DNA from: Acidobacteriota bacterium
GTDB taxonomy: Bacteria > Acidobacteriota > Polarisedimenticolia > Gp22-AA2
DNA: 56,307 nt
Assembly (NCBI GenBank): GCA_018606725.1
Contig: JAGYID010000003.1
Location: forward strand, 1 to 56,307
Reading direction: 5' to 3'
The notes under the pieces are model-generated. The model did no database searches. It saw only the letters and a program-made list of their open reading frames with translations, and had not been told where the DNA came from. This document shows positions 1 through 56,307 of the stretch, piece by piece. Positions within the stretch are counted from its first letter, which is position 1; the number at the start of each line of letters is the position of its first letter. Made by a program: the position numbers and the translations under genes.

Positions 1-108
1 GCACCCGTCAACGTATGTCGAATACGTTTCGGGTCCTCGCCGCTGCGGGAGCCCGTCATGACGGCCATCTGCGCGGTCTCGCGACGAACCCCGGTGAGAC
101 ATCCGGGC

Positions 109-169
109 TAGGAGCCCGTCCAACAAGCCCCATGCGCGCGGCCCGGCCGAATACTCTGACCGGCTCCTA
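109..169. repeat. Inverted-repeat element at the 3' end of def
   Basis: Imperfect 13-base inverted repeats at 108-120 and 158-170 bracket about 37 bases. The right arm begins exactly at the def stop codon (TAG, minus strand, 169-167). Read on the minus strand, 167-137 matches 25638-25667 at about 26 of 30 positions, and 38002-38030 is a third relative. The RNA could fold into a long hairpin, so it may act as a terminator or 3'-end processing signal for def. There is no T-run. Bases 1-107 show no gene or recognisable signal. Confidence 0.55.
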
Positions 170-694
170 GGCTGGAATGAGGTCCCAGTCTCCGGCGCGA
201 ATCCGCTTCTGGACCTTCTTCTTGATCAGTCGGCGCTTGAGCGCGCTGAGATGCTCGATGAACAGATGCCCGTGCAGGTGGTCGATCTCGTGGTTGAAGG
301 CGCGCGCCATCAACCCGACCCCTTCCAGCTTGCGGACCTTTCCATGGAGATCCGCCGCCTCGATGATGCAGCGATCCGGGCGGACGACCCTTTCGGTGAA
401 TCCGGGCAGGCTCAGGCACCCCTCGTCCTCGACGTAGCGGCCGGAGTTCTCCAGGATCCGCGGATTGACCAGCACGAAGATCTCGCCCTTAGACTCACCG
501 GCCGTCAGGTCGACCACCGCCAATTTCAGCCGGACGCCGATCTGATTCGCAGCCAATCCAACGCCCGGCGCTGCGTGCATCGTCTCAATCATGTCCTGCA
601 CCAGACGCTCGACATCGGCGGTGATCTCGCGCACAGGATCGCACTCGGCGAGGAGGGCTTGGTGCGGATAGCGGAGGATCGGCAGGATCGCCAT
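167..694 (-). CDS. def: Peptide deformylase
   Basis: This 175-aa protein has the usual length and all three motifs of iron/zinc peptide deformylases: GVGLAANQIG (motif 1), EGCLSLPG with the metal-binding Cys (motif 2) and NHEIDHLHG (motif 3, HExxH). The enzyme removes the formyl group from the N-terminal methionine of new proteins in the cytoplasm. The ATG at 694 gives the normal start MAILPIL; its ribosome site is weak. It lies 91 bases downstream of the FecR-domain gene on the same strand and may be co-transcribed with it. No fmt gene is adjacent, which differs from the common def-fmt pairing. Its stop codon is the first bases of an inverted-repeat element. Confidence 0.96.
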   Translation of the reverse strand: MAILPILRYPHQALLAECDPVREITADVERLVQDMIETMHAAPGVGLAANQIGVRLKLAVVDLTAGESKGEIFVLVNPRILENSGRYVEDEGCLSLPGFTERVVRPDRCIIEAADLHGKVRKLEGVGLMARAFNHEIDHLHGHLFIEHLSALKRRLIKKKVQKRIRAGDWDLIPA

Positions 695-785
695 CGGGTC
701 GCCGATCTATCACACGCTTCTTCGGACAGTCAAGGAATTCGCGGAGGAGCCATGAAGATGGGGGAACTCGGGCCCGCGCCTCTGG

Positions 786-2894
786 CTAGTGGTGGTCCGG
801 TCTCGACCGTCCGGATTGGCCCTGTGGCTGAGAAGGAGCGGGGCGGGCCGGGGCGGGCCTGGAGCTGCCTGCGGCGGACGGGCGGCTGTAGCCCGGCGCG
901 GCACGCGGCGGGGATGCCTCACGCCGCATCCCCTGGAAGATGCGTCCGACGATCTGATCGGGCGGGCGCGATTGCTGACTGGTTGCTCGCGGTTGCAGTC
1001 GTGAATTCGGGAGGGACATGGAGCCGCTGCGTCCCGTGTCGCGCGGCGCCCAGACATTGGCCCCCCCCGGTCTGCCGCGCATCGGCCGTTCAGCTCCGTG
1101 CGTTTGAGATCGGCCGCCGGCGACGGCACCGCGACTGGGCTGCGACCATGCCCGATTCTCGGGCGTCTGGTACAAGCCCGCGCGTTCAGGCCGCTGAGTG
1201 ATTCGACCCGATCGTTCGCTGCCCAGGGCGGAGCGCTCTTGCTTGGGCTGTCTCTCCTGCTCCGTCGCATGGTCGTTGGGCTGCGGCTTCGGCTCGGTTC
1301 GCTGCGGGCGGCGTGACTCGGGTTGAGATCGAGGCGGCGCGGTCGGTTTACTGCTGTGCGGATCGTGAACGCTGCCATCGGATTGCGGGCGTCCGCCCGT
1401 TCCCTGTTTCTGGGTCGTCGTCGTGCGACCCGCGTCGTTTCTGTTGCCTCGACCGGGAGTGCCCCCGCCCGTCGGCTGTTTGCGGGAAACGGTTCTTCCG
1501 ACCCCTTCGGCGCTCCTGAAAGGCGCCGGCTTGCCGCCTTCGCCGGTGACGACCTGCAGAGGCACGCGCTTCTGCCGAACCGTCTCCATCAGCTGGCGCC
1601 CTCGTTCAGGCGGACCGGAAATCTGCTTCGGCTCGAAGCGGGGGAGTCGGCGGCTGATGACGAAATCGGAGTCGCGCGGCAAACGATCGGCCGGCACCAC
1701 CGACCGACCGCCGCGATGGTCGGAGAACCGGTCGGCCGGCACGAAGTGCCAGCCTCGTCCGCGCAGGTGGGTGGAGTTTACGTGGGTGGCGTGAGCGATG
1801 TCGACATTGTGATAAACGGGGTAATTGTAATAGTTGAGCGGGCACCAGCCGATGTAGGAAGGGCCGACCGCAAAGCTGACCCAGGCACCGCTCCAGGCGC
1901 TCCCGGGTATCCAGACCCAGCCGATTCCGACCGCGACATCCCACCGCCCATAATGGTACGGAGCCCAGCCCCAGGCATCGTAAGACACCCAACTCCAGCC
2001 GGTGGGATACCAGCTCCAGTACCCATTCAGATACGGCCCCCAGGCACCGTAGTAGGTCGGACGCCAGACCCAGCCGTAGGACGGCACACTGTACCAACCG
2101 CCATAGTAGGACAACTCGCGGGCATACGGCTGGACTTCAGAGGGCAGATCGTCGGGGGCGGGCCCTTCGCCGGCGTCCTGGTTGGCGTCCTCGCGGCGTG
2201 TGAACGCTGCCTGGCGTGCCTCGCAGAATCGATCGAATTCATCGGTCCGGAGGGTATTGAAACTGCGCGGTTCGGACGGCGTGCCGTCGCGATCAACCCT
2301 GCTCATCTCTCCCGAACGCACCAGGACCGACCCGTCGTCCCCCGAGAGTTCCGCGACGCCGCGGAATGAGGAAACCGTCGTTTCGTCAGCCCCGCAATCG
2401 ACCCGGAACGAGCCACCGGAAAGCAGGTAGACGGAGCCGTGAGGGGTATCGACCCGGAAGACCTTCTCCTTGCTGTCGGGCTCGGCGGCTTCCAGGCGAA
2501 TGGCACCGTCCGATAGCGCCAGCAAATTGCTCCTCTCATAGCGGTTGTTTATGTCTGCGAGGGTGCGCAGATCGAGCCGGGTGCTGTCATCAAGCCAGAG
2601 GAGGGAGCCGTCCGCCATCTCGATTTCGGCTCGACCATCCTGCGTCTGCAGCCGGTCCGCCGGCGCCAGCGGCGTGTTGGTGGTCACCTCGGCTTCACGT
2701 CCTTCGCTGGCGCTCACGATCGTCACGCGACCTTCGAGGTAACGGACCCGCGCATAGGTGGCCCCGTATCCTTCCTCATCGCCTGCGGCCATGAGGGATT
2801 CGGCGACCACCATCGTCATCGCCAGGCCGCCGAAGACCGCTGCCGGGATCACGCCGAGTCTCCTGCCGTTCCCTCTCGTCCACATCGTCATCAA
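786..2894 (-). CDS. Secreted FecR-domain protein with aromatic DUF6600-like region and low-complexity tail
   Basis: This 702-aa protein has a signal peptide (about residues 1-37). A FecR-like beta domain follows (about 50-215), with the typical shape of a parameter, DGRAEIEMADGS, then predicted strands. Residues about 265-370 are extraordinarily rich in Trp, Tyr and Gly (repeated GWVW, YGAWGP, WGWAPYHYG), matching the DUF6600-type region often fused to FecR. The remaining 300 residues are Pro/Arg/Gly/Gln/Ser-rich and look disordered. There is no sigma factor or TonB receptor next door, so a FecR-style signalling role is not supported; an envelope or extracellular structural role is an inference. 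The start at 2894 has an AGG-type ribosome site. The 233-base divergent gap upstream (2895-3127) holds the promoter of the next gene and nothing else I recognise. Confidence 0.8.
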   Translation of the reverse strand: MMTMWTRGNGRRLGVIPAAVFGGLAMTMVVAESLMAAGDEEGYGATYARVRYLEGRVTIVSASEGREAEVTTNTPLAPADRLQTQDGRAEIEMADGSLLWLDDSTRLDLRTLADINNRYERSNLLALSDGAIRLEAAEPDSKEKVFRVDTPHGSVYLLSGGSFRVDCGADETTVSSFRGVAELSGDDGSVLVRSGEMSRVDRDGTPSEPRSFNTLRTDEFDRFCEARQAAFTRREDANQDAGEGPAPDDLPSEVQPYARELSYYGGWYSVPSYGWVWRPTYYGAWGPYLNGYWSWYPTGWSWVSYDAWGWAPYHYGRWDVAVGIGWVWIPGSAWSGAWVSFAVGPSYIGWCPLNYYNYPVYHNVDIAHATHVNSTHLRGRGWHFVPADRFSDHRGGRSVVPADRLPRDSDFVISRRLPRFEPKQISGPPERGRQLMETVRQKRVPLQVVTGEGGKPAPFRSAEGVGRTVSRKQPTGGGTPGRGNRNDAGRTTTTQKQGTGGRPQSDGSVHDPHSSKPTAPPRSQPESRRPQRTEPKPQPNDHATEQERQPKQERSALGSERSGRITQRPERAGLYQTPENRAWSQPSRGAVAGGRSQTHGAERPMRGRPGGANVWAPRDTGRSGSMSLPNSRLQPRATSQQSRPPDQIVGRIFQGMRREASPPRAAPGYSRPSAAGSSRPAPARPAPSQPQGQSGRSRPDHH

Positions 2895-3092
2895 CCTGCC
2901 TTCCCGGGGCTCGCCTCACGGCCGTCCCACAACGCTCAGAAGCGAATCCTGTGCCACGCTAATCCATGCCGCCGGGTCGCCTGAAGGCAGCAATTCACGC
3001 GGAGTTGGCCCCTCCCCGGCGTCCCCCGACGGCCCGCGTGGCTCCGCCGCCCAGGCACGCGTCCTGCGGCGATGACACAGCGCCGTCTTCGG

Positions 3093-3121
3093 TTGTTGCC
3101 TCATCAGGCCGGGTCTATACT
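3093..3121 (+). promoter_or_regulatory. Sigma70-like promoter, leaderless arrangement
   Basis: TTGTTG (3093-3098), a 17-base spacer and TATACT (3116-3121) precede a GTG start codon at 3128 by only 6 bases. The predicted transcription start coincides with the start codon, so the mRNA would be leaderless. This promoter is also the argument for GTG 3128 rather than more upstream ATG codons. Confidence 0.6.
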
Positions 3122-3127
3122 CCGCTC

Positions 3128-3595
3128 GTGACCTTGACCCGGTGCCTGCGTCCGCTGGGGTTGCTGCTTCTTCTGTCGATCCTGCCGTCCAGCCCGATCG
3201 GCGCACGTTCGGCCGAGAAGAAACACCCCCCGCAAGAGCAAGAGGACAAGCCTCGGGTGTCGTTGATCGTCCATCCGAATGTCGGTTTCACACCAGTCAC
3301 CGTTGTCCTGACTGGCCACTTGAGCGGGGTCGATCCGGGCGCCCGGAACTTCTGCCACCCTGCCGTGACCTGGATCCGTCGCGATCCCGGTCGCACGGAG
3401 AACGATGCCTCGATGGTACGGGAAGATCCGGCCTGCCTGCACGACCCGCAGGAGGTCCACGTTCCGACTTCGTTCTCCAAGACGGTTGACTTGTATAGAC
3501 CGGGTGCCTACCTGTTCCGCCTCATCGTGGAGGGCAAGGACGGCGCAATGGTGCAATCCGCCTATGTGACCGTGGAGGTTCTCAGGGTTCAGTAG
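3128..3595 (+). CDS. Secreted protein with PKD/Ig-like fold, unknown function
   Basis: I do not recognise a specific family. The 155-aa product from GTG 3128 begins with a clear signal peptide: a basic start, then a Leu-rich core and cleavage near ARSA. About 115 residues follow that read as a single Ig-like or PKD-like beta-sandwich: alternating strands beginning RVSLIVHPN, a typical PVTVVLTG strand, and a final YVTVEVLRV strand. Two Cys residues in the mature part (FCHP and ACLHD) could form a disulfide. The gene stands alone, divergent from the FecR gene and convergent with the AsmA gene. The 81-base gap after it (3596-3676) holds no clear terminator. A longer in-frame extension to 2966 exists but lacks a ribosome site and would bury the signal peptide. 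Confidence 0.6.
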   Translation: MTLTRCLRPLGLLLLLSILPSSPIGARSAEKKHPPQEQEDKPRVSLIVHPNVGFTPVTVVLTGHLSGVDPGARNFCHPAVTWIRRDPGRTENDASMVREDPACLHDPQEVHVPTSFSKTVDLYRPGAYLFRLIVEGKDGAMVQSAYVTVEVLRVQ

Positions 3596-3676
3596 CCGGC
3601 CCGTGAGCCTGCCGCTTCCCTTCGAGCCAGCTTTTGAGTCCAGCAGATCCCGCGTTTTGGAGCTGGGTGGCCCCTG

Positions 3677-5686
3677 CTAACGCCCGCCGTCGTCGGTCGG
3701 CTCGTTTCCGAATTGTTTCAGGATCTTGTCCTGCAACCGGCGGCGCAGATTCTCTTTCGCTTTCTCCTTCGCGGTGTCGATCTGCTTGCTGGTGTCGAGC
3801 TTGAAGCGCGGGCTGGCCAGGGGTCCATCGAGCGAGAAGTGGAGCGTGAGCCTGTCCTTCTCAGTGAAGGACGCCAGACGGGCGTTCTTGTCAACCATCC
3901 CTTTCGTGGCGTCCTCCGAGAAGCGGGTCGTGACCGCCAGGTTCATGGTGGCATCGAGGCCGACCCAGCCCGTCCCCTGGAGATCGAGGTCGGTGGCGTG
4001 CAGGGTGAGGTCGTCGGTCCGCGCCTTGCCACCCGCGACCTCGAGGGCCCCCCGCAGATACTCGAACGGCGTCTCTTCGCGCCCGATGCCCTTTCCACCC
4101 GCCATCTCGAGGAGCGCGGCCAGCTGTTTCAGGATGCTGAAGGACGTCAGCGATCCCTCGACCAGTTCGAGCCGTCCTGAGCCCTTGACCGAACCGAGAA
4201 CTCTTTCCATGTCTGCGCCGGCCGCGGTGAGATCAAGCCCGCCGGTCATGCGGCCGCGCAGGAGTCCCTTCAGACCCGGGTCATACGCGGCCAGCAGCGG
4301 TTCGATATCGACCTTTTCCAGATCGACGACCAGGGCGGAGGTGGGAACGGCACGAGAGAGGTCGACTTTGACAGCTCCCTTCAGACGGCCATCATAGAAT
4401 CCGGCACCGAGATCGCGCAGCGACAGGACCCCCTGCGTGAGCCCGGCACTCGCCTTCAAACCGGACAGCTCGAAATTCAGAAAGCGGACCGCCTCGATGG
4501 CCAGCGTTCCCTGGGCACTGACGGTTTCCAGCAGACCGCCCCCGCCTGAGACGGTGGCCGACGAGGCCGACGGCTTCGCCGCGATCTGCGGGGGCACGAA
4601 CGTGGCGACGATTTCGTTGAAATCGAGCCGCGGCGACTTCAACGCGAAGCCGACCCTTGGCCGTGCAAAGTCTTCCACTTCCAGCCGCCCGGAGACCGAC
4701 GAGCCGCCGACCCGGACGTTGAAGCCCTCCCAGGTGGCCCGTTGCCCGTCGACCCGGAGCGTGCCCGCCAGGTTGTCGACCGGTCTGGTCATCGTCGCAT
4801 CGCGGTAGCTGAGATCGTGGAGCGCGAGCGATCCGGTGAACTGCAGCTGCTCCGGGCGATCGAGCGGCATCTTGACGGCGCCGTCCAGGTCCACCGAGCC
4901 GCCCACCTGCATGCCCGGCAGGCGGACCAACCCGGTCCACGGCAGCAGCAGCGCGAGCTCGTCGGCGCGCAATCCCTTGCTCTTCGTGGTGGCGATGAGG
5001 TGCTGGCTGCCGGGAGCCGTCATCAGCCGGGCAGTCGCCTGGAGAAGGCTCTTGCCGAGGCCGACGTCGAGGCTCAGGGACGCCCCCTCCGATCCGCCCC
5101 AGTCGCTGATGGTGGCATCGACTGGCGCCAGGAGGAGTTGGGCGCGAGCACCTGGCGTTACGAAGTCGTCGTAAAGCAGAACCTTGCCGCTGACAACCCG
5201 GGCCCGCTTGACGGCGACGCTCACCGGTGTCGATCCCGAGGGCTGCGCCCCCGATCCGGTTGGCGATGCGCCCTTCGCGGCCAGCAACAAGTCGTCGAAG
5301 TTCCATCGCCCCTTGACGTCCCGTATCAGGGTCAACGTCGGTTTCTTCAGCAGGATGGATTTGACGGTCACATGCCCGCGCAGGAGCGGCAGGAGCCCGA
5401 TCCGGATGGAGAGCGTTTCGGCGCTCAATGCATCGCGCCCGGGATAGCCGGCCGAGTCGGAGATCCGCAGCGGGCCGACGGACAGGCTCGGTGACGGCAG
5501 GATCGCCAGCGACATCAGGCCGAGGTCGACGGATCGCCCGGTTGCCGCCTTGATCTGCTCGGCGATCACCGGCTTGTAGCGATTGACGTCAATGAGCAGT
5601 GGCAGGATCAGCGCGGCGGCCAGGATGACGGCGCACAGTGTTCCTGCGACGATGAGCAACAGAAGCGTACGACGGGACAATGACAT
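3677..5686 (-). CDS. AsmA family inner-membrane protein
   Basis: From ATG 5686, preceded by GGGGATC, the product is 669 aa. It opens with one transmembrane anchor (about residues 6-30). The AsmA N-terminal signature follows: a DVNRYKP segment, a GRSVDLG segment and a beta-rich repeat with SVGPLRISD. The C-terminal part carries the AsmA-2-type pattern of glycine-rich strands ending in FSLDGPLASPRFKLD and a charged tail. AsmA-like proteins are bridge-like lipid-transfer or outer-membrane assembly factors that span the periplasm from an inner-membrane anchor; which lipid is carried cannot be read here. It is the last gene of a three-gene unit with the GspG-like lipoprotein and nth, 11 bases after nth. 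A start at 5701 would be TTG and is less likely. Confidence 0.85.
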   Translation of the reverse strand: MSLSRRTLLLLIVAGTLCAVILAAALILPLLIDVNRYKPVIAEQIKAATGRSVDLGLMSLAILPSPSLSVGPLRISDSAGYPGRDALSAETLSIRIGLLPLLRGHVTVKSILLKKPTLTLIRDVKGRWNFDDLLLAAKGASPTGSGAQPSGSTPVSVAVKRARVVSGKVLLYDDFVTPGARAQLLLAPVDATISDWGGSEGASLSLDVGLGKSLLQATARLMTAPGSQHLIATTKSKGLRADELALLLPWTGLVRLPGMQVGGSVDLDGAVKMPLDRPEQLQFTGSLALHDLSYRDATMTRPVDNLAGTLRVDGQRATWEGFNVRVGGSSVSGRLEVEDFARPRVGFALKSPRLDFNEIVATFVPPQIAAKPSASSATVSGGGGLLETVSAQGTLAIEAVRFLNFELSGLKASAGLTQGVLSLRDLGAGFYDGRLKGAVKVDLSRAVPTSALVVDLEKVDIEPLLAAYDPGLKGLLRGRMTGGLDLTAAGADMERVLGSVKGSGRLELVEGSLTSFSILKQLAALLEMAGGKGIGREETPFEYLRGALEVAGGKARTDDLTLHATDLDLQGTGWVGLDATMNLAVTTRFSEDATKGMVDKNARLASFTEKDRLTLHFSLDGPLASPRFKLDTSKQIDTAKEKAKENLRRRLQDKILKQFGNEPTDDGGR

Positions 5687-5697
5687 CGGTGATCCCC

Positions 5698-6474
5698 TCA
5701 AAGAGCCGGTGCGGCCCGCCTCCCGCGATGAACGGGCCGGGGCACGGCAGTCACGAGCCTCCGGAGGCGAGGGCGAAGCATGCCGGCGGTGCCGGACCGC
5801 GCCCCGCGCGCGTACCCGCAGGATCGGCGCAACGGGCAGAGATGGCAGGCGGGATTGCGCGGACGGCAGAGCCGTCGCCCCAGAGTGATCATGTTGATGT
5901 GACCCGAGTACTGGCGACCCGGCGGAACGTGCCGTTCCAGGAGAGCATGCATCGTTTCCGCAGTGGCGCGGCGGTCCACCCAGCCGAGTCGCTGGATGAT
6001 CCGCTCAACATGCGTATCAACCGGGAAGGCCGGCTGTCCGCAGGAGAATAGCAGGACGCAGGCCGCCGTCTTCTCGCCCACGCCGCGGAAACCGAGCAGG
6101 TACTCGCGGCTGCGTCCCTTCGGCCAGTGCTTCAGGACCTCGAGGGACAAGGTGCCCTGGTCACGCGCGATCCGGTCCAGGGCGTCGCGGATGACGCGGC
6201 TCTTGCCGCGCGACAGACCGCCGACCCGAATCGCCCTCTCGATCGCGTCGACAGGCGCCCGACGGACCGCTTCCCAGGTCGGGAAGCGACGACGCAGCAG
6301 ATCAAAGGCGGCGTCACGGTTGCGGTCGCTGGTGCTCTGCGACAGGATGGTCAGGATCAACTCGTCGAGTGGCGGCGCGGACCGGCCAAGCCGGGGGACG
6401 CCGAAGGCCGCCTCGAGGCGGTCGAGCGCCGTCGCGATCGACCGGCGCAGACCCGCTCGGGATTCCGTGCTCAT
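5698..6474 (-). CDS. nth: Endonuclease III family DNA glycosylase/AP lyase
   Basis: The 258-aa product has the HhH-GPD fold with the helix-hairpin-helix GFRGVGEKTAA, containing the catalytic lysine, and the catalytic aspartate in FPVDTHVERI. The four iron-sulfur cysteines have the canonical spacing C-x6-C-x2-C-x5-C (CRPRNPACHLCPLRRSC). It excises oxidised pyrimidines and cleaves abasic sites in base-excision repair. The start ATG 6474 overlaps the stop of the upstream lipoprotein gene as ATGA, so translation is probably coupled. The about 37-residue tail after the cluster is Arg-rich and not part of the family core. The pairing with a lipoprotein is odd and may simply reflect compaction. Confidence 0.92.
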   Translation of the reverse strand: MSTESRAGLRRSIATALDRLEAAFGVPRLGRSAPPLDELILTILSQSTSDRNRDAAFDLLRRRFPTWEAVRRAPVDAIERAIRVGGLSRGKSRVIRDALDRIARDQGTLSLEVLKHWPKGRSREYLLGFRGVGEKTAACVLLFSCGQPAFPVDTHVERIIQRLGWVDRRATAETMHALLERHVPPGRQYSGHINMITLGRRLCRPRNPACHLCPLRRSCGYARGARSGTAGMLRPRLRRLVTAVPRPVHRGRRAAPAL

Positions 6475-6905
6475 CGGGCTCCAGTCGAACCCGCTCCACC
6501 GCCCGGGGAAGGCACGTGGGTGAACTTTCCATCCACCATCACGATGTCGTCGTCGGTCCCGAGTCGGCCATCCTGACCTGGACTGGCCAACGTGTACGAC
6601 TGGCCATCCGACCGGTAGTCGAGCGTGCCGCCCCATGCATCAACCGTCATCGGCGAGCGCAGGAACGCCGGGCTGAGCGCCGCGACCGCTTCCTGCACGG
6701 ACGCGGCGGCGGGATAGCCGCCGCGGTCCACCGAGTAGGCGGACAGGGCCGTCGCAAATGTCTGCATCGTGCCGCGCGTCCCGGTGACCTTCCCCTGATC
6801 GAGAGCGCGCAGGACCTGGTGCGCATATTCATCCTGAGGATTGCCGCACCCGAGGCACATGGAGAGAACCATCGCCGCGAGGGCGGCGGGGCGAATCCTG
6901 TTCAT
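6471..6905 (-). CDS. Lipoprotein with GspG-like (type II secretion pseudopilin) C-terminal fold
   Basis: The 144-aa product starts at ATG 6905, chosen because GGAGG lies 8 bases before it. An N-terminal signal ends in a lipobox-like LGC followed by GNPQDE. The mature region resembles the globular half of GspG/T2SSG pseudopilins. It has an N-terminal helix, then GTMQTFATALSAYSVDRGGYP, then DAWGGTLDYRSDG, and ends with the hallmark calcium-site string GQDGRLGTDDDI. It lacks the prepilin cleavage site and long hydrophobic pilin helix, so it is unlikely to be assembled as a pseudopilin. No other secretion genes are near. It heads the unit with nth and the AsmA gene. An ATG 15 bases further upstream overlaps its own ribosome site and is less likely. 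Confidence 0.7.
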   Translation of the reverse strand: MNRIRPAALAAMVLSMCLGCGNPQDEYAHQVLRALDQGKVTGTRGTMQTFATALSAYSVDRGGYPAAASVQEAVAALSPAFLRSPMTVDAWGGTLDYRSDGQSYTLASPGQDGRLGTDDDIVMVDGKFTHVPSPGGGAGSTGAR

Positions 6906-6969
6906 CCAGATGTCCTCCATGACCGCGCTACCGTCGGCGATTGTAACGGATCGGCCGTCCGGAGGGCCG

Positions 6970-6978
6970 TGCTAGAAT
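6970..6978 (+). promoter_or_regulatory. Extended -10 promoter for pcm
   Basis: TGCTAGAAT is an extended -10 box 19 bases before the pcm ATG. No convincing -35 hexamer lies 16-18 bases upstream. GAGG at 6985-6988 is the probable ribosome site. Confidence 0.45.
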
Positions 6979-6997
6979 TCGATCCGAGGCGCCCACC

Positions 6998-7663
6998 ATG
7001 GAAAGACTCGAAAATGATCCTTATGCGGGTGCCCGCCTGCGCATGGTCGCGGAGCAGATCGAGAGCCGTGGCATCACCGATGCGCGCATCCTCGCGGCGA
7101 TGCGCACCATCCCCCGCCACCTGTTCGTCGCCGATGAGAACCGCGATCAGGCTTACGAGGACTATCCCCTGTCGATCGGTCATGAGCAGACCATTTCACA
7201 GCCGTACATCGTGGCCTACATGACCGCGGCCATCGGCCCCCGGTCCTCCGATCGCGTCCTGGAGATCGGCACCGGCTCCGGCTATCAGACGGCCGTGCTT
7301 GCCGGCCTGGTGCGCGAGGTGCTGTCGGTCGAAATCCGGCCGGGGCTGGCGGAACGTGCCCAGCGCGTTCTTGGAGCGCTCGGCTGCGGCAACGTCCGCG
7401 TGCGCCTCGGCGACGGGAACCTGGGCTGGCCGGAGGAGGCGCCATTCGACGCCATCCTGGTGACCGCGGCGCCCGAGTCGGTGCCGACCGCGTTGCTCAA
7501 GCAGCTCGCGCCGGGCGGGCGGATGGTGATCCCCTTGGGCGCGGCCGGCTGGGACGCCCAGCGGCTCGTCCGGCTCACCCGCATGGCCGACGACGTGCGT
7601 ACCGAGGTCTTGTTGCCGGTGCGCTTCGTGCCCCTGACCACAGAGGAACCCCGCCTGCACTGA
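6998..7663 (+). CDS. pcm: Protein-L-isoaspartate O-methyltransferase
   Basis: The 221-aa product has the typical Pcm architecture. The substrate-loop motif SIGHEQTISQPYIVA lies at about residues 60-75. The SAM-binding motif I is VLEIGTGSGYQTAVLA, motif post-I is VLSVEIRPGLAERA, and the DAILVTAAPESVP and GGRMVIPLG motifs follow. It repairs isoaspartyl residues in damaged proteins in the cytoplasm. The C-terminus ends in VRFVPLT, as is usual in the family. It is followed 33 bases later by proS on the same strand. Nothing unusual is seen. Confidence 0.96.
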   Translation: MERLENDPYAGARLRMVAEQIESRGITDARILAAMRTIPRHLFVADENRDQAYEDYPLSIGHEQTISQPYIVAYMTAAIGPRSSDRVLEIGTGSGYQTAVLAGLVREVLSVEIRPGLAERAQRVLGALGCGNVRVRLGDGNLGWPEEAPFDAILVTAAPESVPTALLKQLAPGGRMVIPLGAAGWDAQRLVRLTRMADDVRTEVLLPVRFVPLTTEEPRLH

Positions 7664-7696
7664 CGCGCCGGACCGCACGCTCACCCGGGAGATCGC

Positions 7697-9127
7697 ATGG
7701 CCAAGGTCATCACGCCCAGAAGCGAAGATTATTCGCGCTGGTACACCGACGTCGTCACCCAGTCCCAGATGGCCGACTATTCCCCGGTGAAGGGATGCAT
7801 GGTGATCCGGCCGCTGGGTTATGCGGTCTGGGAGGCGATCCAGAAGGAGCTCGATACGCGCTTCAAGGAGACCGGGCACCAGAACGCCTACTTCCCCCTG
7901 TTCATCCCGGAGTCCTACCTCCATAAGGAGGCGCAGCACGTCGAGGGATTCGCCCCCGAGTGCGCCGTGGTGACCCACGGCGGCGGCAGCAAGCTCGAAG
8001 AGCCGCTCGTCGTCCGTCCAACCTCGGAGACGATCATCTACGCGATGTACTCCAAGTGGATCCGCTCCTACCGCGACCTGCCGGTCCTGATCAACCAGTG
8101 GGCCAACGTGGTCCGCTGGGAGATGCGCACCCGGCTGTTCCTGCGGACCACCGAGTTCCTCTGGCAGGAGGGCCACACCGCGCACGCCACCGAGGCCGAG
8201 GCCGAGGAGGAGGTGCTGAAGATTCTGGAGATCTACCGGACCTTCGCCGAGGAACAGATGGCGATGCCGGTCTATACAGGGCTGAAGACCGCGAGCGAGA
8301 AGTTCGCCGGGGCGCTGCGCACGTACTGCATCGAGGCACTCATGCAGGACGGCAAGGCGCTGCAAGCCGGCACCTCGCACAATCTCGGGCAAAACTTCTC
8401 GCGCGCCTTCGACGTGAAGTTCCAGACCAGGGAGGGCGAGTGGGCGCACGTCTGGCAGACGTCGTGGGGCGTGTCAACGCGCCTGATCGGAGCGCTCGTC
8501 ATGGCGCATGCCGACGACAACGGCCTGGTCCTGCCGCCCCGGCTGGCCCCCACGCAGGTCGTCATCGTGCCGATCTGGAAGAGCGACGACGAGAAGGCGC
8601 GCATCTCCGAGGCGGCGGCGCTGGCGGTGGAGGAGCTGAAGCCGGCTTTCCGCGTGCGTGCCGACCTGCGCGACGAGGTGTCGCCTGGGTGGAAATTCAA
8701 CGAGTGGGAGCTGAAGGGCGTGCCGCTGCGGCTCGAAATCGGCCCGAAGGACCTGGAGAAGGACCAGTTCATGGCCGTGCGGCGGATGGATCGCCGCAAG
8801 ACGCCCGTGCCGCGGGGCAGCCTGCGGGGCGGGGTGGCCGGCCTGCTCGAGGAGATCCAGAAGGACCTGCTCGAGAAGGGGCGCGCCTTCCTCCGCGCCA
8901 ACACCCGCGACGCGACCGACTACGCCGTCTTCAAGACGCAGCTCGACGAGGTCGGCGGCTTCTTCCGCGCCCACTGGTGCGGCTCGCCGGACTGCGAGAA
9001 GCGGATCAAGGACGAGACCAAGGCGACCATCCGCTGCATACCGCTTGAGGGCAATCGCGAGGCCGGCCGCTGCCTGCTGTGCGGCTCGCAATCCGAGCAA
9101 TGGGTCTATTTCGCGCGCGCCTACTGA
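7697..9127 (+). CDS. proS: Prolyl-tRNA synthetase, archaeal/eukaryotic (ProS type 3) form
   Basis: The 476-aa class II synthetase charges tRNA-Pro. It lacks the YbaK-like editing insertion of the usual bacterial form and starts [18 protein letters not shown], as in the archaeal/eukaryotic type. Visible motifs are [14 protein letters not shown] (motif 1), [24 protein letters not shown] (motif 2 region) and [12 protein letters not shown]. The C-terminal zinc-binding-like domain has Cys pairs CGSPDC and CLLC and ends in the canonical aromatic Tyr. Scattered bacterial phyla, including Acidobacteriota, use this form. Its last 28 bases overlap the start of the VWA gene in a different frame. Confidence 0.96.
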
Positions 9128-10416
9128 GAGGGTCGGCCCGGGGCGGGCGCCTGCCGGCCCTGCTGCTGCCGATGGCCCTGCTGTCGGTTCCGGCCGTCGC
9201 TCCCGGACAGGCCCCCGCTGCGGTTCCAGCGCCGAGCCCATCGCCCGGCCCGGAGGGCAATCCTCCGGCAGCCCCCTCCCCCGTGACCGTCCGGTTCACC
9301 GAGCCGGCGCCGCCGTATGTGCTGCTCGGGGACACTCGCCTCACCGTCGAGGCGACGACCACACCCGAGGCGCGCATCGAGCGCGTCGAGCTGTACGCCG
9401 CGGGCCGGCTGCTGTCGATTCTCGAGAAGCCACCCTGGAGCCTCACCTGGAATGCCGGCCGCTCGACCGGCACGCTGACGCTCCGGGCGGTGGCGATCGA
9501 TTCCCTCGGACGGCGCGGCGAGGCCCTCCTCGAGACCCGGCCGATCGCCATCGGGCAGCGCGAGGAGGTGCGACTGGTCAACGTCTACGCCAGCGTCCGC
9601 GATCGCCGCGGCCGCGCGGTTGAGGGGCTGACCAAAGATGATTTCACCCTCAACGAGGACGGGGTGACCCAGGCGATATCGCACTTCACCCCGGCCCGCG
9701 GGCCGCTGACCGTCGCGCTGCTGATCGACGCGAGCAACAGCATGAATCTCGGCGGCAAGATCGAGATGGCCCGCCGGGCGGCCCTCGACTTCATCGACAG
9801 CGTGCAGCGCGACGATCGACTTATGGTGCTGCCGTTCAGTGATGACCTGCTCAACCCCCAGGAACCTCTGACCGACCGCGCCCGCTTGAAGCAGAGAGTC
9901 GAAGCGATCGTGGCGCGCGGCGGCACGGCGCTGTACGACGCTCTCTACCGGACCGCGGACCGGATGGCCGGACTCGAGGGCCAGCGGGCGATCGTCCTTC
10001 TGTCGGACGGACGCGACCAGGCCCTCACCGAGAATGAGCCCGGCAGCCTCCACCTTTTCGAGGAGGCCCTCGAAAAGGTCAACCGCGCCGAGGTGGCAGT
10101 CTATGCCGTCGGTCTCGGGAACCATCTCGAGACGGAGATGGATCTTGCCGGCGAGCGCAGCCTGCGGGAAATCCTGGAGGTCCTGGCCAGGCAGACCGGC
10201 GGCCGGTTCTACCAACCCGAGCGTCCCGGCCAGCTCGCCGCCGTCTACAAGGAGATCGCCGCCGACCTGAAGAGCCAGTATGCCCTCGGGTATGCCTCGA
10301 CGAACCGCGCGCGCGACGGCCGGTGGCGGTCAATTATGCTTAAGCTAAGTGACCCGGCGCTCCTCGTCCGGGCCCGCTCGGGCTATTACGCGCCCGGGAC
10401 CACGGCGCCTAGATGA
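9100..10416 (+). CDS. Secreted VWA protein of the VWFA-related acidobacterial type
   Basis: From ATG 9100 the product is 438 aa. It has a signal-like hydrophobic segment (about residues 22-40), a Pro/Ala linker, an Ig-like domain (about 65-150), then the segment [16 protein letters not shown] typical of the VWFA-related acidobacterial family. The VWA domain follows, with the MIDAS residues D210-A-S-N-S, a Thr near residue 276 in GGTALYD, and the Asp in [16 protein letters not shown] domains bind protein partners through a metal ion; the partner here is unknown. The gene overlaps proS by 28 bases, so an in-frame ATG at 9079 is also possible. It ends tail-to-tail, overlapping the LAB_N gene by 8 bases. 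Confidence 0.85.
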
Positions 10417-10729
10417 CCGGCGCGTCGACGCGCCCGACGGCCGAAGCAGCCTGCCGTGACCGACGCGTCAGAATGATGTTGCGGACGTAGATGAGGATGC
10501 CGGCGCCCTGGCCGAGGCTGAACACCAGGTCATGACGGTACCAGAGGGCGTACACGAACAGGATCACCCCGCCGACGAGGCTCAGGTACCAGAATGCCAC
10601 CGGCACGGTCGACTCCTTCTTGCGCTCCGAGGCGATCCACTGGACGACGAAGCGCATCGCGAAGGCGATCTGGCCGACGATCCCGAACACCACCCAGGCG
10701 TTGACGTGCAGGAGATGCTCAAGAATCAT
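10409..10729 (-). CDS. LAB_N (lipid A biosynthesis N-terminal domain) membrane protein
   Basis: The 106-aa protein matches the LAB_N domain: three hydrophobic helices with the conserved AMRFVVQWIASER and VPVAFWYLSLVGGVILFVYA strings and the late QGAGILIYVRN. In some bacteria this domain is fused to lipid-A-disaccharide synthase; free copies usually sit beside a dolichyl-phosphate-type GT2, as here. The start ATG 10729 lies inside the GT2 gene, overlapping by 11 bases, so the two are translated together. The likely role is a membrane partner of the neighbouring glycosyltransferase in lipid-linked sugar metabolism, which is an inference from context. Confidence 0.85.
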   Translation of the reverse strand: MILEHLLHVNAWVVFGIVGQIAFAMRFVVQWIASERKKESTVPVAFWYLSLVGGVILFVYALWYRHDLVFSLGQGAGILIYVRNIILTRRSRQAASAVGRVDAPVI

Positions 10730-11450
10730 CCCGCACCTCGTAGCGCAGCTTGCGCCGCTTCATCCAGCGCACCGCCAGCAGGTCGATGAAGGATGGCACC
10801 AGCCGGTTGCCGATTCCGTACTTCGACTCGCCGTGCAGTCGCGGACGGTGCCCCACCGGGATTTCCCGCACCCGGAACCCTTCCATCTTCAGGAGAGTCG
10901 GCAGGAAGCGGTGCATGCCCCGGTACAGGACGATCCGATCGAGCGCCGCGGCGCGATACGCTTTCAGCGAGCAGCCGGTATCCGTGATCGTCTCGTCGCT
11001 GAGGCGGTTGCGGACGTAATTGGCGACTCGCGACGAAAGGCGCCGTACCAGGCTGTCCCGGCGCTGCGTACGCACGCCAACAACCGCATCCCAGCCATCG
11101 AGGGCCGCCAGCATCCCGGGGATGTCGGCGGGGTCGTTCTGCAGATCGGCATCGAGGGTCACCACCACCAGGCCGCGCGCATGCCGGAACCCGGCATCCA
11201 TGGCCGCCGACTGACCGGCATTGTGGACGAAGTTCAGGACCCGGACGCGCGGCTCGCGGGCACGCATCTCCTTGAGGAGACCCTCGCTGCCGTCCGTGCT
11301 GCCATCGTTGACGAACAGGATTTCGTACTCACGTCCAAGGGGGTCGAGGGCGGCCCGGATCTCGGCAACGAGAATCCGCAGATTGTCCCGCTCGTTGTAG
11401 ACGGGGATCACGACCGACAGGGGCAGGTCGCGCGTCGTCGATTCACACAT
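10719..11450 (-). CDS. Glycosyltransferase family 2, dolichyl-phosphate/undecaprenyl-phosphate type
   Basis: The 243-aa protein has the GT2 start SVVIPVYNERDNLRILVAEI, the nucleotide-sugar site EILFVNDGSTDGS and the DXD-type motif VVTLDADLQNDPADIP. The string SKYGIGNRLVPSFIDLLAVRW is diagnostic for the DPM1/ArnC/GtrB-like subfamily. These enzymes transfer a sugar from a nucleotide donor to a polyprenyl phosphate at the inner membrane. There is no large C-terminal membrane domain, so the adjacent LAB_N protein may supply anchoring. The lipid-linked sugar would be a natural donor for the GT39 enzymes in this window (15.9-17.7 kb and 26.6-28.4 kb). It begins 33 bases after the upstream kinase-like gene. 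Confidence 0.9.
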   Translation of the reverse strand: MCESTTRDLPLSVVIPVYNERDNLRILVAEIRAALDPLGREYEILFVNDGSTDGSEGLLKEMRAREPRVRVLNFVHNAGQSAAMDAGFRHARGLVVVTLDADLQNDPADIPGMLAALDGWDAVVGVRTQRRDSLVRRLSSRVANYVRNRLSDETITDTGCSLKAYRAAALDRIVLYRGMHRFLPTLLKMEGFRVREIPVGHRPRLHGESKYGIGNRLVPSFIDLLAVRWMKRRKLRYEVRDDS

Positions 11451-11483
11451 CTCGTCGTCCGGCCGGGTGCGACCCGGCCGACC

Positions 11484-12158
11484 TCAATTGAATATCCAAA
11501 ACCGCCGCAGGAACGTCATGAGCCGGTGCCGCCGGCTATCCTCGGCGGACAGCAAGTGGGGCGCCAGGCGCGCCTTCCATTTCAGCACCGCCGCATCGTC
11601 GATCCGCCGCATCAACGGAAACAGCAGGCGCGCTCTCAGGCCGCCCGGGTCGAAGCAGAATGACGCGTTGAAATCGATGATGCACGGCCGGCCGGCCGCG
11701 GTCACCAGGATGTTGTCCCGCTTGCGCAGATCGATATGGGCCACCCCCCGGGCGTGGATGGCGGCGATCATGCCTGACAGGCCCTCGAACATGGCGGCGA
11801 CCCGGGCCGTCGCGCCGGGGTCCGGAGCGGCGCCCGGGGCGCCGGTCTGCCGGCGGCACCAGCGGGTGACGCGCTCGCCGTCGATCCGCTCCATGAGAAT
11901 ACCCAGCCGGCCGACGGCGCCGTAGCACTTCGGCACGCCGGTGATCCCGTCCAGGCGTCGCAGCGCCCGCAACTCGCGGTCGACCTGACGCCGGCCCAGC
12001 AGTCTCACCGGCCACCGCTTGTCCGAGAAGTCCTTGAGGACGGCATCGTCCTCACCCAGCGCGACGCGCTTGATGTCCGGCTTGTACCAGGCACCGTGCC
12101 GAATTACACTGACCGTCAACGGGGGACTGGCGGTGGCTTCGAAGCTCTTCGTCAACAC
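11484..12158 (-). CDS. Small LPS-kinase/RIO-like protein kinase fold (paralogue A)
   Basis: The 224-aa protein carries the kinase core in compact form: Lys42 in VLKDFSDK, Glu62 in VDRELRALRRL, the catalytic loop H141-I-D-L-R-K-R-D-N149 with both Asp143 and Asn149, and the metal-binding IDFN around Asp162. This is the layout of WaaP/KdkA/RIO-type kinases that phosphorylate sugars of lipopolysaccharide or small substrates. The start is GTG 12158 or TTG 12155; CAGGAG favours the latter. It lies upstream of GT2 and LAB_N on the same strand. A divergent relative (12195-12935) shares the pattern of Lys, RPWPVR-type segment, DRE and HxD. The substrate is unknown; the locus suggests a surface glycan. 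Confidence 0.72.
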   Translation of the reverse strand: MLTKSFEATASPPLTVSVIRHGAWYKPDIKRVALGEDDAVLKDFSDKRWPVRLLGRRQVDRELRALRRLDGITGVPKCYGAVGRLGILMERIDGERVTRWCRRQTGAPGAAPDPGATARVAAMFEGLSGMIAAIHARGVAHIDLRKRDNILVTAAGRPCIIDFNASFCFDPGGLRARLLFPLMRRIDDAAVLKWKARLAPHLLSAEDSRRHRLMTFLRRFWIFN

Positions 12159-12194
12159 AGGCTCCTGACGCAGGTTGGAGCAGGGCGGCCGGTC

Positions 12195-12935
12195 ATGTTA
12201 CCACAGCCTCCGCGGGGCACCTCGCCGATGACCGGGCACGGGATCACGGAGGACCGCAGTGCCGGTACCCGGGTGACGCGTGCCCGGCTCGCCGGCCTGC
12301 GGCGGCGGCGGCTGCACGCCGGGCGGAACGTCACCAAGGCGATCGTCGACCTCGTCGAACTCGACGGTCGCGACATCGTCATCAAGGATGTCGCCGCGCG
12401 GCCCTGGCCGGTGCGGGTCTGGCTCGGCCCCTGGCAGCTCGACCGCGAGGTCCGCGCCTACGGGCGCCTCGTGGGCGTCCCGGGCGTGCCGCGCTTTCTC
12501 GGCAGGGTCGATCGCCAGGCGATCGCGGTGGAATTCGTACCCGGCGGCGATCTGGCGTCGGCGCGACGCGGCACCCTGCCGGCGGTCTTCTTCGACCTCC
12601 TCGATGGCCTGGTGGGGCGGCTGCACGAGCGCGGCGTCGCCCACGGCGACTTGCACCGTCACGATGTGATCAGCGGCCCCGCCGGGCAGCCCTACGTGGT
12701 CGATTTCTCCACCGCGGTCGTCACCGGGCCCGCCTGCGGTCCCCTGACGCGGCTGCTGTTCAGACACATGCGCGACGCCGACCGCCGGAGCGTCGCCAAG
12801 CTGCGGCACCGCTTCCTGCCCGACTTGCCGGGCACCGTCCCGGAGCGACGCGGGCTGTATCGTCTCGGCTCCGCCCTCAAGCGCGCCCTCGGCCGCACCC
12901 GCCGTGGCCGAGCTGGCCGTCGCGGCCCGTCGTGA
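12195..12935 (+). CDS. Small LPS-kinase-like protein (paralogue B), altered catalytic loop
   Basis: The 246-aa protein (from ATG 12195; ATG 12228 is an alternative) parallels paralogue A. It has Lys64 in IVIKDVAARPWPVR, Glu85 in LDREVRAYGRL, GVAHGDL with Asp152, and VVDFS with Asp170. In the catalytic loop the metal-binding Asn is replaced: HGDLHRHDV has Val158 where A has Asn149. The C-terminus adds an Arg-rich tail (KRALGRTRRGRAGRR) that could touch membrane lipids. It is divergent from paralogue A with a gap of only 36 bases. Whether it is active is open, because some kinase-fold enzymes tolerate changes at this Asn. The 102 bases that follow contain the next promoter. Confidence 0.65.
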   Translation: MLPQPPRGTSPMTGHGITEDRSAGTRVTRARLAGLRRRRLHAGRNVTKAIVDLVELDGRDIVIKDVAARPWPVRVWLGPWQLDREVRAYGRLVGVPGVPRFLGRVDRQAIAVEFVPGGDLASARRGTLPAVFFDLLDGLVGRLHERGVAHGDLHRHDVISGPAGQPYVVDFSTAVVTGPACGPLTRLLFRHMRDADRRSVAKLRHRFLPDLPGTVPERRGLYRLGSALKRALGRTRRGRAGRRGPS

Positions 12936-13022
12936 ACTCGGCGACGCCGAGGCGAGCGGCGACTCCCGGCGCGATGCCGCGCTGGCCCGCTGCGCTGCGC
13001 CGGCTTATATTCCGCCGGGACG

Positions 13023-13031
13023 TGGTAGGCT
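13023..13031 (+). promoter_or_regulatory. Extended -10 promoter for the rml genes
   Basis: TGGTAGGCT is an extended -10 box that ends 6 bases before the ATG at 13038, again a leaderless layout. A competing TATATT at 13006-13011 is also present. No clear -35 was found. Confidence 0.35.
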
Positions 13032-13037
13032 GACTCG

Positions 13038-13493
13038 ATGATCAAGGATGTCCGGATCAAACAGCTCAAGGTGCTCCCCGATGAGCGCGGCCGCCTGATG
13101 GAGGCGCTGCGCTGCGATGACGATCTGTTCATCAAGTTCGGGCAGGCATACATCACCACCGCCTACCCGGGCGTCGTCAAGGGCTGGCACTACCACAAGG
13201 TGCAGGTCGACAACTTCATCGCCGTCAGGGGCATGTTCAAGGTCGTCCTCTACGACGATCGGGAGGGGTCGCCGACGCGCTGCCAGGTCAACGAGTTCTT
13301 CATGGGGATCCACAACCCCATCCTGCTTCAAATCCCGGCCCTCGTCCTGCATGGCTTCAAGGCGATCGGCGCGGAAGAAGCGATCATGCTGAACCTCCCG
13401 ACCGAGCCGTACCGCCATGACCAGCCGGACGAGTTCCGCGTCGACCCGCACGATCCGGGCGTCCCCTACAAATGGGACCTGGTGGAGAAGTGA
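13038..13493 (+). CDS. dTDP-4-dehydrorhamnose 3,5-epimerase family protein (short RmlC-like cupin)
   Basis: The 151-aa cupin has the RmlC pattern: an early DERGRLME strand, the catalytic-His motif KGWHYHKVQVDNF (RGLHYQ in classical RmlC), GMFKVVLYDDRE and the late VLHGFKAIG. The C-terminal segment begins EPYRHDQPDEFR. It is about 30 residues shorter than classical RmlC, and such short forms need not make L-rhamnose precursors. It precedes rmlA (25 bases) and rmlB and so belongs to a dTDP-sugar pathway. A sugar 3,4-ketoisomerase role (FdtA type) was considered, but the VLHGF and C-terminal features fit RmlC better. Confidence 0.8.
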   Translation: MIKDVRIKQLKVLPDERGRLMEALRCDDDLFIKFGQAYITTAYPGVVKGWHYHKVQVDNFIAVRGMFKVVLYDDREGSPTRCQVNEFFMGIHNPILLQIPALVLHGFKAIGAEEAIMLNLPTEPYRHDQPDEFRVDPHDPGVPYKWDLVEK

Positions 13494-13518
13494 TCCTCGT
13501 TCCGGCGGAGCGCTGAAA

Positions 13519-14262
13519 ATGAAGGGCGTGATCCTCGCCGGCGGGCTGGGGACGCGCCTGCACCCGCTCACGAAGATCACCAACAAGCACCTGCTGCCGA
13601 TCTACGACCGGCCGATGATTCACTACCCGATCATGACCCTGGTCGAAGCCGGCATCCGCGACATCCTGATCGTCACCGGCGGCAACCACGCCGGTGAGTT
13701 CCTCCGCCTCCTCGGCAACGGCCGCGAGTTCGGTCTCGATGACATCGCCTACACCTATCAGGAAGGCGAGCGCGGCATCGCCGACGCCCTGGCGCTGGCG
13801 CGGCATTTCGCGGACGGCGGGAAGGTCGTCGTCATCCTCGGGGACAACATCATCGAGAAGGACATCCGCGCCCCGGTCGCGGCCTTCGATCGGCAGCCGT
13901 CCGGCGCCCGGCTGCTCCTCAAGAAGGTTCCCGACCCGGAGCGCTTCGGGGTGGCTGAGATCGACGGCCGCCGCATCGTGTCGATCTTCGAGAAGCCCAA
14001 GAAACCGAAATCGGATTACGCGGTGACCGGCATCTACATGTACGACGCCGCCGTGTTCGACATCGTCGCGACGCTCGTGCCGTCGCACCGCAACGAGCTG
14101 GAGATTACCGATGTCAACAATGCCTACCTGAAGCGCGGCGATCTGCAGTTCGATCTCCTCGACGGGTGGTGGACCGACGCCGGCACTTTCGAGTCGCTGT
14201 TCCGCGCCAACCAGCTGGTGCGCGACAAGGCGACCGGCGGCCAGCCGGACCGGGCGTCGTGA
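13519..14262 (+). CDS. rmlA: Glucose-1-phosphate thymidylyltransferase family protein
   Basis: The 247-aa nucleotidyltransferase starts at ATG 13519 with the signature GVILAGGLGTRLHPLTKITNK. It has the substrate motif LLPIYDRPMIHYP, the metal-site DNIIEKD, and FGVAEIDGRRIVSIFEKPKKP followed by TDAGTFESL. It couples glucose-1-phosphate to dTTP, giving dTDP-glucose, the substrate of the downstream RmlB. At 247 residues it is the short form lacking the extra C-terminal helices of 290-aa RmlA enzymes, so regulation by dTDP-rhamnose may differ. The base specificity (dTTP rather than UTP) is inferred from the neighbouring RmlB. Confidence 0.9.
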   Translation: MKGVILAGGLGTRLHPLTKITNKHLLPIYDRPMIHYPIMTLVEAGIRDILIVTGGNHAGEFLRLLGNGREFGLDDIAYTYQEGERGIADALALARHFADGGKVVVILGDNIIEKDIRAPVAAFDRQPSGARLLLKKVPDPERFGVAEIDGRRIVSIFEKPKKPKSDYAVTGIYMYDAAVFDIVATLVPSHRNELEITDVNNAYLKRGDLQFDLLDGWWTDAGTFESLFRANQLVRDKATGGQPDRAS

Positions 14263-14269
14263 GGCGGCC

Positions 14270-14329
14270 ATGATGCGTATGCCGCGTATGCCGCGTATGC
14301 CGCGCGTACCTGCCGCCCCGCTCGCATGA
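14270..14329 (+). CDS. 19-codon repeat-encoded micro-ORF upstream of rmlB
   Basis: Between rmlA (stop at 14262) and rmlB (start at 14326) an ATG at 14270, preceded by GAGG at 14261-14264, opens a 19-codon frame: MMRMPRMPRMPRVPAAPLA. Its TGA (14327-14329) overlaps the rmlB ATG as ATGA. The frame is built on a 9-base tandem repeat, ATGCCGCGT, about three and a half copies over 14273-14305. The overlap and ribosome site fit a leader peptide that couples rmlB translation. A spacer that happens to be open because of the repeat is the alternative. No homologue is known to me. Confidence 0.4.
   Translation: MMRMPRMPRMPRVPAAPLA
14273..14305 (+). repeat. 9-bp tandem repeat ATGCCGCGT
   Basis: Nearly perfect 9-base units in the rmlA-rmlB spacer, the first and last copies being slightly diverged. 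A 9-base unit keeps the reading frame, so copy-number changes would lengthen or shorten the Met-Pro-Arg repeat without shifting the frame. Confidence 0.85.
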
Positions 14330-15327
14330 CACGCGTTCTCGTCACGGGCGGCGCCGGCTTCATCGGCTCGCATTTCGTCCATCACGCTCTGGAGGCCCAC
14401 CCCGACTGGCAGGTGACCGTCCTCGACAAGCTCACCTACGCGGGGAACCCCGCCAACCTGGAGGACCTCGAGGGACAGGCGCGCTACCGGTTTCTGAAAG
14501 GGGATATCGCGATCCGGCGGGACGTGCAGGCCGCCTGGGACGGCGGCGTCGATCTCCTGTTCAATTTCGCGGCCGAGACCCACGTCGACCGCTCGATCGG
14601 CGACCCGGAAGGATTCATCCGCACCGACGTGTACGGCACCTACACCCTCCTCGAGGAGGCCCGCTCGCGGGGCCTGCGCGCCTTCGTGCAGATCTCGACG
14701 GACGAGGTGTACGGCAGCGTCCCCTCCGGCGTGAGCCGCGAGGACGCCACTCTTCTCCCATCGAACCCGTACTCCGCCAGCAAGGCGGCCGCCGATCGCC
14801 TGGCCTACTCGTACCACGCGACCTACGGCCTCCCGGTGTTCATCACCCGCGCCTCGAACAACTATGGTCCGCGCCAGTACCCCGAGAAACTGATCCCGCT
14901 GTTCATCACCAACGCCCTCGACGGGCAGCCGCTGCCGCTGTACGGCGACGGGTTGAACGTCCGCGACTGGCTGTACGTCGCCGATCACTGTACCGCGCTC
15001 GACACCGTGATCGAACGCGGCACGCCCGGAGAGGTCTACAACGTCGGTGGCGGCAACGAGCGGCGCAATATCGACATCACCGGACGGATCCTCGATCACC
15101 TCGGGGTGCCCCGGACATTCATCCGCTACGTGCCCGACCGGCCCGGGCACGATCGCCGCTATGCCCTCGACTGCGGCAAGCTCCGCGCCCTGGGCTGGAC
15201 TCCGCGTCACAATTTCGAGGCGGCGATCGACGACACCATCCGCTGGTACGCCGCGCATCGCGACTGGTGGGAGCCGATCAAATCGGGGGCGTACCTGGAG
15301 TATTACCGGACGCAGTACCGTCTGTGA
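14326..15327 (+). CDS. rmlB: dTDP-glucose 4,6-dehydratase
   Basis: The 333-aa extended short-chain dehydrogenase has the NAD-binding start VLVTGGAGFIGSHFVHHAL. Other motifs are FNFAAETHVDRSI, the catalytic STDEVYGSV (Thr-Asp-Glu), the YSASKAAADRL YxxxK pair, and NNYGPRQYPEKLIPLFI, which binds the dTDP-sugar. It converts dTDP-glucose to dTDP-4-keto-6-deoxyglucose. It follows rmlA with the micro-ORF between. No rmlD reductase is present, so the final sugar cannot be assigned. Its last 50 bases overlap, tail to tail, the end of the minus-strand gene at 15278-16000. Confidence 0.96.
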   Translation: MTRVLVTGGAGFIGSHFVHHALEAHPDWQVTVLDKLTYAGNPANLEDLEGQARYRFLKGDIAIRRDVQAAWDGGVDLLFNFAAETHVDRSIGDPEGFIRTDVYGTYTLLEEARSRGLRAFVQISTDEVYGSVPSGVSREDATLLPSNPYSASKAAADRLAYSYHATYGLPVFITRASNNYGPRQYPEKLIPLFITNALDGQPLPLYGDGLNVRDWLYVADHCTALDTVIERGTPGEVYNVGGGNERRNIDITGRILDHLGVPRTFIRYVPDRPGHDRRYALDCGKLRALGWTPRHNFEAAIDDTIRWYAAHRDWWEPIKSGAYLEYYRTQYRL

Positions 15328-16000
15328 GCGGCGCCGGCCGGGTGACGACCGAGCGGACGAGACCGCGACGATCCATCCGGATGTCGAGGTCCATGACCGG
15401 TCGCCCGAGCGTGGCCGTATCCCAGAAATAGAAACGCGTTCGATAACCCTCCGGATCCTCCTCGACCTCCATGCGGTCGGTCGCCGGCGACGCAGTCAGA
15501 CGGTCGACCACGGCGCGCTCGGCCGCATCATCGCCGACGGCCGCCATCGCGGCCGCGATGTCATTCCCCCGGAGGATCAGCTCGGGGTGGAATCCGTTGA
15601 GCCTCATGACGCAGGCGATCATCCGGCGCGCCCCCTCGGCGTCCAGCTCGAGCCGTTGGCGCGCCACCAGGGCATTGAAGCGGCGCTGCAACAGATCGGG
15701 AGGCTCCGGGGGCAGCCGTCCCGGGTTGGCGAGCGGCTCGGCCTGCAGGCCCCGCACCGCCACGATGCGCCACACCTCGTCGCAGCCACGAGTGCAGACC
15801 GCGTAGAGTCGCACGCTTGGAAGCGGCGAGCACTCGATCCTTTCGACCTCGGCGCCGCCGGTCGATGCGGGGTAGAGAGCGTAGAACGCGGCCACCGCGC
15901 GGCTGAGCCGCTCGGGAGGGGCGAGCGCGTTCACCCACCACAGGGCTCCCAGCACCAGAACCCCGATCAGGACCCCCGCGAGAACGCCACCCCACCTCAC
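15278..16000 (-). CDS. Membrane-anchored protein of unknown function coupled to GT39
   Basis: I do not recognise a family. The start is GTG 16000, whose GTGA overlaps the stop of the upstream GT39 gene; GGAGG lies upstream. The 240-aa product has one N-terminal transmembrane helix (about residues 5-22). A soluble domain follows with a Cys pair (CTRGC) and long helices containing PPDLLQRRFNALVARQRLEL. The C-terminal beta region (EDPEGYRTRFYFWDTATLG) ends MDRRGLVRSVVTRP. The topology suggests a periplasmic domain. Co-translation with GT39 suggests a partner or auxiliary factor for the glycosyltransferase. A much longer frame extending upstream across the GT39 gene is only an overlap artefact. 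Confidence 0.6.
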   Translation of the reverse strand: MRWGGVLAGVLIGVLVLGALWWVNALAPPERLSRAVAAFYALYPASTGGAEVERIECSPLPSVRLYAVCTRGCDEVWRIVAVRGLQAEPLANPGRLPPEPPDLLQRRFNALVARQRLELDAEGARRMIACVMRLNGFHPELILRGNDIAAAMAAVGDDAAERAVVDRLTASPATDRMEVEEDPEGYRTRFYFWDTATLGRPVMDLDIRMDRRGLVRSVVTRPAPLTDGTASGNTPGTPPI

Positions 16001-17739
16001 GGCCCGGCCTCCGCGGGCCCCGGCCGGGCGTCTGCGTCGAGGGGTGCGGCGCCGGCACGCAGCAACGAGAACGTCACGTCCGCGACCGGGCCGCTCAGGA
16101 CCTCGACCACTCCCTGCGGCAGCGTTGGCCGGATGGCGCGCAGCGTGTCCTCGTCGACCACTGCGTAGCGCGCGCCGGCTTCCGACAGGAAGGCCCGCAC
16201 CGCGTCGTTGCTGTCCAGCGGTTCGGCGAAATGACCCGCGTAGTACACCCACAGATCCCGCTTCGGGCGGACCGCGCCGAGCGGCGCCGAGGCCGGTACC
16301 GCCGCGCCGATCCGCGTACCGAAGCCGCGCAGGTTCTCGTAGCGGTTGACCCACGGCACCACCGTCTCGAGCAGAAGGATGACGGAGATCCCGACGGACG
16401 CGGCGATCGACGCCGCCGCACGCATCGGTCGGCCCGCGCGCCCGGCCAAGGCCGCCCCGACGCTCCCGAGCAACAGCACGAGGCCGACGCCCGCGGCCGC
16501 GCCGCGCAGATCGGGATGCCGGCGGCCGACCAGCACGGGCAGAGCCACCGCCACCAGCGCGCCGGCCGCGAGGCATAGGAGAAGCGGCGTCCGGAGACGC
16601 CGGAGCGCCGCAGGATCGTCGCCGCGGCCGGGCGCGAACAGCCGCGCCACCAGCAGCGCCGCCGCCGGATAGAGCGGGATGACGTAGACGGCACGCTTGC
16701 CGGTCGAGAAGGAAAAGAAGATCAGGATGGCAACCAGCCACGCCACAAGGAACTGCGCCCGCCGGCGCGCCACCGGGGCGTCGTCGGCCAAGGCGGCCGC
16801 GATCCCCCAGGGCAGGAACAGGCTCCAGGGGAGAAAGCCGGCGGGGAGAAGCAAGAGGAAGAACCAGACCGGATGCTGCGAGTTGGGCGCGTCGACGTAG
16901 CGATCGAAATTCTGGTGCACCAGGATCCGCAACGCCACCTCGAGACCGAGCCGGTGCGCGAAGACCCCGAACCACGACAGGGTCACCAGCAGGTAGAGAA
17001 GGATTCCGGTCGGCGGGAAGGTGCGCCGTACCTGCCGGAAGTCCCGCTCGAGCAGCGCCGTCGGGACGATGGCCAGGAGCGGCAGCAGCAGCCCCACCGG
17101 TCCCTTGGCGAGAGTCGCCAGCCCCATCAGGCCCCACGCGGCGCGCCGCATCCAGGTGGCCTCCCGCATCGCCGCCGCGCGATCGCCCTCGCCCGCCCGC
17201 CAGAGAAGCGCGATGGCGGCAAGCACGAACAGGTTCAGCGTCATGTCGATCGACGCCCAGCGGGCCCTGATGGCGATCTCAAGGGCGGTGGCGAAGATCA
17301 ACGCCCCGAGAAGTCCGACGCGCCGGTCGTACAGCTCGCGCCCCAGGAGATAGACGATGAGGAGAGTCAGGAGGCCGGCCGTGGCCGACGGCAGGCGCGC
17401 GCTCCATTCGTTGACGCCGCCGCCGAGCAGCCCGAAGCCGTTGATCGCCCAGAAGAACAGGGGCGGCTTGTCGGTGTACAGACGATTGTTCAGGGACAGG
17501 ACGGCGTAATCGCCCCGGTCGCGCATCTCGCGCGCCACATTCGCGAAGCGCGGCTCATCCGGCGGCCACAAGTCATGGGAACCCAGGCGCCAGAAAAACA
17601 GCGCCGCGCCGACCAGACAGAGCAGGACGAGATCGCGGCGCATGGAGCCCCACCCGGGGCGCGATCCGGCCTGTCCATCGCTTCGGCCCGACGTGGGAAG
17701 CGGGGTTCCCGGCGCGTTGACAGGGACCGGTCGGTCCAT
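15997..17739 (-). CDS. Glycosyltransferase family 39 (ArnT/PMT-like) integral membrane protein
   Basis: The product (580 aa from ATG 17739; 548 aa from ATG 17643) has the family layout. The first helix LVLLCLVGAALFFWRL is followed by the catalytic Asp-Glu motif in WPPDEPRFANVAREM. Many helices follow, plus the GRELYDRRVGLLGALIFA and TLAKGPVGLLLPLLAI strings and a C-terminal periplasmic domain. These enzymes use polyprenyl-phosphate sugars to glycosylate lipid A or other exported targets. The polyprenyl-sugar synthase would be the GT2 at 10.7-11.4 kb. The GGGGTGGGG before 17643 and the divergent promoter over 17739 leave the exact start open. A second GT39 paralogue lies at 26632-28371. Confidence 0.88.
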   Translation of the reverse strand: MDRPVPVNAPGTPLPTSGRSDGQAGSRPGWGSMRRDLVLLCLVGAALFFWRLGSHDLWPPDEPRFANVAREMRDRGDYAVLSLNNRLYTDKPPLFFWAINGFGLLGGGVNEWSARLPSATAGLLTLLIVYLLGRELYDRRVGLLGALIFATALEIAIRARWASIDMTLNLFVLAAIALLWRAGEGDRAAAMREATWMRRAAWGLMGLATLAKGPVGLLLPLLAIVPTALLERDFRQVRRTFPPTGILLYLLVTLSWFGVFAHRLGLEVALRILVHQNFDRYVDAPNSQHPVWFFLLLLPAGFLPWSLFLPWGIAAALADDAPVARRRAQFLVAWLVAILIFFSFSTGKRAVYVIPLYPAAALLVARLFAPGRGDDPAALRRLRTPLLLCLAAGALVAVALPVLVGRRHPDLRGAAAGVGLVLLLGSVGAALAGRAGRPMRAAASIAASVGISVILLLETVVPWVNRYENLRGFGTRIGAAVPASAPLGAVRPKRDLWVYYAGHFAEPLDSNDAVRAFLSEAGARYAVVDEDTLRAIRPTLPQGVVEVLSGPVADVTFSLLRAGAAPLDADARPGPAEAGP

Positions 17740-17745
17740 TACGAT
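17717..17745 (+). promoter_or_regulatory. Consensus sigma70 promoter TTGACA-17-TACGAT
   Basis: TTGACA (17717-17722), a 17-base spacer and TACGAT (17740-17745) face the ICMT-like gene. The -10 box contains the in-frame ATG 17744, so that ATG cannot be translated from this promoter and a start near 17768 is favoured. The promoter overlaps the upstream candidate start (17739) of the divergent GT39 gene. Confidence 0.75.
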
Positions 17746-17767
17746 GCCGCCTCTCGCGGGGGGTAGG

Positions 17768-18325
17768 TTGTCGGAACGCAGCAAGATTCTCGGCTGGATC
17801 CGTCTGGCGCTGGTGTACGCATTCGTCGCCGCGCTCGTGCTCGTGTCCCGGCCGACCCCGGCGCTCTTCGCGATCGGCGCCGCGCTGGTGATCATCGGCG
17901 AGGCGGTGCGCATCTGGGCCGCCGGCCACCTCGTGAAATCGGTCCGGCTGATCACCTCCGGCCCGTACGCCTACACGCAGAACCCGCTTTATCTCGGCCG
18001 GCTCCTGATCCTGACCGGCCTCGCGATCGCGGCGCGGCAGGAAGCCTACCTGAACCTGGTGGCGCTCGCCATCGGCTACGCCATCTTCTTCTTCTATTAC
18101 ATCCCCCGCAAGCTGCGGGTCGAGGGGGCCCGGCTGGCGCGTCTGCATGGCGCCGCCTTCGAGGCCTATCACCATGACGTGCCGATCCTGTTCCCCGCGG
18201 CGCGGCGCTATCCCGCAGCCGGAACGGAGCGCTGGTCGTTCCGGCAGATGGTGCGCAACCAGGAACCGCTGGTGGCGGCGGGCCTGCTGCTGGTGTCAGG
18301 CCTGCTGGCCTGGAGAGCCGCTTAG
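17768..18325 (+). CDS. Isoprenylcysteine carboxyl methyltransferase-like membrane methyltransferase
   Basis: The product has 185 aa from TTG 17768, or 193 aa from ATG 17744, but the latter lies within the promoter. It has four to five hydrophobic helices and the ICMT/PEMT-type signature GPYAYTQNPLYLGRLLILTG. A later E-A-Y-H-H region follows in GAAFEAYHHDVPILFP, giving the SAM-binding and catalytic core of this membrane methyltransferase superfamily. Substrates vary widely (phospholipids, prenylated peptides, others) and cannot be assigned. The last helix (LVAAGLLLVSGLLAWRA) is an additional C-terminal anchor. The next gene starts 45 bases later under its own promoter. Confidence 0.8.
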   Translation: MSERSKILGWIRLALVYAFVAALVLVSRPTPALFAIGAALVIIGEAVRIWAAGHLVKSVRLITSGPYAYTQNPLYLGRLLILTGLAIAARQEAYLNLVALAIGYAIFFFYYIPRKLRVEGARLARLHGAAFEAYHHDVPILFPAARRYPAAGTERWSFRQMVRNQEPLVAAGLLLVSGLLAWRAA

Positions 18326-18333
18326 GTGGAAGG

Positions 18334-18363
18334 TTGACCCCGGACCGCCGGGTCTGCTATAGA
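18334..18363 (+). promoter_or_regulatory. Promoter TTGACC-18-TATAGA with extended -10, leaderless layout
   Basis: TTGACC (18334-18339), an 18-base spacer and TGCTATAGA (18355-18363) end 7 bases before ATG 18371. This predicts a mRNA with essentially no 5' leader. No Shine-Dalgarno sequence fits in the remaining space. Confidence 0.65.
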
Positions 18364-18370
18364 CGACACC

Positions 18371-19132
18371 ATGCATCCGACTCGTGACACCGACGCGGCC
18401 GAGTGGGAGCGCCCGCAGATCGCCCGGGCGCTCGGCGATACCTGGGAAGGACGGCGCGGACGCCAGCGCTGGAGCAACGAGCGCTATCGCATGGCGCTCC
18501 TGCTGCGCAAGAACCTGACGCCGGGACAGGACTTGGTGGACGTGGGCTGTGGCCCGGGCTTCTATATCCCATACTACCTGCGCGGCGTCGGACCGGCACA
18601 TGTCCATCTGTTCGACCGGTCGGCCCAGATGTTGGAGCACTGCCGGACCCTCTACCCCGATCTGCGCCGTGAGAACCTGCATCGCGGATCAATCCACTCC
18701 CTGCCGTTCCCCGATGGCCGCTTTGACGTCGTGGTCAACTGCGACGTGCTCATGCACATCCCCCACTATCGGAGGGCGCTGGCGGAGCTGTACCGAATCT
18801 GCAACCCCGACGGCGGGCGCGTGCTCCTGCGCGTCAACCTGACGGATGGGCCGACCTACGGTGATCTCCCGAAGGCCGAGGATCCGGACCCGGATTACAT
18901 CTACTGGATCGCCTATGCGCGGCAGGAGTTCATGCAGGCGCTCGCGGATTTGGGACCGTCGCAGATCACGGTCATCGATCGCATCTGTCGCAAGCCGCTC
19001 AAGCGCGGCGGCGACCCGTTCATCGCCGATGCCGCAATCGTCGCGCTCACCCGCGGCACGCCTAAGAAACGTCTGCGCACGGGCAGCCGTCTCGCCCACC
19101 TGCTGACGAAGGCGTTCGCACGGGGCGCCTGA
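18371..19132 (+). CDS. Class I SAM-dependent methyltransferase
   Basis: The 253-aa protein has the Rossmann methyltransferase motifs: LVDVGCGPGFYIPYYL (motif I), HVHLFDRSAQML (acidic post-I residue), DVVVNCDVLMHIPHYRRAL (motif II/IV) and GGRVLLRVNL. It resembles Methyltransf_11/ubiE-like small-molecule enzymes. The substrate is not readable; position in a glycan locus suggests sugar or lipid methylation. A basic C-terminal stretch (KKRLRTGSRLAHLLTKAFARG) could contact the membrane. The following GT4 gene starts 15 bases later, so the two probably form one transcript. Confidence 0.88.
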   Translation: MHPTRDTDAAEWERPQIARALGDTWEGRRGRQRWSNERYRMALLLRKNLTPGQDLVDVGCGPGFYIPYYLRGVGPAHVHLFDRSAQMLEHCRTLYPDLRRENLHRGSIHSLPFPDGRFDVVVNCDVLMHIPHYRRALAELYRICNPDGGRVLLRVNLTDGPTYGDLPKAEDPDPDYIYWIAYARQEFMQALADLGPSQITVIDRICRKPLKRGGDPFIADAAIVALTRGTPKKRLRTGSRLAHLLTKAFARGA

Positions 19133-19147
19133 ACGGCCTCCGTCGGC

Positions 19148-20293
19148 ATGACGCGTCGCGTCCTTGTTCTGCAGACCCTCGGCCAACCGCACCTGTTCAC
19201 CCCGAACAACGCGCTGCTGACGCTGGCCCGCCGCCTCGACCGCGCCCGCTACACGCTCGGTGTGGCGGTGCCCCGCGAGGGACTGCTGACCGAAGCGTTG
19301 CGCCGTGCCGGCGCGGAGGTCTTCATCCTGGGCGGGCTGCGGACGTACCGCCGGCACGATGCCCTGTGGCGCTGGCCGGCGGTGTCGCTGAAGGCGGCCC
19401 GGCTGGCGTGGCGCTTCGGCGCCCAGTTAATCGTCGCGAACCACGCCGAGCTGGCCCCGTTCGCGCGCGCCGCCGCGCGCCTCACGGGCCGCCCCTGGAT
19501 CTGCTTCCTGCGCCAGGCCGATCGGCCGCCCGAGTATTACCTCAAGTACGGCGTCGCGCGGGCGGCGGCCGTGGCGGCGGTCAGTGAGGGCGCCATCCGT
19601 GGCCTGCGGGTCGCGATGCCGGCGGGAACGATACTGCCGCCGACACGGGTGATCCCGACGGGCATCGAGCTGCCCGAGGATGGCGTCTCGTCCGATCGGT
19701 TACTGCGCTCCGTCCTTGGAGCCGCGCCCTCCGACCGGATCGTCGGTGCCGTCGGGCTGCGGGGCGTGAAGCGGCCCGATCGCCTCGTCGAGGCCCTGGG
19801 TCGAATCCTGCCGACCTTTCCCGGCGTGCGGGGTCTGCTGGTCGGCGACCTCGATCCGGTCCATCAGAGGTCTCTCGAGGCGTTGGTTGCGCAGCGCGGT
19901 CTGGCCGGGCGGCTGCACTTTGCGGGACGACAGGCCTCCATGGCACCCTGGTTCGCGGCGATGGACGTATTCGCCCACCCTTCAGAGAGGGAGGGGCTCC
20001 CGAAGGCGGTGCTCGAGGCGATGGCGCACCGACTGCCGGTGGTGGCATTCCGCGTCGGGGGGATCCCTGAGGCGATCGAGGACGGGGTGACCGGGTTCCT
20101 CTGCCCCCCGGGCGACATCGAGGCGTTCGCGTCGCGGTTGCTCCGGCTGGTGACCCAAGCAGAGGAGGCGGTGAAGATGGGCGAGTCCGGCCGGATGCGG
20201 ATTTTGGAACGGTTCTCGGCGGCGACAATGGTTCAGGGCATGATGGACCTGTTCGACAGCACCATCGAGGGGCGCCGCCTCCGAGGCGCATGA
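19148..20293 (+). CDS. Glycosyltransferase family 4
   Basis: The 381-aa protein has the two-domain GT-B fold. The N-terminal half contains FTPNNALLTLARRLDRARY and an HAELAPFARAAARL segment. The C-terminal nucleotide-sugar-binding half has VIPTGIELPEDG, VGLRGVKRPDRLVEAL, HFAGRQASMAPWFAAMDVFAHPSEREGLPKAVLEAMAHRLPV and the E-x7-E motif around SEREGLPKAVLEA. Retaining enzymes of this family extend surface polysaccharides or glycolipids. The donor is unknown, though the dTDP-sugar genes upstream offer candidates. It is followed by a SAM methyltransferase on the same strand with a small hairpin in the spacer. Confidence 0.92.
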   Translation: MTRRVLVLQTLGQPHLFTPNNALLTLARRLDRARYTLGVAVPREGLLTEALRRAGAEVFILGGLRTYRRHDALWRWPAVSLKAARLAWRFGAQLIVANHAELAPFARAAARLTGRPWICFLRQADRPPEYYLKYGVARAAAVAAVSEGAIRGLRVAMPAGTILPPTRVIPTGIELPEDGVSSDRLLRSVLGAAPSDRIVGAVGLRGVKRPDRLVEALGRILPTFPGVRGLLVGDLDPVHQRSLEALVAQRGLAGRLHFAGRQASMAPWFAAMDVFAHPSEREGLPKAVLEAMAHRLPVVAFRVGGIPEAIEDGVTGFLCPPGDIEAFASRLLRLVTQAEEAVKMGESGRMRILERFSAATMVQGMMDLFDSTIEGRRLRGA

Positions 20294-20320
20294 CCTCGAA
20301 CGATCGGTGCCCGTGCGGGA

Positions 20321-20341
20321 GACCCGAGCCCGGCCCGGGTC
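20321..20341 (+). other. Hairpin in the GT4-methyltransferase spacer
   Basis: GACCCG (20321-20326) can pair with CGGGTC (20336-20341) around a 9-base loop. No T-run follows, so it is at most a weak terminator or an mRNA-stabilising stem. Confidence 0.25.
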
Positions 20342-20372
20342 CCGGCCGGGGATACGCCCCGGGGAGGGAGCG

Positions 20373-20996
20373 ATGGGTCTGCGGCGAAGGTTGAGGGAAT
20401 GGGTGGCGCGGTTGCGTCCCGGCAACACATCGCTGTTCTGGAATCGCGAGTATGGGGCAGAGAAAGCCGGTCGCAACTGGGCCTCCGACGTCCGGCTGGG
20501 CTTTTACGATTTCGCGGCCGGCGCGCTGCCAAGGGAGCCGCTTCGAATCCTCGAGATCGGCAGCGGCCTCGGCTACGGCGGGCGGCGGCTGATGGAGATC
20601 TGCCCGTTGTGGAAGGTCGAAGGGTTTGAGATCAGCCGGGTCGCCGCCGAGCAGGCGGTCATCCCGACCCGCTGCGGCGACCTGCTGCGCGACCCGCTGC
20701 CGCCCGGTTTCGATTACATCCTGATGGTGCAGACTCTCGAGCACTTCCGCGATACCGCCGCCATCCTCGCGCGCGTCACGGAGGCCGCTGTCCACGGGGT
20801 GGTGATCACGGTTCCCTTCAGGGGCCGGTTGAACCGCAAGCATCTCGCATCACTCGACGAGTCGTCGTTCGCCGCTTGGCCCGGGGCCAGCTTCGAAACC
20901 CGCCGGCGCCTTTACCACAAGGATGGCTCCGAGAAGGTCGACCTGCGCGTCCATCTCCGCGTCGGCCCGGCACCCCCCGCCGGCGCCGCTCCCTGA
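20373..20996 (+). CDS. Class I SAM-dependent methyltransferase
   Basis: From ATG 20373, preceded by GGGGAGGGAG, the product is 207 aa. It has motif I LRILEIGSGLGYGGRRLM, the acidic residue in EGFEISRVAAEQA, DYILMVQTLEHFRDTA (motif II) and VVITVPFRGRLNRKHL. The LEHFRDT and TVPFRG strings recall methyltransferases of exopolysaccharide and glycan clusters. It ends the surface-glycan block; an in-frame upstream extension to 20307 has no ribosome site. The 102-base gap after it contains the promoter of the exporter operon. Confidence 0.85.
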   Translation: MGLRRRLREWVARLRPGNTSLFWNREYGAEKAGRNWASDVRLGFYDFAAGALPREPLRILEIGSGLGYGGRRLMEICPLWKVEGFEISRVAAEQAVIPTRCGDLLRDPLPPGFDYILMVQTLEHFRDTAAILARVTEAAVHGVVITVPFRGRLNRKHLASLDESSFAAWPGASFETRRRLYHKDGSEKVDLRVHLRVGPAPPAGAAP

Positions 20997-21063
20997 ATCC
21001 GGCGTAAGCCCCTGTCGGGCTGAGACTTCCCAAGACTCATTCACGCGATTGTCGGACATTTTC

Positions 21064-21072
21064 TGCTATAGT
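21064..21072 (+). promoter_or_regulatory. Extended -10 promoter of the MacAB-like operon
   Basis: TGCTATAGT is a strong extended -10 box 26 bases before the adaptor ATG (21099). GGAG at 21088-21091 is the ribosome site. No canonical -35 hexamer lies 16-18 bases upstream. Confidence 0.55.
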
Positions 21073-21098
21073 TTCACTACGCGCACCGGAGCGAAACC

Positions 21099-22349
21099 AT
21101 GAACTCTTCCGTCCCCGCCCCGCGGCGGCGGCGTCGTTGGGTCTGGATCCTGATTGTGGTTGTCCTCCTCGGCGGGGTATCCGCAGGGTTGCTGGCGTAC
21201 AACAACCATACCCGCAGCGGCAAGGGACTCTCGCCGGACGACCTCGATGTCCGGATCGGCAAGGCCGAGGTCGCCGACATCCAGGTCACCGTCAGCGAGG
21301 TCGGGACCATCGAGCCGCGCGTCAAGGTCGACGTCAAGTCGACGCTGTCGGGCAAAGTCACCGATCTGCTGGTACGCGAGGGCGACCGGGTCACCCGCGG
21401 CCAGGTGCTGGCGCGGGTCGAGCCGGACGTCAACCAGGCCCAGACCCTGTCGGAGGTCCGCTCCGGCCTGAACATGGCGGAAATCCGGTCCCGCGATGCC
21501 AAGCGCGTCTACGACTCGAACGCCCGGCTGCACGAGCAGGGGCTGCTGTCGATCGAGCAGCTCAAGGATTTCAGGCTGCAGCTCGACACCGCCGCCGAGG
21601 CGCTCGATTCCGCCAAGACCAAGATGCGCATCGTCGAGGAGAGCGGCATCCCCCTGAACGGCGAGATCTCGACGACCCAGCGGGTCAACATCGTGGCGCC
21701 GATGAACGGCCACGTGATCAAGAAGAACGTCGAGGTCGGCCAGACCGTCATGTCGGGCGTCACCTCCTACAACGAGGGGACGATTATCTACTCCGTGGCG
21801 GACGTCAACTCGATGCTGATCAAGGCGTCGGTCAACGAGGTCGACATCGGCAGGGTCCGGCTCAATATGCCGGCGGTGATCACCGTCGATGCCTTCCCGT
21901 ACCGGCGCTTCGACGGCACGGTCACCCACATCTCGCCCGCCGCCCGTCTCAACGACAAGGTCAAGGTGTTCGACATCGAGGTGACGCTCAAGGAGCAGGT
22001 GCCGGACTTCCGCGCCGGCATGACGGCCAACATCGAGGTCCGCGGCGACAAGGCGGCCGGTGCGCTGGGCGCGCCGGTCGAGGGCATCTTCAAGAAGAAC
22101 GACCGGGAGATCGTCTACGTCCTGAAGCCGAAGTACGACCCCCCCGCCGAGGGAGAGAAAAAGCCCCGCAAGAACAAGTCCGGCAAATTCGACGTGTCCG
22201 AGATCTGGCAGCGCTTCTTCGAAGAGCGCCCGGTCAAGGTCGGACTGGTCAGCCTCGAGAAGGCGCAGATCCTCGAGGGTCTCGGCGCGGGCGACCGGAT
22301 CGCCCTGGAAGACCCCACCCGACCGCGCGAGATCGAGGACTCCGAATAG
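21099..22349 (+). CDS. HlyD/MacA-like periplasmic adaptor subunit
   Basis: The 416-aa protein begins with basic residues and one transmembrane anchor (about residues 11-30). The membrane-fusion architecture follows: a beta-barrel strand region with VTVSEVGTIEPRVKVDV, the lipoyl half GKVTDLLVREGDRVTRGQVLARV, a helical hairpin (about 125-185), the second lipoyl half IVAPMNGHVIKKNVEVGQTV and a barrel. A Lys-rich insertion near residues 345-365 (EGEKKPRKNKSGKF) is unusual. It would link an inner-membrane ABC exporter to an outer-membrane channel; no TolC-like gene is in the window. It is followed directly by the ATPase and two permease genes. Confidence 0.9.
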   Translation: MNSSVPAPRRRRRWVWILIVVVLLGGVSAGLLAYNNHTRSGKGLSPDDLDVRIGKAEVADIQVTVSEVGTIEPRVKVDVKSTLSGKVTDLLVREGDRVTRGQVLARVEPDVNQAQTLSEVRSGLNMAEIRSRDAKRVYDSNARLHEQGLLSIEQLKDFRLQLDTAAEALDSAKTKMRIVEESGIPLNGEISTTQRVNIVAPMNGHVIKKNVEVGQTVMSGVTSYNEGTIIYSVADVNSMLIKASVNEVDIGRVRLNMPAVITVDAFPYRRFDGTVTHISPAARLNDKVKVFDIEVTLKEQVPDFRAGMTANIEVRGDKAAGALGAPVEGIFKKNDREIVYVLKPKYDPPAEGEKKPRKNKSGKFDVSEIWQRFFEERPVKVGLVSLEKAQILEGLGAGDRIALEDPTRPREIEDSE

Positions 22350-22351
22350 TG

Positions 22352-24398
<2,047 letters not shown>

Positions 24399-24402
<4 letters not shown>

Positions 24403-25637
24403 ACCTCGGCGAGATCCTGCGTACTTCGCTCGGCGAGATCCGGCATCACAAGCTGCGCTCGTCCCTCACCCTGCTCGGCATCGTCCTCGGGACGCTGTCG
24501 ATCACGGTCATGACCTCGCTTCTCAGCGGCGTCATCGCGGCGGTGTGGGCGGGATTCACCGACCTCGGCTACGACGGCGTCGTCATCGTCGGTCAGCAGG
24601 CGCCGCGCGACTCGACGGAGAAGGCGATTTTCGCCCGCTCGCGCGGGCTGATGCCGGAGGACGTCCGGGTCATCATGGGGCGCAGGCAGATCGTCTCCGA
24701 GGTGGCGGCGGTCCAGGAGCACGACGCGATCGTCAAGGGGGACGGCGTCGAGCGCAAGGCGCGCGTCCTCGGCGTCACGCCGTCGTTCGCCACCGTGCGC
24801 AACCGGCGGGTGGCGGCCGGCCGGTTCCTCAATGATGCCGATATGGAGTCGTTCGCGCGCGTCTGCATCATCGGACACCGGCTGCGGGTCTCCCTGTTCG
24901 GCACCGACGATCCGCTCGGGCGGACCGTGGCGATCGCCGGCCGGCCGTTCGTCGTCGTCGGGATCGGCAGGAAGCTGGGCAACCGGTTCGTCAACGACAG
25001 CGACTTCGTCGAGGAGATGGAAGGGGTCATCATCCCGCTCAGCACCATGCGCAAGTTCTACGCCGGGGACGAATCGCCTCTGTCGTACCTGGCGGTCCGC
25101 ACGCGCGAGGTCGAGCGGCTCGCCGACCTCGAAGCCGAGGTCAAGGCGTCGCTCACGCTGGCCCACCGGGGAGCGACCGACTTCCGGGTCGCGAACATCG
25201 CCGAGGAGATCCTGCGCTTCCGCAAGCAGGCGAAGGTGCAGCTGCGGAACTGGCAGATCGTCCTGGGGGCCATCGCCGGGGTGTCGCTCCTGGTCGGCGG
25301 CATCGGGCTGTTCTCGGTGATGCTGATCGCCATCGGCGAGCGGTTGTACGAGATCGGCCTGCGCAAGGCGATCGGCGCGACCGATCTGCAAGTGTTCCTG
25401 CAGTTCCTCAGCGAGGCCACCGCGCTGTCCCTGTTTGGAGGGCTGCTCGGCTGCGTGCTGGGGGTGGTGGTCACCAAGCTCGTCGAGGGGGCCTTCACCC
25501 AGGGACTGCCGATCCACCCCGATGGCCTCGCCCTCGCCCTGCTGATCGCGCTCGTTCTCGGGGTGCTGTCCGGCCTCTACCCCGCCATCCGCGCGTCGCG
25601 CCTCGAGCCGGTCGAAGCGCTGCGCTCGGCCGCGTAA
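24399..25637 (+). CDS. MacB-type ABC transporter permease (second of two)
   Basis: The 412-aa protein repeats the same architecture. It has HHKLRSSLTLLGIVLGTLSITV, a periplasmic domain with ADMESFARVCIIGHRLRVSLFG, helices beginning IVLGAIAGVSLLVGGIGLFSVML, the coupling helix EIGLRKAIGATDLQVFLQFLSEA and the C-terminal PAIRASRLEPVEALRSA. The ATG 24399 overlaps the previous stop. Export substrates of such two-permease MacB systems are mostly unknown. It is the last gene of the operon; its TAA leads straight into a repeat element and a 16-base palindrome shared with the convergent PAP2 gene. Confidence 0.92.
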
Positions 25638-25667
25638 GAGCCTGTCCGAGTATTGGGCTGGGCCGCG
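25638..25667 (+). repeat. Copy of the 3'-end repeat element
   Basis: Starting at the stop codon of the second permease, these 30 bases match the def-side copy (167-137, minus strand) at about 26 positions, and a third copy at 38002-38030 at about 21 of 24. The shared core reads GAGCCTGTCCGAGTATTGGG. Confidence 0.6.
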
Positions 25668-25672
25668 CCGTC

Positions 25673-26635
25673 TCAGCGGGCCGGCGCGCCGGCCTCCGCC
25701 GCCGGGAGCGGGCGCACGGGCCAGGCGATCCGCAGCCCCGCCGGCGTCACATCGATTTCGACCCGATGCCGCCGCGCCTCGCGCCACTCCCGCCCGCCGC
25801 GGTGCGAGTCGACCAGCAGCTTTCCGACCATCAGGCCGTTGATGTAGCCGAAGTAGACGTCCGGCAGCCAGTGCTTGTCGCGCGCCATCCGCTGCAGGGC
25901 GGTCAGCCCGGCGGTGCCGTACAGCGCGCCCGCCCCGAACCGCTTCCAGAACCGCACGCCGCGGCTGTCATCGGGCCGGGTCAAGAGGTGCCGTTCGATG
26001 ACCGGCGCCAGGATCGATGCCGCGATGGTAACGTCGCCCGAGGCGCTGTGGCCGTTCTGGGCGAAGACGTTGATATCGTCGCCGTACTCCGGCCGGTCGG
26101 TGGCGATGACGTACTGCATCGTCCCGGTGATTATCCCGGCGTAGCCGAGGTTCTCCAGGATCATCACCGACGTCTCCTTGTCGTACGGCGAGTCCCGCGC
26201 CACGCCGGCGAGGTAGTAACCGAGCGAGACGGCCAGCGGCGTGCCGAGCTTGCCCATGGTGCGCGCACCGTCGAGGAAGCTGTTGACCCCCTCGTTGGTG
26301 TGATCGAGGACGAAATCGCGCGCGTCCTTGCGGACGGCGTACAGCGCGACGCCGGTGCCGACGATCCAGGCAAAGCGCTGCCAGCCGGCGCGGTCGAGGT
26401 GGGCCGGCCGGCCGAAGACGTACTTGAAATCGTCGCCCACCTGGCGCCAGCCGTATGGCGCGTCGGCGATCGGCGGCAGGCCGTACGGGCGCGCCGCGCT
26501 GACCGGCGGGGCCGCGGCGGGAGCCGCGGGTGCGGGGGCCTGCGGCGGGTCGTCCTCTGCCGCGCCCGCGGCGGCGACGGCGACCGGCAGGACCAGCAGT
26601 GCGACAAGGAGCCTGCCTGCCCGGCGGTCCATCAT
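25673..26635 (-). CDS. PAP2-family membrane-associated phosphatase
   Basis: From ATG 26635 the product is 320 aa with a signal-like first helix, an Ala/Pro linker and a PAP2 domain. Motif 1 is degenerate (ATDRPEYG keeps RP, but the expected Lys seven residues before the Arg is Gln). Motif 2 is QNGHSASG in place of PSGH. Motif 3 RMARDKHWLPD keeps R-x5-H-x3-D. Such enzymes remove phosphate from lipid pyrophosphates such as undecaprenyl pyrophosphate. The ATGATG start overlaps the stop of the GT39 gene (26632), so the two are coupled. This pairing makes sense if the phosphatase acts on lipid carriers or lipid A. An upstream extension in this frame is an overlap artefact. Confidence 0.8.
   Translation of the reverse strand: MMDRRAGRLLVALLVLPVAVAAAGAAEDDPPQAPAPAAPAAAPPVSAARPYGLPPIADAPYGWRQVGDDFKYVFGRPAHLDRAGWQRFAWIVGTGVALYAVRKDARDFVLDHTNEGVNSFLDGARTMGKLGTPLAVSLGYYLAGVARDSPYDKETSVMILENLGYAGIITGTMQYVIATDRPEYGDDINVFAQNGHSASGDVTIAASILAPVIERHLLTRPDDSRGVRFWKRFGAGALYGTAGLTALQRMARDKHWLPDVYFGYINGLMVGKLLVDSHRGGREWREARRHRVEIDVTPAGLRIAWPVRPLPAAEAGAPAR
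25679..25694. terminator. Perfect 16-bp palindrome between convergent genes
   Basis: GGCCGGCGCGCCGGCC is a perfect palindrome inside the last codons of the PAP2 gene, 42 bases past the stop of the convergent permease. It could stop or process the plus-strand transcript, but without a T-run intrinsic termination is uncertain. Confidence 0.3.
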
Positions 26636-28371
26636 GGTCGTTCGGAGCTCTCCGCGCCGGGCTCGATCGCCGGGGCGGTGCCCGGCTCCGATGGCGCATT
26701 GGAGACCAGCAGCATGGCACGGTGCCCGATCTGCTCCCGGTCGAGGACATGCATCGCGGACGCAGCGTGGCGCCGCTCCGACTCGTAATTGCTCTCTTCG
26801 ATCAGCACGAACACGCGCGGCCCCGATGCGAGATACGCCTGCAGCCGGGCCCGATCCGGCAGGACATCGATGAACCGCTCGGTATAGTAGACGTAGGCCG
26901 GGCGGAAATCGGGGAACATCGCCAGCGGCGCGCCCGCGGCGACCTCCCGCACCCGCAGGCTGAACGGGCGCGCCGACTTGTACTGATTGAGCGCCGGCAT
27001 GGCGACGCCCGCGGTCACGAGATAGAGGGTCAAGAGGCCGGCACTGAGCGTCGCGAGGGCGGCGCCTCCGCCCAGTCGCCGGTGCACCAGCCGCGCGGCC
27101 ACCGTCGCGGCCAGGCCGACCGCGGCGAGCGCCACCGCCGCCGGCAGCAGGTCGGGCGAGGCCCGCTCGATCTTCGGCAGCGCCACGGCCGCCCCGATGC
27201 CGATCGCCGCCAGGTTCAGCCACAGGAACAACCCTACCGCCCGACCCGCGACGGACGGCTCCCAATCGAGCAGGGCCACGTCCCACAACCGGCCGACGAG
27301 CAGCGCCAGAAACGGCAGGACCGGCAGCAGGTAGACGGCGCGTTTCTCGACCGACAGCGCGAACACCGCCAGGATCACCACGATCCAGGTGTAGACATAG
27401 GCATTCTGCGGATCCGGGCGGCCGCCACGGCGCGGGAACGTCTGCCGGATCGCCGCCGGCAGCAGCAGGGTCCACGGCAGGAAGATGACCAGCAGATTCA
27501 CGAAGGTGGCCCAGAACGGCTCGCGGTGATGCACGCCGGTGGTGAAGCGTGTCATCAATCGCGTCAGGACATCGTCCAGCGGGTACGGCGAACCGGACGC
27601 GCGCCAGCCCAGCAGCCACAGCGCCGCCGGCGCCAGCGTGATCGGCAGGCCCCAGGTCAACCCCATGCGCCGCACGAACCCCAGGTCGCGCGTGACCGTC
27701 AGGAACGCGCCCGCCGCAAGCAGCGGCAGCAGGATCCCGAGCGGCCCCTTGGTGATGACCGCCAGCCCAATGGCGAGATAGAAGCCGAGCAGCCAGCGCC
27801 GCTCGCCGCCGCGCTCGTCCGATCGCTCGGCGCGGCGGTTCGCCCACTCCGCGCCGGCGCGCTCCGCCCGCTCGGAGCCCGCGCGCCGCCACGCCTCGTG
27901 GAAGCACAGCGCGGCGCACAGCAGCAGCGCCGACCACAGCATGTCGACGTGCGCCCAGCGTGACTCGAAGAAGTACTTCTGGGCCGTCATCAGGACGATG
28001 GCCGCCAGCGTCCCGACCCGGCGACCGAACATGCTGCGACCCAGGGCAAACAGCACCAGCACCCCGGCGAATGCCGCCAGGCTCGACGGCAGGCGCAGGG
28101 CGAAGGTGGTGACGCGGCCGGATGGCAGCGAGAACAGCGCCGCCAGCCAGTGGTACAGCGGCGGCTTCTCGAGGAAGGGGGCGTTATTGTCGGTGAGCGC
28201 TCCCCAATGACCGTTGAGCAGGATCTCGCGCACGACCTCGCCGGTATCCGGCTCGTCGGGGGCCCACAGGTCCCAGCCGGCCATGTTGAAGGAGAACAGC
28301 ACCGCCGCCAGCGGGATCAGCAGCAGCAGGCATCGGCGGTCGGTCTTGAAGAGCGTGGTCTTCAGATTCAT
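26632..28371 (-). CDS. Glycosyltransferase family 39 (ArnT/PMT-like), second copy
   Basis: The 579-aa multi-pass protein starts with a basic N-terminus and helix LLLLIPLAAVLFSFNMA. The catalytic Asp-Glu motif is LWAPDEPDTGEVVREIL. PLYHWLAALFSLPSG, VITKGPLGILLPLLAAG and VEKRAVYLLPVLPFLALLVG follow, as in ArnT-type sugar transferases. A cytoplasmic loop holds an unusual Arg/Glu-rich stretch (near 27790-27890; RAERAGAEWANRRAERSDER). It sits after msbA (34-base gap) and before PAP2 (4-base overlap). This suggests lipid A or lipid-linked glycan decoration coordinated with lipid A export. Confidence 0.88.
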   Translation of the reverse strand: MNLKTTLFKTDRRCLLLLIPLAAVLFSFNMAGWDLWAPDEPDTGEVVREILLNGHWGALTDNNAPFLEKPPLYHWLAALFSLPSGRVTTFALRLPSSLAAFAGVLVLFALGRSMFGRRVGTLAAIVLMTAQKYFFESRWAHVDMLWSALLLCAALCFHEAWRRAGSERAERAGAEWANRRAERSDERGGERRWLLGFYLAIGLAVITKGPLGILLPLLAAGAFLTVTRDLGFVRRMGLTWGLPITLAPAALWLLGWRASGSPYPLDDVLTRLMTRFTTGVHHREPFWATFVNLLVIFLPWTLLLPAAIRQTFPRRGGRPDPQNAYVYTWIVVILAVFALSVEKRAVYLLPVLPFLALLVGRLWDVALLDWEPSVAGRAVGLFLWLNLAAIGIGAAVALPKIERASPDLLPAAVALAAVGLAATVAARLVHRRLGGGAALATLSAGLLTLYLVTAGVAMPALNQYKSARPFSLRVREVAAGAPLAMFPDFRPAYVYYTERFIDVLPDRARLQAYLASGPRVFVLIEESNYESERRHAASAMHVLDREQIGHRAMLLVSNAPSEPGTAPAIEPGAESSERP

Positions 28372-28405
28372 GACTGGCTCCGGGCCGTGGGCGGCGCGCC
28401 GCGCT

Positions 28406-30274
28406 TCAGGAGACCGACGCTTGCGGGGCAGCGCCGGCGCCGTGGAACTGCAGAGCGTGCAGCCGGGCGTACACGCCGTTGCGGGCCACCAGATCGGCGT
28501 GCGTGCCGCGCTCGACGATGCGTCCCTGGTCGAGGACCAGGATCACGTCGGCGCGGCGGACCGTCGACAGCCGGTGGGCGATCACGAACACGGTGCGCCC
28601 CGTCATCAAGTTCTGCAACGCACCCTGGACTTCCGCCTCGGATTCGGAGTCGAGCGACGAGGTCGCCTCGTCGAGGATCAGGATCGGCGAGTCTTTCAGG
28701 ATGGCGCGGGCGATCGACAGGCGTTGTCGCTGACCCAGCGACAGCCGGTGCCCCGCCTCGCCCAGCGGCGTGTCGTACCCCTTCGGCAGCGCCTGGATGA
28801 ATGCCTCGGCGTGCGCCGCCCTGGCTGCCGCCACGACGCGCTCGAACGGCACGTCGCTCCGTCCGTAGGCGATGTTATGGCGCACCGTGTCATCGAACAG
28901 GATCACCTCCTGGGTGACCAGGCCGATCTGCCGTCGCAGCGACGACACCGTCACCGTGCGGATGTCACGGCCGTCGACCAGGAGCGCGCCGGCCGTCGGA
29001 TCGTAGAAGCGCGGCAGCAGGTTCACCAGGGTCGACTTGCCGGCGCCGCTGCTGCCGACCAGGGCCACCACCTGCCCGGCCGGCACGACCAGGTCGAGGC
29101 CGCGCAGGACCGGCGCCTTGCCGTAGGCGAATGACACGCCCTTGAATTCGATCGCCCGGCGGAATGGCGGCAGGTCCTCCGCCCCGGGCATCTCATGGAT
29201 GCGGCGCTCGAGATCGATCACGTCGAAGACGCGGCGTGCCGCCACCATCGCCTGCTGCAGCTCGTTGTAAATCTTCACCAGGTTGCGCATCGAGGCATAG
29301 ATCATGAACAGCGCCGCCACGAAGGTCGCCAGCTCGCCACCCGAGAGCTTGCCGGCATCAATGCGCTGAGCCGCGTAGAGGATCAGGCCGGCCGCGCCGA
29401 TCGAGCCGACGAATTCCATGACCGCCGGCGTCAGCGACACCACCCTCGCCGCGCGCTTCTCGGCGGTCTGCATCTTGTCGAGCGCCTGCCGGAATTTGGC
29501 GGTCTCGAACTCCTCCATCCCGAAACCCTGCACGACGCGGATGCCGGCGATCCCCTCCTTCATGGTCGCGACGATCTCGCCCATGCGTTCCTGGCTGCGG
29601 CGGGTGGCGGCCTTCAGGCGGCGCCCCAGTCGCGCCACCGGATAGATGATCAGCGGCACCAGAATCAGGCAGATTGAGGCGAGGCGCCAGTTCAGGTAGA
29701 ACAGCCACGCCGCCTGGCCGATGACGATGGCGCCCAGCCGGAACACCTCGGCCAGGTCGCCCGCCACCGCCCGCTGGATGCGGCCGACGTCGTTGACGAC
29801 GCGGGCGATCAGGACGCCGGTCGGGTACTCGGAGAAGAACGCCAGCGACTGTCCCTGGATGCGCGCGTACAGGTGCGCGCGCAGGTCGCGCACGACTTGC
29901 AGCCCGGTCCAGCGCGTCAGGTAGGCCGACAGGTAGGTGAAGACGCCCTTGAGAGCGAACAGGACGACGACCAGCGCGGCGATCAGGATGGCGGCGCCGG
30001 TGGACACCCCCTGGAACCTGGCGGTCCAGTCGGCCAGCCACGCCGGCAGGTGCGCGCCTCCGAACAAACGGCGCGTCGCGTCGAAGAGCTGTACCTTGCC
30101 GGCCGTCGCCGCCGGCGAAGCGGCGCCGCGCGCGAAGATGTAGTCGACGATCGGCTGGATCAGCCCGAGCAGGGCGAGGTAGGTGAACGACAGGAGTCCG
30201 GACGAGGCGATTGCCCCCAGCAGCCGCCCGAGGTACGGGCGGACATAGCGCAGCAGCCGGAGCGCGTCCTTCAT
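28406..30274 (-). CDS. msbA: Lipid A export ABC transporter, MsbA-like
   Basis: The 622-aa half-transporter has six membrane helices (about residues 15-320) and a nucleotide-binding domain (about 370-605). It has Walker A GSSGAGKST, Q-loop GLVTQEVILFDDTV, signature LSLGQRQRLSIARA (Leu in place of the second Gly of LSGGQ), Walker B ILILDEATSSLDSES and H-loop AHRLSTVRRADVI. Length and the N-terminal RLLRYVRPYLGRLL fit MsbA, the flippase for lipid A core; other lipid exporters are similar. It lies 4 bases after ndk and before the GT39-PAP2 pair. A lipid A biosynthetic cluster is not in the window, so the substrate rests on homology. Confidence 0.85.
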   Translation of the reverse strand: MKDALRLLRYVRPYLGRLLGAIASSGLLSFTYLALLGLIQPIVDYIFARGAASPAATAGKVQLFDATRRLFGGAHLPAWLADWTARFQGVSTGAAILIAALVVVLFALKGVFTYLSAYLTRWTGLQVVRDLRAHLYARIQGQSLAFFSEYPTGVLIARVVNDVGRIQRAVAGDLAEVFRLGAIVIGQAAWLFYLNWRLASICLILVPLIIYPVARLGRRLKAATRRSQERMGEIVATMKEGIAGIRVVQGFGMEEFETAKFRQALDKMQTAEKRAARVVSLTPAVMEFVGSIGAAGLILYAAQRIDAGKLSGGELATFVAALFMIYASMRNLVKIYNELQQAMVAARRVFDVIDLERRIHEMPGAEDLPPFRRAIEFKGVSFAYGKAPVLRGLDLVVPAGQVVALVGSSGAGKSTLVNLLPRFYDPTAGALLVDGRDIRTVTVSSLRRQIGLVTQEVILFDDTVRHNIAYGRSDVPFERVVAAARAAHAEAFIQALPKGYDTPLGEAGHRLSLGQRQRLSIARAILKDSPILILDEATSSLDSESEAEVQGALQNLMTGRTVFVIAHRLSTVRRADVILVLDQGRIVERGTHADLVARNGVYARLHALQFHGAGAAPQASVS

Positions 30275-30278
30275 CGCC

Positions 30279-30701
30279 TCAGCGTGGCGGGATTTCGAGG
30301 GCGCTGAAGAAGTAGCCGATCTCGAACCGGGCAGTGTCGGGGCCGTCGGAGCCGTGCACGATATTGCGCTCGACCGAGTCCGCGAAATCCCGGCGCAGGG
30401 TGCCGGATTCCGCTTTGGCCGGGTCGGTCGCGCCCATCAGCTGGCGGACCTTCCCGATGGCTCCCTCTCCCTCGATCACCATCGGCACGATCGGCCCCGA
30501 GGTCATGAACGCGACGAGCGAGCCGAAGAACGGCCGCTCGCGGTGGACGGCGTAGAAGCCGGCCGCGCCCCTCTCGTCCAGGCGGGTCATCTTCAGGGCC
30601 ACGACCCGCAGCCCCGCCTTTTCGAACCGGCGGATCACCTCCCCGACCAGGTTCTTCTCCACACCATCCGGCTTCACGATCGACAGCGTCCGCTCGCTCA
30701 T
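30279..30701 (-). CDS. ndk: Nucleoside diphosphate kinase
   Basis: The 140-aa enzyme has the family start [20 protein letters not shown], the substrate loop [18 protein letters not shown] and the phospho-histidine motif NIVHGSD. It ends [11 protein letters not shown]. It equilibrates nucleoside triphosphates by a ping-pong mechanism. It lies 35 bases after sucD. The sucC-sucD-ndk order is metabolically sensible because Ndk can convert GTP made by succinyl-CoA synthetase. The spacer contains a second reading with no family match. Nothing unusual. Confidence 0.97.
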
Positions 30702-30736
30702 CTCCTCCCTCGCTCACTCCCGCGTCGGTCCGGCGC

Positions 30737-31639
30737 TCAGCGCCCGCCCGCCAGGATCGTCTCCACGGCCCCGCCGATTTCGTCCGGCGTCTTCAGCACC
30801 TGCACGCCGGCCTCCCTGAGCGCCGCCATCTTCTCCGCCGCCGTGCCGTGCCCGCCGGCGATGATCGCGCCGGCGTGCCCCATGCGCTTGCCGGGCGGAG
30901 CCGTCTGCCCGGCGATGAAGGCGACCATCGGCTTGCCCAGCTCCCGGGCGGCGTAACGCGCCGCCTCCTCCTCCGCCGTGCCGCCGATCTCTCCGATCAT
31001 GACGATCGCCCTGGTGTCGGGGTCGTCCTTGAACAGCCGCAGGGCATCGACGAACGACGTGCCGATGATCGGGTCGCCGCCGATCCCGATGCAGGTGCTC
31101 TGCCCGATGTTGCGGCGGCTCAGCTGCGCCACCGCCTCGTAGGTCAGCGTGCCGCTGCGCGAGATGACGCCGACGGGGCCCGGCTTGTGGATGTAGCCGG
31201 GCATGATGCCGATCTTGCACTTGCCGGGCGAGATGATTCCGGGGCAGTTCGGGCCGATCAGCCGCGTCGCGCCGGCGCCCGCGGCGTCACCGCGCCCGTC
31301 ACCCAGGGAGGCCTTCACCTTGATCATGTCGGCGGCCGGGATCCCCTCGGTGATGCAGACGATGACCTTGATGCCGGCGTCGTGCGCCTCGAGGATGGCG
31401 TCGGCCGCGCCGGCCGGCGGCACGAAGATCAGCGACACGTTGGCGCGCTGGGCCCGGACCGCCTCGCGGACGGTGTTGTACACCGGCGTGCCCTCGTGCT
31501 CCTGGCCGCCCCGCCCGGGGGTGACCCCGGCGACGATGGCCGTGCCGTACTCGCGGCACTGCCTGGCGTGGAACGACCCCTCCTTGCCGGTCAGCCCCTG
31601 CACCACAACCCGCGAGTTCTTGTCGACCAGGATGCTCAT
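30737..31639 (-). CDS. sucD: Succinate-CoA ligase alpha subunit
   Basis: The 300-aa subunit has the CoA-binding Rossmann fold ([22 protein letters not shown]), [34 protein letters not shown] and [18 protein letters not shown]. The phosphohistidine motif is [12 protein letters not shown]. With SucC it makes succinate and ATP/GTP from succinyl-CoA in the TCA cycle. There is an insertion ([19 protein letters not shown]) before the NCPG motif that is longer than in E. coli. It follows sucC by 40 bases. Confidence 0.97.
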
Positions 31640-31679
31640 GCGCCGGCTTCTCCCCTGTCGGCCCGGCGGCGCGCCGGGC

Positions 31680-32846
31680 TCATCGCACCCCCGCCGCCAG
31701 CGCCACGACCTTCTTCGCCGCGTCGAGCATGCCGTCGGCGAGAGTGATGTTCAACCCCGCCCCGGTCAGGATCTTTCGGCCCTCCTCGACGTTGGTCCCC
31801 TCGAGGCGGGCCACGATCGGGAACTTCACCCCGACCTTGCGGGACGCTTCGACCACCCCGCGGGCCAGCACGTCGACCCGCAGGATGCCGCCGAAGATGT
31901 TGAGCAGGACCGCTTTCACGCTCGGATCGGCTTGAAGAATACTGAACGCCGCCGCCACCTGTTCGGCCGAGGCGCCGCCGCCGACATCCAGGAAGTTCGC
32001 CGGCGCGCCGCCGACGTGCTTGATGATGTCCATGGTCGCCATCGCCAGCCCGGCGCCGTTCACCATGCAGCCGACCGTCCCGTCGAGCTTGATGTAGTTG
32101 AGCGCGTGCGCCGAGGCCTCGACCTCGAGCGGGTCCTCCTCGTCGGTGTCGCGCATGTCGCGGATCTCGGGGTGACGGAACAGGGCGTTGTCGTCGAAGT
32201 TCATCTTGGCGTCGAGGGCGAGCACCCTGCCGTCCGTCGTCACGATCAGCGGATTGATCTCGGCGAGCGATGCGTCGGTCTCCTCGTACGCCCGCACCAG
32301 CGCCGTCATCAGCTTCGCGGCGCGCCCGATCTCGTCGCCTTTCATGCCCAGGGCGAAGGCCAGCCGGCGCGCCTGGAACGGCCGGAAGCCGAGCAGCGGA
32401 TCGATCGGCTCCATCAGGATCGCCGCCGGGTCGCGCTTCGCGACCTCTTCGATCTCGACGCCGCCCTGCGCCGAGGCCATGACGACCGGCGTGCCGCGCT
32501 GGCGGTCGAGCGTGATCCCCAGATAGATCTCGCGGGCGATCGGCAGCGTCTCTTCGATCAGCAGGCGCCGCACCTTCTTCCCCTGCGCCCCCGTCTGCGG
32601 GGTGACCAGCGTCATGCCGATCATGCCGCGCGCCAGCCGTTCCGCCTCCTCGACGCCGGCGGCGACCTTGATGCCGCCCCCCTTGCCGCGCCCGCCGGCG
32701 TGGATTTGCGCCTTGACGACGCACCGCCCGCCGAGTCGGGCGGCGATGGCGGCGGCGTCCTTGGCGCTGAAGGCGACTTCGCCGCGCGGGACTTCGACAC
32801 CGAAGCGCGACAGGATCTGCTTGCCCTGATACTCGTGGATTTTCAT
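31680..32846 (-). CDS. sucC: Succinate-CoA ligase beta subunit
   Basis: From ATG 32846 the product is 388 aa, the length of the E. coli subunit, beginning [17 protein letters not shown]. It has the ATP-grasp domain with [18 protein letters not shown] and the C-terminal ligase domain with [19 protein letters not shown] and [16 protein letters not shown]. It binds the nucleotide and pairs with SucD. The start is separated by 8 bases from a -10 box, so the leader is nearly absent. It heads the sucC-sucD-ndk-msbA-GT39-PAP2 unit. An upstream start at 32864 would fall in the promoter. Confidence 0.97.
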
Positions 32847-32854
32847 GGGCGCCC

Positions 32855-32883
32855 TTTTTATCATCCCGGCCGGATCGTGTCAA
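32855..32883 (-). promoter_or_regulatory. sucC promoter TTGACA-17-TAAAAA
   Basis: On the minus strand TTGACA (32883-32878), a 17-base spacer and TAAAAA (32860-32855) precede sucC ATG 32846 by 8 bases. Its -35 faces that of the dacB promoter across 9 bases. Confidence 0.65.
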
Positions 32884-32892
32884 ACCGTTGTT

Positions 32893-32921
32893 TTGACAGC
32901 CTTTCGGGGCTCTGCTACGAT
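32893..32921 (+). promoter_or_regulatory. dacB promoter TTGACA-17-TACGAT with extended -10
   Basis: TTGACA (32893-32898), a 17-base spacer and TGCTACGAT (32914-32921 for the hexamer region) form a near-consensus promoter. The leader to dacB ATG 32984 is about 55 bases. Confidence 0.75.
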
Positions 32922-32983
32922 GCGGCGCCGTCGAGCCGGGGGAATCGCGACCCGGTGAACGCCCGGCCGGAGCGCCAGCCGAG

Positions 32984-34561
32984 ATGCACCGCCCGAATCG
33001 CCACCTGCTCCTGGTCGTCTCCGTGTGTGCCTGTCTCCAGGCCGTCGCCACCCGCTCCGTGGCGGCGCCGCAGCCGGCGCCGCAGCCGACCTCGTCACCC
33101 GAGGCCCCGTCAGCGCCGCCAGCGGCCTCGTCACCGGTGCCGGAGGGAAGCACCACGGGTCTGCCGCTGGCGGCGCGCCTCGCCGCCCATCTGCGGGCGC
33201 CAGCGTTCAGCCCCGAAGAGACCGGTCTCATCATCCTGTCGCTGCCCGAGGGGTCGACCGTCCTCGCCCGCAATCCCGATCGGCCTTTGCGACCGGCCTC
33301 GACGATGAAGATCCTCACCAGCGCCGCGGCGCTGTCGCTCCTGAAGCCGGAGTTCGTTTACAACACCCGCATCCTTGCCGAGTCGCCGATCGACGCCGAT
33401 GGCGCGGTCGCGGGGAACCTCTACATCCAGGGGTCCGGCGCGCCGGATCTCGTCGGCGAGGCCTGGTGGCTGATGACCCGGCGCCTGGCCGCCCTCGGGC
33501 TGCGGCGCGTCGACGGCGACCTCGTCGGCGACGAGTCCTACTTCGACGCCGTCCGCCGTCCGGCCGGCTGGCCGGAGCCGGCCGCCGACTCCTGGTACAA
33601 CGCGCCGGTCGGCGCGTTGTCGTGCAACTTCAACGTGGTGACCGTGCGGATCGATCCGTCGCCGCTCGTCGGCGCCCGCCCCGACATCACGCTCGAGCCG
33701 GTCTCGTCCTTCTTCCAGGTGATGAACCGCGCCATGACGACGACGGGCGCCGCTTCGGTTTCGGTGGCGCGCTCGTTCGAGGGTGGACAGAACTCGCTGG
33801 TGATCGCCGGCACCATCCGCAAGGGCGGCGGTCCGATTTTTTTCAATCGATCCGTCGAGGAGCCGGCCCTCTATGCCCTGCACGCCTTCAAGGAGATCGC
33901 CGCGGAGCACGGCATCGAGATCAGGGGCTCGCTGGTGACCGGCGTCACCCCGGAGAAGGCGCGCGAGCTGTTGCGCCACGAGTCGAGGCCGCTCGGTCCG
34001 CTCCTGCGCGACATGAACAAGAACAGCAACAACTACATGGCCGAGTCGATCCTCAAGACTCTGGGCGCCGAGTTCGAGGGCACCCCGGGCACGACCGCCT
34101 CGGGCATCCAGGTGCTGCGGACCTATCTGTCGGGACTCGGCCTCGATCCCGGCAGCGCCGTTTTCGCCGACGGCTCCGGCCTGTCGGACCAGGACCGCGT
34201 CCCGGCCCGTCTTCTGGCCGAGGCGCTCTGGAAGGCGCGCGCCGACTTCGAGATCGGTCCCGAGCTGGAGACGTCGCTGCCGATCGGCGGGGCCGACGGG
34301 ACCCTCGACGAGCGCTTCGGCGGCGAGGAGGCCCGCCGCCGCGTACGCGCCAAGACCGGCCGCATCGCCGGCGCCTTGTCGCTCGCCGGCTACGCCGCCA
34401 ACCGCGATGGCCACGTCTTCGCGTTCGCCTTTCTCGCCAACCGCCCCCGCGGCACCATCGACCAGGTCCACCGGGCCATGGATCGTGTCGTCGACGAGCT
34501 GGTCACCAGCACGGACGCCGATCTGCCGGGGGCGCGGTCGACGGCCGGCGCGCCACGCTGA
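32984..34561 (+). CDS. dacB: D-alanyl-D-alanine carboxypeptidase/endopeptidase, PBP4 type (S13)
   Basis: The 525-aa secreted protein has a signal peptide (about residues 1-27) followed by a Pro/Ala-rich linker. The S13 motifs are S106-T-M-K109 (PASTMKIL), SNN in NKNSNNYMAESILKTLG and KTG in AKTGRIAGALSLAGYA. It trims D-Ala from pentapeptides or cleaves cross-links of peptidoglycan in the periplasm. Domain II/III-like insertions are present between SxxK and SxN (residues about 150-330), as usual for PBP4. It is divergent from sucC and followed by the oxidase genes after a 96-base gap. Confidence 0.93.
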   Translation: MHRPNRHLLLVVSVCACLQAVATRSVAAPQPAPQPTSSPEAPSAPPAASSPVPEGSTTGLPLAARLAAHLRAPAFSPEETGLIILSLPEGSTVLARNPDRPLRPASTMKILTSAAALSLLKPEFVYNTRILAESPIDADGAVAGNLYIQGSGAPDLVGEAWWLMTRRLAALGLRRVDGDLVGDESYFDAVRRPAGWPEPAADSWYNAPVGALSCNFNVVTVRIDPSPLVGARPDITLEPVSSFFQVMNRAMTTTGAASVSVARSFEGGQNSLVIAGTIRKGGGPIFFNRSVEEPALYALHAFKEIAAEHGIEIRGSLVTGVTPEKARELLRHESRPLGPLLRDMNKNSNNYMAESILKTLGAEFEGTPGTTASGIQVLRTYLSGLGLDPGSAVFADGSGLSDQDRVPARLLAEALWKARADFEIGPELETSLPIGGADGTLDERFGGEEARRRVRAKTGRIAGALSLAGYAANRDGHVFAFAFLANRPRGTIDQVHRAMDRVVDELVTSTDADLPGARSTAGAPR

Positions 34562-34657
34562 CGGAGAACGGCCGATCACCTTGCACCATCGCTCTGGCGT
34601 CCGGTCTCAAGTTTCGCTAGGATGCCCCCGCCCGGATCGTCCTCGGAGGGGATCACG

Positions 34658-34834
34658 ATGACCGAGCCGCGCCACCCATCCGCAGCCCATCAATCGAACC
34701 GGTTCGAACCCGACGACCTCGGCCACCCGCGCGGCACCCTGGCGATCGTCATCGTCTTCGGTCTACTGTTCCTTCTCGGATGGATCGGCATGTACGTGTT
34801 CGGCTTCCTGGCGCGGGGTGCGCCGCACTCGTGA
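34658..34834 (+). CDS. Small single-helix subunit of ba3-type cytochrome oxidase (subunit IIa-like)
   Basis: The 58-aa product starts at ATG 34658 after GGAGGGG. It has a short polar N-terminus and one transmembrane helix: HPRGTLAIVIVFGLL followed by FLLGWIGMYVFGF. This size, the P-x-GT start of the helix and its place immediately before subunits II and I match the ba3 oxidase subunit IIa (CbaD) family. It would sit in the inner membrane as a third subunit. Upstream in-frame codons to 34622 include ATG, but the ribosome site supports 34658. A TAGGAT box at 34618-34623 may be its -10. Confidence 0.65.
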   Translation: MTEPRHPSAAHQSNRFEPDDLGHPRGTLAIVIVFGLLFLLGWIGMYVFGFLARGAPHS

Positions 34835-34882
34835 GCGCGGGGACGCTCTGGCGCAAAAGCCAGCCGAGGAGGGCCTGAGGCG

Positions 34883-35362
34883 ATGCACGTCGAGTTGTAT
34901 GAGCGGATCTGGATGTGGGCGGCCGCCGGGGTGATCGCGGTCTTCCTGGGGACCATCGTCCTGACGGCGGGGCTCCATGCGATTCAGCCGCCGAGCCACA
35001 TCGAGACGATCGACCCGGCAACGCTGTCGCAGGATCCGGAGTTCGGCGACCCGAAGGTGACGGCGCGGCCCGACGGCGGCGTCGTGGTGTCGGTACGGGC
35101 CGAGATGTTCTCGTTCACCCCCGACCCGATCGAGGTGCCCGCGAACCGGCCGGTCACCTTCCGCCTGACCAGCGCCGACGTGATCCACGGGTTCGAGATC
35201 GTCGGAACGAACGCCAACGCCATGGCGATCCCCGGCTACGTCAGCCAGTTCACCGTGTCGTTCGCGAACCCGGGCGAATACCTGATCGCCTGCAACGAGT
35301 ACTGCGGCCTGATGCACCACAACATGGTCGGCAAGCTGATCGTCAAGGAGGAAGCGCCGTGA
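34883..35362 (+). CDS. Cytochrome c oxidase subunit II, ba3 type (CuA)
   Basis: The 159-aa protein has a short N-terminus, one transmembrane helix (about residues 13-33) and a CuA cupredoxin domain. Copper ligands are visible: His in VIHGFEI, and C-N-E-Y-C-G-L-M-H-H-N-M, giving Cys, Glu, Cys, His and Met at the right spacing. A single N-terminal helix and this length are typical of B-family (ba3) oxidases, whereas A-family subunit II has two helices. It accepts electrons from a cytochrome c and passes them to subunit I. The AAGGAGGAA at its end is the ribosome site for subunit I, whose GTG overlaps its TGA. Confidence 0.93.
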   Translation: MHVELYERIWMWAAAGVIAVFLGTIVLTAGLHAIQPPSHIETIDPATLSQDPEFGDPKVTARPDGGVVVSVRAEMFSFTPDPIEVPANRPVTFRLTSADVIHGFEIVGTNANAMAIPGYVSQFTVSFANPGEYLIACNEYCGLMHHNMVGKLIVKEEAP

Positions 35363-36999
35363 CCGCCGCAGTCGCGCCCCCCGCGCCCGGCAGTCACCGG
35401 CTGGCCGCGGCGCACATCGGCGTGGCGGTCGCCGCCTTCGGGGTCGCCTCGGCGATGGGGGTCCTGCAGGGGCTGTCGATCGCCGACGTGAATTTCCCGT
35501 GGCGCAGCGAGTCGCTCTACTACCTGTCGGTCACGGCGCACGGCGTTCTGATGGCTCTGGTGTTCACCACCTTCTTCATCATGGGACTGGGGTACGCGCT
35601 GGCGCAGGCGACGCTCGGGCGGATCACCGGCCGCGGCGCCGGCTGGTTCGCCTTCTGGCTGGCTGCCATCGGCTCGGTGGCGGCGGCCGCCACCATCCTC
35701 ATGGGTCAAAGCACGGTGCTCTACACCTTCTACCCGCCCCTGCAGGCGCATCCTCTTTTCTATATCGGCGCGACCCTCCTGGTCGTCGGGTCGTGGATCT
35801 GGGGCGGGGTGATGATCGCCTCGTACCGCGCATGGCGCCGCGAGCACCCGGGCGTCCCGGCGCCTCTGCCGATGCACGGCATGCTGGCGACCATCATCCT
35901 GTGGTATCTGGCCACCTTCGGCCTGGCGGTCGAGGTGGTCGTCATGCTGATCCCGTGGTCGCTCGGCTGGGTCGCCACCATCGACCCGGTGCTGGCGCGG
36001 ACCTTCTTCTGGTGGTTCGGGCACCCGCTGGTCTATTTCTGGCTGATGCCGGCGTACGTGGTCTGGTACAACGTGCTGCCGAGGGCGGCGGGCGGCCGGC
36101 TGTTCAGCGACCCGCTGACGCGCATGGTGTTCATCCTGTTCCTGCTGCTGTCGACCCCGGTCGGCTTCCACCACCAGTTCGCCGACCCGGGAATATCGGC
36201 CGGCTGGAAGCTGCTGCACACCTTCACCACCTACGCCGTCCTCTACCCGTCGTTCGTGACCGCCTTCACGGTGATCGCGTCGCTCGAGGTGGCGGGCCGC
36301 CTGAAGGGGGCGAAGGGGCTGTTCGACTGGATCGGCCGGCTGCCGTGGGGCGACCCGCTGTTCGCGTCGGTGGCGCTGGCGATGCTGTCGTTCACCTTCG
36401 GCGGCTTCGGCGGGGCGATCAACGCTGCCTACGCGATGAACTCGATGGTGCACAACACGGCGTGGATCATGGGGCACTTCCACCTGGTGCTCGGCACGAC
36501 GGTGGCCCTGACCTTCATGGGAGCGACCTACTGGCTGCTGCCGCGGCTGCTCGGTCGTGACCTGCGCTTCCCCGGTCTGGCCCGCGCCCAGCCGTACCTG
36601 TGGTTCCTCGGCATGGTGCTGTTCAGCATCTCCTACCACATCGCCGGTCTGCGCGGCCTGCCGCGCCGGGTCTACAGCGCCGCCCTCAGCGGCGCGGATG
36701 GAGCCCGCTGGCACGGCCTGACCGAGATCGCCGCCGTCGGCGGCGTCATCCTGTTCCTCAGCGCCCTGTGGTTCGTGATCGTGGTGGTGGCAACGTGGGT
36801 CGGCGGCCGCCGCCTGGCGACGCCGGCAACGTTCGAGTTCGCCGTGCCGCTCCGGCCGGTGACGGCCCCCGGGGTCTGGGATCGCTTCGGTCTGTGGACC
36901 GCCGTGGCGATCGGCCTGGTGGCGCTGGCCTACGCCTGGCCGATCGCGCACCTCCTGATGCACCCGCGCTTCGGCTCGCCGCCGTTCAAGCCGTTCTAA
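35359..36999 (+). CDS. Cytochrome c oxidase subunit I, ba3 type
   Basis: From GTG 35359 the product is 546 aa with about 13 helices. Heme and copper ligands are visible: His in VTAHGVLMALVF, the HPLVYFW motif with the CuB His and its nearby Tyr, GFHHQFADPG for two CuB His, and MGHFHLVLG for the two heme His. It reduces oxygen to water and pumps protons. No subunit III gene follows, in line with the B family. The gene ends 10 bases before the convergent mdh. High-affinity ba3 oxidases suit low-oxygen life, which is an inference. Confidence 0.94.
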   Translation: MTAAVAPPAPGSHRLAAAHIGVAVAAFGVASAMGVLQGLSIADVNFPWRSESLYYLSVTAHGVLMALVFTTFFIMGLGYALAQATLGRITGRGAGWFAFWLAAIGSVAAAATILMGQSTVLYTFYPPLQAHPLFYIGATLLVVGSWIWGGVMIASYRAWRREHPGVPAPLPMHGMLATIILWYLATFGLAVEVVVMLIPWSLGWVATIDPVLARTFFWWFGHPLVYFWLMPAYVVWYNVLPRAAGGRLFSDPLTRMVFILFLLLSTPVGFHHQFADPGISAGWKLLHTFTTYAVLYPSFVTAFTVIASLEVAGRLKGAKGLFDWIGRLPWGDPLFASVALAMLSFTFGGFGGAINAAYAMNSMVHNTAWIMGHFHLVLGTTVALTFMGATYWLLPRLLGRDLRFPGLARAQPYLWFLGMVLFSISYHIAGLRGLPRRVYSAALSGADGARWHGLTEIAAVGGVILFLSALWFVIVVVATWVGGRRLATPATFEFAVPLRPVTAPGVWDRFGLWTAVAIGLVALAYAWPIAHLLMHPRFGSPPFKPF

Positions 37000-37009
37000 G
37001 GCGGCCGGA

Positions 37010-37936
37010 CTAGACTTTCAGCTTGACGATTAATTCCCGCACCGCGGCGGCGGACTTGTCGAGGGCGGCCTTCTCGTCCGGCTGGAGCCTGATCTCGATG
37101 ACCTTTTCCATGCCGCCGGCGCCGAGCCGGACCGGGACGCCCAGGTAGACGTCGCGATAGCCATATTCTCCTTGCAGATAGACGGCGCATGGCAGGATCT
37201 TGTGCTCGTCGAGCAGGATCGACTGGACCATCTGCACGACCGAGGTCGCCGGGGCGTAATAGGCGCTGCCGGTCTTGAGGAGATTGACGACCTCGATGCC
37301 GCCGTCGCGGGTGCGCTGGACGATGGCGTCGATCGTGTCCTTCGGCAGCAGCTCGGTGATCGGGATGCCGGAGACGGTCGAGTAGCGCGGCAGCGGCACC
37401 ATGCTGTCGCCGTGGCCGCCCAGGACGAAGGCGTGGGTGTTCTCGACCGCCACCCCCATCGCCTCGGCGATGAAGAAACGCATGCGGGCGGAATCGAGCA
37501 CGCCGGCCATCCCCAGGACCCGCTCGCGCGGAAAGCCGCTCGCCTTCAGGGCTGTGTAGGCCATGGCATCGAGCGGATTGCTGACGATGATCAAGGTGGC
37601 GCGCGGTGACGCTTTCGCCACCTGCTCGGTGACCGATTTGACGATCTCGAAGTTCTTGAACAGCAGATCGTCGCGGCTCATCCCCGGCTTGCGTGGCAGT
37701 CCGGAGGTGATCACCACGACGTCGGAGTCCTTGGTCTCCGCGTAGCCGTTGCTCCCGGTCAGGCGGAAGTCGTAGCCATCGACCGGCCCGGCCTCGTTCA
37801 GGTCGAGCGCCTTGCCCTGCGGCAGCCCCTCGACGATGTCCACCATGACGACGTCGGCCAGGCGGCGCTGCACGATCCGCTCCGCCGCCGAGGCGCCGAC
37901 GTTGCCGGCGCCGATGATCGACACTTTCCTGCGCAT
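37010..37936 (-). CDS. mdh: Malate dehydrogenase, LDH-like type
   Basis: From ATG 37936, with GGAGGCGG upstream, the product is 308 aa. It begins with the NAD site [18 protein letters not shown] and acidic VVMVDIVEG. It has the substrate loop [14 protein letters not shown], whose Arg distinguishes malate from lactate dehydrogenases, [15 protein letters not shown] and the catalytic His in [11 protein letters not shown]. It interconverts malate and oxaloacetate. It follows icd by 115 bases, which include a repeat element. A longer N-terminus to 37978 is possible but lacks a ribosome site. Confidence 0.96.
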
Positions 37937-38001
37937 TGCCCGCCTCCGCTGCGGTCGGCGAGGGGTCCGCCGCGTCACCGTTCACATCACCGCATCGACC
38001 G

Positions 38002-38030
38002 GGAGCCTGTCCGGGTATCGGGCCGGCTCC
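38002..38030. repeat. Third copy of the 3'-end repeat element, near-palindromic
   Basis: GGAGCCTGTCCGGGTATCGG continues to GGCTCC at 38025-38030, so the copy is almost self-complementary. It lies 21 bases past the icd stop. Relation to 25638-25667 holds at about 21 of 24 bases. Confidence 0.5.
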
Positions 38031-38051
38031 TGGCGCCCGCCATCCGCCGGC

Positions 38052-39302
<1,251 letters not shown>

Positions 39303-39397
39303 GCTGCTGTTCCTCCGGCGCCGGCGTGTGGCCGCGTGGCCGCGGCCCCCGGTGGCGCCTCCCCCGCGCCGGTCGCGTGCTGTGTGAATGGAAGCGA

Positions 39398-39426
39398 AAA
39401 ATAGCACACGCCCCGGGGGGTGTCAA
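39398..39426 (-). promoter_or_regulatory. icd promoter TTGACA-17-TATTTT, extended -10
   Basis: On the minus strand TTGACA (39426-39421), a 17-base spacer ending in TGC and TATTTT (39403-39398) form a strong promoter. The -35 lies 4 bases from the left end of the duplicated permease repeat (39431), so the duplication boundary just spares it. The leader to TTG 39302 is about 90 bases. Confidence 0.75.
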
Positions 39427-39435
39427 CGAACCGGC

Positions 39436-39752
39436 TCAGTACTGGACGAGCGATCCTTCCTGGCGCGCCTTGCGGATGGCGAAGCTGGATCCCTTCAGCA
39501 GGGCGCGCCGCAGGCCACGCAGGGCATAGGTGATCGGCAGCAGGCGGGACAGATGGCGCATGAACGGCCACATGTCCTCGGCCGGGTAGAAGACTTTGCC
39601 GAGCAGCGCCGAGGCGCTGGCGAGCAGGTAGGCGATCGGATCACCGCGCTTCAGATAGATGACGAAGGCCGCCGACAGGATGCCGATGCCGGAGAACGCC
39701 AGGATGGTGAGCCCCAGGATGACCAGCGCCGCTAGAAGGTTTCCGAGATGGT
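39436..39752 (-). pseudogene. Decayed 3' fragment of the ABC-2 permease gene (duplicate of 43892-44289)
   Basis: About 320 bases match the 3' part of the intact permease gene (43892-44701), with roughly nine in ten bases identical by eye. The fragment keeps the frame from HLGNLLAALVILG to the terminal SLVQY and stop, but has no start codon or upstream two thirds. It lacks 81 bases (27 codons, DLLPDIRM through AFRFA), removed in frame between two copies of GGCGAAGC. Homology begins at 39431 (43887 in the intact copy) and ends near 39752 (44289), 7 bases before the Calx-beta gene stop. Most differences are synonymous, so the copy evolved under constraint for some time or came from a related strain. 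Confidence 0.85.
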
Positions 39753-39758
39753 ATGCGC

Positions 39759-42700
39759 TCAGTGATACTGGATGTACAGTATCGGCGCGTCGGCGGGGGA
39801 ATAATCATAGGCTGGGAAAGAGCGCTCGCTGGGTGTACCGTCGTTCGAGATCAGGAACGCCATCGAGTTTCCGGATGTCCAGCCAGCCAGATTGATGATC
39901 TCTTGCACGATCGCTTTGAGATTTGGACTGGAGTGCCAATGCTCGGCCTTCCATAGCCCATTTTCACTGTCATCAAGGTTAACCGCTGCAACGGTCGGTG
40001 GCAGAGTGGTCAAGGGAATCGTGGTAGAGAAAGTCGCGGGATTTGCGGACGAGACTCCCTTGATCGTGACCTTCAGCGGCTCAACATAACTACCGTTCTC
40101 GAGTGGCTTATATATGATCACGGCACTGTCGATCGTCACCCCGCGTGGCAAGGCTATACCGTTAAAGCGCAACCCCGCGACATAGGAAGGATTGGCGGAA
40201 CCCGCCGGGCAACCTCCGACAACGGTTAATGAAGCACCCGTGGTGGTAGAACCCGCGCAGTCGGTATGAGCGTCATCACCCAACGCCATGATGTGCGAGA
40301 TGATCTGCGTCATCGCCGGATATGCCGGCCCGGGCGGGGCGCCGGTTGGATTGTTGAAAGGCTGCTTATAGATAAATACCTTGCTGCGGTTGGGGTCGCC
40401 GATGTAGAGATTGTTGAACGCGTCGAAGGTGACCGCGTAGGCGTAGACCATATGATCATTCAGGAGGCAATCCTCACCTGATACGGAAGGAAGACATGTC
40501 GGGTTGGTCGTCGAAGTCGGATCGGTCGCGGTGGAAAGGGGATCATCGTAGATCCCCATGAATGACGGGGCCTCCGCCACATAGGCGTCATAACCCACGA
40601 CCATGCGATTGGTGCTGTCAAACGCCGGTTCATACGTAGGATTGGCGCTCGCAGGAAACTCCTTGGAGGCCGGAGGATTGTACAGCACGGTATCGCCGGG
40701 GGAGATCGTAGTGATGCTGGTAAACAGCGACGCATCGAATCTCAGCATGCGTAGATTTCCCTGGCGCTCACCGCGATGGTCCGAAACGTAAAGGTTCCCG
40801 AGGCGATCGATCGATAAGTGCCATGGGAAACAGAGCCGGTTGAGACTGTTGGGACCGGAAACCGGCAGGGTGCCATCCTGATTACACAGCGCGCCGGCGA
40901 AATTGGCTTGACCGAGCACCACATCGATCAACGGCGTTGGACCCAGCGGATGACGTATGCGCAACACACGGTGTTTCTCCATCTGGGAAATCCACAGGAA
41001 ATTTCCGTCCGCCGAGGGAGCGAATCCAAATTCCCCCCAGCCTGCCGTACCAAGGATGTCGATCGAGTCCGTGCTGTTGATCACACCGATCGGTGCCCCT
41101 TGGCGTGCTTCGATGACCTTGATCGGCTTGCTCCAGGCATACAACGGCGTCTGAAACACGAAAAGGCGATTACTACTGGCCACCCACAGCCGATCGCTGG
41201 CATCGGTTTTCATCTGGCCGTAGCAATTCCCTGCATTGAAGTAATAGTCCTGCGTTTGCAGGTCGGCCTGGCCGATGAAGCTGTCGGCCGCCCTGCCGTT
41301 GGTCAATGCATCAAGATTATTCCAGACCATGATCCGGCAATCGTCCGAGAGATAGAGTTGATTCTTGGCGGTGGCGATGCCATGGGCATTCGTCAAATGA
41401 CGATCGGTGACCATGTTGTACCGGCGGATTGGGGGTAGCAGCGTGGTGGGTTGGGCCGTATAGGGCGCTGTGTGAATGAACACATCGCTCGCATCCCGAT
41501 TCCCGGGGACCAGCACGTGTCCGGATTTATCGACGTCAACCGGACCGAAGAAATGGTTGGTCACGTCGGCCACCAGCGGCAGGGTCTTGAGAAGCGTCCC
41601 ATCCCAGTTGAATAGTTCTACTTTGTGTCGCTGCTGGGTGATGCCCTCCTGCCCTGGCTCCCATGTGTTGATCCAGAGACCCGAAACCCCCGCCACATCC
41701 CTGACTCCGGTGATCAGCGACCTCCTGAAGTGCGTTGTGCCGCTGCCTGAAAAGAGCGCTCCAGTCATGCCGTCGCCAAATGGGGAAGTAAAGACCAGCA
41801 CGCGGCTATTGGGATAGACATTGTCATCTTGTGGATCTGTCGATCCATCCGCAACATACAGCTTGCCGTCGGGCCCGAATGCCAGCGAGGAAGGACCTTG
41901 CGTCTTGTTCAGACCTGTGCCGCCGATGTTCGACGTGAAGTTGGTTTGCCCGAGCACCACACCGGCGGACTTCTGAAGTTTTTGTGTGACCGGGTCCTTG
42001 GAAAAGCGCAGCACCCGATTATTCCCGCCATCGGCGACCCAGAGGTTGCCCGAGGCATCCAGCGCAACACCAAGACCCTGGGATGAAATATCGGACATGG
42101 CGCATAGCGACGAGGCGCTGGGAGCGGCGACCGGAGTGGAGGGATCGATATCACCGTCATAGCAACTCCTGCGCTTATACGGCACCTTATTGCAATACAC
42201 CCCGGAGAAGTCATCCTGACCAATGACATCGTCCGCTATCGCAGGGGTGCTGTCAGTGAACGGATTGTTAAAAATCAGGACGCGATTGTTCTCGAAATCG
42301 GGAACATAAAGGTCGCCCGTCTGCTGATCCACCGCCATGCCTGGCGCCCTGGCGCCCTCCTTCTGGCTGATCCTCCAGGTAGGCGTTCCACAGAGGGTCG
42401 TGGCGCTGGCTGGAGCCAGATAAGGGTAGCGCGACGTGCTCGCATCCTGGTTGCACGCGCCGTCCTCCCAACCCGAACTTTGGCCGATTACGATGTCCGG
42501 TGTGCATGCAGTGCCGGTCGGAAGCGTATAACAGTTATTTTGTTTGCTCAGGTCGAACCCGAGTATCCGGTTGTTGCCTGCGTCCCATACATAGGCCCGG
42601 CCATTCGTTCCACTCCCCGGGGAGCGATCCACCACGACGCCGCTCACATTGTAGGCGTGGTTGGGTACCACATGGTTGGAGTTTGACTGAGTAAAGTCTC

Positions 42701-43511
42701 GCTGGCCCAGCACCACATCCGCCCAGTAATCGCCCACGACGCCTCTCGGCGGAGAATCGTAGATGGTGAAACTATGCGATGTCGTTGTTCCCAATGTCGC
42801 ATGGCTCGGGCTGCTCAAGACCAGCCTCATGGATTCGTCACTCTCGACCGTATCGTCCCGCTGAGACCTCACACGGATGGTTTTCAGCATCTCGCCGGGC
42901 GCAAAGGTCAAGGTTCCGCTGGTCGCACCCGCGGGGAGCATGAAGTAGTCTGTGCCATTCTTCGCCGTACCACGGTTGGCCACAGCCCAATTCACCGACA
43001 CCGTCTGCGTCGACACGGTGTTCAACGATACGGAGATGTCGCTAATGGGAAGGTTCTCGCTTCCGAATGAAGCAGCGGTGTTGAACGACACTTGGGGGAC
43101 ATTACCCGCAATCGTGTAGGTATGGGTTGTTGTTGTGCCGAGGCTGGCGTTCAAGGGGTTACTCAGCGTGACGACGATTGTTTCATCCGGTTCGCCCAGA
43201 TTGTCGTTCACAATGGAGATTGTGATGTTCGCAGAAAGCGTGTTGGCGGGGATGGACAGCGTGCCGGCAGCGAGGGTGTAATCAACACCGCCTCCGGTCG
43301 CGGTACCGCCGGTCACGGCATAATTCACCTTGACGGTCTTGGCGGTTGTGGAGCTCAAGACCACGGTCAAGTTGACCGGAGTCGTCGCCTCCCCCCCGCC
43401 GGAGCTTGCCTGGCTGAATTGCACCTTTGGTTTCGCGCCTGCCGCGAAGGCAGGCAGGACAGGAACGCTAAGAAGTGCCGAGAGGATTGCGACGACGGTG
43501 GCCCGTAACAT
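39759..43511 (-). CDS. Large secreted Calx-beta / NHL-type beta-propeller protein
   Basis: The 1250-aa protein starts at ATG 43511 after AAGGAG. It has a signal peptide (about residues 1-24) and two Calx-beta domains (about 28-130 and 135-235; NYAVTGGTATGGGVDYTLAAG and WAVANRGTAKNGTDYF). A long propeller region follows, in which the motif (D)VVLGQxxF recurs about six times (VVLGQRDF, DVIGQDDF, VVLGQTNF, VVLGQANF) with NNRVLxF strands. The C-terminal about 170 residues resemble a carbohydrate-binding-like module that ends many such proteins (LKAIVQEIINLAGWTSGNSMAFLI). It is probably exported or surface-attached, perhaps calcium-dependent adhesion. Base composition and codon use are visibly more AT-rich than all neighbours, indicating horizontal origin. 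It is flanked by the permease duplicates. Confidence 0.85.
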   Translation of the reverse strand: MLRATVVAILSALLSVPVLPAFAAGAKPKVQFSQASSGGGEATTPVNLTVVLSSTTAKTVKVNYAVTGGTATGGGVDYTLAAGTLSIPANTLSANITISIVNDNLGEPDETIVVTLSNPLNASLGTTTTHTYTIAGNVPQVSFNTAASFGSENLPISDISVSLNTVSTQTVSVNWAVANRGTAKNGTDYFMLPAGATSGTLTFAPGEMLKTIRVRSQRDDTVESDESMRLVLSSPSHATLGTTTSHSFTIYDSPPRGVVGDYWADVVLGQRDFTQSNSNHVVPNHAYNVSGVVVDRSPGSGTNGRAYVWDAGNNRILGFDLSKQNNCYTLPTGTACTPDIVIGQSSGWEDGACNQDASTSRYPYLAPASATTLCGTPTWRISQKEGARAPGMAVDQQTGDLYVPDFENNRVLIFNNPFTDSTPAIADDVIGQDDFSGVYCNKVPYKRRSCYDGDIDPSTPVAAPSASSLCAMSDISSQGLGVALDASGNLWVADGGNNRVLRFSKDPVTQKLQKSAGVVLGQTNFTSNIGGTGLNKTQGPSSLAFGPDGKLYVADGSTDPQDDNVYPNSRVLVFTSPFGDGMTGALFSGSGTTHFRRSLITGVRDVAGVSGLWINTWEPGQEGITQQRHKVELFNWDGTLLKTLPLVADVTNHFFGPVDVDKSGHVLVPGNRDASDVFIHTAPYTAQPTTLLPPIRRYNMVTDRHLTNAHGIATAKNQLYLSDDCRIMVWNNLDALTNGRAADSFIGQADLQTQDYYFNAGNCYGQMKTDASDRLWVASSNRLFVFQTPLYAWSKPIKVIEARQGAPIGVINSTDSIDILGTAGWGEFGFAPSADGNFLWISQMEKHRVLRIRHPLGPTPLIDVVLGQANFAGALCNQDGTLPVSGPNSLNRLCFPWHLSIDRLGNLYVSDHRGERQGNLRMLRFDASLFTSITTISPGDTVLYNPPASKEFPASANPTYEPAFDSTNRMVVGYDAYVAEAPSFMGIYDDPLSTATDPTSTTNPTCLPSVSGEDCLLNDHMVYAYAVTFDAFNNLYIGDPNRSKVFIYKQPFNNPTGAPPGPAYPAMTQIISHIMALGDDAHTDCAGSTTTGASLTVVGGCPAGSANPSYVAGLRFNGIALPRGVTIDSAVIIYKPLENGSYVEPLKVTIKGVSSANPATFSTTIPLTTLPPTVAAVNLDDSENGLWKAEHWHSSPNLKAIVQEIINLAGWTSGNSMAFLISNDGTPSERSFPAYDYSPADAPILYIQYH

Positions 43512-43743
43512 CGTGTTACTCCTTAATGGTTTGTCATTCGCCGGTCCCAGCGTTTAGTACGACGTGGCGAACTTGAAATAGTTCCGGTATTCCTGGGATC
43601 ATAGCCGATTCACCGTCCTGTTGCGTGCCCCCGATTACTGGTCCGGCACTCCGTCGGTGGGATGCGGCCGAGGGAGCGGCGAGGTCGTCGCTCAATAAGA
43701 CTCTCGCCGCCTGGAGGGTGATCTTCGTCCCCACCGCTCGCTC
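43512..43743. other. Non-coding stretch upstream of the Calx-beta gene
   Basis: About 230 bases between the Calx-beta start and the amidohydrolase remnant. It holds the AAGGAG ribosome site of the Calx-beta gene and presumably its promoter, though no -35/-10 pair with good spacing was found. A 66-codon frame on the minus strand has no recognisable product. With the remnant, the whole stretch without an intact gene is 43512-43891. Confidence 0.5.
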
Positions 43744-43857
43744 TCAACGCAGGCTGTCGTCGCGGCACACCTCGCGCCCGTCGAAGAGCGTCAGCACGGC
43801 CCTGGCGGCGTTGATCTCGGCAGGCGGGATGGTGAACAGGTTCCTGTCAATCGCGAG
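43744..43857 (-). pseudogene. Remnant of the C-terminus of a YtcJ-type amidohydrolase
   Basis: Reading the minus strand from 43857 to the TGA at 43746-43744 gives 37 residues: IDRNLFTIPPAEINAARAVL, then TLFDGREVCRD. This is the typical last segment of amidohydrolase-3/YtcJ proteins (DRNLF-x-IPP-x-EI, then LT-x3-G-x-x-V). The rest of the gene is absent; the intact permease stop lies only 34 bases upstream. It shows that another enzyme gene once followed the permease and was deleted, probably in the events that brought in the Calx-beta gene. Confidence 0.6.
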
Positions 43858-43886
43858 CGGCGGCGGGCGCCGGCGGCACCCCCGGC

Positions 43887-44289
43887 CCGGCTCAGTACTG
43901 GACGAGCGATCCTTCCTGGCGCGCCTTGCGGATGGCGAAGCGGAAGGCGTAGATCCCGAGCGGCAGCAGGACGGCGACGAACAACGTCAGCATCCGGATG
44001 TCGGGCAGCAAGTCGGCGAAGCTGGACCCCTTCAGGAGAGCGCGCCGCAGGCCGCGCAGCGCGTAGGTGATCGGCAGCAGCCGGGACAGGTGACGCATGA
44101 ACGGCCACATGTCCTCGGCGGGGTAAAAGACGTTGCCGAGCAGCGCCGAGGCGCTGGCGATGAGATAGGCGATCGGGTCGCCCCGCTTCAGATAGATGAC
44201 GAAGGCCGCCGACAGGATGCCGATCCCGGAGAACGCCAGGATGGTGAGCCCCAGGATGAGCAGCGCCGCCAGCAGATTGCCGAGGTGGA
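43887..44289. repeat. Direct repeat partner of 39431-39752 (within the intact permease gene)
   Basis: This part of the intact permease gene and its first flanking bases is duplicated at 39431-39752 in the same orientation, 4456 bases away measured start to start. The pair encloses the Calx-beta gene and the amidohydrolase remnant. Confidence 0.85.
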
Positions 44290-44701
44290 TGGTGACGTGG
44301 AAGAACAGCCAGCCGACCAGGAGATAGATCACGACGCGGAACGACGACAGGATGAAATCCCACAGCGAGGACCCCAGGACGATGGTGCCGGTGGCGGTCG
44401 GCGTGACCAGCATCGCCTCGAGGGTGCCGGTCGTCTGTTCGGTGCGGATCTTCTGGGCCAGCGACATCATCGCCGCCGACAGGAAATGATAGAAGGCGAC
44501 GCCCAGCAGCACGTAGGCGAAATAGTCGACCCCTTCGAGGCCGGGCGTGGTCTTCGGCGCGTTGACGACGCCGGCGATGAAGTACCAGATCAGGACGCTG
44601 AAGATGATCCCGAAGAACTGCATCAGAAACGAGGTCCGGTAGGAGATCTCGATCAGAAAGTCTCGCTTCAGAAACGCCCCGAGGGTGCGCAGAGTGCTCA
44701 T
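43892..44701 (-). CDS. ABC-2 type transporter permease
   Basis: The 269-aa protein has a basic start (LRTLGAFLKRDFLIEISYR) and six hydrophobic helices of the ABC-2 membrane fold. It has the typical AQKIRTEQTTGTLEAMLVTP amphipathic segment before the second half and the P-loop-like YPAEDMWPFMRHLSRLLPITYALRGLR near the C-terminus. It would form the membrane channel for the ATPase encoded just upstream; the ATG 44701 overlaps the ATPase stop as ATGA. The transported compound is unknown. The 3' 400 bases of this gene are duplicated as a pseudogene on the far side of the Calx-beta gene. Confidence 0.9.
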   Translation of the reverse strand: MSTLRTLGAFLKRDFLIEISYRTSFLMQFFGIIFSVLIWYFIAGVVNAPKTTPGLEGVDYFAYVLLGVAFYHFLSAAMMSLAQKIRTEQTTGTLEAMLVTPTATGTIVLGSSLWDFILSSFRVVIYLLVGWLFFHVTIHLGNLLAALLILGLTILAFSGIGILSAAFVIYLKRGDPIAYLIASASALLGNVFYPAEDMWPFMRHLSRLLPITYALRGLRRALLKGSSFADLLPDIRMLTLFVAVLLPLGIYAFRFAIRKARQEGSLVQY

Positions 44702-45720
44702 GACGCGCCCCGGGCTCCGGCTGCACCCCCGCCGCCGCCTCCGGCCTCGATTTGATCAAACACCTCTTGCAGACTCGGCTCGCGGCGGGCGCACGACAGG
44801 ATCCGGCCGCGCCCGTCGAGCAGCCGCCGCAGCAGGTCCGAGAGGGCGTCTCCGTCGCGGTCGACGGACGCGCTCAATCGCAGCAGCTCGCCGTCGCGGT
44901 TGTCGACAGCGATCGCCCAGCGAGGGTCGCGCGGCGGCTCCGCGACTCCGGCGACCGCCAGCACGTACTGGTCGCGCCCGGGAAGACCGCGGGTCACTTC
45001 GGCGACCGTCCCCTGTCGAAGCACCCGCCCGCGGTGCAATACCAGGAGCCTGCCGCACATCTCCTCCGCCTCCTGGAGGTTGTGGGTCGCCAGCAGGAGA
45101 GTCTTGCCGCGCTCGCGGTTCAGCCGCTCGACGGCGAACCGGCGCAGGTGCTTGGCGGCGATCGGGTCGAGGCTCCTGGTCGGCTCGTCGAGGCAGATGA
45201 TCGGCGGGTCGTGAAGCAGCGCGCGCGCCACTGCCAGCCGCTGCCTCATCCCCGACGAGTAATCGAGAAACTGCTGGTCGGCCATCGCCCCCAGGTCCAT
45301 GGCCTCGAGCAGCTCGGTGGCGCGCCCCCGGCAGGCCGCCGGTTCGAGTCCGTACAATCGCCCGAAGAAATTCAGGTTCTCCCGCCCGGTCAGGCGCCAG
45401 TAGAAGGAGCGTTCATCGGAGGTCACGAATCCGATCGACCGTTTGACGGCGCGGTCGTCGCGCGTCACGTCGTGGCCGTTCACCAGGGCGCGGCCGCCGC
45501 TGGGCAGGACCAGGCAGGCGATGATCTTGAGGAGGGTCGTCTTGCCGGCGCCGTTCGGGCCGAGCAGGCCGAAGATCTCGCCCTCGCGGGCCTCGACCGA
45601 GACTCCGTCGAGCGCGGTGACCCGCTCGGCGGCGCGCAGCGGGCGGGCGGCGATCTGCCGCAGCGACCGGCGCCGCACGTAGACCTTGGTGAGGTTCTCC
45701 GCCACGATCGCGGCCGGCAT
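44698..45720 (-). CDS. ABC transporter ATP-binding protein (ABC-2 exporter)
   Basis: From ATG 45720 the product is 340 aa. It has Walker A GPNGAGKTT, Q-loop region GFVTSDERSFYWRLTGRENL, signature LDYSSGMRQRLAVARALL, Walker B IICLDEPTRSLDP and H-loop THNLQEAEEM. A C-terminal extension of about 100 residues (after GRVLRQGTVAEV) ends in SLQEVFDQIEAGGGGGG. The YSSGMRQR signature fits ABC-2 export systems for polysaccharides, lipids or drugs. It starts 11 bases after the stop of the large TPR/FG-GAP gene and is coupled to the permease. A longer N-terminal frame reaching upstream overlaps that gene and is rejected. Confidence 0.93.
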   Translation of the reverse strand: MPAAIVAENLTKVYVRRRSLRQIAARPLRAAERVTALDGVSVEAREGEIFGLLGPNGAGKTTLLKIIACLVLPSGGRALVNGHDVTRDDRAVKRSIGFVTSDERSFYWRLTGRENLNFFGRLYGLEPAACRGRATELLEAMDLGAMADQQFLDYSSGMRQRLAVARALLHDPPIICLDEPTRSLDPIAAKHLRRFAVERLNRERGKTLLLATHNLQEAEEMCGRLLVLHRGRVLRQGTVAEVTRGLPGRDQYVLAVAGVAEPPRDPRWAIAVDNRDGELLRLSASVDRDGDALSDLLRRLLDGRGRILSCARREPSLQEVFDQIEAGGGGGGAAGARGAS

Positions 45721-45731
45721 CGCGCTCCGTC

Positions 45732-48700
45732 TCAACGCCCCTCGAGGCGCCGCGTATTGTAGGTTTTCAGATACTCCTGGTGGTACGTATCTTGAGGATA
45801 CGACTCGTCGTCCCGATACGGATAGCCGGACATCCCATGGAACGGCAGCGGCTCGACGGTGTCGCCGAAGGCCGTGTGCGGGTCCATGTCCTTGCAATAG
45901 CCGTTGGCGTACAGGATGAAGCTGCGCTTGAACCCCTTCTTGACCTCGGGCAGCCCCTTGACGGGAAATTCGAGCGTGATCTCCTCGGCCTTGCCGAAGA
46001 TGACGAAGCGATCGTCGGTCGCGGTCAGCAGATCGGTGACCCTCCCGAAGCGCGTGTAATTCCCGGTCATCACCTTGAACGGCTGCGTGTTGTCGATGAT
46101 GCCGTAATCGTAGAGCTTCGGCTCCCGCCCGTCCGGGCTGTGTTCGCGCGGGAAGCCGCGCCGGTGCAGGTGCGCCGCCGACAGCTTCACCTCGTTGCGC
46201 ACGACTTTCTCCGCCGCCGCGCCGTCGAGCGGCTCGGCGATGTAGATCTGGTCGTAGTAGACCCGCATGTTGGTGCGCAGCCGGAGACTGCGCGACTTCA
46301 GCGGCGCCAGCCCGCCCAGGTCGACCGTCATCATCCGCGGCATGCCCGCCGGGAAGCCGACCGGGTCGATGACCGGCGCGAAGATCCCGTCCTCATTCTC
46401 CATCTCGAGGACGGGCGGCTGCAGCGACAGCCCGGCCTGGTGGGCGGCGAAGTTGGTCGAGGCGTACTCGAAATCGACCCAGCCGTGGAGGAACAGGACC
46501 GGATGCTGCATGCGGGTGACCGCCTCCGGGAACTCCAGCGTCAGGTGATGCATCTCGGCGTAGCCGGCCAGCCGGCTCAGGGTGAAGTCGTCCGGGTAGC
46601 GGCGATCGATCTTGAGCACCGCATCGGTGACCTCGCGGTCGTGATGGTCACGCGCCTTCACCGGAAAGACGCGGTCGGCGGTGGCGATGGCGTAGACCCG
46701 CTCCTCGGGCGGCGTCTTCGCCCCGAACGCCTCGTTCGGATAGACCTCGATGCCGGCCGGATGGTCCATGACGATCAGCTTCGCCTCGTCGAGGTAGCTG
46801 ATCTCCTCGAGGTTCTCCATCACCTGGAACAGGTACGCCCCGTCGCGCGGCTGCAGCTGCGACGGCTCGATCTTCACGAACTCGTCCGGGTCCGGCGTGC
46901 CGTAGACGCCGGGCGCCATCCACATGCCGAGACCTCCGACGCCGAGAAAATCGGTGACGAAGCCGAAACGGCCGCCGTTCCAGGCGAACAACAGCGGGCA
47001 GGATGACCCCTTGCGATCGAGCTCGGCCTGCTCGGTGCGTTGCCCGGCCGGCACATCGAGCTCCGCCTGCAGCACGCCGCCGGGCCACAGCAGCCGCACG
47101 AAGTCGGCAACGCCGCGCCCGCCCATGCCGAAGTGCGCCAGCGGTGGACCCTGCGACAGGTAGCCGCCACCGGCCTGGATTTCCTGACGCTGCCAGAACG
47201 GCCCCGACTGGACGTCGACCTTGGTGCCGATGCCGTCGCGGTTGCTGTTCAGCCCGGCGGTCCGCACCTCGAGCCACTTGTTGCGGTTGCCCCCCTCGTT
47301 GCGCAGCAGGAGCGGAGACCCGCCGTTCTGCGTCACCACCACGTCCAGGTCGCCGTCACCGTCGAGATCCGCCGCCGCCGCGGCCCGGCCGGCGCGCACG
47401 GCGATCTGGTTCAGACCGGCGTCGCCGGTGGCGTCCTTGAAGGCCCCCTTGCCGTCGTTCAGCAGGAGGAGATTGGCGCTGCCGGTGAACAACAGATCGA
47501 GGTCGCCGTCGTTGTCGGCGTCGAACAGCGCCGCCCCCCAGGACGACGCGCCGCGCGGTCGCGGCAGGTCCCGCGCCGCAAAGGCCCCGCGCCGGTTGTT
47601 GAGATAGAGCCGGTTGGCGCCCGCCGGCCCCGCCGCGAACACCAGATCCGGGAAGCCGTCGTCGTTGACGTCCCCGACCACGACACCGCGTCCCTCGCCG
47701 CGCGCCGCCAGCCCCGCGGCCTTGGCGCGGTCGGCGAATCCCGCATCGCGCCGGTTGTCGAGCAGCACGTCCGGCCCGCCGGCCGACGACAGCACCGCGT
47801 CGGTGTCGCGGTCGCCGTCCAGATCGGAGAAGCTCATGCCGACGACCCCCGCCGCCGGCGCCTTGAACCCCAGCTCGGACGTGGCGTCGCGGAACGATCC
47901 GTTGCCGAGATTCAGGAGGAGAGCGACCCCGCCGCCCGATTCCCCCGGTTTCCGCAGGCGGGCGACGCACAGGTCGAGGTCGCCGTCGTGGTCGAGGTCG
48001 GCCCAGGAGGCGCCCAGCAGGAGCCCACCGACCTTCGCGCCCGCCGGCACGGTGACGTCCACGAAGACGCCGCCTTCGTTCTGCAGCAGGACGCCCTGAC
48101 CCGGCCGTGTGATGAAGATGTCGGCGTCGTGATCGTTGTCGTAGTCGGCGACGGCGGCGGCGAGGCCGCTGACGGCCGCGAGCCCGCTCTTGCCGGTGAT
48201 GTCCTCGAAATGCCAGTCGCCTCTGTTGCGGTAGAGGGCGGGGTGCGGGGCGCCCTGCCCCCCGGCGTCGCTGAACAGCAGGTCGAGGAGACCGTCGCCG
48301 TCGAAGTCGACGGCCGACACGCCCGCGCCATAGCGGGCCGCCCAGGCCTGCAGAGTCACTCCCTGGGCCGGAGCCGCGACAGCCGAGTCGCTCCCGGGGC
48401 CGCCGTGCGTGAAGGCGATCCCCGAACCCCCGGTCGCATCGCTGAAATGGATCGCGACCGGCGACGGCGGCGCCGGCGGGCCGCCCAGCGCCGCGTAGTC
48501 GGTGAGCACCAGGGCGTAACGGCCCGCCTCGCCGTACTGGGTGCCGGTCGGCACCGAGAACCTCGGGTTGGCGGACAGCTTCTGGTAGACCGCCATCTCC
48601 TTCTCCCCCGCCTCGGTCTGCCCCGACTGGATGAGCGCCCGGGCGAGCTGGTAGCGAATCGACATGCTGTTCGGGTCGATCTGCCGCGCGCGTTGGAGGA

Positions 48701-49217
48701 GGGAGATCGCCTCGGTGAATTCGCGCCGCCGGGCATGCAGCAGCCCCAGGTTGTAGAGCAGATCGGCGTCCTCCGGATCGAGCGTCCGCGCCTTGTCGAG
48801 TGCTGTGATCGCCCCCTCCGCGTTCCCGAGGTTCTTCAGCAACAGCCCCAGCCCGTAATGCGCCTGGACCAGGGCCGGATCGAGGCGCACCGCTTCGCGG
48901 AAGGCGGCCTCCGCCTTGTCGTTGTCCCGGTTGTAGAAGCAGGCCAGCCCCAGGTTGACGAACCCCGGCGCCCACGTCGGGGCGCCCTTCGTCACCTTCA
49001 GGAACTCCTCCGCCGCCTGCGCATGCTTGAACTGCTCCATCAGGGCCGCGCCGCGGTTGTTGGCGCGGATCGCGTCGTCGATGACGGCGCCGGGCGGCGT
49101 CGAGTCGGGGCCCGCCGCGAAGGCGAGCGCAACACCGAGCGCCGCCAGGATCAGCGCGGCAACCGGGCGGCCCGTGCCCGCGGCCCGGTTCTTCGCACCA
49201 CGCATCGATCGGCTCAT
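45732..49217 (-). CDS. Large TPR / FG-GAP (VCBS) / ASPIC-UnbV (CRTAC1-like) exported protein
   Basis: The 1161-aa protein has an N-terminal hydrophobic export segment (about residues 18-36). Four or more TPR repeats follow (about 45-215; NRGAALMEQFKHAQAAEEFL, AHYGLGLLLKNLGNAEGAI). Next come at least seven Asp-rich FG-GAP calcium loops (DFDGDGLLD, DYDNDHDAD, DLDHDGDLD, DLDGDRDTD, DVNDDGFPD, DADNDGDLD, DLDGDGDLD). An ASPIC/UnbV-like segment (GIGTKVDV to FGMGGRGVADFVRLLWPGG) precedes a C-terminal region of over 400 residues that I cannot assign. The propeller is probably calcium-bound in the periplasm or outside the cell. The start overlaps the stop of the amidohydrolase gene as ATGA and the ABC exporter follows directly, so the exporter may serve or require this protein. 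Confidence 0.85.
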   Translation of the reverse strand: MSRSMRGAKNRAAGTGRPVAALILAALGVALAFAAGPDSTPPGAVIDDAIRANNRGAALMEQFKHAQAAEEFLKVTKGAPTWAPGFVNLGLACFYNRDNDKAEAAFREAVRLDPALVQAHYGLGLLLKNLGNAEGAITALDKARTLDPEDADLLYNLGLLHARRREFTEAISLLQRARQIDPNSMSIRYQLARALIQSGQTEAGEKEMAVYQKLSANPRFSVPTGTQYGEAGRYALVLTDYAALGGPPAPPSPVAIHFSDATGGSGIAFTHGGPGSDSAVAAPAQGVTLQAWAARYGAGVSAVDFDGDGLLDLLFSDAGGQGAPHPALYRNRGDWHFEDITGKSGLAAVSGLAAAVADYDNDHDADIFITRPGQGVLLQNEGGVFVDVTVPAGAKVGGLLLGASWADLDHDGDLDLCVARLRKPGESGGGVALLLNLGNGSFRDATSELGFKAPAAGVVGMSFSDLDGDRDTDAVLSSAGGPDVLLDNRRDAGFADRAKAAGLAARGEGRGVVVGDVNDDGFPDLVFAAGPAGANRLYLNNRRGAFAARDLPRPRGASSWGAALFDADNDGDLDLLFTGSANLLLLNDGKGAFKDATGDAGLNQIAVRAGRAAAAADLDGDGDLDVVVTQNGGSPLLLRNEGGNRNKWLEVRTAGLNSNRDGIGTKVDVQSGPFWQRQEIQAGGGYLSQGPPLAHFGMGGRGVADFVRLLWPGGVLQAELDVPAGQRTEQAELDRKGSSCPLLFAWNGGRFGFVTDFLGVGGLGMWMAPGVYGTPDPDEFVKIEPSQLQPRDGAYLFQVMENLEEISYLDEAKLIVMDHPAGIEVYPNEAFGAKTPPEERVYAIATADRVFPVKARDHHDREVTDAVLKIDRRYPDDFTLSRLAGYAEMHHLTLEFPEAVTRMQHPVLFLHGWVDFEYASTNFAAHQAGLSLQPPVLEMENEDGIFAPVIDPVGFPAGMPRMMTVDLGGLAPLKSRSLRLRTNMRVYYDQIYIAEPLDGAAAEKVVRNEVKLSAAHLHRRGFPREHSPDGREPKLYDYGIIDNTQPFKVMTGNYTRFGRVTDLLTATDDRFVIFGKAEEITLEFPVKGLPEVKKGFKRSFILYANGYCKDMDPHTAFGDTVEPLPFHGMSGYPYRDDESYPQDTYHQEYLKTYNTRRLEGR

Positions 49218-50866
49218 GCACCCCTCTTCAAGATGCGGCCGGCGGCGGCCGGCCGGAAGGTGCCGCCCGCGACCACCCGCCGGCCGTTGATGATGACATC
49301 GTCGATGCCGGCGGCAAACTGGCGCGGCCGGCCGTAATCGGCGCGGGCGGCGACGGTGGCGGGGTCGAACACCACCAGGTCCGCCGCAAACCCTTCGCGC
49401 ACCTCGCCGCGATCGCGCAGCCCCAGCCGCCGGGCCGGCAGCGAGGTCATCTTGCGCACCGCTTCTTCGAGCGGCAGCAGCCGGCGATCACGCACGTAGT
49501 GGCCGAGCACCCGCGGGAAGGCGCCGTAGGCTCCCGGATGCGGGAACCCCTTGCCGATCTCCCAGGCATCGCTCACCACGGCCAGCCGCGGCGAGGCGAG
49601 GAGCGGCAGCAGCGGCTCGTCGACCCGATCGTCCCCCGAGATCCCGAAGATCAGCTGGGTGGCGACGCCGTTCTCCTCCAGCAGCAGGTCCGACAGGGCA
49701 TCGAACGGATCGAGCCCCCGGCGGCGGCCCAGCTCGAGCAGGGTCAGCTGTTCCCACCGCTTGTTCGCCGCGCCATCCACGTGCGCCAGGCGGATCCGCT
49801 CCCAGCCGCATTCGCGCGCGATGTTCATGGTCCAGCGCCCCGGTTCCTCCCACGGCGGCCAGACTGCCGAGGCCGAGGCGACCTCGTCCTTCATCCGGCT
49901 CCGCTGGCGCGGGTCGCGCAACCGGTCGAGAAACGCCGTCACGCCGCCATCGAGGGACCAGGGCGGATAGAGCGCCAGCATCGTCGTGCACACCGCCGTG
50001 TACGGGATGACGTCGCCGCTGACGTCCGCGCCGCGCCGGCCCCCCTCGTCGTGGATCTGCAGCACCTCGCCCGAACCCGCCCAGGCCCGCGGCCCCACCG
50101 TCTCGACGTGCGAGTGGTGCACCGGGCCGTCCGACCGCAGGCCGACCTCGATGATCTCCCGCACCGCCGGGGCCAGCGTGTCGCGGCTGCTGCCACGCTG
50201 GTGGAAGGCGGCGAACCCGCCGGCGGACGCGGCGGCACGCGCCACCGACACCAGCTCGCCGGTGTCGGCGAACTGACCCGGGGGGTAGATGAGGCCGAAC
50301 GACACGCCGAACGCCCCCTCCTCCACCGCCCGCCGCACCTCGCCGTCCATGACGCGCTGCTCGTCCGCCGTCGGTCGGCCGGCGCGGCCGCCCATCGCCA
50401 GGAAGCGCGCGGGCCCGTGCGCCACCAGCGTCGCCACGTTCAGCGCGGCGCCGCGCGCCGCGAGCAGGTCGAGGTAGGACGCCATCGACCCCCACGTCCA
50501 TTCGATCCCGTCCGGGGTGATGAACCCGCACACGCCGGCCGCGAGCGGACGCGTGGCCGGGGTGACGGGGACGCAGCCGATGCCGCAGTTGCCCAGCAGC
50601 TCGGTGGTGATACCCTGCCGGATCCGCCCTTCCAGCAGGACCGCCTGGCGCTGCAGCGGCAGGGTCATGCACAAATCGGAGTGCGAGTGCAGATCGATGA
50701 AGCCGGGCGCGACGACCCGGCCGGCGGCGTCGAGCCGCTCGGCGGCCGGCCCGTCCAGCCGCGGCGCGATGGCGCGAATCCGGTCCCCTTCGATCCCGAT
50801 GTCGGCGCGAACGGGCGGCCGCCCCGTGCCGTCGATGAGGGTACCGCCCGAGAGGATCAGGTCCAC
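49214..50866 (-). CDS. D-aminoacylase / N-acyl-D-amino-acid deacylase family amidohydrolase
   Basis: The 550-aa protein (GTG start at 50866) has the amidohydrolase fold with N-terminal VDLILSGGTLIDGTGRPPV. The metal motif is H60-S-H62 in DLHSHSD, with the bridging Cys region in LLGNCGIGCVPV. Further ligands are AAFHQRGSS, HHSHVET and the Asp in VVSDAWEIG. C-terminal VREGFAADLVVFDPATVAARADY closes the beta domain. D-aminoacylases hydrolyse N-acyl-D-amino acids or dihydroxylated/cyclic amides; the substrate here is not predictable. It begins 7 bases after the Cys-rich gene and is translationally coupled to the TPR/FG-GAP gene. Beside an ABC exporter this suggests deacylation of a secreted or imported acyl compound. 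Confidence 0.88.
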   Translation of the reverse strand: MDLILSGGTLIDGTGRPPVRADIGIEGDRIRAIAPRLDGPAAERLDAAGRVVAPGFIDLHSHSDLCMTLPLQRQAVLLEGRIRQGITTELLGNCGIGCVPVTPATRPLAAGVCGFITPDGIEWTWGSMASYLDLLAARGAALNVATLVAHGPARFLAMGGRAGRPTADEQRVMDGEVRRAVEEGAFGVSFGLIYPPGQFADTGELVSVARAAASAGGFAAFHQRGSSRDTLAPAVREIIEVGLRSDGPVHHSHVETVGPRAWAGSGEVLQIHDEGGRRGADVSGDVIPYTAVCTTMLALYPPWSLDGGVTAFLDRLRDPRQRSRMKDEVASASAVWPPWEEPGRWTMNIARECGWERIRLAHVDGAANKRWEQLTLLELGRRRGLDPFDALSDLLLEENGVATQLIFGISGDDRVDEPLLPLLASPRLAVVSDAWEIGKGFPHPGAYGAFPRVLGHYVRDRRLLPLEEAVRKMTSLPARRLGLRDRGEVREGFAADLVVFDPATVAARADYGRPRQFAAGIDDVIINGRRVVAGGTFRPAAAGRILKRGA

Positions 50867-50873
50867 GCGCGGG

Positions 50874-51191
50874 TCAGCGGACCAGGCGGGGCGGATCGCC
50901 GAGGTGACGCATCCTCCGGTACAGGTCGGCGTTCGCCCGGAGATTGCCCTCGCCCTGGCCGCAGGGCGCGCATCCCTCGTAGGTGCGGTGGTCGTGCCGG
51001 TAGCAGCAGTCCATCAGGTTGTACCAGACGCCGTACTTCCAGCAGAAGAAGTTGGCGTCGGCGGGACGGAAGGTCGACTTGAAGCCGGTCCGCCGCCGCC
51101 GGCGGTGCGGCGCCTCCCCCTCCGCCGGCGGTTCGATCGTCCGCAGCCGGCTGCGGTTGTGGGCCCGCTTCAGAGGGTCGGGAGCGCTCAT
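50874..51191 (-). CDS. Small Cys-rich protein of unknown function
   Basis: I do not recognise it. The 105-aa basic protein (ATG 51191) has an Arg-rich first half without a signal peptide. A compact Cys-rich segment follows (about residues 50-80): FFCWKYGVWYNLMDCCYRHD, then TYEGCAPCGQGEGNLRAN. The five Cys and two His (CWKY, CCYRHDH, CAPC) could bind a metal or a cluster. It heads the operon amidohydrolase-TPR/FG-GAP-ATPase-permease, suggesting a regulatory or maturation role, but this is only context. A TACAAT -10 box at 51206-51201 lies 9 bases before its ATG. Confidence 0.65.
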   Translation of the reverse strand: MSAPDPLKRAHNRSRLRTIEPPAEGEAPHRRRRRTGFKSTFRPADANFFCWKYGVWYNLMDCCYRHDHRTYEGCAPCGQGEGNLRANADLYRRMRHLGDPPRLVR

Positions 51192-51200
51192 AGGCCGGCT

Positions 51201-51206
51201 ATTGTA
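51201..51206 (-). promoter_or_regulatory. -10 box TACAAT of the Cys-rich/amidohydrolase operon
   Basis: TACAAT on the minus strand, 9 bases before ATG 51191, suggests a 2-3 base leader. No good -35 is seen at the correct spacing. It overlaps the divergent promoter region of the solute-binding gene. Confidence 0.45.
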
Positions 51207-51229
51207 CAGCGATGCGGACCGCGCGCCAG

Positions 51230-51258
51230 TTGAAAGGTGCCGGGCGGGCTGTTACAGT
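51230..51258 (+). promoter_or_regulatory. Promoter TTGAAA-17-TACAGT, extended -10
   Basis: TTGAAA (51230-51235), a 17-base spacer and TGTTACAGT (hexamer 51253-51258) point to the solute-binding gene. TGGAG near 51268 is the ribosome site, giving a leader of about 17 bases. Confidence 0.65.
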
Positions 51259-51281
51259 CGCCCCTCCTGGAGCCCCCATCG

Positions 51282-52451
51282 ATGCGACGCGACCCCCCGC
51301 TGGCCACGACTGTTCGACCCTCCGCCCCCGCAGTCGCCCGGTTACGGCTCGCGCGCCCCGCCGCGGCCGCGCTCCTCGTTGGGGCGCTCCTGCCGGGCTG
51401 CAACGCCCCCGAGCCCGGCGTGCCCCCGGAGGAATCGGTCACCGTGCCGGCCGATGGGAAGGTGATCGTCTACGTCGAGGCGCCCCGCTACATCGCCGGC
51501 CCGGTGCTGCGGCTGTTCCAGGACGAGACCAACGTTCAGGTCGAGGCGCACTACCGCTCGGGGACCGCCGAGGATTTTGCGGCCGTCGTGAAGCGGGAGG
51601 CGGCGGCCGGTCGCGTCGACCTGCTGTGGGCGGTCTCCCCGTTGACGGCGCTCGACCTGGCGGCCGACGGTCTGGTCCGGTCGTTCCGCCCCGCCGGTGC
51701 ACGGCCGGTGCTGAGGCAATACCGGGACCGGCAGTACCGCTGGATCGGCTTCGCGGTCACGCCGCGCGTCATCATCTATAACAGCGACCGGGTGAAAAAA
51801 GACGACGCCCCCGCGTCGGTCGAGGATCTCGATGCGGGAGCCTGGAGCGGCAAGGCGGCGATCGCCGCAATCGGCCGGGACGGTCCGGCATTCCAGGCCG
51901 CGGCGCTGTTCGCGCTGTGGGGCGAGGAGCGGGCCGGCGCCTTCTTCGACCGGGTCGCTGCGAACGGCAACCGGGTGGTCGCCGACGACGCGGCGGTGCG
52001 GACGATGGTCCGGTCCGGCGACGCGCTGTGGGGGTTCGTGGGGCTCGATGAGGCGATCTGCGCCAAGCGCGCCGCCGAGACGGTGAATATCATGTTCCCC
52101 GACCGGATGGGCTCCGGGGCGGTGGTCGTGCCGCACGTCATGACGCTCCTCGCCAAGGCGCCGAACCCGGCGCAGGCGAAGGGACTGTTCGCCTACATGT
52201 TCACCAGCGAGGCCGCCTACCAGGTCGGACAGAACGACTGCGCCCTGATCACCCTGCTGCCGGACATCCCGAAGCCGGACTGGGTGCCGACCCTCGGCGT
52301 GTTCAACGTGACCCCGGTTGACAACGAGGCGGCCTTCGACATCTACCGCCGTCGCCGCGCCGCATTCCAGTCGTGGGGCACCGCCCCGGCGGCCGGGGCC
52401 CGGGTCACCGCCGCGCCCGCCCCCTCGCCGTCCGGAGCGCCCGAACCCTGA
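51282..52451 (+). CDS. Orphan Fbp/ABC-type extracellular solute-binding lipoprotein
   Basis: From ATG 51282 the product is 389 aa with a lipobox LLPGC followed by NAPEPG (Cys about residue 45). The mature part matches Fbp-like class II binding proteins of iron or small-anion ABC importers: KVIVYVEAPRYIAGPVLRLFQDETNVQVE, the hinge WAVSPLTALDLAADGLV, and RWIGFAVTPRVIIYNSDRV. SGAVVVPHVMTLLAKAPNPAQAKGLF follows. A Pro/Ala-rich tail (PAAGARVTAAPAPSPSG) follows the domain. No permease or ATPase gene is near, so it is an orphan. Two neighbours suggest signalling or a dedicated sensor: the divergent amidohydrolase operon and the downstream GGDEF regulator. Confidence 0.8.
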   Translation: MRRDPPLATTVRPSAPAVARLRLARPAAAALLVGALLPGCNAPEPGVPPEESVTVPADGKVIVYVEAPRYIAGPVLRLFQDETNVQVEAHYRSGTAEDFAAVVKREAAAGRVDLLWAVSPLTALDLAADGLVRSFRPAGARPVLRQYRDRQYRWIGFAVTPRVIIYNSDRVKKDDAPASVEDLDAGAWSGKAAIAAIGRDGPAFQAAALFALWGEERAGAFFDRVAANGNRVVADDAAVRTMVRSGDALWGFVGLDEAICAKRAAETVNIMFPDRMGSGAVVVPHVMTLLAKAPNPAQAKGLFAYMFTSEAAYQVGQNDCALITLLPDIPKPDWVPTLGVFNVTPVDNEAAFDIYRRRRAAFQSWGTAPAAGARVTAAPAPSPSGAPEP

Positions 52452-52514
52452 CGCGCGCGACGGAACCCTGACGCCCGATCCCTCGGAAACCCGCGACAGA
52501 CAAGGATTTTCACG

Positions 52515-52543
52515 TTGCGGGCCGGTTCCGGCGGTGGTATAGA
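52515..52543 (+). promoter_or_regulatory. Promoter TTGCGG-17-TATAGA
   Basis: TTGCGG (52515-52520), a 17-base spacer and TATAGA (52538-52543) lie about 55 bases before ATG 52599. Confidence 0.6.
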
Positions 52544-52572
52544 ATAACCACCCGTCACTGGGATCCAAGGGA

Positions 52573-52601
52573 AAGGAGTGCCCCGCACGGGGCTCCCGAT
52601 G
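52573..52601 (+). promoter_or_regulatory. Shine-Dalgarno with intervening hairpin before the GGDEF start
   Basis: AAGGAG (52573-52578) is 20 bases from ATG 52599, too far for normal initiation. A perfect 5-bp hairpin GCCCC-GCAC-GGGGC (52580-52593) lies in between and, if folded, brings the Shine-Dalgarno to 6 bases from the ATG. The alternative start GTG 52578 overlaps AAGGAG itself and cannot use it. Confidence 0.4.
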
Positions 52602-53681
52602 CAACAGGAGCTTCACACCACCCCGCCGAAATCGCCCCCGGTGGCGACGCGCAAGTTCCGCATCCTGATCGTCGACGACGATGAGGACAGCGTCGATCTG
52701 CTCGCCAAGTGGCTGACCATGAGCGGCTACGACGTGAGGAGCGCGGGCTCCGGCCAGGAGGCGCTGCAGCGCATCAGTCAGGACCGGCCCGACCTGGTGC
52801 TGCTCGATCTGCTGATCCCGCCGCCCGACGGCCTCACCGTCATCCGCACCGTCAAGAAGGATCGCCTCATGTCGACCATTCCGCTCGTCGTCATGACAGT
52901 GAAACGGGACGTCAAGAGCAAGGTCGAGTGCCTGCGGAGCGGCGCCGATGACTTCATCGTCAAGCCGTTTCACTTCGACGAGCTCGACGCGGTGTTGCGC
53001 GCTTCGTTGAAGAAGCGCTATTTGTACACGTCGCTGGAGCGCGCCAACCAGCAGCTGCGTGACGCCAACGAGAAGCTCCTGAAGCTGACGGTCACCGACG
53101 AGCGGACCAGCCTGCTGAACGACCGCTACCTCCGGCGCCGCGCCACCGAGGAGTTCAAGCGCGCCCAGCGCTACGGCACGCCGCTGTCGTTGATCATCCT
53201 GGATCTCGATCACTTCAAGCAGGTCAACGACAAGTACGGGCACGACTGCGGCGACCAGGTGCTGCGGGATTTCGGCCGGCTGCTGATGGCCAACGCCCGG
53301 ACCACCGACATCGTCGGGCGTTTCGGCGGCGAGGAGTTCCTGGCGGTCCTGCCGAACACCGACGGCATCCGCGCCGCCATCGTGGCGGAGCGGATCCGGC
53401 GCGCCACCGAAGAGCACATCTACAAGTACCGCGAGTTCCTGATGCGGGTGACGGTGAGCGCCGGGGTCGCCTCGTACCCGGCGAACCAGGGCGTGGCCAG
53501 CGAAGGGGATCTCCTGAAGGCCGCCGACGACGCCCTCTACCGGGCCAAGCAGGTGTCGCGCAACCGCGTCATCCTCGACCGCGCCTCGATGCCGGCCGAC
53601 ATCCTCGAAGGCGATCTGTCGGCCATCTTCAAGGCGTCCTACGAGGACGCCCAGCCGCTGAAGGACGAGCCGGAGATCTGA
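52599..53681 (+). CDS. REC-GGDEF response regulator, diguanylate cyclase
   Basis: From ATG 52599 the product is 360 aa (367 aa from GTG 52578). The REC domain (about residues 20-140) has the acidic pair in ILIVDDDEDS, the phospho-acceptor Asp in LVLLDLLIPP, VVMTVK and the Lys in FIVKPFHFDEL. A coiled-coil linker (LYTSLERANQQLRDANEKLLKL) leads to GGDEF: SLIILDLDHFKQVNDKYGH, active-site FGGEEFLAVLP and an inhibitory RxxD (RTTD) five residues before GGEEF. It resembles PleD and would make cyclic-di-GMP when phosphorylated, with product inhibition through RxxD. No histidine kinase is adjacent. A weak hairpin follows its stop. Confidence 0.93.
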   Translation: MQQELHTTPPKSPPVATRKFRILIVDDDEDSVDLLAKWLTMSGYDVRSAGSGQEALQRISQDRPDLVLLDLLIPPPDGLTVIRTVKKDRLMSTIPLVVMTVKRDVKSKVECLRSGADDFIVKPFHFDELDAVLRASLKKRYLYTSLERANQQLRDANEKLLKLTVTDERTSLLNDRYLRRRATEEFKRAQRYGTPLSLIILDLDHFKQVNDKYGHDCGDQVLRDFGRLLMANARTTDIVGRFGGEEFLAVLPNTDGIRAAIVAERIRRATEEHIYKYREFLMRVTVSAGVASYPANQGVASEGDLLKAADDALYRAKQVSRNRVILDRASMPADILEGDLSAIFKASYEDAQPLKDEPEI

Positions 53682-53687
53682 CCGGCG

Positions 53688-53710
53688 GGACCGCCCCGGA
53701 GGCGGGGTCC
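53688..53710. terminator. Hairpin between convergent GGDEF and M42 genes
   Basis: GGACC (53688-53692) and GGTCC (53706-53710) flank CCGCC/GGCGG alternatives within the 29-base gap between the two stop codons. A bidirectional terminator is plausible but there is no T-run. Confidence 0.3.
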
Positions 53711-55942
53711 TTACCAGCGCTCGGCGATCACCCGGACCAGGTCCCCCAGCCGCTCGAGATCGCGCTCGTCGATCACCTCGACCGGCGAGTGTGAATGCAC
53801 CGTCGGCCAGGAAATCGCCGCCGCCGGAACGCCCAGGGCCGGAAAGACCGACGCATCGTTGCCGCCGCGCGTCAACCCCGCCTGGATCGGCAGGTTCGCC
53901 TGCGCCGCCAACGCCAGGATGCGGTCGACGATCGCCCGGTCGGTGATGTTGCTGTTGTCGATGGCCCGCACGACCGGGCCCCTGCCCAGGATGCCGCGCG
54001 CGAACCCGTGCCGCTCGAGCGGCGTGTCCGAGGAGACGAATGTGTCGACCGCGATCGCCAGGTCGGACCCCGGCCCCTTCGCCGCGTCGGACGCGAGCTC
54101 CTTCGCCAGCGCCGCCGCCCCGTCGAGACCGGTTTCCTCTTCGACCGAAAAGGCGAAGGTCACGCGGTTGCGCAGCCGCTTCGGGTCGAGGGCGCGCAGC
54201 GCCAGGAGCAGCGCCGTGCAGCCGGCCCGGTCATCGACGGCGCGTCCCGATCCGAGCGTTCCGGCCAGCCGCTGGAACGCTTTCGGCACCGTGATCGCGT
54301 CGCCCGGCGCGATCCCGAGCCGCTCGGTCGCGGCCCGATCGCGCGTCCCGAGGTCGACCCGCACCTGCGCGCCGCCGAACGCCGTCGGAGCGCCTCCCCC
54401 GGCGACGTAATCCGCCCGCGGCGGCACGACCCCGCCGACGTCCCCCTTCGTCGCGTGGACCAGTACGACCTGTCCCTCGTAGAGCGTCTCGTAGAAGCCG
54501 CCGACCGGCTTGACCTCCAGCATCCCATCATCGGCGACCCCCGTCACCAGGTAGCCGGTCTCATCCATGTGGGCCACGAACAGCAGTTGTCGCGCGCCCC
54601 GCTGCGGGCCGGCGACGATGCGCAGATTGCCGCGCGCATCGACCTCCGCCTTCGCCCACGCCGGCAGCAGCCGGCGGATGGCGTCGCGCACGAGCATCTC
54701 GCGCGTCGACACACCCGGGGTTTCGACCAGCTGCTTGAGGATCGCGAAGGCCCCCGCCCGACCACCCGCCGGGACGGCGAGCGCGGCGCCGGTCGCGGTT
54801 GCGTCGGCGGCGATCGCCGCCGACGGCCTCGGTGCCGCGGTCGCCGGCGTCCGATCGGCCGCCGGCGGCTGGCCGTCCTCAACGAGCGACTTGAGCAGAC
54901 GGACGGTGTCGATCAAATCCCCAATGTCGACGATCACGGCCGGCGTCACCGGATAGCGCACCGGCGCCGTGAGCTGGGCGACCTGCGCGCGTTTCCGGAA
55001 AAGCTCTCCCTGGCCCGGCCGGTCGGAGAGCACCGACTGCAGCGCGATCCCCAGCCCGGTGGCCCGCTCGATGATGCGGGCGTACAGCGCCGGGGAGAAC
55101 GGCCCCTTGCCCGGCGCGGCCAGAGCGGGGCCGTCTCCCGGCGTGCCCCGCAGCGGGTCGACCACGATGACGTCATCGAGCTCAAGCCGGTTGGCGAGCC
55201 GCTCGGCGCCCCGGCCCTCGACGAAGCCCTGCGTCGCGAAGGCGACGGTGAGCGTGCCCCGCACCTTGGCGGGCTCGAGGCGGGACAGCAGCTCGACCAG
55301 CACGGCACAGCCGGCGCGCACTCCGAGGAACGGCCCGGCGATCTCGCCGTCCGCCAGGTCGACGAGCCGCCGGGCGATGACCACCGGATCGAGCACGCCG
55401 ACGCCGGCCGCCCGCACCGCGTCCTCGCTGCGGGCGCCGATGTCGACGTACAGATCTTCATCGGTGACCGGCGCCGTGATCGGCGGGCCGTCGCCGCGCC
55501 AGAGATGGGTCGAATGGATCGCCACGACACCCGGCACATCGCCGCGGTGGGCTCCGATGACGACCGGCTGCCCCAGGTGGAACTGGTCGAACAGGGCGGG
55601 CAGCGGCTCGGTCGCCAGCCGCTGCACGCGCAGATAGCCGGACGGCTCGACGGAGGTGATGACGTACCCGGGCTCGTCCATCCGGGCCAGCAGGAGCCGC
55701 CGCGGCGCCCCGGCGCCGACCGTCACCGTCAGGTTGCCGAGGTTGTCCACCTCCGGCGTCGCCCATGACGGCAGCGAGGCGCGGACGGCCTCGCGGACCC
55801 GCTGCTCGTAGCCGGAAATGCCGGGCACGGAGGCCAGCCGGCGCAGCAGCGCGTGGACTTCCTCCGGCTCTCCGGCGCCCGCCGGCGGAGCGAACACCAT
55901 CGGCGCGAGGAGGAGGAGAAGGGTGAGGAGTCTGGAGCGCAC
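53711..55942 (-). CDS. Tandem M42-family metallopeptidase with a degenerate first domain
   Basis: The 743-aa protein has a signal peptide (about 1-23), an M42-like domain (25-355), an Ala-rich linker (360-395) and a second M42 domain (400-743). The second keeps every ligand: H458 in AHMDE, D570/D571 in AVDDR, E601-E603 in VEEETG, D633 in AVDTF and H716/H718 in VHSHSP. In the first, the matching sites are R87 (ARMDE), G207/V208, a TQGF string in place of VEEETG, and PVTPA where HSHSP would be; only D262 remains. It should therefore be an inactive domain fused to an active aminopeptidase or endoglucanase-like enzyme, exported to the periplasm. M42 enzymes form large tetrahedral complexes, which this tandem form would change. 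Confidence 0.85.
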   Translation of the reverse strand: MRSRLLTLLLLLAPMVFAPPAGAGEPEEVHALLRRLASVPGISGYEQRVREAVRASLPSWATPEVDNLGNLTVTVGAGAPRRLLLARMDEPGYVITSVEPSGYLRVQRLATEPLPALFDQFHLGQPVVIGAHRGDVPGVVAIHSTHLWRGDGPPITAPVTDEDLYVDIGARSEDAVRAAGVGVLDPVVIARRLVDLADGEIAGPFLGVRAGCAVLVELLSRLEPAKVRGTLTVAFATQGFVEGRGAERLANRLELDDVIVVDPLRGTPGDGPALAAPGKGPFSPALYARIIERATGLGIALQSVLSDRPGQGELFRKRAQVAQLTAPVRYPVTPAVIVDIGDLIDTVRLLKSLVEDGQPPAADRTPATAAPRPSAAIAADATATGAALAVPAGGRAGAFAILKQLVETPGVSTREMLVRDAIRRLLPAWAKAEVDARGNLRIVAGPQRGARQLLFVAHMDETGYLVTGVADDGMLEVKPVGGFYETLYEGQVVLVHATKGDVGGVVPPRADYVAGGGAPTAFGGAQVRVDLGTRDRAATERLGIAPGDAITVPKAFQRLAGTLGSGRAVDDRAGCTALLLALRALDPKRLRNRVTFAFSVEEETGLDGAAALAKELASDAAKGPGSDLAIAVDTFVSSDTPLERHGFARGILGRGPVVRAIDNSNITDRAIVDRILALAAQANLPIQAGLTRGGNDASVFPALGVPAAAISWPTVHSHSPVEVIDERDLERLGDLVRVIAERW

Positions 55943-56082
55943 GCCGGCATCATATACAAGGTGACTCCGGAATTGTTGAGTCCGATCGGCCGCTTTGCTC
56001 CGGAGGCGACGCCGGTGCTACCCTTAATGCCCTCGCGGACAGGATCCCATCCCCTCCGCGGCCGCCCGAAGCGAGGTCCAGC

Positions 56083-56307
56083 ATGGCTTCCAGCGCCGCC
56101 TATCCGGGTTCATCGATGTCGCGCCGACCCTCCCGCGGCCGGCGTTTGCTCCTGAAGCTGGTGATCGGCAGCGGTATCGTGCTCGCCGGCCTGTTCACCT
56201 TCGTCCTGGTCGACGTCAACTGGCGGTTCGCCCGGCTCGAGGCGGCGGCGCCGGCGCGCGTCTTTTCGGCGCCGTACGTGATGACCGGGGGCCTGCCGAT
56301 CGACCGC
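56083..56307 (+). CDS. N-terminal part of a probable bifunctional penicillin-binding protein (PBP1B-like), truncated by window edge
   Basis: ATG 56083 opens a frame running to the last base (75 codons, no stop). It encodes a basic Ser/Arg-rich cytoplasmic start (SMSRRPSRGRRLLL), one transmembrane helix (LVIGSGIVLAGLFTFVLVDVNW) and then RVFSAPYVMTGGLPIDR. The last string resembles the segment after the membrane helix of class A PBPs of the PBP1B type (usually R-V-Y/F-A-x-P, then G-x-x-I/L-D). The catalytic domains are beyond the window, so the identification is tentative. The upstream 140-base gap (55943-56082) has no clear promoter. Confidence 0.5.
   Translation, partial: MASSAAYPGSSMSRRPSRGRRLLLKLVIGSGIVLAGLFTFVLVDVNWRFARLEAAAPARVFSAPYVMTGGLPIDR

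Follow-up and report, generated by a model that had tools for sequence, protein, structure and literature searches.

The locus raises the question of why a metallopeptidase gene should keep, ahead of a complete catalytic domain, a second domain of the same family that lacks a working active site. Encoded on the minus strand of the window, that is, the whole stretch of 56,307 nucleotides of Acidobacteriota DNA that was analysed, the gene has the features collected in Table 1; the plus-strand frame over the same positions (53711-55942) was broken by stops. Both halves of the product matched the Pfam profile Peptidase_M42 (PF05343, cut-off 23.2) over its entire length (1-292 of 292), with 108.1 bits for the N half and 213.2 bits for the C half. 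The hydrophobic N-terminus suggests export of the window protein, and the separate N and C genes of relatives also begin with hydrophobic stretches. The earlier note on this DNA had described the product as a secreted fusion of an M42 pseudoenzyme with an M42 enzyme; this was right, secretion being putative, in that the N half is dead whereas the metal centre of the C half is intact.

Table 1. Features of the tandem M42 gene, with positions in the window.
Feature	Position	Strand	Basis and remarks
Tandem M42 gene	53711..55942	minus	Open reading frame list and PF05343 on both halves; 743 aa, GTG start
Putative signal peptide, about residues 1-24	55871..55942	minus	Sequence and hydropathy: basic residues first, a hydrophobic core, Ala-x-Ala
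N-terminal pseudo-M42 half, residues 27-372	54827..55864	minus	Alignment, Pfam, AlphaFold2, VIA-align; R87, G207, G239/F240 and V332 at metal-site columns, loop His retained
H146 loop histidine, proposed trans donor	55505..55507	minus	Column of PhTET2 H123; 46/46 N halves
Ala/Pro-rich linker, residues 373-396	54755..54826	minus	DNA alignment with locus L019; low-pLDDT region overlaps
C-terminal catalytic M42 half, residues 397-743	53714..54754	minus	H458, D570, E603, D633, H718, catalytic E602; Y512 at loop column

Metal site and fold of the two halves

The metals of PhTET2 are bound by H68, D182, E213, D235 and H323, with E212 as the general base, according to the available text of two papers (PMC8993905, PMC3511314). 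By alignment and motif order, these residues can be equated with H458, D570, E603, D633, H718 and E602 of the window protein, respectively. The residues to which the earlier note had drawn attention were all in place (R87, G207/V208, TQGF at 237-240, PVTPA at 331-335, H458, D570/D571, E601-E603, D633 and H716/H718), and its list of C-half ligands held for H718 but not for H716, which falls in a column usually occupied by Tyr and is no ligand. Within the acidic run E601-E603, which had been listed as a whole, E602 aligned with the catalytic Glu and E603 with the ligand Glu. At the level of sequence, the C half carries the complete set required of an active member of family M42, five metal ligands plus catalytic Glu. 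In the N half, the columns of H458, D570, E603, D633, H718 and E602 were occupied by R87, G207, F240, D262, V332 and G239, respectively, D262 being the only one left of the six metal and catalytic residues. The N half has thus not lost everything: D262, in the column of D633, stays, as does the Asp of the HxD motif, D89.

The survey of the pairs extended this loss to all the N halves with data. The six residues occurred together in 0/43 N halves, 44/44 C halves and 18/18 single M42 proteins (rows with data), and given these proportions the loss of the metal site from the N half is no chance event. Judged by its residues, the N half is a non-peptidase homologue of family M42, lacking both the ligand set and the catalytic Glu that the family requires. 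The loss was graded, since Glu was still present in the catalytic-Glu column of 17/47 N halves and the N halves of two relatives (L019 and L073) retain H, D, D and D, without E603 and without the final His. The former active-site columns were variable among N halves, with nine different residues at the column of H458 and eight at that of D570.

Of the 43 N halves with data, 8 still had between two and four of the six key residues, and this could be taken to favour an alternative metal site or catalysis of another kind in the N half; we regard such a reading as very improbable, because Glu was found at the E603 column in 0/47 N halves and the invariant N columns offered no alternative conserved set of ligands. 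Alternative metal ligands, which would have contradicted the description of the N half as dead, did not turn up: no conserved N-specific ligand set was seen among N halves, and the acidic residues that never vary in them (E46, D66 and D89) do not vary in C halves either. These three residues therefore look structural.

Comparison with solved M42 structures, which the earlier note had proposed, gave the M42 fold with its inserted dimerisation domain in both halves. When the fused model was used for the fold search, the matches fell largely on the C half, and the N half was hence folded separately. Folded alone by AlphaFold2, the N half reached a pLDDT of 88.2 and a pTM of 0.88, and its model superposed on PhTET1 with a Z of 40.0 and 2.1 Å over 316 residues (VIA-align); for the C half, the values were Z 36.0 and 2.4 Å over 338 residues against 4wwv_A, and about Z 35 against TET1/TET2. 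The fused model, built from 12 sequences, had a pTM of 0.82 over 717 residues, a value that leaves the packing face undefined and that in our judgement a two-domain model would hardly reach unless the position of one domain against the other were confidently predicted. Residues 332-369 of this model (358-395 of the protein) showed a pLDDT under 50. The stretch around the loop histidine (model residues 118-123) had a pLDDT <50 in the N half alone and not in the fused model, a difference that hints at docking but is not counted as evidence here, as the two input alignments differ.

Distribution, descent and fusion of the pairs

The earlier note had called the fusion unusual. This holds for M42 proteins in the literature: no description of a tandem or pseudo-M42 pair was found in open-access literature, the strings 'tandem', 'duplicat' and 'pseudo' are absent from the available text of a 2012 M42 paper (PMC3511314), and 'M42' is absent from that of a review of metallo-pseudopeptidases (PMC11266112). 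It does not hold for these bacteria, in which the pair is widespread and, in the nearest relatives of the window, occurs as two genes. A profile search found the pair of dead and live members, fused or as adjacent genes and with both members at least partly present, in 36/396 Acidobacteriota genomes; at least one member was present in 37/396 (hand count), the contig ending at the locus in the additional genome, G345. The genome of the window gave one match to the tandem protein. The two halves were two genes in three genomes of the window's own family (G001, G002 and G004) and in three more of a sister family of the same order (G009-G011). A scan of species genomes gave 17 loci, of which 16 were dead and live pairs, in records named Acidobacteria, Bacteroidota, Planctomycetota, Gemmatimonadota and Dehalococcoidia. 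The record titled Dehalococcoidia (L022) is probably misbinned; its tandem protein shared 579 identical residues with one from Flavobacteriaceae (lengths 727 and 712), at GC contents of 29.8 vs. 29.7%.

The aligned set comprised 47 N and 48 C halves, from 25 fused loci, 21 pairs of adjacent genes, one locus with an interrupted frame (L024) and the lone C half of G345. Four duplicates (L064, L065, L074 and L075, of L027, L028, L019 and L020, respectively) were not counted, and L087, first labelled as a single M42, was counted as a C half because it groups with the C halves in the tree and lies where a contig ends. In L024 (5974-8115, plus strand; Algoriphagus marinus), the tandem gene is interrupted between 6474 and 6487, within the dead half, by either a sequencing error or a real break.

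Assembly deserves consideration, as the genome of the window is in 235 contigs and the gene lies near a contig end, so that two genes might have been wrongly joined. The probability of such an artefact of assembly or annotation seems to us negligible; independent fused loci in practice answer it, with 24 others found, among them L023 of the Bacteroidota strain Maribacter sp. 4G9, in addition to the 21 adjacent-gene pairs.

Adjacent genes were ordered N then C in 19 of the 21 pairs and C then N in two; in the latter (L082 and L085) the live gene stands ahead of the dead gene. An exact 4-base overlap was present in 11/21 adjacent pairs (starts of the longest open reading frames), a layout that is usual for translationally coupled genes. 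DNA of the window aligned right through the region in which L019 has the gene-1 stop and, for gene 2, the start and the signal peptide, and in the fused gene the Ala/Pro-rich linker stands in that place. Mapping of the fused or split label on the tree required a minimum of three changes on the C rows and six on the N rows, which indicated that joining or splitting had occurred repeatedly.

A response regulator with a GGDEF domain (52578-53681, plus strand) converges on the M42 gene of the window, and a related open reading frame was found close to the pair in L019, L076 and L079 and also in L003, indicating that synteny outlived fusion. The window also encodes a large FG-GAP/TPR/ASPIC-UnbV protein (45732-49217, minus strand) and a Calx-beta/NHL-repeat protein (39759-43511, minus strand). 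No general third partner gene was found among the 44 loci examined, the widest neighbour clusters beyond the pair covering 6, 5, 5, 4 and 4 loci. By Pfam, one member each of three neighbour clusters was a sortilin/BNR protein, an M14 carboxypeptidase and an outer-membrane barrel. The sortilin/BNR-repeat neighbour (L084, 4041-7193, minus strand) belongs to a cluster present in 6/44 loci and the M14 zinc carboxypeptidase (L088, 7201-9888, minus strand) to one present in 5/44; these two neighbours give a hint of a neighbourhood of exported functions in peptide digestion.

With the key columns removed, the tree placed the N halves (45 rows) on one side of a branch with ultrafast bootstrap/SH-aLRT support of 100/99, and the C halves (45 rows) on one side of another with 100/98, clades that are consistent with a single old duplication. 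Eight of the 113 rows had been dropped as near-copies or fragments (L099_C, L077_C, L020_N, L016_S, L068_N, L068_C, L110_S and L107_S). An unpaired M42 gene of the same class (L090, 1498-2904, minus strand), with metal centre and loop histidine intact, branched together with both clades, the set that they form being fully supported; it would be a living undivided relative, showing what the undivided ancestor would look like. Distances among N halves ran parallel to those among C halves over 41 of the 47 pairs (r 0.87, with 0/2000 permutations as high; L020, L077, L099, L080, L068 and L024 left out), a correlation that speaks for co-inheritance and not for contact, since shared descent within genomes also yields it.

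N halves are under purifying selection, the dN/dS of the N half being 0.10-0.30 in 8/9 comparisons (finite values); in the ninth, L026/L030, synonymous sites were saturated in the N half. These values ruled out a decaying pseudogene. Purifying selection on N halves and the retained fold would also suit the role suggested in the earlier note, namely a regulatory or substrate-recognition domain, for example one that binds peptides in the metal-free pocket and passes them to the C half. A conserved binding pocket is, however, unlike the highly variable former active-site columns of the N halves, among which no conserved N-specific residue set was found. We consider this role improbable and not the best supported, as the reciprocal losses described below point to completion of the C-half site by the loop histidine of the N half.

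The loop histidine and the proposed composite site

M42 enzymes bear a conserved histidine on a mobile loop in the chamber, reported to be important in PhTET2 in the available text of Gauto et al. (PMC8993905), where His occupies the loop column in 88% of 26,067 homologues, gaps account for 7.2% and other residues for 1% or less each. Mutants of PhTET2 H123 are reported to have a raised KM. In five M42 enzymes of solved structure, the loop His fell in the column of H146 of the window's N half, a residue that is absent from the earlier note and that turned out to tell the most; the C half has Y512 at this column. The loop His was present in 46/46 N halves, 2/45 C halves and 18/18 single M42 proteins, so that a conserved feature of M42 is divided between the partners. 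The exact reciprocal state (His without a full metal centre in the N half, metal centre without His in the C half) was found in 42/44 pairs with data, a count that has to be read as clade-level events, each loss being essentially one old event and the rows not independent. The exceptions were L027 and L028, with His in both halves and a C-half loop reading PRxGHL. H146 belonged to the 8 invariant columns, out of 333, of the N halves, whose mean pairwise identity was 28.6%; the informative part is this retention of His in the N half across deep divergence while the C half lost it. In 41/44 pairs the C loop was shorter than the N loop of its partner. Most C halves have Pro-Arg just ahead of the position of the lost His (residues 507-508 of the window protein, about 54419-54424 of the window), a stretch for which a new, C-specific loop role is possible.

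The N half might act as a structural partner only, completing a dimer or a TET-like shell and keeping the C half soluble, with H146 kept for another local reason. M42 enzymes act as oligomers, scaffold roles are frequent in pseudo-subunits and the N half retains a complete fold. We nevertheless think this unlikely, because it leaves unexplained both a catalytic-loop residue that is invariant in the N half yet lost in the C half and the shortening of the C loop.

Whether the loop His of M42 enzymes acts on its own site or on that of the neighbour has so far been deduced from the M18 enzyme DNPEP and from partly disordered loops. The available text on DNPEP reports that His170 of the opposing subunit contacts the bound ligand and that His170Phe abolishes activity, and its authors infer the same loop swap for M42 (PMC3472314). 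Against such a contact, the PhTET2 loop is described as very mobile, with a cryo-EM structure that places its His >20 Å from the active site and with a co-evolution signal that is both intra- and intermolecular (available text of PMC8993905). Were the loop to serve the site of its own subunit, a His in the N half would have no use and one would be required in the C half, the opposite of what was observed. If it acted on the partner, loss of the metals from the N half would free the C loop to decay and the N-half His would be the sole one usable by the C site. One partner with metals and without His, beside another with His and without metals, is an evolutionary argument for action in trans.

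We propose, as a rather probable reading of these sequences, that complementary loss has made the halves an obligate pair and the window protein a di-metal aminopeptidase, exported from the cell, to whose single composite active site both contribute. An ancestral M42 gene would have been duplicated long ago, after which the copies would have lost opposite parts. The C half keeps all five metal ligands together with the catalytic Glu; the N half, without a metal centre, keeps the long mobile loop with the His that has been proposed, for M42/M18 dimers, to cross to the partner subunit and contact the substrate at the metals. In a predicted M42-like dimer, the N half would supply H146 in trans to the C-half site (H458, D570, E603, D633 and H718, with catalytic E602), presumably giving an active enzyme, and the C half's own loop, facing the dead site, would be free to shorten and to lose its His. 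In the nearest relatives of the window the partner genes are adjacent and mostly overlap; in the lineage of the window they would have fused in place, making the pair one chain. With somewhat less assurance, we lean towards a wider reading in which this is an M42 lineage whose active site has been irreversibly split between paralogues, the live partner working below its full rate without the His of the dead one, each dimer or pseudodimer having one working site and repeated fusion locking both partners together. If the site is split in this way, active sites would be half as dense as in a normal TET particle, and nature would have carried out, in this lineage, a trans-complementation experiment on the loop swap. 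With a single working site in each pair, the question of the trans His in M42 would be directly testable.

Comparison with known systems

The pair adds an M42 case to the pseudoenzymes, and automatic annotation, which sees two M42 peptidases in such proteins, takes a dead enzyme for an active one. Both halves resemble the M42 TET aminopeptidases PhTET1 and PhTET2 (PF05343) in fold, metal-site motifs and inserted dimerisation domain, the C half having their metal centre and the N half their loop histidine. In PhTET1 and PhTET2 each subunit bears both metals and loop His, whereas the pair of the window divides them between paralogous halves, one of which is catalytically dead. We know of no reported loss of a metal centre in the paralogues of the PhTET2-PhTET3 or YtoP-YsdC assemblies. 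Like the pair, the PhTET2-PhTET3 hetero-dodecamers are hetero-assemblies of M42 paralogues, and no division of the active site is described in the available text (PMC4220976); YtoP-YsdC is likewise a hetero-assembly of M42 paralogues, as far as its database entry goes (PDB 9a5r).

Dead and live homologous subunits that are both needed occur, according to the available text of PMC12731061, in the M16B heterodimers, among them the alpha/beta mitochondrial processing peptidase, with which the pair can be compared by mechanism only, and M16A/C proteins exist in single-chain forms of two halves, like the fused pair. Unlike the M42 pair, M16B proteins are described in that text with an HXXEH zinc motif and a clam-shell architecture in which the inactive half makes up half of the chamber; no M16 family was among the Pfam matches of the window protein. 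The M20 dimers aminoacylase-1 and DapE belong, as M42 does, to clan MH, and a conserved His on a loop of their dimerisation domain has been proposed to act at the active site; the available text (PMC4012986) gives them a dimerisation domain of their own and a homodimeric state, unlike the window pair. In DNPEP of family M18, the active site of each subunit is completed by a His from the other, carried on a loop of the dimerisation domain (available text of PMC3472314), as we propose for the C half of the pair. DNPEP is homomeric, so that every subunit gives and receives, whereas in the pair of the window one half would be the donor and the other the acceptor.
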